The position numbers and the translations under genes are program-made. A model generated the notes under the pieces. It saw only the letters and a list, made by a program, of their open reading frames with translations, made no database searches and was not told the origin of the DNA. From Nocardioides bruguierae (GTDB lineage: Bacteria > Actinomycetota > Actinomycetes > Propionibacteriales > Nocardioidaceae): 64,000 bases of DNA. The stretch covers positions 1 through 64,000 of the forward strand of contig NZ_JAMOIL010000008.1 in the NCBI RefSeq assembly GCF_023656415.1, in the 5' to 3' direction. This document shows, piece by piece, positions 1 to 64,000 of this stretch; the first letter of the stretch is position 1; every line of letters starts with the position of its first letter.

Positions 1-156
1 GGCTGGGCATTCAAGAAGTTCTACAACTCCGAGTCAGCCCGCCTCGCGGCCCTGCCAGCATGGGTCCACGAGTACAACCACCACCGGCCCCACTCAGCAA
101 TCGGCAAGGCCGCCCCCATCACCAGACTGACCAACCTGGCTGGGCATCACACCTAG
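1..156 (+). CDS. IS481-type transposase, C-terminal end (partial)
   Basis: The first 51 codons in frame 1 read as the C-terminus of a DDE integrase-like transposase. The tail contains EYNHHRPHSAIGKAAPITRL, the conserved end of IS481-family transposases, and stops at TAG 154-156. The catalytic core lies off the left edge. The stop overlaps the stop of the opposing CBS gene by two bases, so the element sits hard against that gene. The family call rests on the YNHHRPHSA signature; IS3 transposases share part of it. Confidence 0.8.
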   Translation, partial: GWAFKKFYNSESARLAALPAWVHEYNHHRPHSAIGKAAPITRLTNLAGHHT

Positions 157-764
157 AGGACGTGCACCTCGGTGACGCCGGGGACGTCGTGGCCGGCCAG
201 CTCGGCCAGCGCCCGCTCGCCCGGCCCCATGGGGCCCTCGACGAGCGCCACGCCCTCGTGCACCTCGACCAGCCAGTCCGGGTGCCCCAGCTGGAGGAGC
301 TCCGCGTCCAGGTCGCGCTCCAGGTCGGCGTCGCTGCGCGCCAGCACCCGGACCACGTCGCTGCGCGAGATGATGCCGACGACCCGGTCGTGGGCGTCGA
401 GCACCGGCATCGACTTCGCGCCCGTGGTGGTCAGCAGCTCCACGGCGACGGCCAGGTCGGTGCTGGGGTGCACGGTGAGCACGTGGGTGTTCATGACCTC
501 CTCGACGTACGCCGGCCGGTCGTCGACCTGGGCGTCCCAGGACGAGGCGGGGGTGTGCGTGGGCCACAGCCGGGCCCGCGCGTCGGGCGTGAGGGCGTCG
601 CGCAGCAGGTCGGCCTCGCTGACGATGCCGACGAGGCGCCCCTCGGCGCTGACGACCGGGAGGCTGGTCAGGCGGTTCGTCGCCAGCAGCCGCATGGCCG
701 ACTTCACGCGCGTGCGGGGGCCGATGGAGATCGGGCGGGACGTCATCACCTCGTGGACCAGCAT
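153..764 (-). CDS. CBS-pair protein with C-terminal BON domain
   Basis: This 203-aa protein has two CBS domains (about residues 1-58 and 91-150; MLVHEVMTSRPISIG opens the first and VEEVMNTHVLTVHPSTD the second), then a short BON-type domain (about 155-203, ending VPGVTEVHVL). CBS pairs bind adenine nucleotides and act as regulatory modules; BON domains are found in membrane- or stress-associated proteins. No catalytic domain is present. The C-terminus ends right at the neighbouring transposase end, so the last few residues may be altered by the insertion. The target is unknown. Confidence 0.8.
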   Translation of the reverse strand: MLVHEVMTSRPISIGPRTRVKSAMRLLATNRLTSLPVVSAEGRLVGIVSEADLLRDALTPDARARLWPTHTPASSWDAQVDDRPAYVEEVMNTHVLTVHPSTDLAVAVELLTTTGAKSMPVLDAHDRVVGIISRSDVVRVLARSDADLERDLDAELLQLGHPDWLVEVHEGVALVEGPMGPGERALAELAGHDVPGVTEVHVL

Positions 765-1181
765 GACTTCATGCTGCTCCCGGCGGGGCGGGGGCCGGAG
801 GGGCGAACGTCCCGGTCCGCGGCGGCGAGCGGCCTGACCTGGCCAGGGGCCTCGGCGGCCCCCGGGCCGGCAGGCCCGACGGGGTGCCGGAAAAGTAGAG
901 AACCGCTGGCGTCTCGGGTCACCAGCGGTTCAAGAGGAACTGTACGCGAGCGTCCGCAGATCTGTCACTGATCCCCTGCCACCCGTCTGGACCAGGTGCC
1001 CGGCAGTCGAACGGCAGGCGAACGTCGCGGGCCGGCCCGCGGGCAGGCGACCCACCCACCGGTCGGGTGTCCGGAGCGCCCCCCGCCACGCACTAGCGTC
1101 GAGGACGCGAGACTGTGCCGCGCCCGGAGTTTGCGCGGGCCCGCTCCGGGCAGGAGGGGTGCGCACGCACGAGGAGAGACG
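765..1181. other. Intergenic region with perfect hairpin
   Basis: There is no gene in these 417 bases between two divergent genes. It must hold the promoters of the CBS-BON gene and the LapA-like gene. A perfect 10-bp inverted repeat (GAACCGCTGG / CCAGCGGTTC, positions 900-909 and 922-931, 12-nt loop) is the only strong structure. Lying between divergent genes, it is more likely an operator or a relic than a terminator. Confidence 0.5.
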
Positions 1182-1658
1182 ATGAGCAACGAGCAGGACC
1201 CCACCACCGCGTCGACCGACGCGCCCACCCAGCACGAGCCCGGCACCCCCGAGGCCGGCACCGAGGTGCAGCCCACGACGGACGGCACCCCGCCGGCCAC
1301 GCGTGACCCGCACGAGCACGAGCCCACCACCGCCGGGCCGGCCGAGGACCACCCGGACCGCGACCCGATGCGCCGTTCCCGCACCGGCGCGTTCTACGCC
1401 GCGACCGTCGGCCTGGGCCTGGTGCTCATCCTGGTCGTCATCTTCGTCGCGCAGAACACCGCGGCCACCACGGTGACGTTCCTGTCCTTCTCCGGCTCGT
1501 TCCCGGTGGCCGTCGTCATCCTGGTGGCGTTCGCCGCCGGCATCCTGTTCACCGCGCTCGGCGGCTCGCTGCGGATCATGCAGCTGCGGCGCCGCGCCAA
1601 GGCCCGCGAGCGCCAGCGGAAGAAGGCCGCGAAGGCGGAGGCCAAGGCCGCCCGCTGA
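1182..1658 (+). CDS. LapA-domain (DUF1049) membrane protein
   Basis: This 158-aa protein has an acidic, Thr/Pro-rich N-terminus (about 1-65), then two hydrophobic segments (about 70-92 and 103-125) joined by AQNTAATTVTFLSFSGSFPV, the pattern of lipopolysaccharide-assembly LapA/DUF1049 proteins. It ends in a basic Arg/Lys/Ala tail. The start is chosen for the GAGGAGAG ribosome site about 6 nt upstream. It is probably an inner-membrane protein with both termini cytoplasmic; its function in actinobacteria is not established. Confidence 0.8.
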   Translation: MSNEQDPTTASTDAPTQHEPGTPEAGTEVQPTTDGTPPATRDPHEHEPTTAGPAEDHPDRDPMRRSRTGAFYAATVGLGLVLILVVIFVAQNTAATTVTFLSFSGSFPVAVVILVAFAAGILFTALGGSLRIMQLRRRAKARERQRKKAAKAEAKAAR

Positions 1659-1680
1659 CCGCTCCCCCGGCCCCGCACGT

Positions 1681-1717
1681 GCGAAGGGCGCCCCGGCCTG
1701 GCCGGGGCGCCCTTCGC
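1681..1717. terminator. Bidirectional terminator
   Basis: A perfect long inverted repeat (left arm GCGAAGGGCGCCCCGGCC, right arm its complement) lies between the convergent ends of the LapA-like gene and guaA. It has no U-tract, as is usual for GC-rich actinobacteria. Confidence 0.8.
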
Positions 1718-1731
1718 GCGTCAGGGAGCGA

Positions 1732-3360
<1,629 letters not shown>

Positions 3361-3492
3361 GGGCGCGATCCTAGCCGTGGGCCGCCGTCCGCCCTGCACC
3401 GGCGAGACCCCTGGGCACCCACGGTCACGACGCGCCACCGGGACGGGCGCCGGGCGCACCCCCGGCGGCGCCCGGTGCCCGCTTCCGGATGC

Positions 3493-3535
3493 GTCAGGGC
3501 CCGGCCGGGGAGGGAGAAGGTGGCCGGGCCCTGAC
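3493..3535. terminator. Hairpin in the guaA/GMC intergenic region
   Basis: The 339-base gap 3361-3699 has no convincing gene. It contains a perfect 14-bp inverted repeat (GTCAGGGCCCGGCC and its complement) downstream of the GMC oxidoreductase stop, a likely terminator for that minus-strand transcript. A guaA promoter should lie next to 3360. Confidence 0.65.
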
Positions 3536-3699
3536 AGGTCCACGCACCGTGCTGGGGACGGTGCCTGGACCAGGGGACGACCCGGCGACATTCGGGAGGG
3601 AGCATGCCGGGTCGACCGGCTCAACGTCCGTGGCACCGGCGGGTCACGGGGCCGCTGCCACCCGGCCCCGCCGGTCTGGACCAGCGCTGACCGCGCCCC

Positions 3700-5433
3700 T
3701 CAGGACACCCCGACGATCGGCAGCCGCAGGGCCGCGGGCGCGGACGGCGGCACCGCCGGCGAGACCGGCTCCACCGGCGAGACCCGGGCGTAGCCCGCAC
3801 CGAGCGCCGGGCGCGGGTCGGCCTCGCCCTTGTTCGGCCACAGGGCCAGCGCCCGCTCGGCCTGCGCGGTGATGGTCAGCGACGGGTTCACCCCGAGGTT
3901 GGCGCTGATCGCCGACCCGTCCACCACGTGCAGACCGGGGTGCCCGAAGACCCGCTGGTAGCCGTCCACCACGCCGGTCTCGGCCGTGCCGCCGATCGCG
4001 CAGCCCCCGATGAAGTGGGCGGTCAGCGGCCGGTTGAACGGCTCCCCCACCGTGCCGCCGGGGGTGCCGCCCACGCGCTTGGCGATCCGCCGCACGGCGT
4101 CGTTGGCCAGCGGTATCCAGGTCGGGTTGGGGGCGCCGTGCCCCTGCTTGGAGGTCATGTACCAGCCGAACGGGCCGCGCTTGCCGTAGGTGGTGATCGA
4201 GTTGTCGAGGCTCTGCATGACCAGCGCGATCACCGACCGCTCCGACCAGTGCGCGAGGTCGTAGAGGTCGCCCACGCTGCGCCGCTGCTTCCACAGCTCG
4301 CCCAGCCACGTCCGCCAGCGGGGCGCCGGGCCGTCGCCGTCGGTGAGCACCGTCTGGAGCATCGACATGGCGTTGAACCCGTGGCCGTAGCGGCAGGGCT
4401 CGATGTGGGTGTCGGCGTCGGGGTGGAACGAGGAGGTGATCGCGACGCCGCGGGAGTAGTCGACGTCGCCGCCCTTCGGCGCGATGGCGCCGAGGATCGA
4501 CTCGGAGTTGGTCCGCGAGAGGTGACCCAGCCGCTCCGAGAGGCGCGGCAGGTGCCCCTCGTCCTTCATCCGGTGCAGCAGCTTCTGGGTGCCGAGGCTG
4601 GCCGCGGCCATCACCACCTGGCCGGCGGTGAGCACCCGGGTGGTGGCGCGGGTGGCGCGGCGCGCCTTGGTCCAGCGCACGTGCACGTCGTAGCCGCCGT
4701 CGGCACGCTCGGTGATCCGGGTGACCGTGGTGAGCGGCAGGACGCGGGCGCCCTTCTTCTCGGCCAGGTGCAGGTAGTTCTTCACCAGCGTGTTCTTGGC
4801 GTTGTGCCGGCAGCCGCTCATGCACTCCCCGCAGCTGCGGCAGGGGTTGCGGTCCGGGCCCTCGCCGCCGAAGTACGGGTCGGGCACGGCGGTGTCGGGG
4901 TCCTGCCCGGGCCCGCCGAAGAAGACCCCGACCGGCGTGGGGTGGAACGTCTCGCCGACGCCCATCTCCTCGGCCACGTCCCGCATCACCTCGTCGGCCG
5001 GGGTGGTCTCGGGGTTGGTGACGACGCCGAGCATCCGCTTGGCCTGGTCGTAGTAGGGCGCGAGCTCCTCGCGCCAGTCGGTCAGGTCGCGCCACTGGGG
5101 GTCGTCGTAGAAGGCCTGCGGGGGCTCGTAGAGGGTGTTGGCGTAGACCAGCGAGCCGCCGCCCACGCCGGCACCGGCCAGGATCATCGTGTCCTTGAGC
5201 GCCTCGACCCGCTGGATGCCGTAGCAGCCCAGGGCCGGCGCCCACAGGTAGCGCGCCAGGTCGAAGGTGCCCGAGGAGAAGTCGTCGTCCTCGAAGCGCG
5301 CGCCGGCCTCCAGGACGAGGACGCGGTACCCCTTCTCCACCAGCCTCAGCGCGGCGACCGAGCCACCGAAGCCGGAGCCGATGACGATCACGTCGGCGTC
5401 GAGGCCGGTCTCGACCCCGGGCTGCCCGCTCAT
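3700..5433 (-). CDS. GMC-family FAD oxidoreductase with cysteine-rich insert
   Basis: This 577-aa flavoprotein has an N-terminal Rossmann motif VIVIGSGFGGSVAALRL (about 15-31) and the FAD-contacting GAGVGGGSLVYANTL. The C-terminal half has HFIGGCAIGG and a GLHVVDGSAISANLGVNPS segment typical of GMC (glucose-methanol-choline) enzymes and cholesterol-oxidase-like relatives. An insert CRSCGECMSGCRHNAKNT carries four cysteines, as in a GMC subgroup that may hold a metal or Fe-S centre. The substrate is unknown. Its ATG overlaps the upstream aldehyde dehydrogenase stop (ATGA), so the two likely act in sequence, oxidising an alcohol to an aldehyde to an acid. Confidence 0.85.
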   Translation of the reverse strand: MSGQPGVETGLDADVIVIGSGFGGSVAALRLVEKGYRVLVLEAGARFEDDDFSSGTFDLARYLWAPALGCYGIQRVEALKDTMILAGAGVGGGSLVYANTLYEPPQAFYDDPQWRDLTDWREELAPYYDQAKRMLGVVTNPETTPADEVMRDVAEEMGVGETFHPTPVGVFFGGPGQDPDTAVPDPYFGGEGPDRNPCRSCGECMSGCRHNAKNTLVKNYLHLAEKKGARVLPLTTVTRITERADGGYDVHVRWTKARRATRATTRVLTAGQVVMAAASLGTQKLLHRMKDEGHLPRLSERLGHLSRTNSESILGAIAPKGGDVDYSRGVAITSSFHPDADTHIEPCRYGHGFNAMSMLQTVLTDGDGPAPRWRTWLGELWKQRRSVGDLYDLAHWSERSVIALVMQSLDNSITTYGKRGPFGWYMTSKQGHGAPNPTWIPLANDAVRRIAKRVGGTPGGTVGEPFNRPLTAHFIGGCAIGGTAETGVVDGYQRVFGHPGLHVVDGSAISANLGVNPSLTITAQAERALALWPNKGEADPRPALGAGYARVSPVEPVSPAVPPSAPAALRLPIVGVS

Positions 5434-7061
5434 GCGCGCCCCAGCTTCCTCATCACCTTCAGGGCTCCCGTCATGACCTGCGCGTAGCGCCGGTCGTCGA
5501 GCCCGAAGGCCGGGGCGATCGGCATGACGCGCTGGGTGGCCACCGACTGCGCCTCGGTGAAGCGGAGCAGGCCCTCGGCGCCCTGGCGACGGCCGAGGCC
5601 GCTGGTGCCCATGCCGCCCATCGGCGCCGCGATGGAGGCGAACGTGGCGCCGAAGCCCTCGTTCACGTTGACCGTGCCGCACCGCACCTGGCGGGCGACC
5701 TCGCGGGCGTGCGCGGTGTCGCGGCCGAAGACGGCGGCGTTGAGCCCCTCCTCGCCCTGGTTGGCGCGGGCGATCGCGTCGGCCTCGTCGGTGAACCGGT
5801 GGATCGCCACGACCGGTCCGAAGGTCTCCTCGGCGAAGCAGGCCATGTCGGGGGTGACGCCCTCCAGCACCGTGGGCTCGAAGACGTAGGGGCCGAGGTC
5901 GGGGCGGTGCCGACCGCCGGTGAGGATCGTGACGCCGCGCGCCATCGCGTCCTCGACGTGGGCGGCCACCTTCGACAGCTGGTCGGCCGAGGTCAGCGAG
6001 CCCATGTCGACGCCCCAGCCGGTGCCCGCGCCCAGCGAGAGCGCCTGGGTGCGGGCCACGAACCGCTCGACGAAGTGGTCGTAGACCTGGTCGGCCACGA
6101 ACAGCCGCTCGGTGGAGACGCACAGCTGCCCGGCGTTGGAGAAGCACGCGCGGACGGCGCCCTCCGCCGCACGCTCCACGTCGGCGTCGCGCAGCACGAT
6201 GAGCGGGTTCTTGCCGCCCAGCTCCAGGGAGCAGCCGATCAGCCGCTCCGCGCAGCCGGCGGCGATGCGCCGCCCGGTGGCCGTGGACCCGGTGAAGCAG
6301 ACGTAGTCGGCGCGCTCGACGATCGCGCCGCCGACCTCCGCGCCCGGCCCGGCCACCACCTGCCACAGGCCGGGCGGTGCTCCGGCCTCCTCGAGGAGGT
6401 CGACGCCGAGCAGGGCGGTGAGCATGGTCTGGGCGTCGGGCTTGGCCACCACGGCGTTGCCGGCCATCAGCGCGGGCAGCCCGTCGCACATCGCCATGGT
6501 GAACGGGTAGTTCCACGGGCTGATCACGCCGACGACGCCCTTGGGCACCCGGTTGACCTCGACCTTCGTCAGCCCCGGCACCACGCCGGGGGCGCGCCTG
6601 CGGGCGAGCGTGGCGGCGCCGGTGCGGGCGTAGTAGCGGGCCGTCAGCGCGACGTGGGCGGGCTCGTCGTAGGCGTGGATGCGCGCCTTGCCGGACTCCC
6701 AGCAGATGAGGTCCATGATCTCGTCCGCGCGCTCCAGCACGAGGTCGTGGAAGCGCAGCAGGACGGCGGCGCGGTGCTGCGCCGTCGTCCTCGCCCACGC
6801 GGCCTGGGCGACCCGGGCGCGGGCGAACGCCTCCGCCACGTCGGCCTCGCTCGACTGCGGCACGTGGGCCAGCGGGGCGTCGTTGACGGGGCTGCGGACC
6901 TCGGCCGTGCGACCGGTCGTGCTCACCACGCGGGAAGTGAGCCGGGCGACGTGGCTCGGCTCGAGCACGTAGGCGGCACGGGGGTCGTGCTCGGGGTCGT
7001 GCGGGCCGTCCAGCAGGGGGTCGCCGGGACGCGGGTGGGAGTCACCGTGGGGGGCGGTCAT
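5430..7061 (-). CDS. Succinate-semialdehyde-type aldehyde dehydrogenase
   Basis: This 543-aa ALDH-superfamily enzyme has the catalytic Cys314 (NAGQLCVSTERL), the general base Glu280 (LELGGKNP) and the NAD(P)-binding FTGSTATGRRIA. PWNYPFTMAMCDGLPALMAGN is the substrate-channel region shared with mycobacterial GabD2-type succinic semialdehyde dehydrogenases. The first 40 residues are a variable extension. TACCCT lies 6 nt before the ATG, so the message may be leaderless. It forms a coupled two-gene unit with the GMC oxidoreductase. The substrate is inferred from the family only. Confidence 0.88.
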   Translation of the reverse strand: MTAPHGDSHPRPGDPLLDGPHDPEHDPRAAYVLEPSHVARLTSRVVSTTGRTAEVRSPVNDAPLAHVPQSSEADVAEAFARARVAQAAWARTTAQHRAAVLLRFHDLVLERADEIMDLICWESGKARIHAYDEPAHVALTARYYARTGAATLARRRAPGVVPGLTKVEVNRVPKGVVGVISPWNYPFTMAMCDGLPALMAGNAVVAKPDAQTMLTALLGVDLLEEAGAPPGLWQVVAGPGAEVGGAIVERADYVCFTGSTATGRRIAAGCAERLIGCSLELGGKNPLIVLRDADVERAAEGAVRACFSNAGQLCVSTERLFVADQVYDHFVERFVARTQALSLGAGTGWGVDMGSLTSADQLSKVAAHVEDAMARGVTILTGGRHRPDLGPYVFEPTVLEGVTPDMACFAEETFGPVVAIHRFTDEADAIARANQGEEGLNAAVFGRDTAHAREVARQVRCGTVNVNEGFGATFASIAAPMGGMGTSGLGRRQGAEGLLRFTEAQSVATQRVMPIAPAFGLDDRRYAQVMTGALKVMRKLGRA

Positions 7062-7144
7062 GACCCGAGGGTAGGTGACGTCCCTCTCGCTGACGAGCCC
7101 CTTGTTGACAATCGTTCAGTTGCGGCGGGAGTCGTCGTGGCGGC

Positions 7145-7615
7145 TCACGCGCCGCGCACGGCCTCCTCGCGGCCGCGGTTGGCGAGCCGGTCGGCGGCCT
7201 CGTTGCCGGCGTCCCCCGCGTGGCCCTTGACCCAGTGCCAGTTCACCTCGTGGCGGCCGCACTCCTCGTCCAGCTCGCGCCACAGGTCCTCGTTCTTGAC
7301 CGGCTGCTTGGCCGAGGTCTTCCAGCCGTTCTTCTTCCACGACCGCATCCACGAGGTGATGCCGCCGCGCACGTAGGAGGAGTCGGTGTAGATCTCCACC
7401 CGGCACGGGCGCTTGAGCGCGCGCAGCGCCATGATCGGCGCCATCAGCTCCATGCGGTTGTTGGTGGTCGTGCCGGGCTCTCCCCCGCACAGCTCCTTGA
7501 CGTGGCTGCCCTGGCGCAGCAGCGCGCCCCAGCCACCGGGCCCCGGGTTCGGCGCGCACGACCCGTCGGTGTGCACGGTCACGACGTCGTCCGGGTGGGG
7601 GCTGGTCTCGCTCAC
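7145..7615 (-). CDS. rnhA: Ribonuclease HI
   Basis: This 156-aa enzyme cleaves RNA in RNA-DNA hybrids. The catalytic carboxylates are visible: [12 protein letters not shown] (Asp17), [18 protein letters not shown], and the C-terminal [22 protein letters not shown] segment (here [18 protein letters not shown]). The length is normal for a free-standing bacterial RNase HI. It starts at GTG 7615, overlapping the stop of the upstream acetyltransferase (GTGA), so it is translationally coupled. Confidence 0.95.
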
Positions 7616-8481
7616 GGGGCGTGATCCTCACACGTCGTGGTCGCCAGCGCCGTACCGACCCGCACGAAGCCGACGGCCTCGTAGACGCGCGCCACGGCCT
7701 CGTCGCTGGCGGAGCAGAACACGGTGCGGACGCCGGCGGCCCGGGCGTGCCGGGCGAGCAGGGCCGTGAGGGCGCCGGCTGCGCCGCGGCGACGGGAGGC
7801 CGGGAGCGTGGCGACGCCGACGATCTCGGTGGCGCTGACCCCGTCGCGCTGCACCGGGTGGTGCGCTCCCCCGCCGACCGCGCCGACCCCGCCGACCCCG
7901 CCGACGTCGAACGCGCCGGCCTGCACGCGCGTGCCGGCGCGCAGCATGCCGCGCACCTGGTCGAGCGAGTGCTGCGGGCCGGCGGCCCGCTGGTCGCGCT
8001 CGACGGCCCCGGCCTCGCCCACGGCGGTGCCCAGCGTCGCGAACCCGAGACTGATGCAGGCGTGGACCGCGGGCAGGTCGGCGTCGTCCGCCCCGAGCAG
8101 GCGCACCTCGAGGTCGGTCGCGGGGGCGACCGGCTCGACCCCGGGCGGGAGGACGAGCAGCGGGTGCCGGTCGACGTGCAGACCCGCCTCGCGCGCCGCC
8201 GCCTCCAGGGTGGGCGCCTCCTCGGCGACCCACTCCAGGTCGTGGCTGCTGCCCAGCCGGGTCTGCGCCGCGGCCAGCGCACGCACGTCGTCGGCGGTGA
8301 AGGGGTGCGTGGTGCCCAGCCGCGGCCGGGCGTAGTAGCCCCAGGCGCCACGGCCGACGAACTGGGTGAACGGGCCGACCTCGTGGACGTCGGCGTCGTC
8401 CCGAGTGACCAGGTCCAGGTGCGCGAGCACGTCGGCGGGGACGCCCCCGGCCGCGTCACCGGCCCCGTGCGGAGGCCTCAC
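7612..8481 (-). CDS. GNAT-family N-acetyltransferase
   Basis: This 289-aa protein has its acetyl-CoA-binding core in the last 90 residues ([20 protein letters not shown], then [14 protein letters not shown]). The N-terminal 150 residues resemble the degenerate first half of two-domain GNATs. The GTG start overlaps the nitrilase stop and its own stop overlaps rnhA, giving a tight three-gene operon (nitrilase, GNAT, rnhA). A Gly/Val-rich low-complexity loop ([13 protein letters not shown]) is unusual. The substrate is unknown. Confidence 0.75.
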
Positions 8482-9272
8482 GACCGGCGCCGGTCGGCGT
8501 GCATCGTCTGGCGCGTGCGCACCTCGGCGACGACGTCGCTGTCGAGCACCGCCAGGGCCAGCGCCCCGTCGTCGTCCGCCACCGAGGCGAGCAGGTGGCC
8601 CTCCGGGCCCCACACCGACGAGCCCCCGGTGATCGGGACGCCGCCGCACTCCCCCAGCGCGCCGGCCATCACCACGTGGGTGCCGGTGTCCAGCGCGCGG
8701 GCCGCGAGGGCCACGTCCCGGCCCCGGGTCGAGCCCTCCAGGTAGGCGGCGGAGACGACGTAGGCCAGCGCGCCCGCCTCGGCGGCGGCGGCCGCGTGCT
8801 CCGGGAACCGGGAGTCGTAGCAGATGGCGAGACCCAGCGGCACGCCGTCGACCTCCACGACCGAGGTGCCCGGGCCGCCGGGTGCGAACCAGGCGCGCTC
8901 GGTGGGGTCGAGGTGCTGCTTGTCGTAGGCGGCGTGCGCGGCGCCGTCCGCACCGACGAGGACGAGGCTCAGCGTCACCGACCCGTCGGACCGGTGCAGC
9001 GGGGTGCTGACCAGCACGTGCACCTCGGCCGCGTCCGCCGCGGCCCGCAGCGGGGCCAGCAGGTCGCCGGCCAGGTCGTCCTCGTGCGGCAGGGCGTCCG
9101 TGTCCTCGAAGGCGCGCGGCTCGTAGCCGGTGAGGAAGGCCTCCGGCAGCACGAGCAGCCGGGCGCCCCGGGCGGCCGCCTGCCGGGTCATCTCCGCCGC
9201 GCGCGCCACGTTGGCCGCCACGTCCCCCACCACCGGGACCGCCTGCCCCGCGGCCACCACCAGCCTCGTCAT
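8478..9272 (-). CDS. Carbon-nitrogen hydrolase (nitrilase superfamily)
   Basis: This 264-aa enzyme carries the Glu-Lys-Cys triad of nitrilase-superfamily amidases: LLVLPEAFLTGY (Glu), AYDKQHLDP (Lys) and LAICYDSRFPEHA (Cys). The length fits omega-amidase-like branches. The ATG at 9272 follows CAGGCT by 6 nt with no ribosome site. It is first in the operon with the GNAT and rnhA. The substrate cannot be read from sequence. Confidence 0.88.
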   Translation of the reverse strand: MTRLVVAAGQAVPVVGDVAANVARAAEMTRQAAARGARLLVLPEAFLTGYEPRAFEDTDALPHEDDLAGDLLAPLRAAADAAEVHVLVSTPLHRSDGSVTLSLVLVGADGAAHAAYDKQHLDPTERAWFAPGGPGTSVVEVDGVPLGLAICYDSRFPEHAAAAAEAGALAYVVSAAYLEGSTRGRDVALAARALDTGTHVVMAGALGECGGVPITGGSSVWGPEGHLLASVADDDGALALAVLDSDVVAEVRTRQTMHADRRRS

Positions 9273-9300
9273 GCGGCCAGCCTGCCACCTCACGCTCAGT

Positions 9301-9345
9301 GGGTGCGATCACTGGCACCACCTGCCAGGGATCGCACCCACCAAG
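9301..9345. repeat. 45-nt palindromic repeat, copy 1
   Basis: The unit begins GGGTGCGATCACTGGCACCA and ends GATCGCACCCACCAAG. It is an imperfect palindrome that recurs at 10348-10392 with 41 of 45 bases identical. This copy sits between divergent genes, so it is not simply a terminator. Confidence 0.8.
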
Positions 9346-9410
9346 GCACTCCTCCACAGGCGCACCGGGTGCTGGTGCACGGATGGCCCCGAGCGGGCAG
9401 GAGCCAGGGG

Positions 9411-10346
9411 GTGATCGACACTCGCGACCCAGGGCTGCGCCGCCTGCTCACCATCCAGCAACCCCGCGTGGTGGCCAGGCGCCAGCTCGCCGAGCTGGGG
9501 GCGAGCGAGGACGACGTGCGCCGGATGCTCCGCCGCGGGGAGCTGCACCGGTGGCACGCCGGCGTCTACCGGCTCGACACGGGGCCGCCTACCGCCGAGC
9601 AGCGGCTCTGGGCCGCCGTGCTGCTGTTCCCCCGAGCCGCCCTGCACCGGGAGTCCGCGCTGCCCGGTGCTGCCGGCCTCCCGGCCCACGTCCTCGTGCC
9701 GCACCGGACCAGCACCCGGCGGCAGGTCCCGGGGGTGTCCGTGACGCGGTCACGACAGTTCGACGCCCGGGTCCAGCCGCGGACCTCGCCGCCCCGGGTG
9801 AGCCTCGAGGACGCCGCCGTCGAGGCCGCCGACCTCGCCGTGGACCTGGGTCACCGGCTCACGCTCCTCGCCGACCTCCTGCACACCCGCCGGACGACGG
9901 CGCAGCGTGTGCTGGCCGAGGTCGGTGCCGCACCGACCCTGCGCCACCGCGCCGAGATCGCCGCGCTGCTGACCGACATCGAGGCCGGCACGTCCTCGGT
10001 GCTGGAGCGGGAGTTCCTCCACCGCGTCCAACGAGCGCACGGGCTGCCCGTCGGTGACCGTCAGCGTCGGGCGGTCTCCCGGGTCGGGGTCACGTACCGC
10101 GACGTCGAGCTCACCAGGTGGGGCGTGGTCGTCGAGCTCGACGGGCGAGCCTTCCACGACGACCCCCGAGCCCGCGCACGAGACCTCCAGCGCGACCTCG
10201 CCTCGCTCGAGCAGGGGCTGGTCACCGTCCGTCTGGGTTGGTCCCAGGTCGTCCGGGACCCGTGCACCACCGCCGAGGCCCTGGCCGGCGTGCTGCGGGC
10301 GCGCGGGTGGACCGGCAGGACCGCCCGCTGCCCGCGATGCCCGTGA
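9411..10346 (+). CDS. AbiEi-like / DUF559-type protein
   Basis: This 311-aa protein opens with a helix-turn-helix-like segment (RQLAELGASEDDVRRMLRRG, then ELHRWHAGVYRL) as in AbiEi-type antitoxin or regulator proteins. It closes with a DUF559/Vsr-like nuclease fold signature (VVVELDGRAFHDDPRARARD ... LVTVRLGWSQV). Such two-part proteins are common singletons in actinobacteria. The GTG start follows an AGGGG tract. No toxin partner is adjacent. It is bracketed by the two copies of the 45-nt repeat, as a small cassette would be. The function is unproven. Confidence 0.7.
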   Translation: MIDTRDPGLRRLLTIQQPRVVARRQLAELGASEDDVRRMLRRGELHRWHAGVYRLDTGPPTAEQRLWAAVLLFPRAALHRESALPGAAGLPAHVLVPHRTSTRRQVPGVSVTRSRQFDARVQPRTSPPRVSLEDAAVEAADLAVDLGHRLTLLADLLHTRRTTAQRVLAEVGAAPTLRHRAEIAALLTDIEAGTSSVLEREFLHRVQRAHGLPVGDRQRRAVSRVGVTYRDVELTRWGVVVELDGRAFHDDPRARARDLQRDLASLEQGLVTVRLGWSQVVRDPCTTAEALAGVLRARGWTGRTARCPRCP

Positions 10347-10347
10347 C

Positions 10348-10392
10348 GGGTGCGATCACTGGCACCAGACGCCAGTGATCGCACCCACCAAG
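10348..10392. repeat. 45-nt palindromic repeat, copy 2
   Basis: This is the second copy of the unit at 9301-9345, here nearly perfectly palindromic (GGGTGCGATCACTGGC / GCCAGTGATCGCACCC). It lies between the convergent ends of the AbiEi-like gene and guaB3, where it could also terminate both. The non-palindromic tail ACCAAG is conserved in both copies. Confidence 0.8.
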
Positions 10393-10394
10393 TC

Positions 10395-11504
10395 TCAGAC
10401 GTCGAGGACGACCCCGACGCGCTGGAACTCCTTGGGGTCGGTGTAGCCGGTGGTGGCCATGGACCGCTTGAGGGCGCCGATGAGGTTCATCGTGCCGTCG
10501 GCGACGTGGCTGGGGCCGAAGAGGATCTCCTCCATCGTGCCGACCGTCTCGAACTGCACGCGGGTGCCGCGGGGCAGCTCGGGGTGGTGGGCCTCGGTGC
10601 CCCAGTGGAAGCCGTGGCCGGGCGCGTCGGTGGCGCGGGCGAACGGCGAGCCGACCATGACGGCGTCCGCGCCGCAGGCGATGGCCTTGGAGATGTCGCC
10701 CGAGCGACCGATGGAGCCGTCCGCGATCACGTGCACGTAGCGGCCGCCGGACTCGTCCAGGTAGTCGCGGCGGGCGGCGGCCACGTCGGCGACGGCCGAG
10801 GCCATCGGCACGGCGATGCCGAGCACGGTCTTGGTGGTGTGGGCGGCGCCGCCGCCGAAGCCCACGAGGACGCCGGCGGCGCCGGTGCGCATCAGGTGCA
10901 GCGCGGCCTGGTGGGTCGCGCAGCCGCCGACGATGACCGGCACGTCGAGCTCGTAGATGAACTCCTTGAGGTTCAGCGGCTCGGCCTGGCTGGAGACGTG
11001 CTCGGCGGAGACGGTGGTGCCGCGGATGACGAACATGTCGACGCCGGCGTCCACGACCGTCTTGGCGAACTCCTTGGTGCGCTGGGGCGAGAGCGAGCCC
11101 GCGACGGTGACCCCGGCGGCACGCATCTCGCGCAGCCGCTCGGTGATGAGCTCGGCCTTCACCGGCTCGTCGTAGATCTCCTGCATGCGGCGGGTGGCCT
11201 CACGGCCCTCCAGCCCGGCGACCTCGGCCAGCAGGGAGGTCGGGTCCTCGTAGCGCGTCCACAGGCCCTCGAGGTTGAGGACGCCGAGGCCGCCGAACTT
11301 GCCCATCGCGATCGCGGTGGCCGGGGACATGACGGAGTCCATCGGTGCGGCGATCACGGGGATGTCGAAGCGGTACGCGTCGATCTGCCAGTGCGTCGAG
11401 ACCTCCTCGGGGTCACGCGTGCGCCGCGAGGGCACGATGGCGACGTCGTCGAAGGAGTAGGCGCGACGGGCGCGCTTGGCCTGCCCGATCTGGATCTCGC
11501 TCAC
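10395..11504 (-). CDS. guaB3: GuaB3-family IMP dehydrogenase paralogue
   Basis: This 369-aa TIM-barrel protein of the actinobacterial GuaB3 group lacks the CBS insert of true IMPDH. Visible landmarks are YSFDDVAIVPSRRTRDPEEV, IPVIAAPMDSVMSPATA, the phosphate-binding VIADGSIGRSGDISKAIACG and an ERLREMRAAGVTVAGSLSPQ helix region. Its enzymatic role is not settled. GTG 11504 follows TAGTCT by 6 nt (leaderless pattern). It is encoded near guaB on the same strand. Confidence 0.93.
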   Translation of the reverse strand: MSEIQIGQAKRARRAYSFDDVAIVPSRRTRDPEEVSTHWQIDAYRFDIPVIAAPMDSVMSPATAIAMGKFGGLGVLNLEGLWTRYEDPTSLLAEVAGLEGREATRRMQEIYDEPVKAELITERLREMRAAGVTVAGSLSPQRTKEFAKTVVDAGVDMFVIRGTTVSAEHVSSQAEPLNLKEFIYELDVPVIVGGCATHQAALHLMRTGAAGVLVGFGGGAAHTTKTVLGIAVPMASAVADVAAARRDYLDESGGRYVHVIADGSIGRSGDISKAIACGADAVMVGSPFARATDAPGHGFHWGTEAHHPELPRGTRVQFETVGTMEEILFGPSHVADGTMNLIGALKRSMATTGYTDPKEFQRVGVVLDV

Positions 11505-11607
11505 CCGAGCAGACTACAAGCGCGGGCCCTCTCCCCCCGAAGCGGCGGGAGCGCGTCCGGCAGGTGAACGCCTCGGCGACCAGCCCCTGGTCCGGCCGGG
11601 CGAGGGC

Positions 11608-11967
11608 TCAGCCGCGGACCTGCTCGGCGCGGAACGCGACGATCCGTCGCACGAGGTCGACGGGCAGGTCCTCGGTCAGCGGCAGCTGCACCGACCCCTT
11701 GCCCTGCGTGAACCGCGACAGCTCCTCGGCGAACGCCTCGTGCCCGGCGGGCGTGGCGTAGAGCCCGACGTGCCGGGCGAACCCGCCGACGTAGAGCAGG
11801 GGCCTGCCGTCCAGCTTCCAGCCGACCAGCCCGTAGGAGAGCGCCTCGACGGCCTCGGGCACCAGCTCCGCGACGATCGCGCGGACCTGCTCCACGCGCG
11901 GCAGGACCCGCGGGTCGAGCCCGGCCAACGTGGCCAGGTACTCCTCGACGCGCGGGTCCGTCGTCAT
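11608..11967 (-). CDS. DUF1801-family protein
   Basis: This 119-aa protein matches the DUF1801/YdhG-like pattern: an N-terminal helix VEEYLATLAGLDPRVLPRVE, then EAVEALSYGLVGWKLDGRPLLYVGGF-type strands and LSRFTQGKGSVQLPL. The family has been linked to iron-chaperone-like or uncharacterised roles. It lies 13 nt downstream of guaB on the same strand and may be co-transcribed with it. Confidence 0.75.
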   Translation of the reverse strand: MTTDPRVEEYLATLAGLDPRVLPRVEQVRAIVAELVPEAVEALSYGLVGWKLDGRPLLYVGGFARHVGLYATPAGHEAFAEELSRFTQGKGSVQLPLTEDLPVDLVRRIVAFRAEQVRG

Positions 11968-11980
11968 GGTGCGGCCGGGG

Positions 11981-14429
<2,449 letters not shown>

Positions 14430-14532
14430 GTCGAGGGGGTCTCCTGGCTCGGGGGTGGGCTCATTCTGGCGCAGGCCGGGCCCGCGCGCGCTCGCCCCGT
14501 CGCGTGACGTGCGCGGCACCGCAGGTCGCCCG

Positions 14533-14578
14533 CACGCACGACGCCCCGCCCCGGGGGACCCGGGACGGGGCGTGCGTG
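14533..14578. terminator. Terminator after groEL
   Basis: A long GC-rich inverted repeat (CACGCACG...CCCGGG against CCCGGGACGGGGCGTGCGTG, with a 3-nt bulge) starts about 40 nt past the groEL stop. Confidence 0.7.
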
Positions 14579-14617
14579 GTGCCTGGAGAGGCGGTGCCTG
14601 GGAGGCGGGGACGCGGC

Positions 14618-16618
<2,001 letters not shown>

Positions 16619-16681
16619 TCACGTCAGGTGCCTGCGGGCCCTGCGGCGCGCCGTCGCGGGGGTCGCACCGAGTCGCAAGCA

Positions 16682-16708
16682 TTGGCACACTCGAGGTGAG
16701 AGTGCCAA
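16682..16708. promoter_or_regulatory. CIRCE operator 1 (HrcA site)
   Basis: Arms TTGGCACAC and GAGTGCCAA are separated by exactly 9 nt, matching the CIRCE form TTAGCACTC-N9-GAGTGCTAA with few changes. It lies about 104 nt upstream of the groES start. HrcA repression of groESL is inferred. Confidence 0.85.
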
Positions 16709-16716
16709 GGAAGAAA

Positions 16717-16743
16717 CTAGCACTCGACCCGAGGGAGTGCCAG
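16717..16743. promoter_or_regulatory. CIRCE operator 2 (HrcA site)
   Basis: Arms CTAGCACTC and GAGTGCCAG are separated by 9 nt, only 8 nt from operator 1. Two tandem CIRCE elements suggest tight heat-shock control of groES-groEL. Confidence 0.85.
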
Positions 16744-16812
16744 GGAGGCACCGTCGCCCCGCCTCGTCCGCCCGTGGACGGCGGCCCCGGGCCGGCCTGA
16801 CAGGATGGCGGG

Positions 16813-17994
16813 ATGGACCTCGACGACCTCGCCTGGCTGCTCACGGACGACGGCCAGCAGCTGCTCGCCGAGGCGACCGCGCTGGTGGCGGCCGAGCCCG
16901 ACCCGCTGCGCGCGCAGACCACGCTGCGCCGCACCACGGTGGCCGGGGCCACGCCCGAGCGTACGTCGCTGGCGCTGAGCCAGGCGGGCCTGCGTCGGCG
17001 CGCGGAGGCCAAGCTGGGCGAGCTGGCGTCCCGCATGTACTTCACCCCCGACGCCCTCGAGCAGGCCACGCGCCTCCCGGTCGCCCGGCACCGCGCCGCG
17101 CGGCTGGCGGCCTTCGAGGCCCGCACCGTCATCGACCTCGGCTGCGGGATCGGCGGGGACCTCGTGGCCGCGGCGGAGACCGGCGCGATCGTGGCGGGCG
17201 TCGACCTCGACCCCGTCCGCGTCGCGCTGGCGCAGGCCAACCTGGCCGCCCTGGGCCTGCCCGGCGCGGTGCAGGTCGCCGACGCGACCACGATCGACCC
17301 CTCCCCCTTCGACGTCGCCTTCGCCGACCCCGCGCGCCGCTCGGCCCGGGGCCGCACCTTCTCCGTCGACGACTGGACGCCGCCGTGGCCGTTCGTCGAG
17401 GGCCTGCTGCGTCGCGACTCGTGCGTGAAGGTCGCCCCCGGCATCCCCCACGACCTCGTGCCCGAGGGGGTCGAGGCCGAGTGGGTCTCCGACCACGGCG
17501 AGGTCAAGGAGGCGGCGCTCTGGTCGGGACGCCTCGCCACCGTGCGCCGCCGGGCCACGGTGCTCGGGGACGGCGGGCTCGCGACCCTGACCGAGGAGGA
17601 GGACCCCGGCGCCCCCGTGGTGCCGCTGGGCCGGTTCCTCTACGAGCCGGACGGGGCGGTCATCCGCGCCGGCCTGGTGACGGCCGTGGCGGCCGGCACC
17701 GGCGGTGGGCTGATCGACGAGCACCTCGCCTACACCACCTCCGACGAGGCCTTCGCGACCCCGTTCGCCCGGGGCTACGAGGTCCTCGAGGAGCTGCCCT
17801 ACCGGGAGAAGCCGCTGCGGGCCGCGCTGCGCGAGCGCGGCGTCGGCCGCCTGGAGATCAAGAAGCGTGGGGTGGACGTGGTGCCCGAGCAGCTGCGCAA
17901 GCGGCTCGCCCTCTCCGGCGACGAGGGCGGCACGCTGGTGCTCACGCGCGTCGCCGGCGAGGGCACGGCACTGCTGGTGCGACCGCTGCGCTGA
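16813..17994 (+). CDS. Class I SAM methyltransferase with THUMP-like domain
   Basis: In this 393-aa protein the SAM-binding core lies at about 105-165 (TVIDLGCGIGGDLVAAAE, then GVDLDPVRVALAQAN), followed by FDVAFADPARRS, an NPPY-like catalytic motif variant. The C-terminal region (VGRLEIKKRGVDVVPEQLRK) is the THUMP-like domain of this actinobacterial family. It is likely an RNA-modifying methyltransferase, but no substrate is shown. CAGGAT is 6 nt before the ATG, so it may be leaderless. Confidence 0.8.
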   Translation: MDLDDLAWLLTDDGQQLLAEATALVAAEPDPLRAQTTLRRTTVAGATPERTSLALSQAGLRRRAEAKLGELASRMYFTPDALEQATRLPVARHRAARLAAFEARTVIDLGCGIGGDLVAAAETGAIVAGVDLDPVRVALAQANLAALGLPGAVQVADATTIDPSPFDVAFADPARRSARGRTFSVDDWTPPWPFVEGLLRRDSCVKVAPGIPHDLVPEGVEAEWVSDHGEVKEAALWSGRLATVRRRATVLGDGGLATLTEEEDPGAPVVPLGRFLYEPDGAVIRAGLVTAVAAGTGGGLIDEHLAYTTSDEAFATPFARGYEVLEELPYREKPLRAALRERGVGRLEIKKRGVDVVPEQLRKRLALSGDEGGTLVLTRVAGEGTALLVRPLR

Positions 17995-18127
17995 GCGCGG
18001 CATCCCGGAGCCCGGGAGGGTCGTCCTCGCACGACAGGACGAGCACAGCACCACCACAGGCCGCGCGCCCAGGGTGGAGCCACCGGGCCTCCCACAGGGG
18101 GACGCCCGCCGTCGTCGGGAGGGCGCG

Positions 18128-18529
18128 ATGCCTCGACACCAGGCCACCGGCCCCACCGCCGCCTGCGTCGCCGCGCCCTGGTCGGCGTCCGTGCTCCCGG
18201 GCCGCACCGGGGACGCCGGCACCGGCTCCCGCTGGGGCGGCGACCCGTCCCCCACGCTGCTGCGCTCCCAGGTGGGCCGCCACCACGGCCGGCGTCGGGT
18301 GCTGGCCGAGCTGGTGCTGCCCGAGGCCAGCCACGTCGAGGTCCGGCTGGAGCGCTGGGGCCAGCTGCTGGCCGAGGCCGGCGTCGACGCGCCCGCGGGA
18401 CGTCGGCGGCTCCGGGTGCCCGTGCCCCGTGACGTGCTGGCCGGGCCCGCACGGGTGGTCGTGACCGTCACCGACGGCGCCGGCCGGGTGCGCGAGGCGT
18501 CGGTCAAGAGCCACGTGCCGGCCCGCTGA
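18128..18529 (+). CDS. Hypothetical protein
   Basis: The 133-aa reading frame has a regular C-terminal part (RRVLAELVLPEASHVEVRLE ... RVVVTVTDGAGRVREASVKS) resembling a beta-sandwich fragment. Codon use fits the genome. The N-terminus is uncertain, since the frame stays open upstream, and no family is recognised. An overlapping minus-strand frame exists, but this one has the more protein-like composition. Confidence 0.4.
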   Translation: MPRHQATGPTAACVAAPWSASVLPGRTGDAGTGSRWGGDPSPTLLRSQVGRHHGRRRVLAELVLPEASHVEVRLERWGQLLAEAGVDAPAGRRRLRVPVPRDVLAGPARVVVTVTDGAGRVREASVKSHVPAR

Positions 18530-18560
18530 GGCCGTCGCCAGCACCCGCGGGGTCGGGCGC

Positions 18561-19802
18561 TCAGGCGCGGCGCAGCAGCGCGGCGGCCAGCGCCAGCACG
18601 AGCAGGACGCCGGCGACGAACACGATCGCGGCGGTGGTCAGCGCCACCCCGACCGCGGTGAGCAGCCCGAGCCCGACCACCGGCACCGTGATCCCGAGGT
18701 AGCCCGCCAGGAACACCCCGGCCACCGCCTCGCCGCGCTGCTCCGGCGGCGCCAGCTCGGCGGCCGCGCCGAGGGCGCCCTTGAGCAGGAGCCCGCCACC
18801 GGCGCCGGCGACCAGCCCGCCCACGAGCAGCAGCGGCACCACGCCGACGGCCACGGCCACGCCGACGGCGGCGGCCCCGGTCGCAGCGCCGACCAGCCCG
18901 ACCCGCAGCTGACGGGCCGGTGCCCAGCCGCCGAGCACGACCTGGCTCAGTGCCGCCGCGAAGAACACCGAGGCCGCGGCACCGCCCGAGACGACGGCGT
19001 GGGTGGAGCCCAGCGCGGCCAGCACCGAGGGCGCGAGGGAGGTGAACAGGCCGAGCACCATGAACAGGGCGAACACCCCCGCGGCGGCGCCGGCGTAGCG
19101 ACGGCGCGCGTGCGCAGGGACGACCACGCGCTGCGGCCGGTAGCGGACCGACCGGTCCCGCGCGACCGTCTCCGGCACCAGCAGCAGCGCGACCAGCGAG
19201 AGCACCAGGAGCCCGGCGAAGACCAGGTAGGTGGTGGTGAGCGGAGCAGGCAGGACCGCCACGAGCACCCCTGCCACCACCGGCCCCAGGCCCAGGCCGC
19301 CCAGGTTGGCCGCGGTCGCGACGACGCCCGCGCGCCGGGGCGAGTCGTCCGGCCGTGCGTGCCGGTGCAGCTCGGCGAGGTGCGCGGTGGCGGTCGCGGT
19401 GAGCATCCCGATCCCCAGGCCGCCCACGAGGCGCGCCCCGAGCAGCACGGGCAGCGACGGCGAGAGCAGGAACAAGCCCGCGGCCAGCACCTCGAGGGCG
19501 ACGGCCGGCAGCAGCACCCGTCGGCGGCCGACCCAGTCCGAGACGTGGCCGACGGCCAGGAGCGAGACCAGCACGCCGACCGCGTAGGCGGCGAAGGCCA
19601 GGGTGATCGTCAGGGACGACCAGCCCTCCTCGGCGCGGTAGACCGCCCACAGCGGGGTGGGCGCGGTGTTGAACGCCATCACGGTGGCGAAGACGGCGGC
19701 GACCACCCAGAAGCCACCGGCGTGCCGGCGGCTCCCCGCGGCCGGCGGGGACAACGGGGACAGCGGGGCCCCGGGGGCGGGGGCGGACGAGGTGACGGTC
19801 AT
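18561..19802 (-). CDS. MFS transporter
   Basis: This protein of about 413 aa has 12 hydrophobic segments and the MFS loop signature GHVSDWVGRRRVLLP between helices 2 and 3. A cytoplasmic loop (ELHRHARPDDSPRRAG) and a His/Arg-rich central loop are present. It is probably an exporter of the sugar or drug type. It is divergent from a LysR regulator with an inverted repeat between them, so control by that regulator is likely. Confidence 0.85.
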   Translation of the reverse strand: MTVTSSAPAPGAPLSPLSPPAAGSRRHAGGFWVVAAVFATVMAFNTAPTPLWAVYRAEEGWSSLTITLAFAAYAVGVLVSLLAVGHVSDWVGRRRVLLPAVALEVLAAGLFLLSPSLPVLLGARLVGGLGIGMLTATATAHLAELHRHARPDDSPRRAGVVATAANLGGLGLGPVVAGVLVAVLPAPLTTTYLVFAGLLVLSLVALLLVPETVARDRSVRYRPQRVVVPAHARRRYAGAAAGVFALFMVLGLFTSLAPSVLAALGSTHAVVSGGAAASVFFAAALSQVVLGGWAPARQLRVGLVGAATGAAAVGVAVAVGVVPLLLVGGLVAGAGGGLLLKGALGAAAELAPPEQRGEAVAGVFLAGYLGITVPVVGLGLLTAVGVALTTAAIVFVAGVLLVLALAAALLRRA

Positions 19803-19853
19803 GTCTTCAGCGTCGGGCCACTGCCCCATCGACTCAAGCGAAAGAAAGTGACA

Positions 19854-19880
19854 CGATCCATCACTACTTACGATGGATCG
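19854..19880. promoter_or_regulatory. Probable LysR operator
   Basis: A perfect 9-bp inverted repeat (CGATCCATC / GATGGATCG) with a 9-nt spacer lies between the divergent MFS and LysR genes. It covers the ATG at 19873, which argues that the true LysR start is the downstream GTG. Confidence 0.6.
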
Positions 19881-19890
19881 GAGGACGCTC

Positions 19891-20805
19891 GTGGAGCTGC
19901 GTCAGCTGGAGCTGGTGCTCGCCGTGGCCGAGGAGGGCACCCTGAGCCAGGCCGCCGCGCGGCTGCACGTCGTGCAGAGCGCGGTGAGCGCCTCCCTGGC
20001 GTCCCTGGAGCGCGAGCTCGGCACCCCGCTCTTCGTCCGCACCCCACGTCGCGCCGTGCCCACGGACGCCGGCACCGCCCTGCTCGAGGTGGCGCGCCGC
20101 ACCCTCGCGGAGGCCGGTCGGGCCCGGGAGGTCGTCCGCGAGGCCGTCGACGGGCTGCGCGGCACGCTCACCGTCGGCACGATGACGACCCACCACCCGC
20201 TGGACCTGCCGGCCCTCCTGGGCCGGTTCGCCCGCAGCCACCCGGCCGTCCACCTGGAGCTGCGGTCGGACCCGGAAGGCGCGCGAGGACTCGTCACCAA
20301 GGTCGCCTCCGGGGACCTGGACGTCGCCCTCGCCTCGGCCGTCGGCGACCTGGACGGGGTGCAGTCCGTGCGGCTGGGCGCGAGCCCCATGCGCCTCCTG
20401 CTCGCGCCGGAGCACCCGCTGGCCGGGCGCGCGACGGTGACGCTGGCCGACCTGCGCGGGGAGTCCTGGGTCTGCGCACCCCGAGGCTTCGGCAACCGGC
20501 AGATCGCCGATGCCGCCTGCGCCGCGGCCGGGGTGCCGCGCCGGGCGTCGCTGGAGGTCGCGCAGGTGCACGCCATCCCGGACTTCGTCCGCGCGGGCCT
20601 GGGGCCGGCGCTGCACATCGGCGACGATCCCGCGCCGGGCCTGGCCTCGCCCCGCGTGGTCGGGCCGGCCGCCGAGGACCTGGTGTGGCCGGTGGACCTC
20701 GTGACCCGACCGGCACCGCACCAGCGGGCGGTCACCAAGGCGTTCGCGGCAACCGTCCTGACCGCCGGAGCGCCCTCCGGACGCGCCGCAGCGCCGGACC
20801 GGTGA
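19891..20805 (+). CDS. LysR-family transcriptional regulator
   Basis: This 304-aa protein has the N-terminal winged helix-turn-helix (LAVAEEGTLSQAAARLHVVQ, then SAVSASLASLERELGTPLFV) and a C-terminal periplasmic-binding-like effector domain. GTG 19891 is chosen because GGAGG lies 6 nt upstream and the protein then begins MELRQLELVL, as LysR proteins usually do; an ATG at 19873 would add six residues and overlap the operator. It probably controls the divergent MFS gene. Confidence 0.88.
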   Translation: MELRQLELVLAVAEEGTLSQAAARLHVVQSAVSASLASLERELGTPLFVRTPRRAVPTDAGTALLEVARRTLAEAGRAREVVREAVDGLRGTLTVGTMTTHHPLDLPALLGRFARSHPAVHLELRSDPEGARGLVTKVASGDLDVALASAVGDLDGVQSVRLGASPMRLLLAPEHPLAGRATVTLADLRGESWVCAPRGFGNRQIADAACAAAGVPRRASLEVAQVHAIPDFVRAGLGPALHIGDDPAPGLASPRVVGPAAEDLVWPVDLVTRPAPHQRAVTKAFAATVLTAGAPSGRAAAPDR

Positions 20806-20820
20806 ACCCGGCCGGCGCTG
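20789..20820. terminator. Hairpin at lysR 3' end
   Basis: The inverted repeat CAGCGCCGG / CCGGCGCTG spans the lysR stop codon and probably ends transcription. Confidence 0.55.
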
Positions 20821-20883
20821 CGGCGGTGGTGGTGATGGTGGTGGTCGGCTGCTCCGCGGTGAGGGCCGGGAGCGAGCCGTGGG

Positions 20884-21477
20884 TCAGACCCCCGCGACCT
20901 GCGGGGAGTCGACCTTCTCCTCGGCGGCCTCGAGGCGCTTGGCGTGGCGCAGGCCGGCGGCGGTCAGGACCACCATGATGCCGGCGCCGACGAACGCGGC
21001 GATCGAGGCGTAACCGGCGATGGTGCCGATGGTGGCGAAGGCGAAGCCGTAGAGGAGCAGGCCGCGCAGGGTGTTGCCCATGAACAGCGTCTGGCGCAGG
21101 GCGCCGAGCGCCTGGCCCTCCTCGGTGGCCTTCTCCTCGTCGCTGAGGGCGACGTACTCGCCGCTGACCTCCTCGTAGGTGCGACCGTCACTGGCGGCGT
21201 TCATGTGCACGAGGATGTAGTGGTCGGCGTACGCGCGGGCGGCGGGCCCGTTGTCGAGGGGCTGGCCGGCGAACGGCTCGAGGGCCTCGCGGTCCTCGGT
21301 CGCCATGTCGGCGATGGCCTCCTCGGTCGGCATCGTGATGCCCTGCATCGACAGCTGGTCGTTGACCTGGTCGCCGATGAAGGAGCTGGCCCAGCTGAGC
21401 AGTCCGCCCGCGACGAGGAGCACGGCCGCAAGGGCGACTCCGACGATCGAGGCGAACCTGTCGATGAGTGAACGCAT
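20884..21477 (-). CDS. Two-to-three-pass membrane protein, unknown function
   Basis: This 197-aa protein has an N-terminal membrane segment (IVGVALAAVLLVAGGLLSWASS, residues about 11-32), a central acidic extracellular loop of about 90 residues (QVNDQLSMQGITMPTEEAI ... HYILVHMN), and two C-terminal membrane helices (about 140-180). The family is not recognised, though similar proteins are common in actinobacteria. Downstream of a terminator, it appears monocistronic. Confidence 0.65.
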   Translation of the reverse strand: MRSLIDRFASIVGVALAAVLLVAGGLLSWASSFIGDQVNDQLSMQGITMPTEEAIADMATEDREALEPFAGQPLDNGPAARAYADHYILVHMNAASDGRTYEEVSGEYVALSDEEKATEEGQALGALRQTLFMGNTLRGLLLYGFAFATIGTIAGYASIAAFVGAGIMVVLTAAGLRHAKRLEAAEEKVDSPQVAGV

Positions 21478-21632
21478 GGAACTCTCCCTCTCCCTGTGGG
21501 CGAGGACTCCAGCGTCCCTGCCCTTCACCCACGAGGTTAGGGATGGCTCTCAGGTTGTTCTCAGGGCCGGTTGGACGAAGCTGCCGGGACCTCCGTCCCG
21601 CACCGGACGACGACGGCTCCCCGGACGTGACC

Positions 21633-21670
21633 GGGGCCACGTCTGCGCAGGTCAGCGCAGACGTGGCCCC
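21633..21670. terminator. Terminator after the mscR-MBL operon
   Basis: A perfect 16-bp inverted repeat (GGGGCCACGTCTGCGC and complement, 6-nt loop) lies 35 nt past the MBL hydrolase stop. Confidence 0.85.
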
Positions 21671-21704
21671 GATCTCGACCCCTGGTCGACGGCGAGGTCC
21701 GGCC

Positions 21705-22337
21705 TCAGCCGGCGGCCTCGATCCCGGCCCGCTCGGCCCCGATCGTGGTGTCGTCGCCGTGGCCGGTGTGGACGACCGTCTCGTCGGGGAGGGCCAACAG
21801 CTTCTCCCCGATGGACCGCAGGATCGTCGGGTGGTCGCTGAACGAGCGACCGGTGGCACCCGGGCCACCGTTGAACAGCGTGTCGCCGCTGAAGACGCAC
21901 CCCAGGTCGGGCGCGTACCAGCAGACCGCGCCGGGCGCGTGGCCCGGCGTGTGCAGCGCCTTCAGGGTCGTGCCACCGACCGTGACCTCGAACCCGTCGG
22001 CCACGTCGACGTCCCAGAGGTGGTCGGTGTGGGTGAGCTCCCACAGCGGCTTCTCGTCGGGGTGCAGCAGGATCGGCGCGCCCGACCCGCCGTTGGCCGC
22101 CTCGCGCAGGGCGGGGGCGACGCGGCAGTGGTCGTCGTGGGCGTGGGTCAGCAGGATCGCCTTGAGCGTCCGCTCCCCCACGACGTCGAGGATCGCCTGG
22201 ACGTCGTGCGGGGCGTCGATGACGACGCACTCGGACTCGTCACCGATCACCCAGATGTTGTTGTCGACGTCGAACGTCTGGCCGTCGAGGCTGAAGGTGC
22301 CTGAGACGACGGCGTGGTCGACCTTCGCAGCCGCCAT
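21705..22337 (-). CDS. MBL-fold hydrolase partner of mycothiol formaldehyde pathway
   Basis: This 210-aa metallo-beta-lactamase-fold hydrolase has the metal motif THAHDDHCRVAP, plus HTPGHAPGAVCWY and FSGDTLFNGGPGATG, as in glyoxalase II-like enzymes. It overlaps the mscR stop by one base. In actinobacteria this gene pair is standard, and the hydrolase is proposed to release formate from S-formylmycothiol. That specific role is inferred from context. Confidence 0.85.
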   Translation of the reverse strand: MAAAKVDHAVVSGTFSLDGQTFDVDNNIWVIGDESECVVIDAPHDVQAILDVVGERTLKAILLTHAHDDHCRVAPALREAANGGSGAPILLHPDEKPLWELTHTDHLWDVDVADGFEVTVGGTTLKALHTPGHAPGAVCWYAPDLGCVFSGDTLFNGGPGATGRSFSDHPTILRSIGEKLLALPDETVVHTGHGDDTTIGAERAGIEAAG

Positions 22338-23437
22338 CAGATGACCACGACCGAGCGCAGCACGTTGCCGCCGTGCATCTTCTCGAAGGCGGCCTCGACG
22401 TCGCCGATGCCGATCTCCTCGGTCACGAACGCGTCGAGGTCGAGGCGGCCCTGGGTGTAGAGGTCGACCAGCATCGGGAAGTCGCGGCTGGGCAGGCAGT
22501 CGCCGTACCAGGAGGACTTCAGCGCGCCGCCGCGTCCGAAGACGTCGATCAGCGGCATGTCGGGGATCTTCATGTCCGGCGTGGGCACGCCCACCAGGAC
22601 GAGGACGCCGGCGAGGTCGCGGGCGTAGAAGCCCTGCTTCCAGGTCTCGGGGCGACCGACGGCCTCGATGACCAGGTCCGCACCCTCGGCGCCCTCGTAG
22701 TAGCCGCCGCAGATCTCCTTGATCGCCTCGACCGGGTCGACCTCCTTGGAGTTGACCGTGTGGGTCGCGCCCAGCTCCTTGGCCTTGGCCAGCTTCTTCT
22801 CGTCGATGTCGACGGCGATGATCGGGCTGGAGCCGGCCAGCGAGGCCCCGGCGATCGCGGCGACGCCCACGCCGCCGCAGCCGATGACGGCGGTGGAGCG
22901 GCCACGGGTGGCCTGGCCGGTGTTGATGGCGGCACCGATGCCCGCCATGACGCCGCAGCCGAGCAGGCCGATGGCGGCCTTGCGGGCGTCGGGGTCGACC
23001 TTGGTGCACTGGCCGGCGGCCACGAGGGTCTTCTCGGCGAAGGCGCCGATGCCCAGCGCGGGGCTGAGCTCCGTGCCGTCCTCGAGGGTCATCTTCTGCT
23101 TCGCGTTGTGGGTGGCGAAGCAGTACTGGAGGTCGCCGCGCTGGCAGGCGCGGCACTCGCCGCACACCGCACGCCAGTTCAGGACGACGGAGTCGCCGAC
23201 CGCGACCTCGGTGACGCCCTCGCCCACGGCCTCGACGACGCCGGCGGCCTCGTGGCCGAGCAGGAAGGGGAACTCGTCGTTGATGCCGCCCTCGCGGTAG
23301 TGGAGGTCGGTGTGGCAGACCCCGCAGGTCTCCACCTTCACGACCGCCTCGCCCGGGCCCGGGGCCGGCACGTTGATCGTGACGACCTCGACCGGGGCCC
23401 CCTTGCTCCGGGCGATGACTGCCTGCACCTGCTGCAT
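22337..23437 (-). CDS. mscR: S-(hydroxymethyl)mycothiol dehydrogenase
   Basis: This 366-aa zinc-dependent medium-chain dehydrogenase oxidises the formaldehyde-mycothiol adduct. It has the catalytic zinc motif [17 protein letters not shown], the structural zinc cysteines [15 protein letters not shown] and the NAD Rossmann [19 protein letters not shown]. The [12 protein letters not shown] context and full length fit the mycothiol-dependent group. An AGGAG site precedes ATG 23437. It supports a mycothiol-producing actinobacterium. Confidence 0.92.
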
Positions 23438-23594
23438 CTGCGCGCTCCTGTGGTTGAGGATCTGTTGGCCCCCACCCAACCGGATCGGCGCCGCGCGCGA
23501 AAGCCGTCGTCCGGGGGTCTCGCCCCTCGACCTCGACGCCGGTTCCAACCATCCTCGACCTCGTCGCGTCCCAGGAGCACGAGAGGAGGCCACC

Positions 23595-24221
23595 ATGACC
23601 CCACCGGCCCCACCCGAGGACTCCCCCGGCACCCGCACGGGCACCGGCGGCCGCGACGAGGAGTTCGCCACCTGGCTGCACGTGCGGCAGGGCGCCCTGC
23701 TCCGCACCGCCACCCTGCTGTGCGGCGACCCGCACGAGGCCCAGGACGTGCTCCAGACCGCCCTGGCCAAGCTCTACCTCTCCTGGGACAGGGTGCGCGA
23801 GCGGGACGCCCTGGACGCCTACGTCCGCCGCGCCCTGGTCAACGAGACCACCTCGCTGTGGCGCCGTGCCTGGCGCCGGCGCGAACGGCCGGTGGACGAG
23901 GTCCCGGACGGTGCCACCACGGCCGACCGCTACGACCTCGGCGAGCGGGCCGAGGTGTGGCGTGCCGTCAGCAGCCTCCCGCCGCGCGCCCGCTCGGTGG
24001 TCGTGCTGCGCTACTACGAGCAGCTCACCGAGGCCGAGACCGCCGAGGTGCTCGGGGTCAGCGTCGGCACCGTGAAGTCCCAGGCCCACCGCGGGCTGGC
24101 CCTCCTGCGCGAGCGGACCCCCGCCCACCTGGACCCCCGCACCGGCTCCGTCGCTGCGGGGCCCGAGAGCCATCCCGCGAACCAGCACTCGAACCGGCCC
24201 GAGAAGGAGGAGGAGCGATGA
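23595..24221 (+). CDS. ECF-type sigma factor (SigE-like family)
   Basis: This 208-aa sigma factor has region 2 at about 20-85 ([20 protein letters not shown]) and region 4 at about 115-170 ([20 protein letters not shown], then [20 protein letters not shown]). A strong GAGGAGG site lies just upstream of ATG 23595. The stop overlaps the next gene (ATGA), which encodes its likely membrane-bound partner. Divergent from mscR. The inducing signal is unknown. Confidence 0.9.
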
Positions 24222-25447
24222 GCACCGACGACCTGCGTCACCTGCTCGACGACGAGCTCGCGCACCTGCCCGCCCAGCCGCTGACGCTGGGCTCGGTGCA
24301 GCGCCGGGCCCGCACGGTGCGCCGCCGTCGCACCGCGCTGGCCACGGGCGCGGTGGCCGCGGTCGCCGCCGTCCTCGTGCCGCTGGCGGTCGTGGCCGGG
24401 GGCGCACTCTCCCGCGCGGACGACCTCGACCCGGTCTCCCCCTCCTCGCCGGCGGTCACCGTGGCCACCGACGGGGCGGGCACCGACGACGCAGCCGCCG
24501 TGACCGGCCCCGCCTGGTCGGACGGCACCACCATCCACGCCGCCGACGGGACGGTCGTGGAGGTCGACGTGGACGCCACCTCCGGCTTCTCGTTCGTGCC
24601 GCTCGGCGACCGGTTCCTCGCCGGTTCCTACGGCAACGGCACCGGGCTCGTCCTCACGCTCGTCGAGGCCGACGGCACCGTGGTGGACACCTTCGAGGGC
24701 ACCGAGTACGCCGTGGGCGACGGCCAGGGCCGCACCGCCGGATGGACGGTCGGACGAGGCGCGGACCGCAGCGTCGCCGTGCTCGGCGCCGGGGAGAGCG
24801 ACCCGACGCTGCTGCCGCTCACCGGGCTGCCCGACTCGGCCGGCCCGCCCGAGCTGCTGACCGTGCGCGGTGGCGGCTGCACCGAGGAGGCAGCGGACGA
24901 GGGGGACGGCTGCCAGGCCGTCGTCCTCACCAACGAGCGCTCGGGCGGCAGTCGCGCCTGGGTGGTGACCCCGGACGAGGCCCCGCGCGAGCTCGTGCCC
25001 GACGTCTTCTTCTCCGTCACCGGCGTCTCGCCGGACGGCACCCTCGTCGCCGGCACCACCGAGGTGGACGAGCGCGCGATGTCGACCTGCTCGGCGGTCG
25101 TCGACGCGGCCACGGGCACGGCGCTGTGGGAGACGTGCGAGGTGGGCTACCTGCGGTTCTCCCCCGACGGCGCGCACGTGCTGGCCACGGACCCCTGGCG
25201 CGACGGCCTCGGCCAGAACAGCTGGACCGTGCTGGACGCGCGGACCGGCGCCCAGGTGCAGCGCTACGAGGGTCTCCAGACCACCCAGGCCTGGGCCGGC
25301 CCCGACCAGGTGGTCGCCCTCGTGGGCGACTCCGCGACCAACGCCGGCGCCGTGCAGGTGTGGACCCTCGGCGACGACGAGCCCGATGTGCTGGCCGAGG
25401 ACCCGCGCCAGCTCATGCGGTTCTCGCTGGCGCTGCCCGGCGCGTGA
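24218..25447 (+). CDS. Membrane-anchored beta-propeller-like protein, putative sigma partner
   Basis: This 409-aa protein has a short cytoplasmic N-terminus (DDLRHLLDDELAHLPAQPLT, about 5-50), one membrane segment (GAVAAVAAVLVPLAVVAGG, about 47-66), then an extracytoplasmic region with repeated Asp-Gly strands and an SPDGTLVAG / SPDGAHVLA pair like TolB/WD-type beta-propellers. Coupled start-stop overlap with the sigma gene suggests it is the anti-sigma factor or a sensor for it. No canonical anti-sigma zinc motif is seen. Confidence 0.65.
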   Translation: MSTDDLRHLLDDELAHLPAQPLTLGSVQRRARTVRRRRTALATGAVAAVAAVLVPLAVVAGGALSRADDLDPVSPSSPAVTVATDGAGTDDAAAVTGPAWSDGTTIHAADGTVVEVDVDATSGFSFVPLGDRFLAGSYGNGTGLVLTLVEADGTVVDTFEGTEYAVGDGQGRTAGWTVGRGADRSVAVLGAGESDPTLLPLTGLPDSAGPPELLTVRGGGCTEEAADEGDGCQAVVLTNERSGGSRAWVVTPDEAPRELVPDVFFSVTGVSPDGTLVAGTTEVDERAMSTCSAVVDAATGTALWETCEVGYLRFSPDGAHVLATDPWRDGLGQNSWTVLDARTGAQVQRYEGLQTTQAWAGPDQVVALVGDSATNAGAVQVWTLGDDEPDVLAEDPRQLMRFSLALPGA

Positions 25448-25472
25448 GGGCGGATCAGCCTGTGAGGTCGGC

Positions 25473-26561
25473 TCAGCCCGCGAGGACGTCGGTGACCGGG
25501 AGGCTGGAGTCGGCGGGCAGGTCGAGGGAGGAGGGGACGCGGTCGCGCGCGACCATCTCGGCACCGAGCGCGGCGACCATGGCGCCGTTGTCGGTGCACA
25601 GCCCGGGTCGGGGGACGCGCACGCGGATGCCCAGCGACGCAGCCCGCTCCTCGGCCAGGTGCCGCAGCCGGGAGTTGGCCGCGACCCCGCCGCCGATGAG
25701 CAGGTCCTCGATGCCCTCGGAGGAGGCGGCGTCCAGCGCCTTGCGCACGAGGACGTCGCAGACGGCTTCCTGGAAGGAGGCGGCCACGTCGGCCACCGGC
25801 ACCGGCTCGCCGCTGCGCTCGCGGGCCTCGACCCAGCGGGCGACGGCGGTCTTGAGGCCGGAGAAGGAGTAGTCGAAGCGGTGCCGCTCGAGGTCGCGGC
25901 GCGAGGTGAGGCCGCGGGGGAAGTCGATGGCGACCTGGTTGCCCTCGCGGGCGGCCTTGTCGATGTGCGGACCACCGGGGAACGGCAGCCCGAGCACGCG
26001 GGCGACCTTGTCGAAGGCCTCGCCGGCGGCGTCGTCGATGGTGGCGCCCATCGAGACCACGCCGGCGCCCTCGGGGGTCCCGTCGCCGACGCCGGTCACG
26101 TCGGTGACGCGCAGCAGGCTGGAGTGGCCGCCGGAGACGAGCATCGCCACGCACGGCTCGGGCAGCGCGCCGTGCTCGAGCTGGTCGACGGCGACGTGGC
26201 TGGCCAGGTGGTTCACGCCGTAGAGCGGCTTGCCGAGGCCCAGCGCGAGCGCCTTCGCGGCGGCCACGCCGACCAGCAGCGCACCGGCCAGGCCGGGGCC
26301 GTTGGTCACCGAGATCGCGTCGAGGTCGGTGAGGGCGACGCCGGCGGTCTCGCAGGCGCGCTCGATGGTCGGCACCATCGCCTCGAGGTGGGCCCGGGAG
26401 GCCACCTCGGGCACGACGCCGCCGAAGCGGGCGTGCTCGTCGACGCTGCTGGCCACGGCGTCCGCCAGCAGCGTGTGGCCCCGGACGATGCCGACGCCCG
26501 TCTCGTCGCAGGACGTCTCGATACCCAGGACCAGCGGCTCGTCACGACTCACGCGGCCCAT
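25473..26561 (-). CDS. tsaD: tRNA N6-threonylcarbamoyladenosine transferase
   Basis: This 362-aa ASKHA-fold protein carries the metal-binding histidines in [12 protein letters not shown], and has [25 protein letters not shown] and [10 protein letters not shown]. It attaches the threonylcarbamoyl group to A37 of ANN-decoding tRNAs, together with TsaB (encoded at 27884). The start may be GTG 26552, which has CACAAT 7 nt upstream and fits the leaderless pattern; the ATG at 26561 adds three residues. Confidence 0.96.
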
Positions 26562-26612
26562 TGTGCTCGCTGTGGGTGGGGCGGCTTGAATCCGGCCTGT
26601 TTCAATGCGGGA

Positions 26613-27401
26613 GTGCTCCCCCGCCCAGCGCACGTCGACCTCGCCACGCTCGTCGCGACCCACCCGGACCCCTTCGTCACGCATCAGGTGAACCCCGGCG
26701 ACAGCGTGGGCGCCTGGACGCTGGGCGACGCCGTCGTCCTGGACGGCAACCGCACCCGCGGCGGGGTCGACGACGGCCGGCCCGGCCTGTGGTGCACCGG
26801 ACCGGCCGTCGACCTGGACCCGCTCATGGCGCACGTCGAGCCGCTGATTCCCCGGCCGGGCAGGGTCAGCGTCGAGGAGACGTCCTTCGCCGCCCTGCCC
26901 GCCTCCTGGCGCTACGCGCCGAGCGGCCACTGGCACTGGATGCTGACCCGCACGGCACCCCGCCACGTCCCCGGCGAGGACGCCGTCACCCGGCTCCGCA
27001 CCGAGGGCGACGACCTCGCCGACGTGGACGCCCTCGAGGCGCTGCTGGACGTCGCCAACCCCGACTCCTTCGCCCGCGCCGGAACCCCGGGGGTCGAGGG
27101 CTGGCTGGGGGTCCGGGGCTCGGACGGCAGCCTCGTGGCCGCCGGGGCGATCCACCGCGACCCCGACGGCACCGGCCACCTGCGCGGCGTCACCACCCAC
27201 CCCGCGCACCGCGGCCGCGGCCTCGGCGCGGCGGTCTCCGCCGCGCTGACCCGCTGGGCCCTGGCCGGCGCCGCGGGCACCGCCACGCTCGGCGTCTACG
27301 TCGACAACGCCCCTGCCCTGGCCGTCTACGACCGGCTCGGCTTCACCACCCACCACACCTTCGTCTCCGGCCGCCCCGTCCCACCGCCGAGTCGGCAGTA
27401 A
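26613..27401 (+). CDS. GNAT-family N-acetyltransferase
   Basis: This 262-aa protein has its C-terminal GNAT core at about 170-255 ([20 protein letters not shown] with the RGRGLG acetyl-CoA loop, and [17 protein letters not shown]). The N-terminal half is a typical extension found in actinobacterial GNATs. It is divergent from tsaD and convergent with rimI. The substrate is unknown. The GTG start has only a weak ribosome site. Confidence 0.78.
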
Positions 27402-27416
27402 CTTGCTGCCGACTCA
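27389..27416. terminator. Bidirectional hairpin at GNAT/rimI junction
   Basis: The arms GAGTCGGCAG and CTGCCGACTC enclose the GNAT stop codon. A third copy of GAGTCGGCAG follows at 27421-27430, so the left arm is also directly repeated. Confidence 0.7.
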
Positions 27417-27437
27417 CCACCGAGTCGGCAGCAGCTT

Positions 27438-27887
27438 TCAGCGGGGTCCGAGGGTGAGCTCGCAGACGACGGCGGTCGCGCCGTCCGCGTAGTACCGCTT
27501 CCGGCGGGCCAGGTCGACGAATCCGTGCCGGGCGTAGAAGGCCCGGGCCCCGTCGTTGTCCTCGCGCACCTCGAGCAGCACCCGGTCGCAGCCGCCCTCG
27601 CGGGCGAGCGCCACGACGGCGTCCAGGAGGGCCGTGGCCAGGCCCGCGCGTCGGTGCTCGGGCAGCACGGAGATCCGCTGGAGCTCGGCCACGTCGACGA
27701 GGCTGACGACGGCGTGGCCCACGACCTGCCCGTCGGGGCCGAGCGCCACGAGGTAGGAGACGGTCGGGACGTCGCCGGTCAGGCCTGCCTCGACCAGACC
27801 GCGCGACCAGGCGTCCGGGCCCAGGTTGCGCGCCTCGAGCGCCGCGACGGCGTCGGTGTCGCCCGGCCCGGCGGCGCGGACGGTCAC
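27438..27887 (-). CDS. rimI: Ribosomal-protein-alanine N-acetyltransferase
   Basis: This 149-aa GNAT has ISVLPEHRRAGLATALLDAV, and NDGARAFYARHGFVDLARRK near the end, typical of RimI. It would acetylate the N-terminus of S18. The GTG start overlaps the tsaB stop, the standard tsaB-rimI arrangement. Confidence 0.88.
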   Translation of the reverse strand: MTVRAAGPGDTDAVAALEARNLGPDAWSRGLVEAGLTGDVPTVSYLVALGPDGQVVGHAVVSLVDVAELQRISVLPEHRRAGLATALLDAVVALAREGGCDRVLLEVREDNDGARAFYARHGFVDLARRKRYYADGATAVVCELTLGPR

Positions 27888-28522
27888 GAGACGGGCTTGC
27901 GGGCGCCGGGGGCCTCGGCGTCGGGGCGCCGCAGGTACAGAGGCTCGGGGTCGAGGATCTCGGCCATCTCCTCGGCGATCGCGACCGCCAGCCACGCCGC
28001 GCTCGGCCGGCGGGGGCCGGCGGTGCGGGCGAAGTGCTCGGGGTAGAGGTCGGCGCCCTCGCCGACGACGAGCGCATCCGTGGCGGCCTCGGCGGGCTTG
28101 ACCACGACGGGGCCGTCGATCCGGGTGCCGTCGGCGTCGTAGGAGGCCAGGTAGACCTCCTTGCGGCGGGCGTCGGTGGCCACCAGGAACGGCTCGGCCA
28201 CCTCGCCGGCGCCGACGGCCTGGGCCGCCAGCACGTCCAGGGTGCACACGCCGTAGACGGGCACCTCGAGGACGTGGCCGAGGGTCCGGGCGGTCACCAG
28301 CCCGACCCGCAGGCCGGTGAAGGGGCCGGGGCCCACGCCCACCCCGACGGCGGTCACGTCGAAGCGCTGCGCACCGGCGTCCGCGAGGACCCGCTCGATC
28401 ATCGGCGCCAGCTGCTCGCCGTGCCGCATCGCCACGTCGGCGTCCGCCGAGGCGACCACTCGCTCGCCGTCGTGCAGGGCGACGGTGACGCGGGGCGTGG
28501 CGGTGTCGAACGTGAGCAGCAC
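27884..28522 (-). CDS. tsaB: tRNA threonylcarbamoyladenosine complex protein TsaB
   Basis: This 212-aa ASKHA-fold protein partners TsaD. It has LLTFDTATPRVTVALHDG at the N-terminus and the helical VGVGPGPFTGLRVGLVTART dimerisation motif. GTG 28522 follows TAGCCT by 6 nt, so it is probably leaderless. It is followed by rimI. Confidence 0.93.
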   Translation of the reverse strand: MLLTFDTATPRVTVALHDGERVVASADADVAMRHGEQLAPMIERVLADAGAQRFDVTAVGVGVGPGPFTGLRVGLVTARTLGHVLEVPVYGVCTLDVLAAQAVGAGEVAEPFLVATDARRKEVYLASYDADGTRIDGPVVVKPAEAATDALVVGEGADLYPEHFARTAGPRRPSAAWLAVAIAEEMAEILDPEPLYLRRPDAEAPGARKPVS

Positions 28523-28567
28523 GCTCTCAGGCTAGGCCCACCCGGCGGCGCGGCCCGCACCGAGGGC

Positions 28568-29395
28568 TCAGCCCGCGGCCTCGTCCGCGTACTCCAGGGC
28601 GGCGGCGGCCACGTCGCGGGCGTAGGCCTCGGAGCGGTTGTAGCGCAGCACGGCCGCGGTCCAGGCCTGCGAGGAGTCCAGGTCGCCGTCGGCGCACAGG
28701 TACCGGGCCGCGCCGGCGGCGGCGTCGTCGAGGTCGAAGGGGTCGCGGGAGCCGTCGCGATCGCCGTCGACGGCGACCCCCGCCCAGGTGGACGGCAGGA
28801 ACTGCATGGGCCCCACGGCGTGCTCCCAGGTGGAGTCGCCGTGCCAGGCGGTGCCGGCGGGCGTCGCACGGATGGCGGCGAACCCCTCACGACCGTCGAG
28901 CGCGGGGCCGAGGATCGGTGAGGACGAGGTGCCGTCGGCGCGCAGGGTGCGGCCGTAGAGGGTGCCGTGCTGGGACTCGACCCAGCCGATGCCGGCCAGC
29001 GTCGTCCAGCCCAGGTCGCAGCCGGCGACGCCGCTGGTCTGCGCGGTGGCGTAGGCCCGGACGGCGGGGGCCGGGATGCCGGTGCGCTCGGCGGTGCGTC
29101 GCACCCAGGCGGGGTCCAGCGAGGATCGCGCCCCGGTCGTCCGCTCCACGGGGGCGGGCACGTAGGTCTCGGCCGGCGTCAGGTCGACGACGGGCTCGTC
29201 GTGGTAGAGCCAGCCCAGGCCGGCCAGCACCCCGGCGCCGACGACCAGGGCGGCCGTGGCGCGGTACAGCCCGGACTCCAGCGCTGCGGCCGCGCGCGGC
29301 GCCCGGCTCGCGGGGCGACGGGTGCGCCGCGTGCTCCCCGAGCGGCGGCGCGTGCTGCCGCGAGGGGGTGGGCGTCGAGCGGGCGTCCGGCTCAG
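28568..29395 (-). CDS. Membrane-anchored lytic transglycosylase-like protein
   Basis: This protein of about 275 aa has a very Arg-rich cytoplasmic start, one membrane segment (ATAALVVGAGVLAGLGWLY) and a C-terminal SLT-like catalytic domain (TLAGIGWVESQHGTLYGRTL with the active Glu, AVGPMQFLPSTWAGV, AARYLCADGDL). It would cleave peptidoglycan. No ATG or GTG was found at the right place; the CTG at 29395 overlapping the HAD stop is the best guess, so the N-terminus is uncertain. Confidence 0.75.
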   Translation of the reverse strand: MSRTPARRPPPRGSTRRRSGSTRRTRRPASRAPRAAAALESGLYRATAALVVGAGVLAGLGWLYHDEPVVDLTPAETYVPAPVERTTGARSSLDPAWVRRTAERTGIPAPAVRAYATAQTSGVAGCDLGWTTLAGIGWVESQHGTLYGRTLRADGTSSSPILGPALDGREGFAAIRATPAGTAWHGDSTWEHAVGPMQFLPSTWAGVAVDGDRDGSRDPFDLDDAAAGAARYLCADGDLDSSQAWTAAVLRYNRSEAYARDVAAAALEYADEAAG

Positions 29396-30033
29396 GCGGG
29401 CCAGCCCTGGACGGCGAGCCCGTGCTCGGCGATCGCCTCGCGCAGCACGGCGTGGCCCTGGTCGAGGTCCCAGCAGATGCCGGCCAGGCCGACGGAGCGG
29501 GCGGACTCGACGTTGTCGGCGCGGTCGTCGATGAAGAGCACGTCGGCCGGGTCCACCCCGCCGGTCGCGTCGGCGATCCGGGCCAGGCAGCGGCGGAAGT
29601 ACTCGGGGTCCGGCTTGGCCACGCCGAGCAGGTAGGAGTAGCAGATCGAGTCGAACAGGTCCGGGTAGCCGAAGACCCGGTTCATGTGCTCGGCCCGGTT
29701 GCGCTCCTGGTTGCTGCCCAGGTGCACGCCGATGCCCTGGGCGCGCAGCCCGGCCACCAGTGCCATGCTCGTCGGCTCGGCCCGCAGCCGTCGCCACACG
29801 GCCTCGTGCAGCCGCTCGCCCTCGGCCCGGCGGCCGCTGGCCAGCAGCATCCGGTCCAGGACGTCGACGAAGTCGCCGTCACCCGCGAGCGGCTTGCGCT
29901 CGGCCTCCCACGCGGCGTCCATGAAGGCGCGCGCGTCGGTGGCGTCGAACCAGGGCTCGAGGGCCTCGTACCAGTCCACGGTGGCGTGCTGGAGCACCCC
30001 GTCGGCGTCCAGGAGGACGTGCCGGATCGTCAT
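29392..30033 (-). CDS. HAD-family hydrolase
   Basis: This 213-aa haloacid dehalogenase-fold hydrolase has motif I DADGVL, motif II LGSNQ, a lysine in GVAKPDPEYFRRCL, and motif IV FIDDRADNVESA. It is of the small phosphatase type with an unknown substrate, and shares a strand and short spacing with cysQ upstream. Confidence 0.85.
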   Translation of the reverse strand: MTIRHVLLDADGVLQHATVDWYEALEPWFDATDARAFMDAAWEAERKPLAGDGDFVDVLDRMLLASGRRAEGERLHEAVWRRLRAEPTSMALVAGLRAQGIGVHLGSNQERNRAEHMNRVFGYPDLFDSICYSYLLGVAKPDPEYFRRCLARIADATGGVDPADVLFIDDRADNVESARSVGLAGICWDLDQGHAVLREAIAEHGLAVQGWPA

Positions 30034-30061
30034 CGTTCCGCCTGTCGTCAGTGCGCCGGGC

Positions 30062-30850
30062 TCACTCCGTGCCGTGCTTCGCGATGAACGCGAGGATCTG
30101 CTCGGAGAGCTCGGGGCGGCACACGATGAGGTCGGGCAGGTAGACGTCGTCCTGGTTGTAGACCAGCTCGTCGCCGTTGACCCGGGAGGTGAACAGGCCG
30201 GCCGCGCGGGCGACGGCGACGGGGGCCGCGGAGTCCCACTCGAACTGGCCACCGGCGTGCACGTAGGCGTCGGCGACGTCGCGCACCACGCTCATCATCT
30301 TCACGCCCGCGGAGCCCATCGGCACCAGCTCGGCGCCCATCTCCTCGGCCAGCGCCTGCACGAAGGCCGGCGGGCGGGAGCGGGAGACGGCGATGCGGGG
30401 CACGGCCGAGGAGGACGGCGGCACGACGGGCGCGCTGCCGGTGTTGAAGGTCTCGCCCAGCGCCGGCTGCGCCACGGCACCGGCGACGAGGGTGCCCTCG
30501 CCGTCGCCGGTGCGGCTCCACAGCGCCACGTGCACGGCCCAGTCGTCACGCGGCGGCTCGGAGAACTCGCGGGTGCCGTCCAGCGGGTCGATGATCCAGC
30601 AGCGCTCGGCCTCGAGCCGGGCCTTGTCGTCCTTGCCCTCCTCGGAGAGCACGGCGTCGTCGGGGCGGTACTGCCCCACGAGGCTCATCAGCAGCTCGTG
30701 CGCGGCGGCGTCGCCGGCGTCCTTGAGCGCCTTGCCCTCCAGGCCCTCGGTGCGCACCTCGAGGAGGCGGCGGCCGGCGGCTTCGGCCAGCCAGACGGCG
30801 AGGGCGTGGTCGTCGGCGTTCTCGGGCGGGGTACCAGGCTCGAAGGTCAC
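30062..30850 (-). CDS. cysQ: 3'(2'),5'-bisphosphate nucleotidase (CysQ-like)
   Basis: This 262-aa inositol-monophosphatase-family enzyme has metal-binding LSEEGKDD and the DPLDGTREFSEP motif, plus the C-terminal GQFEWDSAAPVAVARAAGL. It would dephosphorylate PAP or related bisphosphates in sulfur assimilation. GTG 30850 follows TACGCT by 6 nt (leaderless pattern). Assignment within the family (CysQ versus inositol phosphatase) is by resemblance to actinobacterial CysQ. Confidence 0.83.
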   Translation of the reverse strand: MTFEPGTPPENADDHALAVWLAEAAGRRLLEVRTEGLEGKALKDAGDAAAHELLMSLVGQYRPDDAVLSEEGKDDKARLEAERCWIIDPLDGTREFSEPPRDDWAVHVALWSRTGDGEGTLVAGAVAQPALGETFNTGSAPVVPPSSSAVPRIAVSRSRPPAFVQALAEEMGAELVPMGSAGVKMMSVVRDVADAYVHAGGQFEWDSAAPVAVARAAGLFTSRVNGDELVYNQDDVYLPDLIVCRPELSEQILAFIAKHGTE

Positions 30851-30939
30851 GCCCGGAGCGTAGCCGTCCGCAGGCTCAACTCCACGCCGGCGACGCCGGG
30901 ACGGACGGTGGCGTCCGGCACTCCCCACCTGTGAGCAGG

Positions 30940-31542
30940 TCAGGAGTTGAAGCGCTGCTGGGTCTTCTCGAGGCCGTCGGCGACCAGGGACTCGACCGCG
31001 TCCGCCGCGGTGTCGACCACGAACGGCAGCAGCTTCTTCTCGGCGGTCGAGTAGTTCGACAGCACGAAGTCCGCCACGTCCTGGCGACCCGGGGGGCGGC
31101 CGATGCCGACCCGCACCCGGTGGAAGTCGCCGGTGCCGAGGCTGGAGCGCATGGACTTCAGCCCGTTGTGGCCGTTGTCGCCGCCGCCGAGCTTGACCCG
31201 CATCGTGTCGAAGTCGATGTCGAGCTCGTCGTGGATCGCGACGACCTGGGCCGGCGGCACCTTGTAGAAGGTGGCGAGCGCCTTGACGGGGCCGCCGGTG
31301 TCGTTCATGTAGCAGCGCGGCCGGGCGAGGACGACGCGGGGCGCGTCGCTGCCGGGGGCGCCGAGGCGTCCCTCGACCACGTCGGCCCGGCCGGACTTGT
31401 GCGCCCGGAAGCCGGAGCCCATCCGCGAGGCGAGCTCGTCGGTGACCATGTAGCCGATGTTGTGCCGGTGCCCGGCGTACGACGGCCCGGGGTTGCCGAG
31501 GCCGACGACGAGCCAGGTGCTGCTCGTGGTGTCGTCGGTCAT
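30940..31542 (-). CDS. pth: Peptidyl-tRNA hydrolase
   Basis: This 200-aa enzyme recycles peptidyl-tRNA. The active His lies in [17 protein letters not shown], after [23 protein letters not shown] and [20 protein letters not shown] are conserved. It is encoded directly after rplY, the usual actinobacterial order. Confidence 0.95.
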
Positions 31543-31630
31543 CGGTCCCCCGGGCCGTGTACGTGGATGCTGCTGGGTCCTGCTGGTGCTCCTGGACGGA
31601 GCGGGTGGAGCCGGGTGGCTGCCGGGAGGC

Positions 31631-32257
31631 TCAGGCCTCCTCGGTGTCCTCCGCCTCGTCCTTCTCGATGCCGGCCTCGGCCTCGGCCTCGGTCATCTCG
31701 GCGTCGACGTCGTCAGCGGTCGGGGCCTGCGAGACGTGCAGGACGAGCGCGTCGCCGTCGGTGAGCAGGGTGGAGCCGGCGGGCAGGGCCAGGTCCGAGG
31801 CGTGCAGCTGCTTGCCGACCTCGAAGCCCTCGACGTCGATCTCGATCCACTCGGGGATGCTCATGGCGTCGGCCTCGACCTCGATGGTCTGCAGCTCGGT
31901 GGTGAGCAGGCCGTCGCGGACGATCTCGCCGGTGACGTGGACGGGAACCTCGACGGAGACCTTCTCGCCGCGCTTCACGACGACCATGTCGACGTGCTCG
32001 ATGTGGCGCTTGATCGGGTCGATCTGGACCTGCTTGGTGAGGCCGAGGTGGGCCTCGCCCTCGAGGTCGATGTCGAGGATGGCGTTGGCGCCGCCGTGCT
32101 TGAGGGCGAGCATGGTCGCGTGACCCGGGAGGATCATGTGGACCGGCTCGGTGCCGTGGCCGTAGAGGACGGCGGGGATCTTGTCGGCGCGGCGGATGCG
32201 GCGGGCCGCGCCCTTGCCGAACTCGGTGCGCTTCTCGGCGGTGATCTTCTCGGACAT
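31631..32257 (-). CDS. rplY: 50S ribosomal protein L25/general stress protein Ctc
   Basis: This 208-aa protein binds 5S rRNA through its N-terminal L25 domain (about 1-95, [20 protein letters not shown]) and has the C-terminal TL5/Ctc beta domain (about 95-185). The tail is very acidic ([19 protein letters not shown]), as in CTC-type homologues. ATG 32257 was chosen from the family N-terminus. Confidence 0.94.
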
Positions 32258-32508
32258 GCGAGACTCCTCGGTGTCGGGGCGGGTGCGTTCTCGTCGGCCG
32301 CACGAGTGCGACCGGGTGCTGGTGGTGGCCGCGGCGCGAGACACGACGCGACACCAGGTCCCGCCCTGTCGATCACGGAGCCGGGGCCGGTCCGTGTGGA
32401 CCCCCCGCTCCCTCGCCGAGGCAACTCGCAGAGTCTACGCAGGCCACGCCGCCCGGGGCCAATCGCCCGGCCCGGGCCTGCGTCGGGGCCGCTGCCTAGG
32501 GTTGGCGC

Positions 32509-34935
32509 ATGTCGCTCACGCTCGCCGAGGCCCGTGCCCGCGCCGCCGTCCTGACCGGTGTCTCCTACGACCTGGACCTCGACCTCACCGACCCCGGCCG
32601 GGGCACCTACGGCTGCACGGCGCTGGTCGGGGTCACCACCGCGGAGCCGGCCACGTTCCTGGAGCTGAAGGACGGCCAGGACCTGTCGGTGACGCTCGAC
32701 GGCGAGCCGGTCGAGCACGCCTACGACGGCCGCCGGATCACGCTGGCGGGCCTCCCGGTCGGCGTCCCGCTGACGCTGCGGGTCGACGTCCGCGTGCCCT
32801 ACGTGAGCGACGGCGACGGCATGCACCTGATGACGGACGCCGCCGACGGGGAGACCTACGCCTCGGCCTACCTCTCCCTGGACGTGGCGCAGCGGGTGTT
32901 CCCCTGCTTCGACCAGGTCGACCTCAAGGGCCCGCTGACGCTGGCCGTCACCGCCGACCCGCGGTGGACCGTCATCGCCAACGGCCGCGTGCTCTCCTCC
33001 CCGCAGGAGCGGGCGGCCGGACGCTGGCGCTTCGCGACCACTCCCCCGGTGTGCCCGAGCCTGTTCGTGGTCTGCGCCGGGCCGTGGCACTCGGTGACGT
33101 GGGAGCACGCCGGCCTGCCGTTCGGCTGGCACGCCCGGGCGTCGCTGGCCGCGGACCTCGACCGCGACGCGCCCGAGCTGATGGCCACCACCAACGCCTG
33201 CTTCGACCACTACGCCGAGCTCTTCGACGAGCCCTACGCCTTCGACTCCTACGACCAGCTCTTCGGGCCCGGCCACAACTGGGGTGCGATGGAGACGCCG
33301 GGCTGCGTCACCTACCGCGACGAGTACCTGCCGCGGGGGCGCACCTCCGACGTCGCCCGGGCGGGCCGCGCGACCACCATCGCGCACGAGATGGCACACA
33401 TGTGGTTCGGCAACCTCGTGACGATGCGCTGGTGGGAGGACACCTGGCTCAACGAGTCCTTCGCCGACTACATGGGCTACCGGGTGGCCGCCGACGGCGC
33501 GGGGTTCGCGGACACGCTCGTGGGCCACGAGGGACGCCGCAAGCCCGGCGCGTACACCGCCGACGAGCGACGCTCCTCGCACCCGGTGGCACCGCTGCCC
33601 GAGGACGTGCCGGACGTCGACGCCGCGTTCGCCAACTTCGACGCGATCTCCTACTCCAAGGGCAACTCGCTGCTGCGCCAGCTCGTCACGTGGCTGGGCG
33701 ACGAGGACTTCCTCGCCGGGGTGAACGCGCACCTCACGACCCACCGGTTCGGCAACGCCACGCTCGACGACCTCGTCGGCGCGCTGGACGACGCCTCGCC
33801 GCGCGACGTGCGCGCCTGGGCCGAGGCCTGGCTGCGCACCACGGGCTTCGACACGCTGCGGGTGATCCGGGGCGAGGACGACGTGCCCGTGCTCGAGCGC
33901 GTGGGCAGCCGCCCGCACCGCGTCTCCGTGGTCGCCCTCGACGGGCCCGCGATCGTGGGTCGGGCCATGGTGGACGTCGACGACGAGCCGGTGCGGCTGA
34001 GCGACTGGGCCGGCCTCGCCGTCGTCCCGAACGCCGGCGGCGAGTCGTTCGCGCGGCTCGCGCTGGACCCGCTCTCGGCCGCGGTCGTGGCCGAGCACCT
34101 CTCGGCCCTGGAGGACCCGCTGCTGCGCACGGTGCTGTGGGCGCACGCCTTCGACCGCGTGCACACCCGCGACCTCGGCGTGGTCGGGTACGTGGACCTG
34201 GTGCGCCGACACCTGCCCGCCGAGACCAACGCGGCCCTCGTCGGTGGCGTCGTGGGACGGACGCTGGGCCCCGTCCTGGCCCTGCGGACGCCGGCCGAGC
34301 ACGCCGGCACCGTGCGCGCCACCGTCGCCGGTGCGTGCGCGGTGGGCCTGCTGGGCTCGCCGGCCGAGGGCGTGGGGCTGGCGCTGACGCAGGGACTGGC
34401 CGCCACCTCCTCGGACCCGGCCCTGCTGGAGGGCTGGCTCACGACCGGCGCCACCGAGGCCGGGCTCACGCTCGACCCGGCACTGCGCTGGAGCGTGGTG
34501 GCCCGGCTGGCCGAGCTCGGGCAGCTGGACGAGGCGGCCATCGAGGCCGAGCGGGTCGCCGACGGCACCTTCGCCGGCGACCTGGGTGCGGCCCGCGCCC
34601 TGGCCGCACGGCCCACCGCGGAGGCGAAGGCCCAGGCCTGGGCGCGGATGACCGAGCCGGACGTCGGCAACCGGGTCTTCGAGGCGTGCGCGGACGGCCT
34701 GTGGTCGACCGAGGAGCCGTCCCTGGTGCGCCCCTACGTCGACGCCTACCTGGCGGAGGCGCCCGGCATCGCCGGGCGGCGCGGTCAGGGCTTCAGCCTC
34801 GTCGTCGGCCGGGCGTTCCCCTCCGTGGCGCTGACCTCCACGCAGCGCTCGGCGCTGGCCTCGACGCTGGCGTCCGGCTCGGTGCCCACCGTCCTCGCTC
34901 GCCTCTGGAACGACACGCTGGACGACCTCGGCTGA
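32509..34935 (+). CDS. pepN: Aminopeptidase N
   Basis: This 808-aa M1 zinc metallopeptidase removes N-terminal residues from peptides. The zinc site is HEMAHMWFGNLVTMRWWEDT with a downstream Glu in LNESFADYMGY; the exopeptidase motif reads GAMETPG instead of the common GAMEN. A long C-terminal helical domain (about 430-808) is complete. TAGGGT lies 6 nt before ATG 32509. Confidence 0.94.
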   Translation: MSLTLAEARARAAVLTGVSYDLDLDLTDPGRGTYGCTALVGVTTAEPATFLELKDGQDLSVTLDGEPVEHAYDGRRITLAGLPVGVPLTLRVDVRVPYVSDGDGMHLMTDAADGETYASAYLSLDVAQRVFPCFDQVDLKGPLTLAVTADPRWTVIANGRVLSSPQERAAGRWRFATTPPVCPSLFVVCAGPWHSVTWEHAGLPFGWHARASLAADLDRDAPELMATTNACFDHYAELFDEPYAFDSYDQLFGPGHNWGAMETPGCVTYRDEYLPRGRTSDVARAGRATTIAHEMAHMWFGNLVTMRWWEDTWLNESFADYMGYRVAADGAGFADTLVGHEGRRKPGAYTADERRSSHPVAPLPEDVPDVDAAFANFDAISYSKGNSLLRQLVTWLGDEDFLAGVNAHLTTHRFGNATLDDLVGALDDASPRDVRAWAEAWLRTTGFDTLRVIRGEDDVPVLERVGSRPHRVSVVALDGPAIVGRAMVDVDDEPVRLSDWAGLAVVPNAGGESFARLALDPLSAAVVAEHLSALEDPLLRTVLWAHAFDRVHTRDLGVVGYVDLVRRHLPAETNAALVGGVVGRTLGPVLALRTPAEHAGTVRATVAGACAVGLLGSPAEGVGLALTQGLAATSSDPALLEGWLTTGATEAGLTLDPALRWSVVARLAELGQLDEAAIEAERVADGTFAGDLGAARALAARPTAEAKAQAWARMTEPDVGNRVFEACADGLWSTEEPSLVRPYVDAYLAEAPGIAGRRGQGFSLVVGRAFPSVALTSTQRSALASTLASGSVPTVLARLWNDTLDDLG

Positions 34936-34944
34936 GCCCGCCCC

Positions 34945-34997
34945 GCGGGACGTCATACGTCTGAGGGGGACTGCGTCCGCTCCGTATGACGTCCCGC
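34945..34997. terminator. Long hairpin after pepN
   Basis: Perfect 15-bp arms GCGGGACGTCATACG and complement flank a 23-nt loop in the gap between convergent pepN and the NmrA-like gene. It is probably a bidirectional terminator. Confidence 0.75.
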
Positions 34998-35016
34998 TGA
35001 GCGCGGGGGCGAGCCG

Positions 35017-35868
35017 TCAGGCCAGGGCGGTCTTCACGGCCTGCTCGAGGCCGGTGGCGGGGCGACCGAGGAGGGTCTCGAGGTCGGTGGCGGGCACGAG
35101 CAGCTCGCCCTCGGTGATGCCGCGGTCGACGTCGGCGAAGACCTGCGCCGCCGGGGCGGGGAGCCCGGCGCCCTCGAGGATGCCCTGGAGCACCTCGAGC
35201 GGCACCTGGGTGTAGCTGACCTCCTGGCCGATCACGCCGGAGACCGCGGCGGCGATCTCGGGCAGGGTGACCTGCTCGCCACCGAGCTCGTAGGTCCGGC
35301 CGGCGTGCCCGTCCTGGGTGAGGACGACGGCCGCGGCCTCGGCGTACTCGCTGCGCAGCGCGACGGAGAGGCGGGCGTCCGGGGCCGCGGCGCCGGCGAA
35401 GCCGTGCTCGGTCCACACCGGCACCTGGCCGGTGTAGTTCTCCACGTACCAGGCGTTGCGCAGGACGACGGTCGGCACGGACGAGGCCGCGAGGATCTCC
35501 TCGGTGGCGCGGTGGTCGTTCATCAGCAGCAGGCTGGACTCGGCGGCCTTCGGCCCCGAGGTGTAGACGAGGAGGCTGACGCCGGCCTTCTCGGCGGCCT
35601 CGACCACGGTGCGGTGCTGGTCGACGCGGTGCGGCTCGATGCCGGAGACCAGCAGCACCTTCTCGGCGCCGACCAGTGCGGCGGCGACGGCCTCGGCGTC
35701 GTCGCGGTCGACGGCGCGGACGTCGACGCCCTGCTCGGCGAGGTCGGCCAGATTCTCGGTGCTGCGGCCGGTGGCGACGATCTCGGCGGGCGCGACACCC
35801 TTCTCCACCAGGTGCTCGACGGCGAGGCGGCCGAGGTGACCGGTGGCTCCGAAGACGACGATCGACAT
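35017..35868 (-). CDS. NmrA/QOR2-like NAD(P)-binding protein
   Basis: This 283-aa atypical SDR has the N-terminal nucleotide motif VVFGATGHLGRLAVEHL and VYTSGPKAAESS, and matches the NmrA-like/quinone oxidoreductase 2 group. A GGAGG site precedes ATG 35868. It is divergent from an HxlR regulator, a common pairing in which the regulator controls this redox protein. Confidence 0.82.
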   Translation of the reverse strand: MSIVVFGATGHLGRLAVEHLVEKGVAPAEIVATGRSTENLADLAEQGVDVRAVDRDDAEAVAAALVGAEKVLLVSGIEPHRVDQHRTVVEAAEKAGVSLLVYTSGPKAAESSLLLMNDHRATEEILAASSVPTVVLRNAWYVENYTGQVPVWTEHGFAGAAAPDARLSVALRSEYAEAAAVVLTQDGHAGRTYELGGEQVTLPEIAAAVSGVIGQEVSYTQVPLEVLQGILEGAGLPAPAAQVFADVDRGITEGELLVPATDLETLLGRPATGLEQAVKTALA

Positions 35869-36005
35869 GGGGTTCCTCCTGTGACGGGGTGGGCCCGGCG
35901 TCCACCGGGCTTCTCGTCCAGGCCCAACAGGCCCTCCACCTGCATGCTTCCCGACAGGTAGCAGTGACCTTGAAGTGCTGTGGTTACCCGAGGGATAGTG
36001 ACCAG

Positions 36006-36401
36006 GTGAGCCCGACGTCTCCTGCCGCAGCCGCCCTCGAGGTGGACCAGACCCCCGACCCGTACACCGCCGCGTGCCCCACGCGCACCGTGCTCGACCG
36101 GGTCGGTGACCGGTGGACGATGCTCGTGCTGCTCCTGCTGGCGCAGCGCACCCACCGCTTCTCCGAGCTCTCCCGCGCGATCGAGGGGATCAGCCCGAAG
36201 GTGCTGACCCAGACCCTGCGCGGCCTCGAGCGCGACGGGCTGCTCGTCCGCGAGGTGCACGCGGAGGTTCCGCCGCGGGTGGAGTACACGCTCACCCCGC
36301 TCGGCGGCACGCTGGTGGACGCCGTCGCCGGGCTGGACCGCTGGGCGCGCGTCCACATCGGCGAGGTCGAGGCCGCCCGGGCCGCCTACGACGCGGGCTG
36401 A
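36006..36401 (+). CDS. HxlR-family transcriptional regulator
   Basis: This 131-aa winged-helix protein has the HxlR landmarks VLDRVGDRWTMLVLLLLAQ, RFSELSRAIEGISPKVLTQT and RDGLLVREVHAEVPPRVEYT. An N-terminal Cys (YTAACPTRTVLD) is in the position used for redox sensing by some members. It likely regulates the divergent NmrA-like gene. Confidence 0.85.
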   Translation: MSPTSPAAAALEVDQTPDPYTAACPTRTVLDRVGDRWTMLVLLLLAQRTHRFSELSRAIEGISPKVLTQTLRGLERDGLLVREVHAEVPPRVEYTLTPLGGTLVDAVAGLDRWARVHIGEVEAARAAYDAG

Positions 36402-36502
36402 CCCGCCGACGACGCAGCCAGGGTGCGTCTCGGGCGCCAGGGTCTCGTCAGGCTCCGTCACGACCTCGCAAGCTCGGCCGTGGTCGCCGCTCGACCACCG
36501 AC

Positions 36503-36532
36503 GATCGCTACCTCGCAGGCTCGGTAGCGATC
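36503..36532. terminator. Terminator at prs 3' end
   Basis: A perfect inverted repeat GATCGCTACC / GGTAGCGATC abuts the prs stop codon between convergent HxlR and prs. Confidence 0.7.
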
Positions 36533-37511
36533 ACGCGTGGCCGTCGAAGAGGGACGTGACCGACCCGTCCTCGAAGACCTCGCGGATCGCGCGGGCGATG
36601 AGCGGGGCGATCGAGAGCTCGGTGAGCTTGTCGAACTTCCGCTCCTCCGGGATCGGGAGGGTGTTGGTGACGACGACCTCGATGGCCGAGCAGTTCTTCA
36701 GCCGGTCGACCGCGGGATCGGAGAGGATCGCGTGGGTGGCAGCGATGATGACGCCGGCCGCGCCGTCCGCCATGAGGGCCTCGGCGGCCTTCACGATGGT
36801 GCCGCCGGTGTCGATCATGTCGTCGGTCAGCACGCAGATCTTGCCGGTGACCTCACCGACGACGCGGTTGGCCACCGTCTCGTTGGGACGGTCGGTGCGG
36901 CGGGTCTTGTGGATGAAGGCCAGCGGGGCGCCGCCGAGCTTGGCGGACCAGCGCTCGGCGACCTTGATCCGGCCGGCGTCCGGGGAGACGACGCAGAGCG
37001 GCTGGTCGCCGTACTTCTCCAGCACGTAGTCGGTGAGGATCGGCAGCGCCATCAGGTGGTCGACGGGGCCGTCGAAGTAGCCCTGGAGCTGGTCGGCGTG
37101 CAGGTCCACGGAGATGACCCGGTCGGCACCGGCGGTCTTGAACAGGTCCGCCACGAGGCGGGCCGTGATCGGCTCGCGGCCGCGGTGCTTCTTGTCCTGG
37201 CGGCCGTAGCCGTAGAACGGCATGACGACAGTGATCCGCTTGGCGGAGGCCCGCTTGAGGGCGTCCACCATGATCAGGTGCTCCATGATCCACTCGTTGA
37301 TCGGAGCCGTGTGGCTCTGGATCACGAAGGCGTCGCACCCGCGGACGGACTCCTCGTAGCGGACGTAGATCTCCGAGTTGGCGAACTCGTAGGCACTGGT
37401 CGGCACGAGGTCGGTGCCGAGGATCTCGGCGACTTCCTCGGCCAGAGCCGGGTGTGCCCGACCGCTGAAGACCATGAGGTTCTTCTCGGTGGTCCTCTTG
37501 TAACCGGTCAT
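36531..37511 (-). CDS. prs: Ribose-phosphate pyrophosphokinase
   Basis: This 326-aa enzyme makes PRPP from ribose-5-phosphate and ATP. SAYEFANSEIYVRYEESVRG, the ATP flap YGYGRQDKKHRGREPITARL and the PRPP loop VLTDDMIDTGGTIVKAAEAL are intact. ATG 37511 follows family convention. Downstream of glmU on the same strand, the usual glmU-prs pair. Confidence 0.96.
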   Translation of the reverse strand: MTGYKRTTEKNLMVFSGRAHPALAEEVAEILGTDLVPTSAYEFANSEIYVRYEESVRGCDAFVIQSHTAPINEWIMEHLIMVDALKRASAKRITVVMPFYGYGRQDKKHRGREPITARLVADLFKTAGADRVISVDLHADQLQGYFDGPVDHLMALPILTDYVLEKYGDQPLCVVSPDAGRIKVAERWSAKLGGAPLAFIHKTRRTDRPNETVANRVVGEVTGKICVLTDDMIDTGGTIVKAAEALMADGAAGVIIAATHAILSDPAVDRLKNCSAIEVVVTNTLPIPEERKFDKLTELSIAPLIARAIREVFEDGSVTSLFDGHA

Positions 37512-37712
37512 GCGCGCACCACTCCTGGTCGACGGCTGCAAAGGCGCTGGTGATTCTGCCCCGCACAGCAGGCGCGGCCAACTCCGGACCGGCCGCTGGG
37601 CACGTCACGAACGACACGTCGGACGAAGGCGCAGGTCACAGGCGTGTCACCGGTTCGTCACCGATCCTTTACCCATCTGCTCGGCCTCGTCGGGCCGGGT
37701 CTGGACGCCGGG

Positions 37713-39170
37713 TCAGGCGTCCGTGCCCGCCTCGTCCGCGGCGTCGAGGGCCTCGCGGGCGGCGTCCGCCTGGGCCGTGCCTGCGCGCTTGTCGAGGGCC
37801 CAGCCCTCGATCAGCCGCACGGGGCCGGCGCTGACGGCGAGAGCACCCGGGGGCACCGTCCCGCGCACGACCGTTCCCCCACCGGTGGCCGCGCCGTCGC
37901 CGATCTCGACGGGGGCGACGAAGGTGTTGTTCGAGCCGGTCCGGGCGTGCTTGCCGACCACCGAGCGGTGCTTGGCCACGCCGTCGTAGTTGGCGAAGAT
38001 CGTGCCCGCGCCGATGTTGGTGCCCTCGCCGATCTCGGCGTCGCCGACGTAGGAGAGGTGCGGCACCTTCGCGCCGGTGCCGATCACGGCGTTCTTGGTC
38101 TCGACGAAGCCGCCGATCTTGCCGCCGGCGCCCAGGCGGGTGCCGGGGCGCAGGTAGGAGAAGGGGCCGACGTCCGCCCCCGCGCCGACGACGGCGAGCT
38201 CACCGTGCACGCGCACCACGTGCGCGCCCGCGCCGACCTCGCAGTCGCGCAGGGTGGTGTCGGGGCCGACCACGGCGTCCTCGCCGACGGACGTGGCGCC
38301 GAGCAGCTGGGTGCCGGGCAGGATCGTCACGTCCTGGGCCAGGTCGACGTCCACGTCGATCCAGGTGGTGGCCGGGTCGACGATCGTCACGCCCTCCTTC
38401 ATCCACCGGTTCAGCACGCGGTCGTTGAGGATGCGGGCCAGGCCGGCCAGCTGGGCACGGTCGTTGGCGCCCTCGGTCTGCACGACGTCGTCCAGGACGT
38501 GCGCACCGATCTGTAGCCCGGCCTCGCGGGCCAGGCCCAGCAGGTCGGTGAGGTAGTACTCGCCCTTGGCGTTGTCGTTGGAGAGCCGGGGCAGGGCCTC
38601 GCGCAGGAAGCCGGCCTCGAAGGCCATGATCCCGGAGTTCACCTCGGCGATCTCGAGCTCGTCGCGGTCGGCGTCCTTGTGCTCGACGATCCGGACGACG
38701 TCGCCGTCGGCGTCGCGCACGATCCGGCCGTAGCCGCTGGGGTCGGGGACGACGCCCGAGAGCACGCTCACCGCGCGCTGGGCCGCCTCGTGGGTGGCCA
38801 CGAAGTCGCGCAGGGACTCCCCCGTCAGCAGCGGGGTGTCGCCGTAGGCCACGAGCACGGTGCCGGTGGCGACGTCCGCGGCCTCGACGCCGACGCGCAC
38901 GGCGTGGCCGGTGCCGCCCTGCTCCTCCTGCACGACGAGCTGCGCCGTCGGCATCCGCTCGCTCACGTGGGGCCCGACGAGCTCGCGCTGGTGGCCGATG
39001 ACCGTGACGACGCGGCGCGGGCTCAGCTGCTCGACCGCCGCGAGGACGTGCCCGACCAGCGAGCGCCCGCCGATGGCGTGCAGCATCTTCGGCGTCTTGG
39101 AGCGCATGCGCGTCCCCCCGCCCGCGGCGAGGACGACGACGGTCAGGTCGGTGAGCACCGGCTGCTGCAC
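37713..39170 (-). CDS. glmU: Bifunctional GlmU uridylyltransferase/acetyltransferase
   Basis: This 485-aa enzyme makes UDP-GlcNAc for the cell wall. The N-terminal pyrophosphorylase domain has VVLAAGGGTRMRSKTPKMLH and GTGHAVRV; the C-terminal left-handed beta-helix acetyltransferase has hexapeptide repeats and VPHLSYVGDAEIGEGTNIGA. GTG 39170 is preceded by GGAG. The C-terminus is an Ala-rich tail. Confidence 0.96.
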   Translation of the reverse strand: MQQPVLTDLTVVVLAAGGGTRMRSKTPKMLHAIGGRSLVGHVLAAVEQLSPRRVVTVIGHQRELVGPHVSERMPTAQLVVQEEQGGTGHAVRVGVEAADVATGTVLVAYGDTPLLTGESLRDFVATHEAAQRAVSVLSGVVPDPSGYGRIVRDADGDVVRIVEHKDADRDELEIAEVNSGIMAFEAGFLREALPRLSNDNAKGEYYLTDLLGLAREAGLQIGAHVLDDVVQTEGANDRAQLAGLARILNDRVLNRWMKEGVTIVDPATTWIDVDVDLAQDVTILPGTQLLGATSVGEDAVVGPDTTLRDCEVGAGAHVVRVHGELAVVGAGADVGPFSYLRPGTRLGAGGKIGGFVETKNAVIGTGAKVPHLSYVGDAEIGEGTNIGAGTIFANYDGVAKHRSVVGKHARTGSNNTFVAPVEIGDGAATGGGTVVRGTVPPGALAVSAGPVRLIEGWALDKRAGTAQADAAREALDAADEAGTDA

Positions 39171-39482
39171 GGAAGCGACTCCAGTCGGGTCGAGGAAGGT
39201 GGTCGGCCGTGCGGAGCGGCCCGACCGGCCCGCACAGACGCCCCACTCTAGGCGGGACACCTCCCTCCTCCCCCATGCCGGTCCGGCCCACACCCCCGCA
39301 CGGATGCGGCGGGCCACCCCGAGCACAGGTCGGCACCGAGCGACCAGCCTCTCGCCGTCGTCCGGGGTGCCGTGAAACGGATCACGCCTCACCCGCGGCG
39401 AGCCCTACTTTCGACGGGTGGCGCTTCGGCCGACCTCCGGCTCCCCCACCTTCGCGCGCCGCTCCTCACCAGGAGATCCCCC
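39171..39482. other. Intergenic region between glmU and a secreted-protein gene
   Basis: These 312 bases lie between divergent genes. No gene or strong hairpin is seen. It should contain both promoters, and an AGGAG ribosome site lies just before the next gene. Confidence 0.5.
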
Positions 39483-40157
39483 ATGCCCGAGATGCCCGAG
39501 CACCCGCGCCGCCGCCCGTCCGCACCGCTGGTGATCAGCCTGCTCGCCCTGGTCCTGGCCCTCGTGGCCACCGGGGCCCCGGCCACCGCCGCCCGCCTGA
39601 TCACCGGCCAGGACGTGAGGAACGGCTCTCTCACCGGCCTCGACGTCAAGGACGGCAGCCTGCGCGCCGCCGACCTGGCCGACGGCGCCGCCGGCGTCAC
39701 GTTCTTCGGCCGCAAGCGCGTCCTGGCCTCCGCGGGCGACGACTACACCGCCTCCCTGGCGGCGGCGAAGAAGGTCGTCCTGCTCCGGCAGGGCCCCATC
39801 ACCGTCTACGGCAAGTGCTTCATGGTCGGCACCACCATCAACTACGTCGTGGCGGTCTCGACGAAGGAGGACGGGGTGCTGATGGACTCCCGCGAGGACT
39901 CCCTCGTCACCGAGGGCAGCTTCCTCGACGTGGACACCCCCGAGACCGACCGGATCATGGAGGAGGACAGCGCCAGCGCCGGCACCGCCGACTCCGACGC
40001 CGAGGACAGCAGCGACTTCCTCATCCTCGCGCCCGACGGGACGACGATCCGCGGCTGGTCCGGCGGCGCCCTGAAGACCGGCGCGCTGCCCGGCGGCAAC
40101 GGCCCGTTCGGCGCCGGCAAGGTCTGCCTGTTCACCGGCGGGGCCTTCCACAGCTGA
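39483..40157 (+). CDS. Secreted protein with GLxVKDGSL-type repeats
   Basis: This 224-aa protein has a signal peptide-like hydrophobic stretch (VISLLALVLALVATGAPATA, about 18-37), then two copies of an ITGQDVRNGSLTGLDVKDGS-type motif common in actinobacterial exported proteins. The remainder is an acidic beta-rich domain. The function is unknown. Confidence 0.65.
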   Translation: MPEMPEHPRRRPSAPLVISLLALVLALVATGAPATAARLITGQDVRNGSLTGLDVKDGSLRAADLADGAAGVTFFGRKRVLASAGDDYTASLAAAKKVVLLRQGPITVYGKCFMVGTTINYVVAVSTKEDGVLMDSREDSLVTEGSFLDVDTPETDRIMEEDSASAGTADSDAEDSSDFLILAPDGTTIRGWSGGALKTGALPGGNGPFGAGKVCLFTGGAFHS

Positions 40158-40266
40158 CCCGCCCCACCTGACCCGTACCCGGGCAGCCACCCGGTGACCG
40201 ACGGACGTCACCGGGTGGCCACCCGCCCGGCACCCTGACGCCACCCCCGGGCGCCAGGCTGGCCGG

Positions 40267-41718
40267 ATGCACCGACGCGCCGGACGCCGACTCCTGCCGC
40301 TGCTGCTGTTCCTGGGCCTGGCGGCGGTCTACGTCCCGACGATCGGCACGAACCCCAGCCCGGACGTCTACACGGCCGACTTCGCCGCGTGGCACCTCGC
40401 CCGCACCGGCGACCCCGTGCCCGACATCAGCAACTTCCCGCTGCTGGACGACAACATCATCCGCGAGACCTGGATCGTCGAGACCGCCGACGGCCGCGAG
40501 GCGGTCGGCCGCTCCCCCGGCGTGATCGCGGCGGTCGTGCCGACGTACTGGCTCGAGCACGTGCTGACCGGGGCACCGGCGATCACCGCGGTGCCCGGCG
40601 GGCTCACCGCCGCGCTGCTCACCGCCTGGACCGTGACGCTCTTCTTCTCGCTGGTGCGGCGGCACCGCGGCGACCGGGAGGCGCTGCTGGCCGCGGGCCT
40701 GCTGGGGCTGGCCACGCCCCTGTGGTCGGTGGCGGCCGACGGGGTCTGGCCGCACACCCTCACCGCGCTCGGCATCGTCGCCACCGCCTGGGCCGCCGAC
40801 CGGGAGCGGTGGTGGCTGGTGGGCCTGGCCGGCGGGCTCGTGCTGTGGGGCCGCGTGCACGCGGCGGTGGTGTGCGCGGTCGTCGGCCTCGGGGTCGCGT
40901 GGGCTCGGCGGCGTCCCCTGATCGCCGTGCGCGTCGGCGTCCCGAGCCTGGCGCTGCTCGGGCTGATGGCCTGCTGGACCCGCTGGACGTACGGCTCGTG
41001 GGACCCGACCTCCGGCTACCGCGCCGGCGACTTCACCAGCACCGCCGGCGGCTACCTCACCGACCCGCTCGGACTCCTGGTCAACGCCGCCGGGTTCCTC
41101 GTCTCCCCCGACCGCGGCCTGCTCGTGTGGACGCCGCTGCTGGTCGTGCTCGCACCGGCGCTGCGTCGCGGCTGGCCCGACCTGCCCGACTGGGCGCGCT
41201 GGCTGGCCGTCAGCGGGGTGGCCTACCTGCTCACGCAGGGCCTGCTGGTGCGGTTCAGCGGCGGCGACCAGTTCTACGCGTACCGCACCAGCCTGGAGCT
41301 GGTGGTGGCCGCCGCCCCCGCGCTCGCGCTCACCGCACATCGAATGGGGCCGCGGGCCCGCCGCTGGTTCACCCCCGTCGCCGTGCTGCAGCTGGTGCTG
41401 CTGGTGCCCGGCTCGGCGCTGGACGGGTTCTTCGTGCCGGTCGCGCACGTGTGGACGCGGAACGCGTTCGTGGTGGGCGCGCTCGAGCGTCCGGTCGCGG
41501 TCGGCCTGTGCACCGCCGCGGCCCTGGCGCTCAGCGCAGGGGTGCTGCGGGCGTGGCGCTCGGGGTGGCTGCGCGACGAGCAGCCTCCTGCTCCCGGCGG
41601 GCCTCGTGCCGGGTCCGCTCCCGCATCACCCACGGCACCGCCGCCGCAGCCGCGAGCGCTCCGAGCCCCAGCACCCACGGCCACGGACCGGCCGCCGGGT
41701 AGGTCTGCTGGTGGCTGA
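40267..41718 (+). CDS. Polytopic membrane protein, possible glycosyltransferase
   Basis: This 483-aa protein has about 10 hydrophobic helices. An acidic periplasmic loop after helix 1 (NPSPDVYTADFAAWHLARTG) resembles GT-C/mannosyltransferase folds. The C-terminal 60 residues are Pro/Ala-rich and overlap the opposing gene by 188 bp, so the true stop may be earlier or the overlap is real. The substrate is not known; its neighbours suggest surface glycan synthesis. Confidence 0.6.
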   Translation: MHRRAGRRLLPLLLFLGLAAVYVPTIGTNPSPDVYTADFAAWHLARTGDPVPDISNFPLLDDNIIRETWIVETADGREAVGRSPGVIAAVVPTYWLEHVLTGAPAITAVPGGLTAALLTAWTVTLFFSLVRRHRGDREALLAAGLLGLATPLWSVAADGVWPHTLTALGIVATAWAADRERWWLVGLAGGLVLWGRVHAAVVCAVVGLGVAWARRRPLIAVRVGVPSLALLGLMACWTRWTYGSWDPTSGYRAGDFTSTAGGYLTDPLGLLVNAAGFLVSPDRGLLVWTPLLVVLAPALRRGWPDLPDWARWLAVSGVAYLLTQGLLVRFSGGDQFYAYRTSLELVVAAAPALALTAHRMGPRARRWFTPVAVLQLVLLVPGSALDGFFVPVAHVWTRNAFVVGALERPVAVGLCTAAALALSAGVLRAWRSGWLRDEQPPAPGGPRAGSAPASPTAPPPQPRALRAPAPTATDRPPGRSAGG

Positions 41719-43006
41719 AGATCGTGCTCCACTCCAGCACGGCGAGGCCGCCGACCGTCCACACCGTCATCACCACCGACCAGCCGGTGGCGCGGCGCCA
41801 GTCGGCCGCCCCGTCCCGCGCGACCTCGCGGCGCGGGCGCAGCATCGCCACCATCGCGAGCGCGACGGGCGTGGCCAGGAACGCGATCACCTGCATCGTG
41901 TAGCGGTCGTGGAAGCCGCCGCCGTCGCGCACGAAGCCCGCGGTGTTGCCGAGGGTGACCAGCGACAGCGAGCCGAGCAGCAGCCAGCCGGGGTCGGGCC
42001 GCCAGCCGGCCCGCCACGCCCCCGGCAGCAGCGGCAGGCGCCGTACGGCCAGCACCGGGACGACGAGCAGTCCGACGACCACCGCGACCGAGGCGGCCAG
42101 GATCGGCTCGTCGAACCCCGGCACGCGGCCGAGGTCGGCCAGCGAGGTGACCGGCGAGCGCTGGAACTTCTCCAGGAGCGCGCCCTGGCCCGTCAGGTCG
42201 CCGTAGAGGGAGAGGTTGCGCAGGTACCACCAGGACGTCGCGGCCGCCGGCACGCCGCCCACGACCGCGGCCGCCACCAGGTAGCGGGGTCGCCGCGCCG
42301 CCCGTCGGGACAGCAGCCAGGCCAGGCCGAGCGCGATCGCGCAGGCCGCCACGGCCAGCACCCCGGGCGCCCGGGTCCCGGCGGCCAGCGTCCCGGCCAG
42401 GGCCGCGACCACGACCCTGCGCCGGGTCACCTCCTCCGAGCCGCCGTGCAGCATCCGCACCGTCATGAGCAGGAGGAGCAACGCGGCCGCGCTGCCCCAC
42501 CCGTCGGACTGCGCGAAGCCCGAGCGCAGCACCAGGCTCGGGGTCACCGCCACGATCGTGGCCAGCGCCGCCACCGCCGGACGTCGGGGCACCAGCGCCC
42601 GGGTCAGCAGGCCGACGAGCAGCACCCACACCCCGTAGCCGGCCGTGTTGACCAGCCGCATGGCGATCACCACGTGCGAGACGTCGTCGCGGGTCAGCTC
42701 CCACACGGGCACGAGCAGCGCCACGTAGAACGGCGGGTGGTTGGCCACCCAGGTGTCCTTGTGCGCGGCGTCCCAGCCCAGCAGCACCCGGGCGCCGCGG
42801 GGCACGTCCCCGGGGTCGGCCACGATCGGGGAGTCGATGGTCGGCAGCCTGCCCTCGGCCAGGTGCGCCACGTACCCGACGTAGGGGGCCTCGTCGTTGG
42901 CCCAGCTCGGGATCGAGGACACCAGCGCCACCTGCGCCCCGGCCAGCCAGACCAGCACGGCCAGCAGCACGGGCACCGCCGAGCCCCGCAGCGCCCACGC
43001 CCTCAT
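41531..43006 (-). CDS. Polytopic membrane protein, GT-C-like glycosyltransferase
   Basis: This 491-aa protein has about 11 membrane helices. The first loop (SIPSWANDEAPYVGYVAHLA) has the acidic pair usual in GT39/PMT-like polyprenyl-sugar-dependent enzymes. Its ATG overlaps the stop of the neighbour downstream methyltransferase region (ATGA-type junction at 43003-43006), placing it in an operon after the methyltransferase and GT2 genes. Assignment is by topology only. Confidence 0.65.
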   Translation of the reverse strand: MRAWALRGSAVPVLLAVLVWLAGAQVALVSSIPSWANDEAPYVGYVAHLAEGRLPTIDSPIVADPGDVPRGARVLLGWDAAHKDTWVANHPPFYVALLVPVWELTRDDVSHVVIAMRLVNTAGYGVWVLLVGLLTRALVPRRPAVAALATIVAVTPSLVLRSGFAQSDGWGSAAALLLLLMTVRMLHGGSEEVTRRRVVVAALAGTLAAGTRAPGVLAVAACAIALGLAWLLSRRAARRPRYLVAAAVVGGVPAAATSWWYLRNLSLYGDLTGQGALLEKFQRSPVTSLADLGRVPGFDEPILAASVAVVVGLLVVPVLAVRRLPLLPGAWRAGWRPDPGWLLLGSLSLVTLGNTAGFVRDGGGFHDRYTMQVIAFLATPVALAMVAMLRPRREVARDGAADWRRATGWSVVMTVWTVGGLAVLEWSTIFSHQQTYPAAGPWPWVLGLGALAAAAAVPWVMRERTRHEARREQEAARRAATPSATPAAPLR

Positions 43007-43740
43007 GCGGTGCGGCTGCCGGCCCGCGACAGGCGCAGCAGCGCGGTGCGCGTGGGGTAGGGCAGCGCCGGGGTCAGCCCGCGGGACACGACCACCTGCA
43101 GGCGTCCGCCGGAGGCCGCGACCTGGGCGTCGATCGCCTCCACGTAGCGGCGCCGGTCGACGTTGTCGAAGACCACCAGGCCGTCGGGCGCCAGCCGCTC
43201 CAGGGCGCGCGCCAGGCACGCCTCGCGGGCCCGTCCGTCGATGACGACCAGGTCGAGCTCGCCCTCGACGTCGTCGATGGCGGAGACGTAGGCGGAGAAG
43301 TCCAGGCCCGCGTGGCCCGGCTTGGCCGAGGACACCCTCGGTGAGGACGACGGCACGGGCGCCACCACGCGCAGGTCGACGTTGCCCGGCAGCCGGGGTG
43401 CGAGCACCTGCGCCCAGCCGGCGTCGTGCTCGACGGAGTGCACCTCACCGGCCCGCTCGGCCAGCCACAGCGTGGAGGCCCCCGAGCCCCACTCGAAGAC
43501 CCGGGCCGCTCGCCCGGGTCGGTGCACCGCCAGGAAGGCCTGGACCCGGTCGAGGCTGTCGAACGTCCACCACGCCACGTCCAGGCGGACGAGGGCGTCG
43601 ACGTCGTGGATCGCCAGCAGCGACAGCAGCCACGTGGCGGTGCGCGAGCGCGGAGCCCGGCGCTCCAGCAGCGCGACCACGCCGAGGCGGGTCAGCACCG
43701 CACGGAGCACGCGGAGCACCCGGATGTAGAGCGTCTTCAC
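43003..43740 (-). CDS. Class I SAM-dependent methyltransferase
   Basis: This 245-aa protein has a Rossmann motif RVFEWGSGASTLWLAERAG (about 95-113), then VHSVEHDAGWAQVLA and LDLVVIDGRAREACL. It is O-methyltransferase-like. GTG 43740 overlaps the GT2 stop and its own stop overlaps the next gene, giving GT2-methyltransferase-GT-C in one operon. The acceptor is probably a lipid-linked sugar, but this is inference. Confidence 0.75.
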   Translation of the reverse strand: MKTLYIRVLRVLRAVLTRLGVVALLERRAPRSRTATWLLSLLAIHDVDALVRLDVAWWTFDSLDRVQAFLAVHRPGRAARVFEWGSGASTLWLAERAGEVHSVEHDAGWAQVLAPRLPGNVDLRVVAPVPSSSPRVSSAKPGHAGLDFSAYVSAIDDVEGELDLVVIDGRAREACLARALERLAPDGLVVFDNVDRRRYVEAIDAQVAASGGRLQVVVSRGLTPALPYPTRTALLRLSRAGSRTA

Positions 43741-44747
43741 CGCAGGCCCTCGCTCTCGGCGCCGGGTCGGACGGGCGGCTGGAGGGTGGCCAGCACCCGG
43801 CTCCGGACGCCGGCCTCGTACCGGGCCCGCCGCGTGTGCTCGAGGCCCACCTCGATGAGGTGCCGGTTGGCGCGGATCAGGTCCGCCACGATGCCGAGCA
43901 TGAGGCACAGCGCGGCCATCAGCCCGAGGCCGAGCCCGACCACCTGGGACTGGACGTGCCCGCCGCCGTCCCCCTGCGCCACGAGCACCGCGTACCGCAC
44001 GTAGGGGGCCAGGCCGAGGACCGCGAAGACACCCGCCAGCCAGCCGAAGATCATGTACGGGCGGTACATCACGTAGGCGCGGGTGATGGCGGCCGCCGAC
44101 CGGAACACGTGCTGGCGGTGGTTGCGGAACAGCCGCGACTCACGCGTGCGGGCGTTGGTGGTGACGGGCAGGGAGACGATGGCCATGCGCTTGTAGCCGG
44201 CCTGGATGATCGTCTCCATGCAGTAGGAGAAGCGGGTGACGGTGTTGAGCCGCAGCAGGCTCTCGCGCGAGTAGGCGCGGAACCCGCTCGCCGCGTCGGG
44301 CAGGTCGGTGCCCGCGGCCCGGTTCACCACCGCGCTGCCGATCCGCTGGAGCAGCTTCTTGCCGGGCGAGAAGTGCGCGATCAGGTGCGTCTGGCGGTCC
44401 GCCACGACGATGTCGGCGGCGCCGAGCACGATCGGCTGGACGAGGTCCGCGATCCGGGCCTGCGGGTACTGGTTGTCGCCGTCGGTGTTGACCACGATGT
44501 CGGCGCCCAGCGCGAGCGCGTGGTCGACGCCGTCGGTGAAGGAGCGGGCCAGCCCCTCGTTGCGACGGTGCCGGACGACGTGGGCGCCGTGCGCCAGGGC
44601 GACCTGGCTCGTGCGGTCGGTCGACCCGTCGTCCACGACGACGACCTCGAGCTCGTCGATGCCCGGGATGTCGCGCGGGATCGAGGCGAGCACGGAGCCG
44701 AGCGTCTCCTCCTCGTTCAGGCACGGGACCTGGACGATCAGCTTCAC
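43737..44747 (-). CDS. Family 2 glycosyltransferase (DPM-like)
   Basis: This 336-aa protein has the GT2 catalytic fold in residues 1-220 (QVPCLNEEETLGSVLASIP, VVVDDGSTDRTSQVALA and the DXD motif NTDGDNQYPQ), then two C-terminal membrane helices (about 230-300). It resembles polyprenyl-phosphate mannose or glucose synthases. GTG start. First gene of the surface-glycan operon. Confidence 0.85.
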   Translation of the reverse strand: MKLIVQVPCLNEEETLGSVLASIPRDIPGIDELEVVVVDDGSTDRTSQVALAHGAHVVRHRRNEGLARSFTDGVDHALALGADIVVNTDGDNQYPQARIADLVQPIVLGAADIVVADRQTHLIAHFSPGKKLLQRIGSAVVNRAAGTDLPDAASGFRAYSRESLLRLNTVTRFSYCMETIIQAGYKRMAIVSLPVTTNARTRESRLFRNHRQHVFRSAAAITRAYVMYRPYMIFGWLAGVFAVLGLAPYVRYAVLVAQGDGGGHVQSQVVGLGLGLMAALCLMLGIVADLIRANRHLIEVGLEHTRRARYEAGVRSRVLATLQPPVRPGAESEGLR

Positions 44748-44938
44748 GACCGACCTCCGGCTCGTCGTGCCCCGGCGCGGTACAGGGGCTGAGCAGGCAC
44801 GCTAGGGCGGCTCGCAGCGTGGCGGAACGGGCGCCGCGCACTCCTCGGCGAGCGTGCATCCGCCGGTCACCGCAGCGTCGTCGGGGCGTCACCTGCCGCC
44901 CGGCCGGCCCGGTTCGGACTGGTTTTTGCGGGGCTGGG

Positions 44939-45335
44939 TCAGCTGGGCTGCGGCCCCGTGCGCACCTCCTCCTCCGAGCGCAGGACGCAGAACTCGTTGC
45001 CCTCGGGGTCCGCGAGCACGACCCAGCCGGTGCCGTCCGGCAGGCGACGGTCGTGCAGCTGCCGTGCCCCGAGGGCCAGGACGCGGGCGAGCTCCTCGTC
45101 CCGGGTACCAGCGGGGGCGCAGGTCGAGGTGCAGGCGGTTGCGCCCGGGAGCCGGCTCGGCCTCGATGAAGAGCAGCTGGTGCCCCGTGTCCGGGTCGAG
45201 GATCATGCACTCCTCGTGCCCGGGCTCGTTGGGGTCGTCGGGGAGGTCGGTGTAGCCGAGCAGCGCCTTCCACCACTCGGAGAGGGCGTAGGCGTCGCGG
45301 CAGTCGACGGTGGTGTGGGAGACGAAGCAGGCCAT
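44939..45335 (-). pseudogene. VOC-family protein with single-base frameshift
   Basis: Residues 1-73 read normally (CFVSHTTVDCRDAYALSEWW, LLFIEAEPAPGRNRLHLDL), then the frame breaks at a run of five G on the plus strand (45113-45117). Removing one base restores the family C-terminus (DGTGWVVLADPEGNEFCVLR) and gives a normal 131-aa glyoxalase/bleomycin-resistance-fold protein. This is either a real pseudogene or a homopolymer sequencing error. Confidence 0.8.
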
Positions 45336-45660
45336 GGGGGCATGCTGCTCGCCGGCGGCGGGTCCGTCCACGCCGAGACGAGCACCGATCCGGACACGAC
45401 CTGTCCGGATCCGCGCGGCCGGCTGTCCGGGCGAGCGTCCGGGAACGTCCGGTCAGCCCGATTCCGCTGGACGGCCCTGCACCCGTCGTCCAACCTCGGT
45501 GGTGGTGTCGTCCGGGGGGTCGGCACCACACATCCGGGGCCCAGCCGGGTGCGGCTCCTCCACACGGAGGGCCGCACCCGGGCTCAGGGCCCCGGTCTCT
45601 TCCGGACGGTGCCCCGGCACAAGGGTGGACGGCCGTCGGACGCCGCGCGAGTGTCAACCG
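45336..45660. other. Intergenic region
   Basis: No gene is supported in these 325 bases. Several CCGGAC/GTCCGG repeats cluster at 45390-45470 and could be regulator sites, but the composition is GC-rich and chance is likely. Promoters for the two divergent neighbours must lie here. Confidence 0.4.
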
Positions 45661-46302
45661 ATGACGAACACCGACACCTCGCCCACCCGCCCGACGCCCA
45701 CCCATCCGACGCTCGGCGACCTGGCCCGCTCCGGCCTGGTCCGCGCCGTCGCGCTGCTCGCCGTCGCGGCGCTGGTGCTCGCGTTCCTGGCGTGGCGCAG
45801 CCGCCCCGCCCCGACCGTGCGGGCCGACGTCGCCACCGCGGCCGCCGGGGCGCTCCCGATCGTCGGCCGCTGCGAGGGCAGCCAGTACACCTTCGAGGGC
45901 GACGGGACCGGACGCGGTCAGGAGGGCGCCTACCTCATCACCTCGCTGACCCACGGGGTCGACGCGGTCCTCTCCTCCGGGCGCGTCAGCGGCCGCAACG
46001 AGCACCAGCCGCTGACGTTCACCACCAACGTCAGCCGCGCGACCCCCCTCTTCCTCCAGGCCATCGAGAACAACGAGGTGCTGCGCCGGTGCGTCTTCAC
46101 CACCTTCGGTCGCGACGAGAGCGGGGACCGCGTCGCGCTCCAGCGGATCGTCCTGGACCGGCCGCAGGTCCTGTCCTACCGCCTGGTCGGCAAGCCCGCC
46201 GACCGGTCCCGGGTCACCATCGCGCTGATGTACGAGAGCCTGGAGATGACGGACCTCGACACCGGCATCCAGGCGCAGGTCGACTGGCCGACCACGGCCT
46301 GA
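45661..46302 (+). CDS. Hcp-fold (type VI tube-like) protein with N-terminal anchor
   Basis: In this 213-aa protein residues 1-60 hold a Thr/Pro-rich start and one hydrophobic segment (AVALLAVAALVLAFLAW). Residues 70-213 match the Hcp beta-barrel layout: GAYLITSLTHGVD, a loop SGRNEHQPLTFTTNVSRATP, LFLQAIENNEV, and the final ESLEMTDLDTG strand. Hcp proteins form tubes in type VI systems, but no other such genes are nearby, so this is probably an exported Hcp-like protein of unknown role. Confidence 0.6.
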   Translation: MTNTDTSPTRPTPTHPTLGDLARSGLVRAVALLAVAALVLAFLAWRSRPAPTVRADVATAAAGALPIVGRCEGSQYTFEGDGTGRGQEGAYLITSLTHGVDAVLSSGRVSGRNEHQPLTFTTNVSRATPLFLQAIENNEVLRRCVFTTFGRDESGDRVALQRIVLDRPQVLSYRLVGKPADRSRVTIALMYESLEMTDLDTGIQAQVDWPTTA

Positions 46303-46332
46303 CGCCCGGGACGGCGGTGGGAGGATCGCGTC

Positions 46333-46659
46333 ATGGACGCCACCGCCGTGCCCGACCCGACCACGTCCCGGCCCCGCGTGGAGATCCGGTACTGCACCCG
46401 CTGCCGCTGGCTGCTGCGAGCGCAGTGGTACGCCGCCGAGCTGCTCCAGACCTTCGAGACCGACCTCGGCGAGGTGGCACTGCTGCCCGCCTCCACCGAG
46501 GCCGAGGCCGGCGTCTTCCGGGTGGACGTGGACGGCACCCCGGTCTGGAACCGCAAGCGGGACGGCGGCTTCCCGGAGATCACCGAGCTCAAGCGCCGCG
46601 TCCGCGACCTGGTCGCCCCCGACCGCCCGCTCGGGCACGCGGACCGCGCCGCCCACTGA
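46333..46659 (+). CDS. SelT/SelW/SelH-family redox protein
   Basis: This 108-aa thioredoxin-like protein has the redox motif YCTRCRWLLRAQWYAAELLQ (CxxC, no selenocysteine) and the C-terminal RKRDGGFPEITELKRRVRD that defines the Rdx family. It is probably a small cytoplasmic thiol oxidoreductase; partners are unknown. Confidence 0.8.
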   Translation: MDATAVPDPTTSRPRVEIRYCTRCRWLLRAQWYAAELLQTFETDLGEVALLPASTEAEAGVFRVDVDGTPVWNRKRDGGFPEITELKRRVRDLVAPDRPLGHADRAAH

Positions 46660-46705
46660 CCTGCACCCCTTGCAGACCACCACCGGCCCGTAGTGGGCTG
46701 GGGGC

Positions 46706-47698
46706 ATGATCCATTCTCGGGACGTCCACGGATCCAGCGCGCCCTCACGAGGGCGTTCCCTCCCCCGGCTGCTCCTCGCAGCCCTGACCGGCTTCCTGAC
46801 CACGGCACTGCTGTCCGTGGGCCTGGTGGCCACCTCCACCGCACCGGCGAGCGCGGCCTACCCCGTGCTCCAGGTCGGCTCCAGCGGCGCGGACGTCGTC
46901 GCCGTGCAGTACCTCCTCACCGACCGCGGCTTCTCCACGACCGCGGACGGCCAGTACGGCTCGGGCACCGAGGCGGCGGTCTCGGCGTTCCAGTCCTCGC
47001 GCGGCCTCACCGCCGACGGCATGGCCGGCCCGCAGACCATCGGCGCGCTGGTGCGCACCCTGCGCCAGGGCGACAGCGGCCCGGCCGTCCAGGCGCTCCA
47101 GGTCGAGCTCAACAAGCGCGGGGCGTCGCTGGCCACGGACGGGGCGTTCGGACCGGCCACCGACAGCGCCGTGCGCTCCTTCCAGTCCTCCCGCGGCCTC
47201 AGCGTCGACGGCGTCGCCGGGCCGAACACCTGGGAGTCGCTCTTCGGCGGCAGCACGGGCACGCCCGGCACCTCCTACGACTCGCTCTCCGACGAGCAGC
47301 GGCAGAACGCGCGCACCATCATCGGCGTCGGCAAGGGCGCCGACGTGCCCGAGTACGGCTGGGTGATCGCGCTGGCCACGGCGATGCAGGAGTCGACGCT
47401 CATCAACATCGACTACGGCGACCGCGACTCGGTGGGCCTCTTCCAGCAGCGACCCTCGCAGGGCTGGGGCACCGTCGCGCAGTGCACCGACCCCGTCCTC
47501 GCCTCGAAGGCGTTCTACGGCGTCGCCACCCACACCCCGAACCCCGGGCTGCTCGACATCTCGGGCTGGCAGTCGATGACCGTCACCGAGGCCGCCCAGG
47601 CCGTGCAGCGCTCGGCCTACCCGGACGCGTACGCCAAGTGGGAGTCGCTCGCCCGCGACATCGTGGCCCACGAGAGCGGCGCACCAGCCATCTACTGA
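46706..47698 (+). CDS. Secreted protein with two peptidoglycan-binding domains
   Basis: This 330-aa protein has a signal peptide (about 1-50, LLAALTGFLTTALLSVGLVA then APASAAYP), two PG_binding_1 repeats (about 55-115 and 120-180; both contain AAVSAFQSSRGLTADG-like cores), and a C-terminal lysozyme-like region (IALATAMQESTLINIDYGDR, GLFQQRPSQGWGT). It likely binds and remodels the cell wall. Confidence 0.82.
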   Translation: MIHSRDVHGSSAPSRGRSLPRLLLAALTGFLTTALLSVGLVATSTAPASAAYPVLQVGSSGADVVAVQYLLTDRGFSTTADGQYGSGTEAAVSAFQSSRGLTADGMAGPQTIGALVRTLRQGDSGPAVQALQVELNKRGASLATDGAFGPATDSAVRSFQSSRGLSVDGVAGPNTWESLFGGSTGTPGTSYDSLSDEQRQNARTIIGVGKGADVPEYGWVIALATAMQESTLINIDYGDRDSVGLFQQRPSQGWGTVAQCTDPVLASKAFYGVATHTPNPGLLDISGWQSMTVTEAAQAVQRSAYPDAYAKWESLARDIVAHESGAPAIY

Positions 47699-47812
47699 GG
47701 CATGCGGCACGCGAGGCGGCCTGCGGCGGTGAAGACCGCGAGGGCGTCGATCCGGGCGATCCATGACATCCGTCCTGAGTGAGCCGGCCGACAGGCGTCT
47801 ACGTTGACGACC

Positions 47813-48319
47813 ATGAGCGCATCGACCGAGCAGGACCCCGCCGAGCGGATCGAGGTCTCACGCATGCTCGCCTCGCCTGCCAGTGCCGTCTTCTCGCTGC
47901 TCCGCGACCCGCAGGGCCACGTGGACATGGACGCCTCCGGCATGCTGATGGACGCCACGGGAGGCGTCGTCTCCGCCGTGGGTGACCGCTTCACCGTGCA
48001 CATGGACCGTGAGGCGCTCGGCGACCTGCCGATGGGCGAGTACGACGTCGAGGTGGTGATCGAGGTCTACGAGCCCGACCGCGAGATCGCCTGGTCCATC
48101 ATCGGCACGGTCAAGCCATCGATCGGGCGCCGCTACGGCTACCGGCTGGACCCGGCGACGGCGAACGAGGACGGCTCGCCCCGCACGCTGGTCACCAGCT
48201 ACTACGACTGGTCCACGGCGCGGCCCGAGTGGAAGGCGATCTTCCCGGTCGTGCCCGAGCAGAGCCTCAAGGCGAGCCTCGGAGTGCTGGCGAGGACCGT
48301 ACGGCGGCGGCAGGGCTAG
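47813..48319 (+). CDS. SRPBCC-family protein
   Basis: This 168-aa START/Bet v1-fold protein opens IEVSRMLASPASAVFSLLRD and closes with SLGVLARTVRRRQG, typical of polyketide-cyclase-like SRPBCC proteins that bind hydrophobic ligands. TACGTT lies 7 nt before ATG 47813 (leaderless pattern). Confidence 0.75.
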   Translation: MSASTEQDPAERIEVSRMLASPASAVFSLLRDPQGHVDMDASGMLMDATGGVVSAVGDRFTVHMDREALGDLPMGEYDVEVVIEVYEPDREIAWSIIGTVKPSIGRRYGYRLDPATANEDGSPRTLVTSYYDWSTARPEWKAIFPVVPEQSLKASLGVLARTVRRRQG

Positions 48320-48351
48320 GGTCGTAGGCGTTTACGACGCCTCTGACCTTG

Positions 48352-48430
48352 CTCCCCGGGTAGGAGTCGAACCTACGTCGCTAGTCCTGATTCAAAGTCA
48401 GGCGGGCCCTGCCGGCAGACCAACCGGGGA
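48352..48430 (-). tRNA. tRNA-Gln (anticodon TTG)
   Basis: Minus strand. The acceptor TCCCCGG pairs with CCGGGGA before discriminator G. The anticodon arm is CCTGA-CTTTGAA-TCAGG (loop anticodon TTG) and the T arm is GTAGG-TTCGACT-CCTAC. The D arm GGTC/GGCC needs one G-T pair, and the variable region (9 nt) is longer than usual for Gln, so the type is likely but the fold is somewhat irregular. Confidence 0.7.
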
Positions 48431-48552
48431 ATGTGCCGCACAGGCTACGGGCCCCACCGGTGAGCCAGCACCTCGGGACCACCGCGCCCGCCCACCCGGC
48501 GTCCACCCGGCGTCCACCCCCCGGTACACACCCCCACCGGCCACCCGGGAGC

Positions 48553-49047
48553 ATGGTCACCATGACGACCCACGACGAGTACCTCGCCGGCCTGCGTGAC
48601 CGACTGCAGCAGGACGGCTGCGACGTCAGCGAGGCCGAGCTGCGCGGCGGGCGTGCCCTGCTCGGCTACCGCAAGGACTTCAAGATCCAGTGGATGGGCT
48701 CGCGCCTGCACACGATGGTGCTGGCCCTGCCGTGGGACCGGGTGGACCTGCCCGCGCTCGAGGGCTTCGTCGCGGACGCGGCCCAGTGGTCGCACCTGAA
48801 CAAGAAGGGCCTCTACAACGGCCTCCAGTCGGGCACCGCGCTGTTCCCGGTGCTGGTCGGCAACGAGGTGACCCCGCCGGCCGCCCAGGCCGCGGCCGCG
48901 AAGCAGCGTCAGGAGTTCGGGCAGGTCACGCGACCCGTCACCGTGGACCTCTCCACCGGCACCACCTCGATGTTCACCGGCAGCCCCGTCGTGGGGTTCG
49001 TGTTCAACGGCTTCCTCAAGGCGAAGTCCCAGGCGTACTTCGGCTGA
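48553..49047 (+). CDS. Conserved hypothetical protein
   Basis: This 164-aa protein has a DFKIQWMGSRLHTMVLALPW core, then WSHLNKKGLYNGLQSGTALF and a C-terminal GTTSMFTGSPVVGFVFNGFL. It looks like a complete alpha/beta domain, but I do not recognise the family. ATG 48562 is an alternative start. Confidence 0.65.
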   Translation: MVTMTTHDEYLAGLRDRLQQDGCDVSEAELRGGRALLGYRKDFKIQWMGSRLHTMVLALPWDRVDLPALEGFVADAAQWSHLNKKGLYNGLQSGTALFPVLVGNEVTPPAAQAAAAKQRQEFGQVTRPVTVDLSTGTTSMFTGSPVVGFVFNGFLKAKSQAYFG

Positions 49048-49112
49048 GCCCCGGTCCGCGCGCCGGACCGCACGTCAGGCGGCGTGTCGGGGCCAGGTCC
49101 TAGGGTCGGCCC

Positions 49113-49244
49113 ATGGACCTCCCCGTCATGCCGCCCGTGCAGCCGATGCTGGCGAAGGCCGTCTCCGGCGTGCCCGACCCCGCGAAGCACGGCGGCCTGC
49201 TGTTCGAGCCCAAGTGGGACGAAATATGTTCTAGTTGTACGTGA
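49113..49244 (+). pseudogene. 5' stub of DNA ligase disrupted by the island
   Basis: The 43 codons begin MDLPVMPPVQPMLAK, run through LLFEPKWD and then enter island sequence (EICSSCT, stop). The intact ligase at 58750 has the matching but divergent start (VDLPVMPPVRPMLAK ... QLEPKWDGFR). TAGGGT lies 6 nt before the ATG, so the stub keeps its own leaderless promoter. Confidence 0.85.
49204..49221 (+). repeat. Left junction repeat of the island
   Basis: TCGAGCCCAAGTGGGACG recurs at 58841-58858 with one change (C to A). It encodes the (F/L)EPKWD segment just before the ligase active lysine region. It probably marks the left end of the insertion. Confidence 0.7.
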
Positions 49245-49502
49245 CCGTCCTATGCTCACTCTATGCGCGCACCGTCGAGGCCGGCCAGCACGCCGACGCT
49301 CGCCGATTGCGCCAGAGGTAGTCGAACGTGTGATTACGCTCGAACGGCCGAGCCGGGACGCGACGTACACTCGCGCCGTGTGGACAAGCCTCTCGAAGAC
49401 GCGCATCGCGCAAACCACGAGCGGGCGCTCCCCGGGACATCTCCGTGAGCGTGGGCGGCGCCGAAGGCGAGCGCGACTTCCAGACGGGGCAAGACAAACA
49501 GC

Positions 49503-50732
49503 GTGAATAGTGCCAGCGATCTTGTGGACGCGCTTCTGGATCTCCTGCCGGTGGATGACTACTCTATTGCGACTCGGACCGGAGGTCGCGATGCCGTCGC
49601 AGTGAGCGCCCAGCACGAAGTGAGCGATACTCTTGAGATCGGCTCGACGCTCAAGCCGCTCACCGCTGTTCTCGCGCTTCGTGCGCTCAGCAGCAACGGC
49701 TTGAGCGTGGACACCCCGGTATGCACGGTCTTGGGGGATTCCGATGTGAAACTCCGCTCCTATCTCGGCTCGATAACCTTCAGGGACGTCTTGTCGCATC
49801 GTTCGGGGCTGAATGCTGATGCGTTCGTCGACATGGGCACCGACGGGTCAGAACTCCAGCGCTACGTCAACTACGTCGCGCACAACGTCCCCATCCTCGC
49901 GTCGCCAGGCGAGCTGTTCTCCTACAGCACGTTGGCGTACAACGTCTTGGGCCGCGCGATCGAGGTCCTGACCGGCCGGCGGTTCACTACACTGCTGCGG
50001 GACATGGGCTTCGCGGTGGGTTTGCGCGAGTCTCCACTGCCACTTTCAGCCCTACCTTCGGGGGCTCACGCCTTGTGCACCCCCGCGCATTTCCTCCGCA
50101 CCATGGGGACGATCCTCGATGATCCCGCGCGCATCCACCCGGAGTTGGTCGACCCGATGATCCGCCTCCAGCAGCCGAACCCGACCGGCGCCGCCGCCTG
50201 GGCCCTCGGCGCTGCAATCTATCCCTCGGGCTCTCTTGTGGTCGGTCATGATGGAGCAACGCTCGCGCGGTTCTCGGTGTTTAGGTACGACGTCCGCCGC
50301 CGAACCGGTGTGTTCGGTTCCTTCGCGATTGATGCTCCGCGGCAGCGCATCAAGGAGGCCATCGGCCAGGTCCTCGACGTAGCGTCTGGCGCCAGCATTC
50401 CGGACGGACCCTCCACGGAGCTCGGCCGCTTACCCCTCGTTGGGACCTACGAGAACTGGCAATACAGAAGGACTCTTTGGTGGGATGACACACAGGGCAC
50501 TCTGTTCTGTGAGAGCCAGCCACTTCGCGATCTTGCGGTGCTCGCCGGACGCCCGTCCCCATTCGCGAGTCCCGCGCGCCTGGTTCGCGACGATCTGCTC
50601 GTGACTAGGAACCCGGTGGGTGAGGACATGCCGCTCAACGTGGTCGTGCTTGGCGACGGCAGGAAAGGCCTGCATGACGGCAGATTCATGCCCCGGGTCG
50701 ATAACACCATCAGAGGGTCAGCGGCTGACTGA
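49503..50732 (+). CDS. Serine hydrolase with beta-lactamase/PBP fold
   Basis: This 409-aa protein has the SxxK nucleophile motif in EIGSTLKPLTAVLALRALSS (about 49-52), a YxN-like motif region FSYSTLAYNVLGRAIEVLTG, and a distal HDGA (VVGHDGATLARF) in place of KTG. This is the class C beta-lactamase/D-aminopeptidase fold, often used as esterase or peptidase. No signal peptide is seen. It is convergent with the TylF gene (23-bp overlap), the only plus-strand gene of the island. It could trim or hydrolyse the product; that is inference. Confidence 0.75.
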   Translation: MNSASDLVDALLDLLPVDDYSIATRTGGRDAVAVSAQHEVSDTLEIGSTLKPLTAVLALRALSSNGLSVDTPVCTVLGDSDVKLRSYLGSITFRDVLSHRSGLNADAFVDMGTDGSELQRYVNYVAHNVPILASPGELFSYSTLAYNVLGRAIEVLTGRRFTTLLRDMGFAVGLRESPLPLSALPSGAHALCTPAHFLRTMGTILDDPARIHPELVDPMIRLQQPNPTGAAAWALGAAIYPSGSLVVGHDGATLARFSVFRYDVRRRTGVFGSFAIDAPRQRIKEAIGQVLDVASGASIPDGPSTELGRLPLVGTYENWQYRRTLWWDDTQGTLFCESQPLRDLAVLAGRPSPFASPARLVRDDLLVTRNPVGEDMPLNVVVLGDGRKGLHDGRFMPRVDNTIRGSAAD

Positions 50733-51642
50733 CCTCCGCCAGCGGAACGTCGATGGCGGACCAGTACTCACGAAGCGCATACCAGTACCCGTAGATGTCA
50801 TGCTCATCCTCTTCGAGGCTTTGCAGGAGGACCCGCGCTGACGACCCCTGCCCGCATCGCTCGACCTCCCGAGTCAAGCAGTCGAGGAAGTGGCTGTCCT
50901 GTTTGAGTTGCGTCAGACGGTAGAAGTTCCCGTCATGGGCCCGGTGGTCGTCTCGTCCGGGGTGCTCACCCTTCCGGACCATGACCGAATAGGGAAACAG
51001 AACCTCGTAGACCACGGGCTCGTCGACTTCGTTAAAGAAGTCACGGCACGCACGCGCCGGCCCCTGAGCCGGATGGAAGAAGTCATCGACCACCAGGACC
51101 CCTGATTCATGGAGTCGCGGCCACGCCAGCCGGAGCGACGCCGCCACTGAGCCGTAGAGGTCTGAGTCAAGATGGGCAAGGGCCAGGGTGTGTGGGAGGT
51201 CGTCGTCGGTGAGGTCTTCGAAGAACGCTTGCAGCGGGATCACAGTCTGGCTCAGCCCGCGATCGGAGAGCTCGCGCGTGAAACGCTCGAGCAACAATTG
51301 CGACCCTTCGGCCGCCGCATAGAAGCCCGCTTCGAAGTACGGATTGTCACGTGTGGGATCCGGCTCAGGCAGACCAGCGAAACTGTCACACGCGTAGACG
51401 CGCCGATCATGTTCCTGAGCGATCTGGCCGAGCAAGATGGACATGCCCCCCTTCGCCACTCCGAACTCGGCTATCTGGCCCTCCTGCCCAGGCAGCAGGT
51501 CGGTCAGGACGTTCAGCTGCCTCCAGGTAGCCCAGGGGAAAGGAGGTTGGAGGCACAAGGGCGCGGCTGACGCCATCCGACGACCCAAGTCCCCAGGAAA
51601 CTGGCGATGGAACATGAAGGAAATCGGGAAGTCGTAGATCAT
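50710..51642 (-). CDS. TylF/MycF-like methyltransferase
   Basis: This 310-aa class I SAM methyltransferase has the SAM loop QIAEFGVAKGGMSILLGQIA, the metal-binding LAHLDSDLYGSVAASLRLAW and VLVVDDFFHPAQGPARACRD, as in macrocin-type O-methyltransferases. ATG 51642 overlaps the MFS stop (ATGA), so a longer upstream reading frame is not needed. Last gene of the operon; it may O-methylate the modified peptide. Confidence 0.82.
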   Translation of the reverse strand: MIYDFPISFMFHRQFPGDLGRRMASAAPLCLQPPFPWATWRQLNVLTDLLPGQEGQIAEFGVAKGGMSILLGQIAQEHDRRVYACDSFAGLPEPDPTRDNPYFEAGFYAAAEGSQLLLERFTRELSDRGLSQTVIPLQAFFEDLTDDDLPHTLALAHLDSDLYGSVAASLRLAWPRLHESGVLVVDDFFHPAQGPARACRDFFNEVDEPVVYEVLFPYSVMVRKGEHPGRDDHRAHDGNFYRLTQLKQDSHFLDCLTREVERCGQGSSARVLLQSLEEDEHDIYGYWYALREYWSAIDVPLAEVSQPLTL

Positions 51643-52871
51643 GTTCGGCTCCGATCGCGATAGGCCTCTGGCGCGGCGTCTGGCAGGCGCACCATCGCGG
51701 CCGACCGAACCGTCAGCAGCGGAGCGGCGCAGCCAATCGCGGCGGTCCACCACAGGACGGCTACGTCGCCCATTGCTTCAGCCAGCCAGCCTGCACCCAC
51801 GTAGGCAATCGGAGTGAGGCTGAGCGCGCCGAACTGGTTCATCGCACTGGCCAGGGCCAGCTGGCGCTCAGGCAACTGCGAGTGCAGCGCGACCGCCCAA
51901 TACACGCCGCTCGCGGAGATGCCAGCGAACGAGAGCGTAGCGCCCAAGCACACGAATACCAGGCTGGTCGTTGTTGCCAAGGCGATGGGCTCTGCTGCAA
52001 ACGCTGGCAGAAGCACCATCGCCCTGACCACTGGCCGTGTGGCCCCGAAGCTCGCGGCCCCAACTCCTCCTGCGACCGCCCCGATGCCTGCGGCCACGCA
52101 GATCGCGCTCCACGCCTCGGGCCCGCCGAGACGATTCGTAGCAATGACCGGCGCGAGGACTAGGGATGCGGCGAAAGCAAAGTTGAACGCGCCGAAGGCC
52201 GCTGTACCTCTCAGGAGCCAGGTCTGCTCCTTCATGAGGGCCCGGCCTGCGGCCATCTGTTTGCGCAACGAGATCTCGTGGTATCCGGAAAAGTGTTCAT
52301 GGAGCCCGGCGAGCGTCGCGATGGACAAGGCGAACGTAAGCGCATCGATGAAGAACGCAAACGCGATGTTACCGAAGATGAGGATGATGCCGGCGAGCGC
52401 CGGTCCTGCGACATAGCCGACGTTCACGCTAATCGAGACCAGTCCGTTGGCTGACCCAAGGTCCTGGCCACCGGTGGTGTCGGGTATGAGCGCGGAATAG
52501 GCGGGCCTGAAGATCGCCACTCCGACCGAGAACGCGAAGCAGAGCGCGGCAAGCAGACCGAGATTTTCGATATCGGCGAGGAGCAGCGCAGCGATCGCAA
52601 CTTGAGAAACAAGTCTGATCGCGTCGGCAGCGATCATAACGGCGCGACGCGGGTATCGGTCGGCGATGAGTCCGCCAAGGGGCATGAGGACAACACGAGG
52701 GACCGTGCTGCAGGCCAGCACGAAACCCACCCCCCGAGCTGTCGCGCCCATGTCGATGGCAGCCAGGGCGACGACGACGGGTACAAGACCATCGCCGAGA
52801 GCAGACAGGGATTGGCCGATCCAGAGCCGTCGGAACTGCGAATGCCGCAAGGCCGAAAACCTGCTGCTCAT
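51639..52871 (-). CDS. MFS transporter, probable product exporter
   Basis: This 410-aa protein has about 12 membrane helices and the loop GGLIADRYPRRAVMIAADAI between helices 2 and 3, as in the MFS_3/macrolide-efflux group. ATG 52871 overlaps the N-methyltransferase stop. The cluster position suggests export of the finished peptide or self-protection. Confidence 0.82.
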   Translation of the reverse strand: MSSRFSALRHSQFRRLWIGQSLSALGDGLVPVVVALAAIDMGATARGVGFVLACSTVPRVVLMPLGGLIADRYPRRAVMIAADAIRLVSQVAIAALLLADIENLGLLAALCFAFSVGVAIFRPAYSALIPDTTGGQDLGSANGLVSISVNVGYVAGPALAGIILIFGNIAFAFFIDALTFALSIATLAGLHEHFSGYHEISLRKQMAAGRALMKEQTWLLRGTAAFGAFNFAFAASLVLAPVIATNRLGGPEAWSAICVAAGIGAVAGGVGAASFGATRPVVRAMVLLPAFAAEPIALATTTSLVFVCLGATLSFAGISASGVYWAVALHSQLPERQLALASAMNQFGALSLTPIAYVGAGWLAEAMGDVAVLWWTAAIGCAAPLLTVRSAAMVRLPDAAPEAYRDRSRT

Positions 52872-53731
52872 CGGCCTGCCTCTGACTGCGGAGCACCGGC
52901 CGCCTCGTGGAGCTCGAACAGGTGCATCGTTGGTGGTCCTTCGAGGGCGCGGTCAAGCCCAAGTCGATCCATCAGGACCATGTCCGGCTCGAGCAGCCCG
53001 ACCCCGCCAATGTAGAGAGTCATGAACTCCCCAATGTCCAACAGCTCGTCCAACCGGACCTCGTTGGTGACAGGGGCGTCTCCAAAGAACGAACGGTCAT
53101 ACCCAACTACAGGGTGATCATGGGGATAACGCTCGAGCAGCGCGTCTTGGAGGAGGCGCAGGTTCTCCGGATGGTTTGACCGATCGTCATAGTCGACACG
53201 TCCAAGCACTTCCACTTGGCACAGGATCAAGGGGACGCGCGAATCAATGTCCGGCCTCATGACCAGGAACGTTGTCGCGTCGTGAATCTGCAGGCCCGTC
53301 GTTCCCGGGTCAACGCCCAGGTCCGCGAATAGGCAGTCCAATGAGCTGATGTTTGGAAGAACGTGCGCAGGAATCCGTGCCCTGCGCGCCTCGGCGAGGA
53401 CCATCTGGGTGGGGAAGACGAAGACGGAGGGGTGACCGTAGAGCGCTACACAAACACGAGCGCCGGCACGTGCCTCGTCGATGATGCGATCGACCATTCT
53501 TCGGTAAGCAAGCAGCCTAGACGTCGCCGGTTCATAGTCGGCCACGAGCGACATCGGGCGACGGGTGTGCCTCCGAAGCCACTCCTCCGTCGCTGGATCG
53601 GCAACCCCGTAGAGGACCACATCGGCTTGCACCAGAGCATCGCGGACCTCAGCATTGAGATGACCAATCGCGCTCATCCCGGTCCCTACCAGAGTGATCT
53701 CTCCCCCTCGAAGCCCCGTGTGCTCGCTCAT
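52868..53731 (-). CDS. Borosin-like peptide-backbone alpha-N-methyltransferase
   Basis: This 287-aa tetrapyrrole-methylase-fold protein begins ITLVGTGMSAIGHLNAEVRD and has VLYGVADPATEEWL, Tyr66, SRLLAY (Arg72, Tyr76) and ALYGHPSVF (Tyr98). These are the residue types and positions I recall for the fungal OphMA active site; position 63 (Tyr in OphMA) is Val. It ends after a short linker like the one that leads to OphMA's clasp, with no fused core peptide, so it is a stand-alone (split) enzyme. ATG 53731 overlaps the SDR stop (ATGA). Corrin-ring methylase is the alternative, but no cobalamin genes are near. Confidence 0.82.
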   Translation of the reverse strand: MSEHTGLRGGEITLVGTGMSAIGHLNAEVRDALVQADVVLYGVADPATEEWLRRHTRRPMSLVADYEPATSRLLAYRRMVDRIIDEARAGARVCVALYGHPSVFVFPTQMVLAEARRARIPAHVLPNISSLDCLFADLGVDPGTTGLQIHDATTFLVMRPDIDSRVPLILCQVEVLGRVDYDDRSNHPENLRLLQDALLERYPHDHPVVGYDRSFFGDAPVTNEVRLDELLDIGEFMTLYIGGVGLLEPDMVLMDRLGLDRALEGPPTMHLFELHEAAGAPQSEAGR

Positions 53732-54527
53732 GCTCGCGCCCGGCACTCTTCAATCGTCGCTTCCGGCGATCGAAACGTCATCCCCAACTGCAGCGCGCGC
53801 TCGTTCGCAATGGAACAGAGCTCTCGTTCATACACAAGGGGCGGGAGAAGATCGCCGGTTGGGGGCAATCCCACGAACCGCACCCGTTCGCGTGTGGAGG
53901 TCGGCCCTGCTGCGGAGGCCAGAGCTTCCGCCGTCACGCTGGGACCCGCGCGTTGACTACGGGGGTGGGTCTGTCCGTGTTCGTGGCGCAAAACAACAAC
54001 AGCGTCGCCAGGTCACGGACATCAACGAACTCGATTCGTCGAGTCGGCTCGCAGAAAGCTACCCCGTTGCTGTCTTCCCGCCCGAGCGCGGCCCAATACT
54101 GGATTCGATCGTGCGGGTCACGCGGTCCCACTACGTCGACAGGACGGACGACCACGGCGTCCTGTTCGATGATGAGCTCTTCACAGCGAAGCTTCTTGTC
54201 GACGTAGTCAGTTCGCGTCCCGAGGGGAGCCACCTCGCAACGTTCGTCCACAAGGGCGGAGGGTTCTTCGAGGGCGCGATAGACCGCCGCACTCGACACG
54301 AGCACGTAGCGACTATCCGGGAATGCGGTCTTGAGTGCTTTCACCCGGTCTGGGTCCAACCCCGCGCAGTCAATGACCGCGCACGCGCTGCCGCGATCAA
54401 ACCGACCGACGCTGACGTTTGTGGTCCTTCCAACGGCGAACGCGTCTAGCCCGGCGCGCACGAGCGTCTCTGCGACGTGTCCTCCGATGAAGCCCGTAGC
54501 TCCGGCTACCACGACTTTTTGCGTCAC
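53728..54527 (-). CDS. NAD-dependent epimerase/SDR, apparently frameshifted
   Basis: GTG 54527 starts VTQKVVVAGATGFIGGHVAE (Rossmann GxxGxxG); SSAAVYRAL and YVDKK follow, with VVRPVDVVGPRDPHD typical of extended SDRs. The frame stops at 53934 after NARVPA. Adding one G to the GGG run at 53945-53947 continues it as NARGPSVTAEALAS down to the stop at 53728, giving 266 aa and an ATGA junction with the next gene. The continuation in frame and the perfect coupling argue that this is one gene. Confidence 0.75.
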
Positions 54528-55033
54528 TAGATTAACGGCTTGCGATAGGGGATAACCCGTCCAAGGTTGTCGTCGACCTGTGCGTAGCGTCGACGACTTA
54601 GGAATTCGCCACCCAGGATATTCCGACACTGGACCAGCATCGTCAACGTTCTGGCGCCTCGTTGGCGAACCACTTCCTCGACATGCGCGAGAAGCGCGGT
54701 GCCCACCCCCTTACCGCGTTGGCCAACGTCGATGAGCAGGAGGCCGCAAGTCGCATTCTCAGGGGTGGGGTACGAGGTGATCACGTCAGCCGCCCCGGCC
54801 AGCTCACCGTCCACCCATGCTCCAACGAGGTACTTGTTGTCGAAGGACAGGCCCTCCGGCAACGCCATGTAGGTGCTCTGCGCGTCAGCGGCTCCGACCG
54901 TCTCGAAGAGATCCTCCAGGCGCGGCGTTCTGTCGTAGATCGCCTGAAGGAGTGGACCGTCCTCCGACTCGAGCGGGAGGAAGGTCGGCTCCTGTGAGCA
55001 GAGCGTCTCCTGCGTATTCAACGGGACCGCCAC
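54527..55033 (-). CDS. GNAT-family N-acetyltransferase
   Basis: This 168-aa protein has the acetyl-CoA loop VGQRGKGVGTALLAHVEEVV and a short C-terminal FLSRRRYAQVDD. The stop (TAG) overlaps the GTG of the SDR gene by one base. It begins 3 nt after the PhyH stop. It could acetylate the peptide or give self-resistance; undetermined. Confidence 0.75.
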   Translation of the reverse strand: MAVPLNTQETLCSQEPTFLPLESEDGPLLQAIYDRTPRLEDLFETVGAADAQSTYMALPEGLSFDNKYLVGAWVDGELAGAADVITSYPTPENATCGLLLIDVGQRGKGVGTALLAHVEEVVRQRGARTLTMLVQCRNILGGEFLSRRRYAQVDDNLGRVIPYRKPLI

Positions 55034-55036
55034 CCT

Positions 55037-55737
55037 TCAATCGGCCAACACCACGCGGACCACGGCCGCAGCACGATCCGCCCCGGAACGATTCGAGTGG
55101 GAACGATGCCAAGTATGGCAGTGGTGCACCGACGCTTCTCCAGCGGATAGAGGTGCGGCGTCGACAGCGTCCTCGTCCCGAACCTCAGGAAGTGGTGACA
55201 GGGAGTCTTCGAGCGCAAGCAGGCGAGGATCCGGAACGACACCGTTGCGGAACTCTCCGGGCAGGAAGCGACCTTGCCGGTGGCTACTTGGGACAAATTG
55301 AAGCGCTCCTCGAGTGCTGTCGACGTCGCTCAGCGCCACCCAGAACGTCAGGTAGTGAGCTTGCAGGTCTGGGTAGACGGGCCAGTCCTGGTGCCAACTG
55401 AGGGCGGCCCCAACGACAGCGGGCTTGACGAAAAGCTCGTCGCTCAGAAGCCGAGTCGACCCGCCGAGCAGCGGCACCGCGTCGCTCACCAGTCTCTCGA
55501 TAAGGTCAGGACGCAGGGCCTGGCACGCCCCGAAGATCGTGTGAAAGGTCGCGGACCCATCTTCGGTCCGGCCGTCGTCTTGTCGTGTTACCCCGTCCGG
55601 CAGAGAGCCGGCGGACACGAGCTCCCGCGCCTCGTCTCCAAATGCTTCTGCCTCGCTACGGCTAAGGACGCGCCCGAATGTCGCGAATCCCTCTGAGTGA
55701 GTCCTTCAGCGGGGCCGGCTTTCAGGGGTGCCGTCAT
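55037..55737 (-). CDS. PhyH-type Fe(II)/2-oxoglutarate dioxygenase, apparently frameshifted
   Basis: The C-terminal 193 residues contain the metal motif WHQDWPVY (HxD) and the distal His with Arg/Ser in HTWHRSHSNRS, as in phytanoyl-CoA hydroxylase relatives. Upstream in the same frame is a family-like segment GFATFGRVLSRSEAEAFGDE with no start codon. Adding one G to the GGG run at 55689-55691 joins it to an ATG at 55737 (MTAPLKAGPAEGLTQR) that overlaps the radical SAM stop. The corrected protein is 233 aa. It would hydroxylate or otherwise oxidise a peptide residue. Confidence 0.75.
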
Positions 55738-56753
55738 GGCGTTGTCAGGGGCAGGTACTTCGGGAGCTCCGAGACGTCGACACCTTCGTTCATGTTCACG
55801 CAGAAGGGGTCGGAGGCGTCCCATGAGCCCTTGAACATGAACGCTGCAGATCTGCATCCGCCCGGGCTCCCGACCTGGGTGCCGGCGCAGTCGTCGCACG
55901 CGCCTTCTACCTCCGCGGTCCGGATCTCGGTGTAGTGCGCGTCCTGCCACGTGTCCAGCAGTGTCTTGTCGCGTACATTGCCGAAGTCCACGAGGTCCCT
56001 CAGGTAAGGACATCCAATGGATCGACCGGTAGAGGTTACTCCGGCATTTTCGAAGCAGCAGTTCGAGTCGTAGGGGTGGAAGCCCTCCATGAACCGGACA
56101 CCGTCAGGAACGACGACAGAGTCAACAGCGGTCATGATCTCTGGCAGGGTGGGCGCGAGGTGACCCCAGTTCTCCAGCGCCCTGCCGATGGGGTAGAACC
56201 TCAGAAACGCCACCTCCACCGCGCCTAGTTCTGCTCCTAGATCGAGGTAGTCCTGCAGGTGCGGAAGGACCTTGCGGTTCAGGATGCACGCTAGAGCCAC
56301 AGGTACGTCGCATGCCCTGAGGTTCTTCACGCCTTCGATCGTGTGCTCATAGGTGCCCGCAACACCGGCTAGCTCGTCATTCAACTCTGCTTGGGGCGCG
56401 AACAGGTCAACGATAACTCGCCCAATGCCCAACTGCGCCAGTTCCTCGGCGCGCTTCGGGGTAATCAGATGCGCATGAGTTCGCAGCCAAACCCAGAATT
56501 TCGATGTCGCGAAGCGCAGGAAGTCGTCGAGATCGCCACGGCATAGCGGTTCCCCGCCCTCGATGTTGATGTTGATGACGCCATCAGTACTCATTTGGGT
56601 GAGAACTTGCTTCCACTCGTCGAGCGTCAATTCGTCGGTGGCTGCTTCCTTGGTGCAATTCGTGTAACACTGCTGACAATTGAGGTCGCAGACGTTCGTG
56701 ACCTGAATGTACGACTTTACTGGTGTATTCAAGAAGAGTCTGGGGTGAGCCAC
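55734..56753 (-). CDS. Radical SAM/SPASM peptide maturase
   Basis: This 339-aa protein has the 4Fe-4S motif at Cys22, Cys26, Cys29 (VCDLNCQQCY) and GGEP at 66-69. The C-terminal 90 residues hold a SPASM-like set of eight or so cysteines (SNCCFENAG, GCPYLRD, GACDDCAGTQVGSPGGC, DPFC). SPASM enzymes such as PqqE and AlbA make carbon-carbon or thioether links in precursor peptides. The GTG start has GGAGG 8 nt upstream. It lies next to a PqqD-like gene and the candidate precursor. Confidence 0.92.
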   Translation of the reverse strand: MAHPRLFLNTPVKSYIQVTNVCDLNCQQCYTNCTKEAATDELTLDEWKQVLTQMSTDGVININIEGGEPLCRGDLDDFLRFATSKFWVWLRTHAHLITPKRAEELAQLGIGRVIVDLFAPQAELNDELAGVAGTYEHTIEGVKNLRACDVPVALACILNRKVLPHLQDYLDLGAELGAVEVAFLRFYPIGRALENWGHLAPTLPEIMTAVDSVVVPDGVRFMEGFHPYDSNCCFENAGVTSTGRSIGCPYLRDLVDFGNVRDKTLLDTWQDAHYTEIRTAEVEGACDDCAGTQVGSPGGCRSAAFMFKGSWDASDPFCVNMNEGVDVSELPKYLPLTTP

Positions 56754-56787
56754 GATCGCGCCTCCATGACCTTTTCAATGCGGTTGG

Positions 56788-56823
56788 CTGGTGAGGGACC
56801 TGGCAGCCCCGGCCCCTCACCAG
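56788..56823 (-). promoter_or_regulatory. Hairpin between candidate precursor and radical SAM gene
   Basis: Perfect 10-bp arms CTGGTGAGGG / CCCTCACCAG with a 16-nt loop lie about 40 nt past the precursor stop and 35 nt before the radical SAM start. There is no U-tract. This is the place where RiPP operons often have an attenuator or processing site that keeps precursor mRNA in excess. Confidence 0.6.
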
Positions 56824-56860
56824 GGTTGTGCCTCTCCAAGCGTGAGAGAAGCATCAACTT

Positions 56861-57040
56861 CTACGGTTCCTCGATGGCTGAGCGCTGCTCAGCCATCTTC
56901 GCGACCAGCGCAGGACTGAATGTGTACTGCGCCGGTGAACGGAAGTGCGGCTGGCACTCATGTACCAGTCCCGGCTCCAAGGAGCCGGTCGCCTCCGTCA
57001 TGCGCTTCAGCTGTCCCAGCAACTCCTCGTTTTTAGCCAT
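56861..57040 (-). CDS. Candidate 59-aa RiPP precursor peptide
   Basis: The peptide opens with a helical, charged leader-like half (MAKNEELLGQLKRMTEATGS) and continues LEPGLVHECQPHFRSPAQYT to EQRSAIEEP; one Cys, four Pro and several aromatic residues lie in the C-terminal half. ATG 57040 follows GGGGGTGAG by about 5 nt and is 6 nt after the PqqD-like stop. It is too short for standard gene finding. No database match is known to me; leader/core boundary is unknown. Confidence 0.6.
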   Translation of the reverse strand: MAKNEELLGQLKRMTEATGSLEPGLVHECQPHFRSPAQYTFSPALVAKMAEQRSAIEEP

Positions 57041-57046
57041 CTCATC

Positions 57047-57391
57047 TCACCCCCTTACTTCATCTACGGTTGATTCGATCGATGTCATTTGCAGAATGCC
57101 GTTCTCCTCAAGGTTGTACAGGGTGTCCTCAAGGACCTGATCCGCTTCGTCGGCGGATGCGACCGCGCTGGCGAATGACCGAAACTCTTCTCTGATCACG
57201 TCGCGGGTCTGGCCGATGCTGATTTCAAGCACAGCCCGCGCCGTTGGGTTCAGGTAGTACAACTTGGGTGACGGCGGCGCATAGACCAAAGCGCCGGCCC
57301 ACTCGGGCATTTCTCGAGTTCTGCTTTTCGGATTGAGTTCATACGTTCTCGGCATCGCTTCGGGTTGAGCCACGTCGAGTCCTCCCGTCAT
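57047..57391 (-). CDS. PqqD-like RiPP recognition element protein
   Basis: This 114-aa protein has the PqqD winged-helix pattern: PKLYYLNPTARAVLEISIGQ, then EADQVLEDTLYNLEENGILQ. Such proteins bind leader peptides and present them to radical SAM or other enzymes. An alternative GTG start at 57373, 7 nt after GGGAGGA, would give 108 aa. It lies just before the candidate precursor. Confidence 0.82.
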   Translation of the reverse strand: MTGGLDVAQPEAMPRTYELNPKSRTREMPEWAGALVYAPPSPKLYYLNPTARAVLEISIGQTRDVIREEFRSFASAVASADEADQVLEDTLYNLEENGILQMTSIESTVDEVRG

Positions 57392-57405
57392 CGTGGTCTG
57401 ATTGG

Positions 57406-58527
57406 TTATCGAACTGTCAGAAGTTCTTGCGACAGGCGACTGATGTCAGGAAGCGCGTCGTTCGACTCAAGCCAGGCCTCGCTGACTCGGTCGAGCGTCC
57501 AGTCGCGGAAGAGACGCCCCTCTTGGGTGTACTCGTCAGCCAAGGGCCCACGTGCAGCGTCGCTGAGCCAAACGGACCTCTCGAGGCAGCGCCGCGCTGC
57601 GGCGGTGGCCTCCTCTGCGCTCGCGGTATTGGCGGCGGCGTTCGCCGCGAAGAGGCGAGCCAAATGAACGTACACGTGGAGCGCGATGAGCACTCGGTCG
57701 GCCGCCCACTCACGAAGTATCTGTTCTCTGTGTGCGTTCCACGGCACCGTGACCTGAGCGGACGTGGTAGGGCTGTATCCGTCTCGGAAGACTTGGTAGG
57801 TGGCAACAATGTCGAAGTACTTCTGATGCGTGCTCTCGTGGAGGACCGCCTCCATGCATGTTGCTTGACCCCCGGCAGCGGCATGGTCCGCCAGGAATAT
57901 GGCGCCGGGAAGAGCGTAATGAGAACTGCTCTCCATCATCGGCTTATCACGCCCTTCGGTTGGCGCGCGCACAATTCTGCATGCGACGTCGACGTGCGGC
58001 ATTATCGAATGGCAGAGGTCTGGGTCGATCGCAGCGATTCCTCGAATTGCGTTCCAGATCGCATCGTGGACGCCAGCATCGGGATCGTCCGCCAACTCGA
58101 TTCGTTGTCCGGCGGCGGCCTCGAGGTCCGGCTTCATCTCAGCCGTCCAGATCCCGCGAAGGGCGTCTCGTGACGATGGCCTGATCGCCTCGAAATACGT
58201 CAGTCCGTGGGGCAGGTCCTCGGGCCGGCCGTGGGTGACCGTCTCCAGGGACGCGCGCAGCAGGTGGGTCGCAGAGGGGTCCGGGGGCGCTTCCGTGGAC
58301 TGGGTCAGATCGCGCAACCACTCGTTCGCGAGAGCGCGGAAGGCAGTCGACCTAAGAACGGCAGCTTGACGATCTGCCGGTGCATCGAAAAAGGCAGAGC
58401 GAAGCGGTCGGACTTCACGGCGAGATTCGCCAACGATTTCGAGAACGAACTCGTACGTCGCCCGCAGGTTCGCCTGTACCTTCGAAGTGTCTCCGTATTT
58501 CGCATTCTGAGTGAGTTCGTCCATCAC
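57406..58527 (-). CDS. HExxH-motif peptide-modifying protein (aKG-HExxH hydroxylase type)
   Basis: This 373-aa protein has HESTH at residues 230-234 (CMEAVLHESTHQKYFDI), then a helical region with LREWAADRVLIALHVYVHLA (possible third ligand His284). This is the layout of the RiPP-associated HExxH family, some of which are 2-oxoglutarate-dependent peptide beta-hydroxylases. It is first in the operon; ATG 58524 is an alternative start. A peptidase role is possible but less likely in this context. Confidence 0.78.
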   Translation of the reverse strand: MMDELTQNAKYGDTSKVQANLRATYEFVLEIVGESRREVRPLRSAFFDAPADRQAAVLRSTAFRALANEWLRDLTQSTEAPPDPSATHLLRASLETVTHGRPEDLPHGLTYFEAIRPSSRDALRGIWTAEMKPDLEAAAGQRIELADDPDAGVHDAIWNAIRGIAAIDPDLCHSIMPHVDVACRIVRAPTEGRDKPMMESSSHYALPGAIFLADHAAAGGQATCMEAVLHESTHQKYFDIVATYQVFRDGYSPTTSAQVTVPWNAHREQILREWAADRVLIALHVYVHLARLFAANAAANTASAEEATAAARRCLERSVWLSDAARGPLADEYTQEGRLFRDWTLDRVSEAWLESNDALPDISRLSQELLTVR

Positions 58528-58749
58528 TCATCCCGCCCCGATCGCCCAAGACCGTGGGTCTACCTGACTCTCATCATTGCCACAGGCTCACTCAGAGTCA
58601 ATGGGTGACGGTCGAGGGACAGACATCCACCCGCGTGGGCTCCTTGAACCGGGGCGTCGGCCACCAGCCCGACGAGAAGCGTGTGTTGGTGCCGGATCCG
58701 GCTCGCCGTACTCCTGGCAACCATCGCTGCCGCCTCTAGGCTGAGCGAC

Positions 58750-59856
58750 GTGGACCTTCCGGTGATGCCGCCCGTCCGTCCGATGTTGGCGAAGACCACG
58801 ACGCTGGAGAAGGCGCTCGCGATGCTTCCCGACGTCCAACTCGAGCCAAAGTGGGACGGGTTCCGCTGCCTCGTCTTCCGCGACGGGGACGAGGTGGAGC
58901 TGGCCAGCCGCAACACCAAGCCGCTCACCCGCTACTTCCCCGAGGTCGTCGAGGCCGTGCTGGCCGAGCTGCCCGAGCGTTGCGTGCTCGACGCGGAGCT
59001 GTTCGTGGCACTGCCCCAGCCCGACGGGCGCCGCAAGCTCGAGTTCGAGGTGCTCCAGGAGCGCATCCACCCCGCCGCGTCCCGGATCACGAAGCTGTCG
59101 CAGGAGACGCCCGCCGAGCTGGTCGCCTTCGACCTGCTCGCGCTCGGCGACGAGGACCTGACCGGGCTCCCCTTCCAGGAGCGACGCGGGCGGCTCGAGC
59201 AGGCCCTGGGCCACCTGGACGCGTCGACGCGCTGCCACCTCACCCGGGTGACCACGGACCCCGAGGAAGCAGGCGACTGGTTCCGCCGGTTCGAGGGCGC
59301 GGGCCTGGACGGCGTGGTCGCCAAGCCGTTGGGCTCGGTCTACGAGCAGAACAAGCGGACGATGCTGAAGATCAAGCACGAGCGCACCGCGGACGTGGTG
59401 CTGGCCGGCTACCGCGAGCACAAGACCTCCACCCGCGAGAAGCCGCTGATCGGCTCGCTGCTGCTCGGCCTCTTCGACAGCGAGCACGGCCTCCAGCACG
59501 TCGGGGTGAGCGCCAGCTTCACGGCTGCCCGCCGCGCCGAGCTGTTCGAGGAGCTCCAGCCGCTGGTCTGCCCCATCGAGGAGCACCCGTGGGGCGCCTG
59601 GCAGGAGTGGGCCATCGCGAACCCCGACCGCGTGCCGGGCACGCAGAGTCGCTGGTCGCAGGGCAAGGACCTCTCCTTCACCCCGGTGCGCCCCGAGCGG
59701 GTGCTGGAGGTCAAGTACGACAACATGGAGGGACGCCGGTTCCGGCACACCGCGCACTTCAAGCGCTGGCGCCCCGACCGCGACCCCGCGTCCTGCGGCT
59801 ACGACCAGCTCGAGCAGGTGGTCGGCTACGACCTGGGCGCCATCCTCGGCGGCTGA
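58750..59856 (+). CDS. ligC: ATP-dependent DNA ligase (LigC type)
   Basis: This 368-aa ligase has the adenylation motif EPKWDGFRCLVFRDG (Lys in KWDG), RNTKPLTRYFPE, AFDLLALGD, GVVAKPLGSVYEQ and KIKHERTADVVLAGYREHKT. A C-terminal OB domain (about 245-368) is present; no polymerase or nuclease domain is fused. The first 36 codons came with the island; GTG 58750 follows TAGGCT by 7 nt. It pairs with the polymerase-domain gene at 61078, suggesting an end-joining or gap repair role. Confidence 0.92.
   Translation: MDLPVMPPVRPMLAKTTTLEKALAMLPDVQLEPKWDGFRCLVFRDGDEVELASRNTKPLTRYFPEVVEAVLAELPERCVLDAELFVALPQPDGRRKLEFEVLQERIHPAASRITKLSQETPAELVAFDLLALGDEDLTGLPFQERRGRLEQALGHLDASTRCHLTRVTTDPEEAGDWFRRFEGAGLDGVVAKPLGSVYEQNKRTMLKIKHERTADVVLAGYREHKTSTREKPLIGSLLLGLFDSEHGLQHVGVSASFTAARRAELFEELQPLVCPIEEHPWGAWQEWAIANPDRVPGTQSRWSQGKDLSFTPVRPERVLEVKYDNMEGRRFRHTAHFKRWRPDRDPASCGYDQLEQVVGYDLGAILGG
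58841..58858 (+). repeat. Right junction repeat of the island
   Basis: TCGAGCCAAAGTGGGACG is the partner of 49204-49221 (17 of 18 identical), inside codons LEPKWD(G) of the intact ligase. Base composition changes back to host-like right after it. Confidence 0.7.
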
Positions 59857-60073
59857 CCGCCGCGTCCGTCGCCGGACCGGAACAACCGACGACACAGCGA
59901 CGCGGCCTGATCGTCTGCCCAGGTCAGCGACCTGACGGCGCGCCCCCGGGTGCGTTGTTCCGGTCCTGCGACGCCCCGCCCGTCAGCGGCGGCCGCAGAC
60001 AGGCGGCGCCGAGGCGAGCACCCGGGGCCCTCAGCCCCTCCACTCACCCCCTCGGCAGGGCTACGGTGGTCGT

Positions 60074-60616
60074 GTGAGCTACGACGTCGTCCTCCTCATC
60101 GAGCAGCCCCTGACCAGCCGAGACGCCGATCAGGTGCGGGGCCTGCACGCCGGTCTCGCCGAGGACGGCGAGCAGGTCGTCTACCACCTCCTGCTCCCCG
60201 TCGAGGACGCCGGCGCCCAGGTGCAGGCCGCGATGGGCTCGCTCTCCGGCGACCTCACCGGCGGGCGTCCGCTGGACGTGCTGAGCACCGAGGAGGTCCG
60301 CGAGATCGACGCGGCCGCCCACGACCGCGCCTCGCAGGCGCTGCGCTCCTCCCTGGAGGCACTGGCCGACGCGGGCACGACCGCGCACGGCGAGACCACC
60401 GGCGCGGAGCCCGTGGCCGCCTTGGTCGCGAAGGTCGCCGAGGTCGAGGCCGCGGAGGTCATCGTGCTGACCGCGCCCCACGTGGTCAGCGAGTTCTTCC
60501 ACGTCGACTGGACCTCGCGCGCACGTCGCCACCTCGGCGTCCCGGTGCTGCACCTGCTGGAGCAGGAGAACTTCGACGAGCAGGCCGGCGAGGGCGAGGG
60601 CGTCAGCGGGTTCTGA
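60074..60616 (+). CDS. Hypothetical cytoplasmic protein
   Basis: This 180-aa protein has a Rossmann-like alternation (SYDVVLLIEQPLTSRDADQV, VIVLTAPHVVSEFFHVDWTS, HLGVPVLHLLEQENF). It recalls universal-stress or indole-acetamide-type folds only loosely and is not assigned. TACGGT lies 6 nt before GTG 60074. Confidence 0.65.
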   Translation: MSYDVVLLIEQPLTSRDADQVRGLHAGLAEDGEQVVYHLLLPVEDAGAQVQAAMGSLSGDLTGGRPLDVLSTEEVREIDAAAHDRASQALRSSLEALADAGTTAHGETTGAEPVAALVAKVAEVEAAEVIVLTAPHVVSEFFHVDWTSRARRHLGVPVLHLLEQENFDEQAGEGEGVSGF

Positions 60617-61077
60617 GCCCGCCGGCACGGCACGCAAACGCATACCCCCCGGGGTGTCACCGAGCAGTGGCCCCGGAGGCGCTTCTGTTACCGAAGACTG
60701 GGGATCTTGTGGATCGAGCGTTGGCGTCCGCGGTCAGCGTCGGATCTACTGTTGTTGCACCGGAACCGCTGGGGGCGGTTCCGAACAGGAACAGAGACGT
60801 ATGCCGCGATCCTGGGGGGAACGCGGACACGTCTCGAACTTCCTGGCAGTAGGCCCGGCGTGATTCTTGGGGGAATCGCGGCGGGCGTATTCGACACACC
60901 TGCGTGGCGCCCTCCGTCCCAGTCGGCGCCACGCGGGTTCGTCAACTCAACACATCGCGTGCCCGGTTGGGGCCGGCACGCTCAGCAGGTGCCGGCGGCA
61001 GTCGGGGGCCCTCCCAGCCTCTTCTGCCACCGGCACCTCGTTGTTTTTCCGCCAGGTCGGTTCCGCCCCCGGAGCCC
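60617..61077. other. Intergenic region with lower GC and a hairpin
   Basis: These 461 bases contain no convincing gene, though short frames exist on both strands. A perfect 9-bp hairpin CGGAACCGC / GCGGTTCCG (60761-60783) and two GGGGGAA-containing direct-repeat-like blocks near 60810 and 60867 are present. It may be a degraded insertion or a structured leader; no known riboswitch consensus was recognised. Confidence 0.4.
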
Positions 61078-62160
61078 TCAGTCGACGCGGTTGCCCTCCG
61101 CGTCCCAGTGCTCGGCGACCTTCTTGCTGGGCTGCACCCGCGGCGGCTCGCCCGGCATCTTCGGGTGGTCCGGCGGGAACGGCATCTCCCCACCGGGCAG
61201 CTCCTCGTAGGCCTCCAGCAGCGGGGTCAGGTCGTGCGCCACGTCGTCGATCGCCGCCCACGCGTCGCCGCGCTCGGCCAGCAGCGCGGGCACGGTGGTG
61301 AGGTTGTAGGCGCGCGGGTCGTCGGTCTCGGCGAGCTCGGCCCAGGTGAGCGGCGTCGAGACCGGCGCGCCCGGCAGCGGCCGCAACGAGTAGGCGCTGG
61401 CGATGGTGCGGTCGCGGCAGTTCTGGTTGTAGTCGACGAAGATGCGGCTCCCCCGCTCCTCCTTCCACCACGCGGTGGTCACCCGGTCGTCGGCCCGCTC
61501 GAGCAGCCGGCCGAAGCCGATCGCGGCGTGCCGGACGTCGAGGAACTCCCAGCGCGGCTCGATCCGCACGTAGACGTGCACCCCGCGGTTGCCCGACGTC
61601 TTCACGAAGGCGGTCAGCCCGAGGTCGGCGAGCAGGTCGCGGGCGACGGCGGCGACCGAGGCCGCGTCGGCGAACGTCGTCCCGGGCTGGGGGTCGAGGT
61701 CGATGCGCAGCTCGTCGGGGCGGTCGACGTCGCCGCGGCGCACGGGCCAGGGGTGGAAGACGACGGTGCCCATCTGCGCGCACCACACGGGGATCGCGAT
61801 CTCGGTGACGCACACCTCCTCGGCGGTGCGCCCGGACGGGAAGGTGACCCGCACCGGCTCCAGGTACTCGGGAGCCCCCTTCATCACCCGCTTCTGGTAG
61901 AACGCGTCGGCGTCGCGGTCCTGCGGGCCCGTCGCCAGCCGCATCCCCTCCCGGACGCCGGAGGGCCACCGCTCGAGGGCGACCGGCCGGTCGCGCAGCG
62001 CTCGCATGAGACCGTCCTCGACGCTGACCAGGTACTGCGCCACGTCCAGCTTCGTGATCGCCGGCGTGCGGTCGGTCTGCTCGAAGATCACGCGCTCCGG
62101 GCTGCTGACCCGGACCTCGCGCTCCCCCGCCTGCACCATCGCCGCCGCTGCCTTCGCCAT
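61078..62160 (-). CDS. LigD-type DNA polymerase/primase domain protein
   Basis: This 360-aa protein has the PolDom features DELRIDLDPQPGTTFADAAS (metal-binding Asp-x-Asp), FVKTSGNRGVHVYVRIEP and the C-terminal PVSTPLTWAELAETDDPRAY. It is a free-standing archaeo-eukaryotic primase-type polymerase as in mycobacterial PrimPol/LigD relatives, and lies near ligC. TAGGCT is 7 nt before the ATG. Confidence 0.9.
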   Translation of the reverse strand: MAKAAAAMVQAGEREVRVSSPERVIFEQTDRTPAITKLDVAQYLVSVEDGLMRALRDRPVALERWPSGVREGMRLATGPQDRDADAFYQKRVMKGAPEYLEPVRVTFPSGRTAEEVCVTEIAIPVWCAQMGTVVFHPWPVRRGDVDRPDELRIDLDPQPGTTFADAASVAAVARDLLADLGLTAFVKTSGNRGVHVYVRIEPRWEFLDVRHAAIGFGRLLERADDRVTTAWWKEERGSRIFVDYNQNCRDRTIASAYSLRPLPGAPVSTPLTWAELAETDDPRAYNLTTVPALLAERGDAWAAIDDVAHDLTPLLEAYEELPGGEMPFPPDHPKMPGEPPRVQPSKKVAEHWDAEGNRVD

Positions 62161-62237
62161 GGCGGTGAGCCTAGACGCGCGCCGGACCGCCCGAAACTGC
62201 GTGGCGGCCCGTCGCGACCGCCTCCTACGGTGGCTGC

Positions 62238-63518
62238 GTGAGCACCCCGCACGCCCCCGCCGACCTGACCTTCTCCACCGTCGACGTCCACGCCACCGAG
62301 GGCGAGGCGCTCCAGCGCCTGCACGCCTACGGGGACGCCTGGTCGCGCGGGTTCCACGAGGGCTCGATGAGCGAGAAGCAGCGCGAGGCCTGGCTCGAGC
62401 ACAGCCGGGCCGACGACGTGACCCTGCGTGCGGCCTACCCGACCGGCCCGCTGGTCGACACCACGCAGCCCGTCGGCACCTTCTCCAGCTGGGACGGCTC
62501 GATGAACGTGGGCGCCGAGCGGATGCTGGGCCTGCACATGATCACCGACGTCACGGTCGCGCCCACCCACCGCCGTCGCGGCATCCTGTCCCGCCTCATG
62601 CGCGAGGACCTGACCGCCGCGGCCGAGCGCGGCGTCCCGCTGGCGGCGCTCACGGTCTCCGAGGGCGGCATCTACGGCCGCTTCGGCTTCGGGGTCGCGA
62701 CCCGGCGGCGTCGGGTCACCGTCACCGCCCGCACAGGGGAGTTCGCCCTGCGCCACCTCGAGGACGACGGCACGCTGGTGCTCCTGGACCCGGCGGCCGC
62801 CGCCGTCCACACCACCGCCGTCTTCGAGCAGCACCTGGCCCGCACCCGCGGCGCCGTGACCCGCCCGTCGTTCTACCGACGCCTGGCCGAGGGGTTCGAC
62901 TTCGAGTCGGGCGAGCCCGACACGAAGCTGCGCTGCGTGCTCCACCTCGACGCCGCCGGGCAGCCCGACGGCTACGCCTACTGGAAGCACGCGCAGGAGG
63001 GCGGCACCTCGCGCGTCGACGTCGGGATGACCCAGGCGCTCACCGGCGTCGCGCACCTGCGGCTGTGGCAGTTCCTCACCGACGTCGACCTGGCCCACGA
63101 GGTGCGCGCCACCCTGCCGCTGGAAGCGCCGCTGGACGCCGCGGTCACCGACCCGCGCGCAGTCCGCACCGAGGAGGTGCGCGACATGCTGTGGCTGCGC
63201 GTGCTCGACGTGCCGGCCGCGCTCGAGGCGCGCCCGTGGCGCGAGGACGGCGCCGTCGTGCTGGACGTCGCCGACCCGCTCGGTCTCGCCGGCGGGCGGT
63301 TCCGGCTCACCACCGCGAAGGGCGTGGCGTCCGTGACCCCGACGCAGGACCCGGCCGACGTCCACCTGGGCGTGGAGACCCTCGGCGCGCTCTACCTCGG
63401 CGACCGGGGCGTCCACACGCACGCCGCGGCCGGCCGCGTCACCGGGCCCGGGGTCGCGACGTTCGCGGCGATGGCCGACGACGCCGGCCCCGCGCCGTGG
63501 TGCAGCACCGGCTTCTGA
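62238..63518 (+). CDS. Eis-family N-acetyltransferase
   Basis: This 426-aa protein has an N-terminal GNAT domain with ITDVTVAPTHRRRGILSRLM, a middle GNAT-like domain, and a C-terminal sterol-carrier-like domain, ending in a conserved tail DAGPAPWCSTGF that places the carboxylate in the active site of Eis enzymes. Eis proteins acetylate amines, including aminoglycosides. TACGGT lies 6 nt before GTG 62238. Confidence 0.88.
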   Translation: MSTPHAPADLTFSTVDVHATEGEALQRLHAYGDAWSRGFHEGSMSEKQREAWLEHSRADDVTLRAAYPTGPLVDTTQPVGTFSSWDGSMNVGAERMLGLHMITDVTVAPTHRRRGILSRLMREDLTAAAERGVPLAALTVSEGGIYGRFGFGVATRRRRVTVTARTGEFALRHLEDDGTLVLLDPAAAAVHTTAVFEQHLARTRGAVTRPSFYRRLAEGFDFESGEPDTKLRCVLHLDAAGQPDGYAYWKHAQEGGTSRVDVGMTQALTGVAHLRLWQFLTDVDLAHEVRATLPLEAPLDAAVTDPRAVRTEEVRDMLWLRVLDVPAALEARPWREDGAVVLDVADPLGLAGGRFRLTTAKGVASVTPTQDPADVHLGVETLGALYLGDRGVHTHAAAGRVTGPGVATFAAMADDAGPAPWCSTGF

Positions 63519-63569
63519 GCAGGCCTCCGGGGCGGCCGGCTCAGCCCTGCAGGCTCAGCTCCGGCCGAC

Positions 63570-64000
63570 TCAGCTCTGCGGGGTGACGAGCACCGAGACG
63601 ACCTGGACCACGTTGAGGCCGTAGGCCTCGTCGGCGTAGGCCTGGATCGTGCCGTCGTCCCACGGGGTCAGCGCGACGACCTGCTTCGAGGCCCCCACGT
63701 AGGTGGAGGTGATGCCGGGGACGCCGCTCAGCTCCGCCGAGATGGTGGTCAGCTGGGCGTCCTCGTAGCGGCGCAGCGGGGTGCTCGGGTCCGCGACCGG
63801 CACCGTGGGCCCGTCGTAGCGGGCCGCGGGCACCGCCTCGGTCACCGTGTAGGTCTCCCCGTCCCAGGTGCCCGTGAGCTGGTACTCGCCGTAGGTGGTG
63901 CCGGCCTTCGTGGTGGACGAGGCACGCGGCTGGTCGTCGAAGGCGAAGCCCGCCAGGTCGGTGCCCGTGCACTGGGGCGGCACGCTGCTGAGGATCGGCC
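63570..64000 (-). CDS. Unrecognised protein, partial at right edge
   Basis: The 3' end of a minus-strand gene runs off the window; the visible 143 or so residues include ILSSVPPQCTGTDLAGFAFD and VPGITSTYVGASKQVVALTP. The sequence upstream of the first possible start (GTG 63983) stays open, so the gene probably continues beyond 64000. Asp/Thr-rich; family not recognised. Confidence 0.55.
   Translation of the reverse strand, partial: PILSSVPPQCTGTDLAGFAFDDQPRASSTTKAGTTYGEYQLTGTWDGETYTVTEAVPAARYDGPTVPVADPSTPLRRYEDAQLTTISAELSGVPGITSTYVGASKQVVALTPWDDGTIQAYADEAYGLNVVQVVSVLVTPQS

What the first reader, a model, noticed from the sequence alone, without database searches (positions are those of the whole stretch)
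49222..58840. RiPP island with an unusual enzyme set
One minus-strand operon encodes, in order, an HExxH peptide-modifying enzyme, a PqqD-like recognition protein, a small peptide, a radical SAM/SPASM maturase, a PhyH dioxygenase, a GNAT, an SDR, a borosin-like N-methyltransferase, an MFS exporter and a TylF methyltransferase. Six coupled junctions (ATGA or TAGTG type) show it is a single unit. Each family is known from peptide or natural-product pathways, but I know no described class that combines them. The predicted product would be backbone N-methylated, hydroxylated and possibly crosslinked.
Basis: partly seen in the sequence, partly recalled or inferred. Interest (0 to 1): 0.95.

Follow-up and report, generated by a model that had tools for sequence, protein, structure and literature searches.

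The report
New family of modified-peptide gene clusters
A run of ten genes encodes a small peptide together with enzymes that would likely oxidise it, modify it by radical chemistry and methylate its backbone, and because a related peptide sits beside related enzymes in seven other bacterial gene clusters, this is likely an undescribed family of natural products made from ribosomal peptides.

Summary
PhyH and SDR look interrupted. The 59-aa peptide alone finds only itself in the protein database. Homologous peptides lie beside borosin-type methyltransferase and radical SAM genes in Lentzea terrae and Streptacidiphilus neutrinimicus, and a profile of the three finds 15 proteins besides the window's own. 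Following the radical SAM gene through 390 and 394 genomes of two actinobacterial families adds six loci. Of nine loci, all have radical SAM and PqqD-like genes, eight have HExxH and eight have the peptide. Every peptide aligned holds PxxR[ST].

The family splits. Three loci carry the borosin-type methyltransferase. Five carry a B12-binding-like radical SAM gene after the peptide. The ninth is cut by a contig end.

Best reading: a new RiPP family in which the peptide would be held by the PqqD-like protein, modified by the radical SAM and HExxH enzymes, backbone N-methylated, tailored and exported. No reaction or product was tested. I found no printed description, but the two split-borosin surveys that I asked for were not held.

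The parts
57406..58527 (-). alpha-KG-HExxH-type peptide hydroxylase family protein (GTG 58527 or ATG 58524)
   Evidence: TIGR04267 40.6 bits, cut-off 40; it and six homologues all match TIGR04267 at E <= 0.1, best 2.4e-14; H, E, H of HExxH and HVYVHL invariant in alignment A7
57047..57391 (-). PqqD-like protein, likely the recognition element that binds the precursor
   Evidence: TIGR04353 E 3.6e-05, below cut-off; 6 of 7 aligned proteins, not this one, match PF05402 at E <= 1; 42% identical to the Lentzea protein
56861..57040 (-). 59-aa precursor peptide; likely core within QPHFRSPAQYTF
   Evidence: homologous to 15 other database proteins and to the peptides beside PqqD/rSAM genes in other loci
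56788..56823 (-). predicted hairpin between the precursor and rSAM genes (likely attenuator or mRNA end)
   Evidence: 13-pair outer stem; z-score -4.1 against shuffles for the 107-nt gap; coordinates
55734..56753 (-). radical SAM/SPASM maturase with CX3CX2C
   Evidence: PF04055 and PF13186; clade with the Lentzea and Streptacidiphilus enzymes, support 100/99
55037..55705 (-). PhyH-type 2-oxoglutarate dioxygenase; open frame without a start codon before GTG 55618
   Evidence: PF05721 profile 2-212 over the whole open frame, 79-213 from the GTG on; 36% identical to PhyH of L093
55588..55737 (-). 49-codon ORF from ATG 55737, overlapping the rSAM stop; likely the original start of the PhyH gene, now in another frame
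   Evidence: ATGA overlap; inference
54527..55033 (-). GNAT acetyltransferase
   Evidence: PF00583 39.7 bits; GNAT matches near the L002, L087 and L094-L096 modules
53934..54527 (-). SDR/epimerase-family protein, C-terminal part missing in frame
   Evidence: PF01370 54 bits
53728..53937 (-). 69-codon ORF, likely out-of-frame end of the SDR
   Evidence: GTGA and ATGA overlaps; no Pfam match; inference
52868..53731 (-). borosin-type peptide backbone N-methyltransferase
   Evidence: OphMA and SonM in PDB; R77, Y81, Y103, S134, Q177 invariant and Y71 nearly so, numbered from GTG 53746; clade with Lentzea/Streptacidiphilus MT
51639..52871 (-). MFS exporter
   Evidence: PF05977/PF07690 about 88 bits
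50710..51642 (-). TylF-family O-methyltransferase
   Evidence: PF05711 65 bits; 46% identical to TylF of the L093 cluster
58573..58601 (-). promoter-like site upstream of the operon (weak consensus only)
   Evidence: TTGACT-17-AATGAT, 9 of 12

Best explanation
The minus-strand operon 58527-50710 encodes a conserved 59-aa peptide with a PqqD-like protein, a radical SAM/SPASM enzyme, an HExxH-family protein and a borosin-type methyltransferase, and it is likely a RiPP pathway in which these enzymes would modify the peptide's PxxR[ST]xxQ[YV] segment before export. Shown: gene order and families, homology of the peptide across loci, co-occurrence of the module, and the two-branch split (borosin-type MT or B12-binding-like radical SAM gene). 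Inferred: the N-terminal half is the leader and is held by the PqqD-like protein. The radical SAM enzyme would activate a side chain or make a crosslink in or near PxxR[ST]xxQ[YV]. The HExxH enzyme would beta-hydroxylate a nearby residue and might also help release the product, as PflC/PosC do. The borosin-type MT would N-methylate the backbone. PhyH (if functional) and TylF would add a hydroxyl and O-methylate it. GNAT would acylate the product, for tailoring or self-protection, and MFS would export it. The hairpin after the precursor gene would let the peptide outnumber its enzymes.
For: Peptide: the profile of three peptides finds 16 proteins, the window's own included, in 5.8 billion. A model of 16 peptides picks the small ORF beside PqqD in L093-L096 with E 2e-09 to 1e-06; the next match in the six loci searched has E 0.25. 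P and R are invariant in the 18 peptides aligned, of 23 at hand. Between Lentzea and Streptacidiphilus dN is 0.10 and dS 0.82 over 32 central codons, 0.25 and 1.25 over 56. Both their peptide genes have a GGAGGTGA ribosome site. Module: rSAM and PqqD-like genes in 9 of 9 loci, HExxH in 8 of 9, the Streptacidiphilus HExxH and PqqD being on another contig. MT: OphMA-like; six of the seven residues that PMC11395268 picked by comparison with OphMA are kept (mapping is mine). MT and rSAM trees group the same three loci. PhyH and TylF: both in L093 with the module (E 3e-26, 2e-73). Hairpin-forming stretch after the peptide in 8 of 8 loci folded, z -1.5 to -4.1.
Against: No product, mass or activity is known. 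The window's peptide is only 28-35% identical to the 16 others aligned with it. No borosin binding domain was seen in the peptide, so how the MT would recognise it is open. PhyH and SDR are interrupted in this assembly. The HExxH hit is at the cut-off, the PqqD hit below it, and the predicted models of both were too poor to confirm folds. No dedicated leader peptidase was recognised. In L087 the rSAM lacks CX3CX2C and no HExxH gene is adjacent, and the L088 PqqD-like ORF is short, so the module is not always complete. In L007, L096 and L087, 10 to 18 of 200 shuffles folded as well as the stretch after the peptide.
Confidence: 0.78

Rival explanations
1. A PQQ- or mycofactocin-like redox cofactor pathway: the peptide's conserved middle is excised as a fixed small cofactor, not exported as a natural product.
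For: PqqD-like protein plus PqqE/MftC-like rSAM scores; PDB relatives include PqqE; the middle of the peptide is nearly invariant in 16 of the 17 peptides aligned while the tails vary.
Against: Patchy: 1 of 294 genomes of the window's family, 3 of 390 and 5 of 394 in two other families. Tailoring genes change from locus to locus (MT, B12-binding-like rSAM, P450, APH kinase, PhyH, TylF). An MFS match lies within the stretch read in 8 of 9 loci, though MFS genes are common. No PQQ- or mycofactocin-type dehydrogenase was named in the operon; its SDR is of the epimerase family. Biphenomycin precursors also have a highly conserved core (PMC12257519), so a fixed core does not need a cofactor.
Confidence: 0.1
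2. A decaying RiPP cluster: PhyH and SDR are pseudogenes, and the window strain makes a simpler compound or none.
For: PhyH has no start for its first third and SDR stops before its C-terminal part. The peptide is divergent.
Against: The other eight genes are open. Peptide, MT, rSAM and HExxH keep their motifs. L094 shows a similar break in its B12-binding-like rSAM, so assembly error is as likely. A 93% identical MT exists in another assembly.
Confidence: 0.25
3. The borosin-type MT, MFS and TylF belong to a separate natural-product pathway that merely abuts a PqqD/rSAM/HExxH module.
For: MT was not found in 6 of 9 loci (one of these is cut by a contig end). MT genes away from any module exist in G751 and G1452, and a second one in G556 (the G556 one was not looked at).
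Against: MT directly follows rSAM in Lentzea and Streptacidiphilus and forms a clade with the window MT (SH-aLRT 90). TylF occurs with the module in L093. Overlapping junctions run from GNAT to TylF.
Confidence: 0.08
4. The TP_methylase is a tetrapyrrole (cobalamin/siroheme) enzyme and the operon is unrelated to peptides.
For: PF00590 and a sub-threshold YabN hit.
Against: Best PDB relatives are peptide N-methyltransferases; catalytic residues conserved; no other tetrapyrrole family was named among the operon proteins.
Confidence: 0.02

Closest known systems
Split borosins (types IV-X; 'class 4' of PMC11395268, a figure legend read: MT and core separate, no BBD identified)
   Same: MT homologous to OphMA and SonM with the same catalytic residues; separate precursor gene.
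   Different: Precursor shows no borosin binding domain and lies beside PqqD-like, rSAM/SPASM and HExxH genes; no paper in the library held both 'borosin' and 'HExxH'.
Radical SAM plus alpha-KG-HExxH cyclophane pathways (ChlB/ChlH type; seen only in the reference list and a legend of PMC12636437; the paper itself is not held)
   Same: A radical SAM enzyme and an HExxH hydroxylase would act on one peptide.
   Different: Here they are separate proteins with a PqqD-like protein and a borosin-type MT; the conserved core PxxR[ST]xxQ[YV] has no aromatic residue kept in all members.
Biphenomycin pathway (bip/bpm/pbs; passages of PMC12257519 and PMC12707348)
   Same: Highly conserved Arg-containing core, HExxH hydroxylase (BipH), RRE-containing protein, and a B12-radical SAM enzyme as in the sister branch.
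   Different: No MNIO or arginase family was named in the operon; different core (FHAFRF); no SPASM enzyme or N-methyltransferase was named in the passages read.
PQQ (PqqA/D/E) and mycofactocin (MftA/B/C)
   Same: PqqD-like protein, SPASM enzyme, conserved middle of the peptide.
   Different: Extra HExxH, MT or B12-binding-like rSAM, tailoring and export genes; patchy occurrence.

Membership tests
RiPP pathway | Short ribosomal precursor encoded beside modifying enzymes and conserved with them | tested here: met
   Peptide found with the module in 8 of 9 loci, the L087 one by eye; the ninth is cut by a contig end
RiPP pathway | Recognition element (PqqD/RRE) | tested here: inconclusive
   6 of 7 aligned proteins match PF05402 at E <= 1 (best 5e-06) but not the window's; 6 of 7 match TIGR04353 at E <= 0.1, window's 24.6 bits against 35; fold not confirmed
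RiPP pathway | Mature product derived from the precursor | not testable with these tools
   needs mass spectrometry
Borosin | MT of the OphMA/SonM family with catalytic Tyr, Arg, Tyr | tested here: met
Borosin | Borosin binding domain in the precursor or fused to the MT | tested here: inconclusive
   59-aa peptide has no Pfam family and by eye is unlike the extra domains of P0019/P0020; no profile of the domain was run. Class 4 of PMC11395268 does not require it
Borosin | Backbone alpha-N-methylation of the precursor | not testable with these tools
   needs LC-MS/MS
alpha-KG-HExxH hydroxylase (TIGR04267) | Profile score over cut-off and HExxH | tested here: met
   40.6 against 40 bits; 7 of 7 aligned proteins match at E <= 0.1; motif invariant
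PQQ / mycofactocin | Equivalog scores for PqqE or MftC | tested here: not met
   128.7 against 381 (PqqE), 101 against 265 (MftC)
Biphenomycin-like | MNIO plus FHAFRF/YHxYxY core | tested here: not met
   no MNIO family named for the ten operon proteins; core differs

The most novel reading that the evidence does not exclude
An undescribed RiPP class in actinobacteria, defined by a near-fixed PxxR[ST]x[AS]Q[YV] core and a PqqD/SPASM/HExxH maturation core, in which lineages swap two unrelated SAM chemistries on one scaffold: borosin-type backbone N-methylation in one branch, a B12-radical SAM reaction in the other. It would be the first pathway known to me to join backbone N-methylation with SPASM and HExxH chemistry.
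Probability: 0.55. Interest if true: 0.75.

Novelty: new variant of a known kind. Interest (0 to 1): 0.64.

Why it matters
Backbone N-methylation, radical chemistry and iron-dependent hydroxylation are much-sought ways to make peptides stable and cell-permeable. A family that joins them on a peptide of under 60 residues would be a compact enzyme toolkit. The precursor family could not be found from the window peptide alone, so it is easy to miss in genome annotation. The core motif gives a handle to find more clusters. The split between a borosin-type methyltransferase and a B12-binding-like radical SAM enzyme on one scaffold is a natural experiment in how pathways exchange enzymes.

Tried and rejected
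Tried without result. PF05402 in the window's own genome: no match. The peptide alone against 5.8 billion proteins: only itself. MT in 197 class genomes, rSAM in 396 phylum and 294 family genomes: own genome only. HExxH and SDR against PDB sequences: none. PqqD against PDB sequences: best E 0.91. AlphaFold models from two-row alignments: PqqD mean pLDDT 56.8, HExxH 40.9; the Foldseek search with the PqqD model had a best E of 1.2, and none was run with the HExxH model. A Microvirga plasmid rSAM (37.5% identity) has no HExxH, PqqD or MT among the annotated features within 10 kb; that gene table is incomplete.

Considered and rejected: tetrapyrrole methylase; serine hydrolase 49503-50732 as part of the cluster (no match in relatives); the 69-codon ORF before MT as a borosin precursor (reads as the end of the SDR; inference).

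Rows left out. Of the 48 MT proteins, 26 went into alignment A1 and 13 into the tree, with one MT per locus for 80 loci. One search left out P0050, P0051, P0060, P0062 and P0064 as copies or near copies.
Full report
Observation. Families were checked with Pfam and NCBIfam. Six junctions overlap: ATGA at rSAM/55737, TAGTG at GNAT/SDR, GTGA at SDR/small ORF, ATGA at small ORF/MT, MT/MFS and MFS/TylF. The only large gap, 107 nt, lies after the 59-aa peptide and is predicted to form a hairpin with a 13-pair outer stem (z -4.1).

Two interrupted genes. The PhyH frame is open from 55705, and read from there it matches almost the whole PhyH profile (2-212 of 213). In that frame there is no start codon before GTG 55618; from the GTG on only profile 79-213 is matched. 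An ATG that overlaps the rSAM stop lies in another frame. The SDR ends just after its Epimerase domain. A 69-codon ORF in another frame, probably its C-terminal part (my reading, no family match), fills the space to the MT. Whether these are assembly errors or real losses cannot be decided here. The HxD and later H that PhyH enzymes use to bind iron (motif recalled) are both in the shorter form.

The methyltransferase. Its closest solved relatives by sequence are the fungal borosins dbOphMA/OphMA, then the bacterial SonM. In 27 aligned sequences R77, Y81, Y103, S134 and Q177 are invariant and Y71 nearly so. By my reading these line up with R79, Y83, Y105, S136, Q179 and Y73 of KchMA, which PMC11395268 picked by comparison with OphMA (passages read; Y73F kept most activity there). 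The seventh, Y70, is a Val in the window.

Finding relatives. In 2 of 80, more than MT (or MT and MFS) was shared with the window. Lentzea terrae (L007) has HExxH, PqqD, a 58-aa peptide, rSAM, MT, MFS, then an APH-family kinase and a cytochrome P450. Streptacidiphilus neutrinimicus (L002) starts at a contig end with a 57-aa peptide, then rSAM, MT, GNAT, a ferredoxin and a P450-like gene, the last read by eye. In the same genome HExxH and a PqqD gene lie at the very end of another contig (L105).

The precursor family. Searched alone, the window peptide finds only itself. The profile of the three peptides finds 16 proteins, the window's own and the Streptacidiphilus one included. In the Lentzea-like members the stretch RGLExxVVHxVEPSLRTGSQVAFNPSLVDEIV is nearly invariant while both ends vary. 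Between the Lentzea and Streptacidiphilus genes dS is 0.82 and dN 0.10 over 32 central codons, so the peptide is under purifying selection. The three pairs among L094, L095 and L096 also have dN below dS, but on few changes.

The wider family. rSAM was searched at E 1e-60 in 390 genomes of the Lentzea family (3 hits) and 394 of the Streptacidiphilus family (5 hits); two of these eight are the loci above. All six others were fetched. L093: HExxH, PhyH, rSAM, PqqD, peptide, B12-binding-like radical SAM, TylF. L094, L095, L096: HExxH, rSAM, PqqD, peptide, B12-binding-like radical SAM (split over two frames in L094), MFS, GNAT. L087: rSAM, PqqD, a 51-aa peptide found by eye, B12-binding-like radical SAM, with GNAT on the other strand. 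L088: HExxH, rSAM, a short PqqD-like ORF, then the contig ends about 140 nt on.

The B12 label. The B12-binding domain score is below Pfam's cut-off in the three proteins scanned (21.9 to 30.1 against 32.1, E 5e-07 to 2e-04); the L094 and L095 genes were identified by similarity to that of L096.

Counts over nine loci with the window. rSAM 9, PqqD-like 9, HExxH 8, peptide 8, MT 3, B12-binding-like radical SAM 5. None of the nine showed both MT and B12-binding-like radical SAM in the region seen. For the window, L002 and L007 the latter was sought by tblastn without a hit; for the other six MT was sought by phmmer without a hit. MT homologues exist elsewhere in G751 and G1452, away from any module, and a second one in G556.

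Trees. The rSAM tree groups window, L007 and L002 (100/99). The MT tree of 94 rows groups the same three with P0002 (SH-aLRT 90, below the tool's 95 star; short search, no bootstrap). MT and rSAM thus appear to have travelled together.

How it would work. The PqqD-like protein would bind the N-terminal half of the peptide. The SPASM enzyme and the HExxH protein, shared by nearly all loci, would act on or near PxxR[ST]xxQ[YV]. HExxH enzymes are reported to hydroxylate His and Asp (ChlH) and consecutive Gln (PflC, PosC), and PflC/PosC to cleave the backbone (PMC12636437, abstract and passages read). The conserved Gln of the core is a natural candidate in the window. The MT would then methylate backbone nitrogens. 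PhyH and TylF occur together in the two loci where either was found (window and L093), so TylF may methylate the hydroxyl that PhyH makes. GNAT and MFS would finish and export the product. None of this is shown.

Comparison with what is known. Split borosins, SPASM/HExxH cyclophane pathways and biphenomycin each share one or two of these parts. The biphenomycin papers (passages read) show that a highly conserved, Arg-containing core can belong to an antibiotic, so conservation of the core is no proof of a cofactor.

Searches for print. 'borosin' with 'radical SAM' (8 papers), 'split borosin' (7), 'HExxH' with 'RiPP' (30, 25 listed), 'borosin' with 'HExxH' (0), 'TIGR04267' (1), mixed terms (19, 13, 3 and 19 papers), and the two species names (11). 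I saw listings for all of these, and passages of PMC8429565, PMC11395268, PMC11285071, PMC12636437, PMC12257519, PMC12707348 and PMC7601586. None of what I saw describes this module. Two split-borosin surveys cited in PMC11285071 and the ChlB/ChlH paper were asked for and are not held, so a description there cannot be excluded.

Limits. Loci were found through MT or rSAM similarity, so co-occurrence counts hold for those loci only. Names are known for L002 and L007; the other genomes bear handles. GNAT and MFS are common families, so their presence nearby is weak evidence.

Noticed in passing
L087:9858-10874 (minus): The rSAM homologue beside a PqqD gene, a 51-aa peptide and a B12-binding-like radical SAM gene lacks the CX3CX2C motif but keeps its SPASM cysteines, a likely pseudo-radical-SAM protein; no HExxH gene is adjacent, and the one match in that genome is on another contig (E 6e-16).
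   Followed up: partly
window 55037-55737 and 53728-54527: PhyH and SDR frames look interrupted, each next to a coupled junction; the B12-binding-like radical SAM gene of L094 is likewise read in two frames.
   Followed up: partly
L015, L032, L033, L034: Borosin-like methyltransferase genes 39-44% identical to the window's in Thermoplasmata archaeon MAG contigs.
   Followed up: no
L009:1402-4781 and L016:1385-4956: Three borosin-like methyltransferase ORFs in tandem in a Planctomycetota and an Acidobacteria MAG contig.
   Followed up: no
P0038, P0019, P0020, P0032: Methyltransferase proteins with an extra domain at the N-terminus (P0038) or C-terminus, looking by eye like borosin binding domains.
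   Followed up: no
L097 (Microvirga ossetica plasmid) 9992-10990: An rSAM gene 37.5% identical to the window's, upstream of a xanthine-dehydrogenase-family gene set.
   Followed up: no
window 58681-59856 (plus): ATP-dependent DNA ligase gene divergent from the operon start.
   Followed up: no
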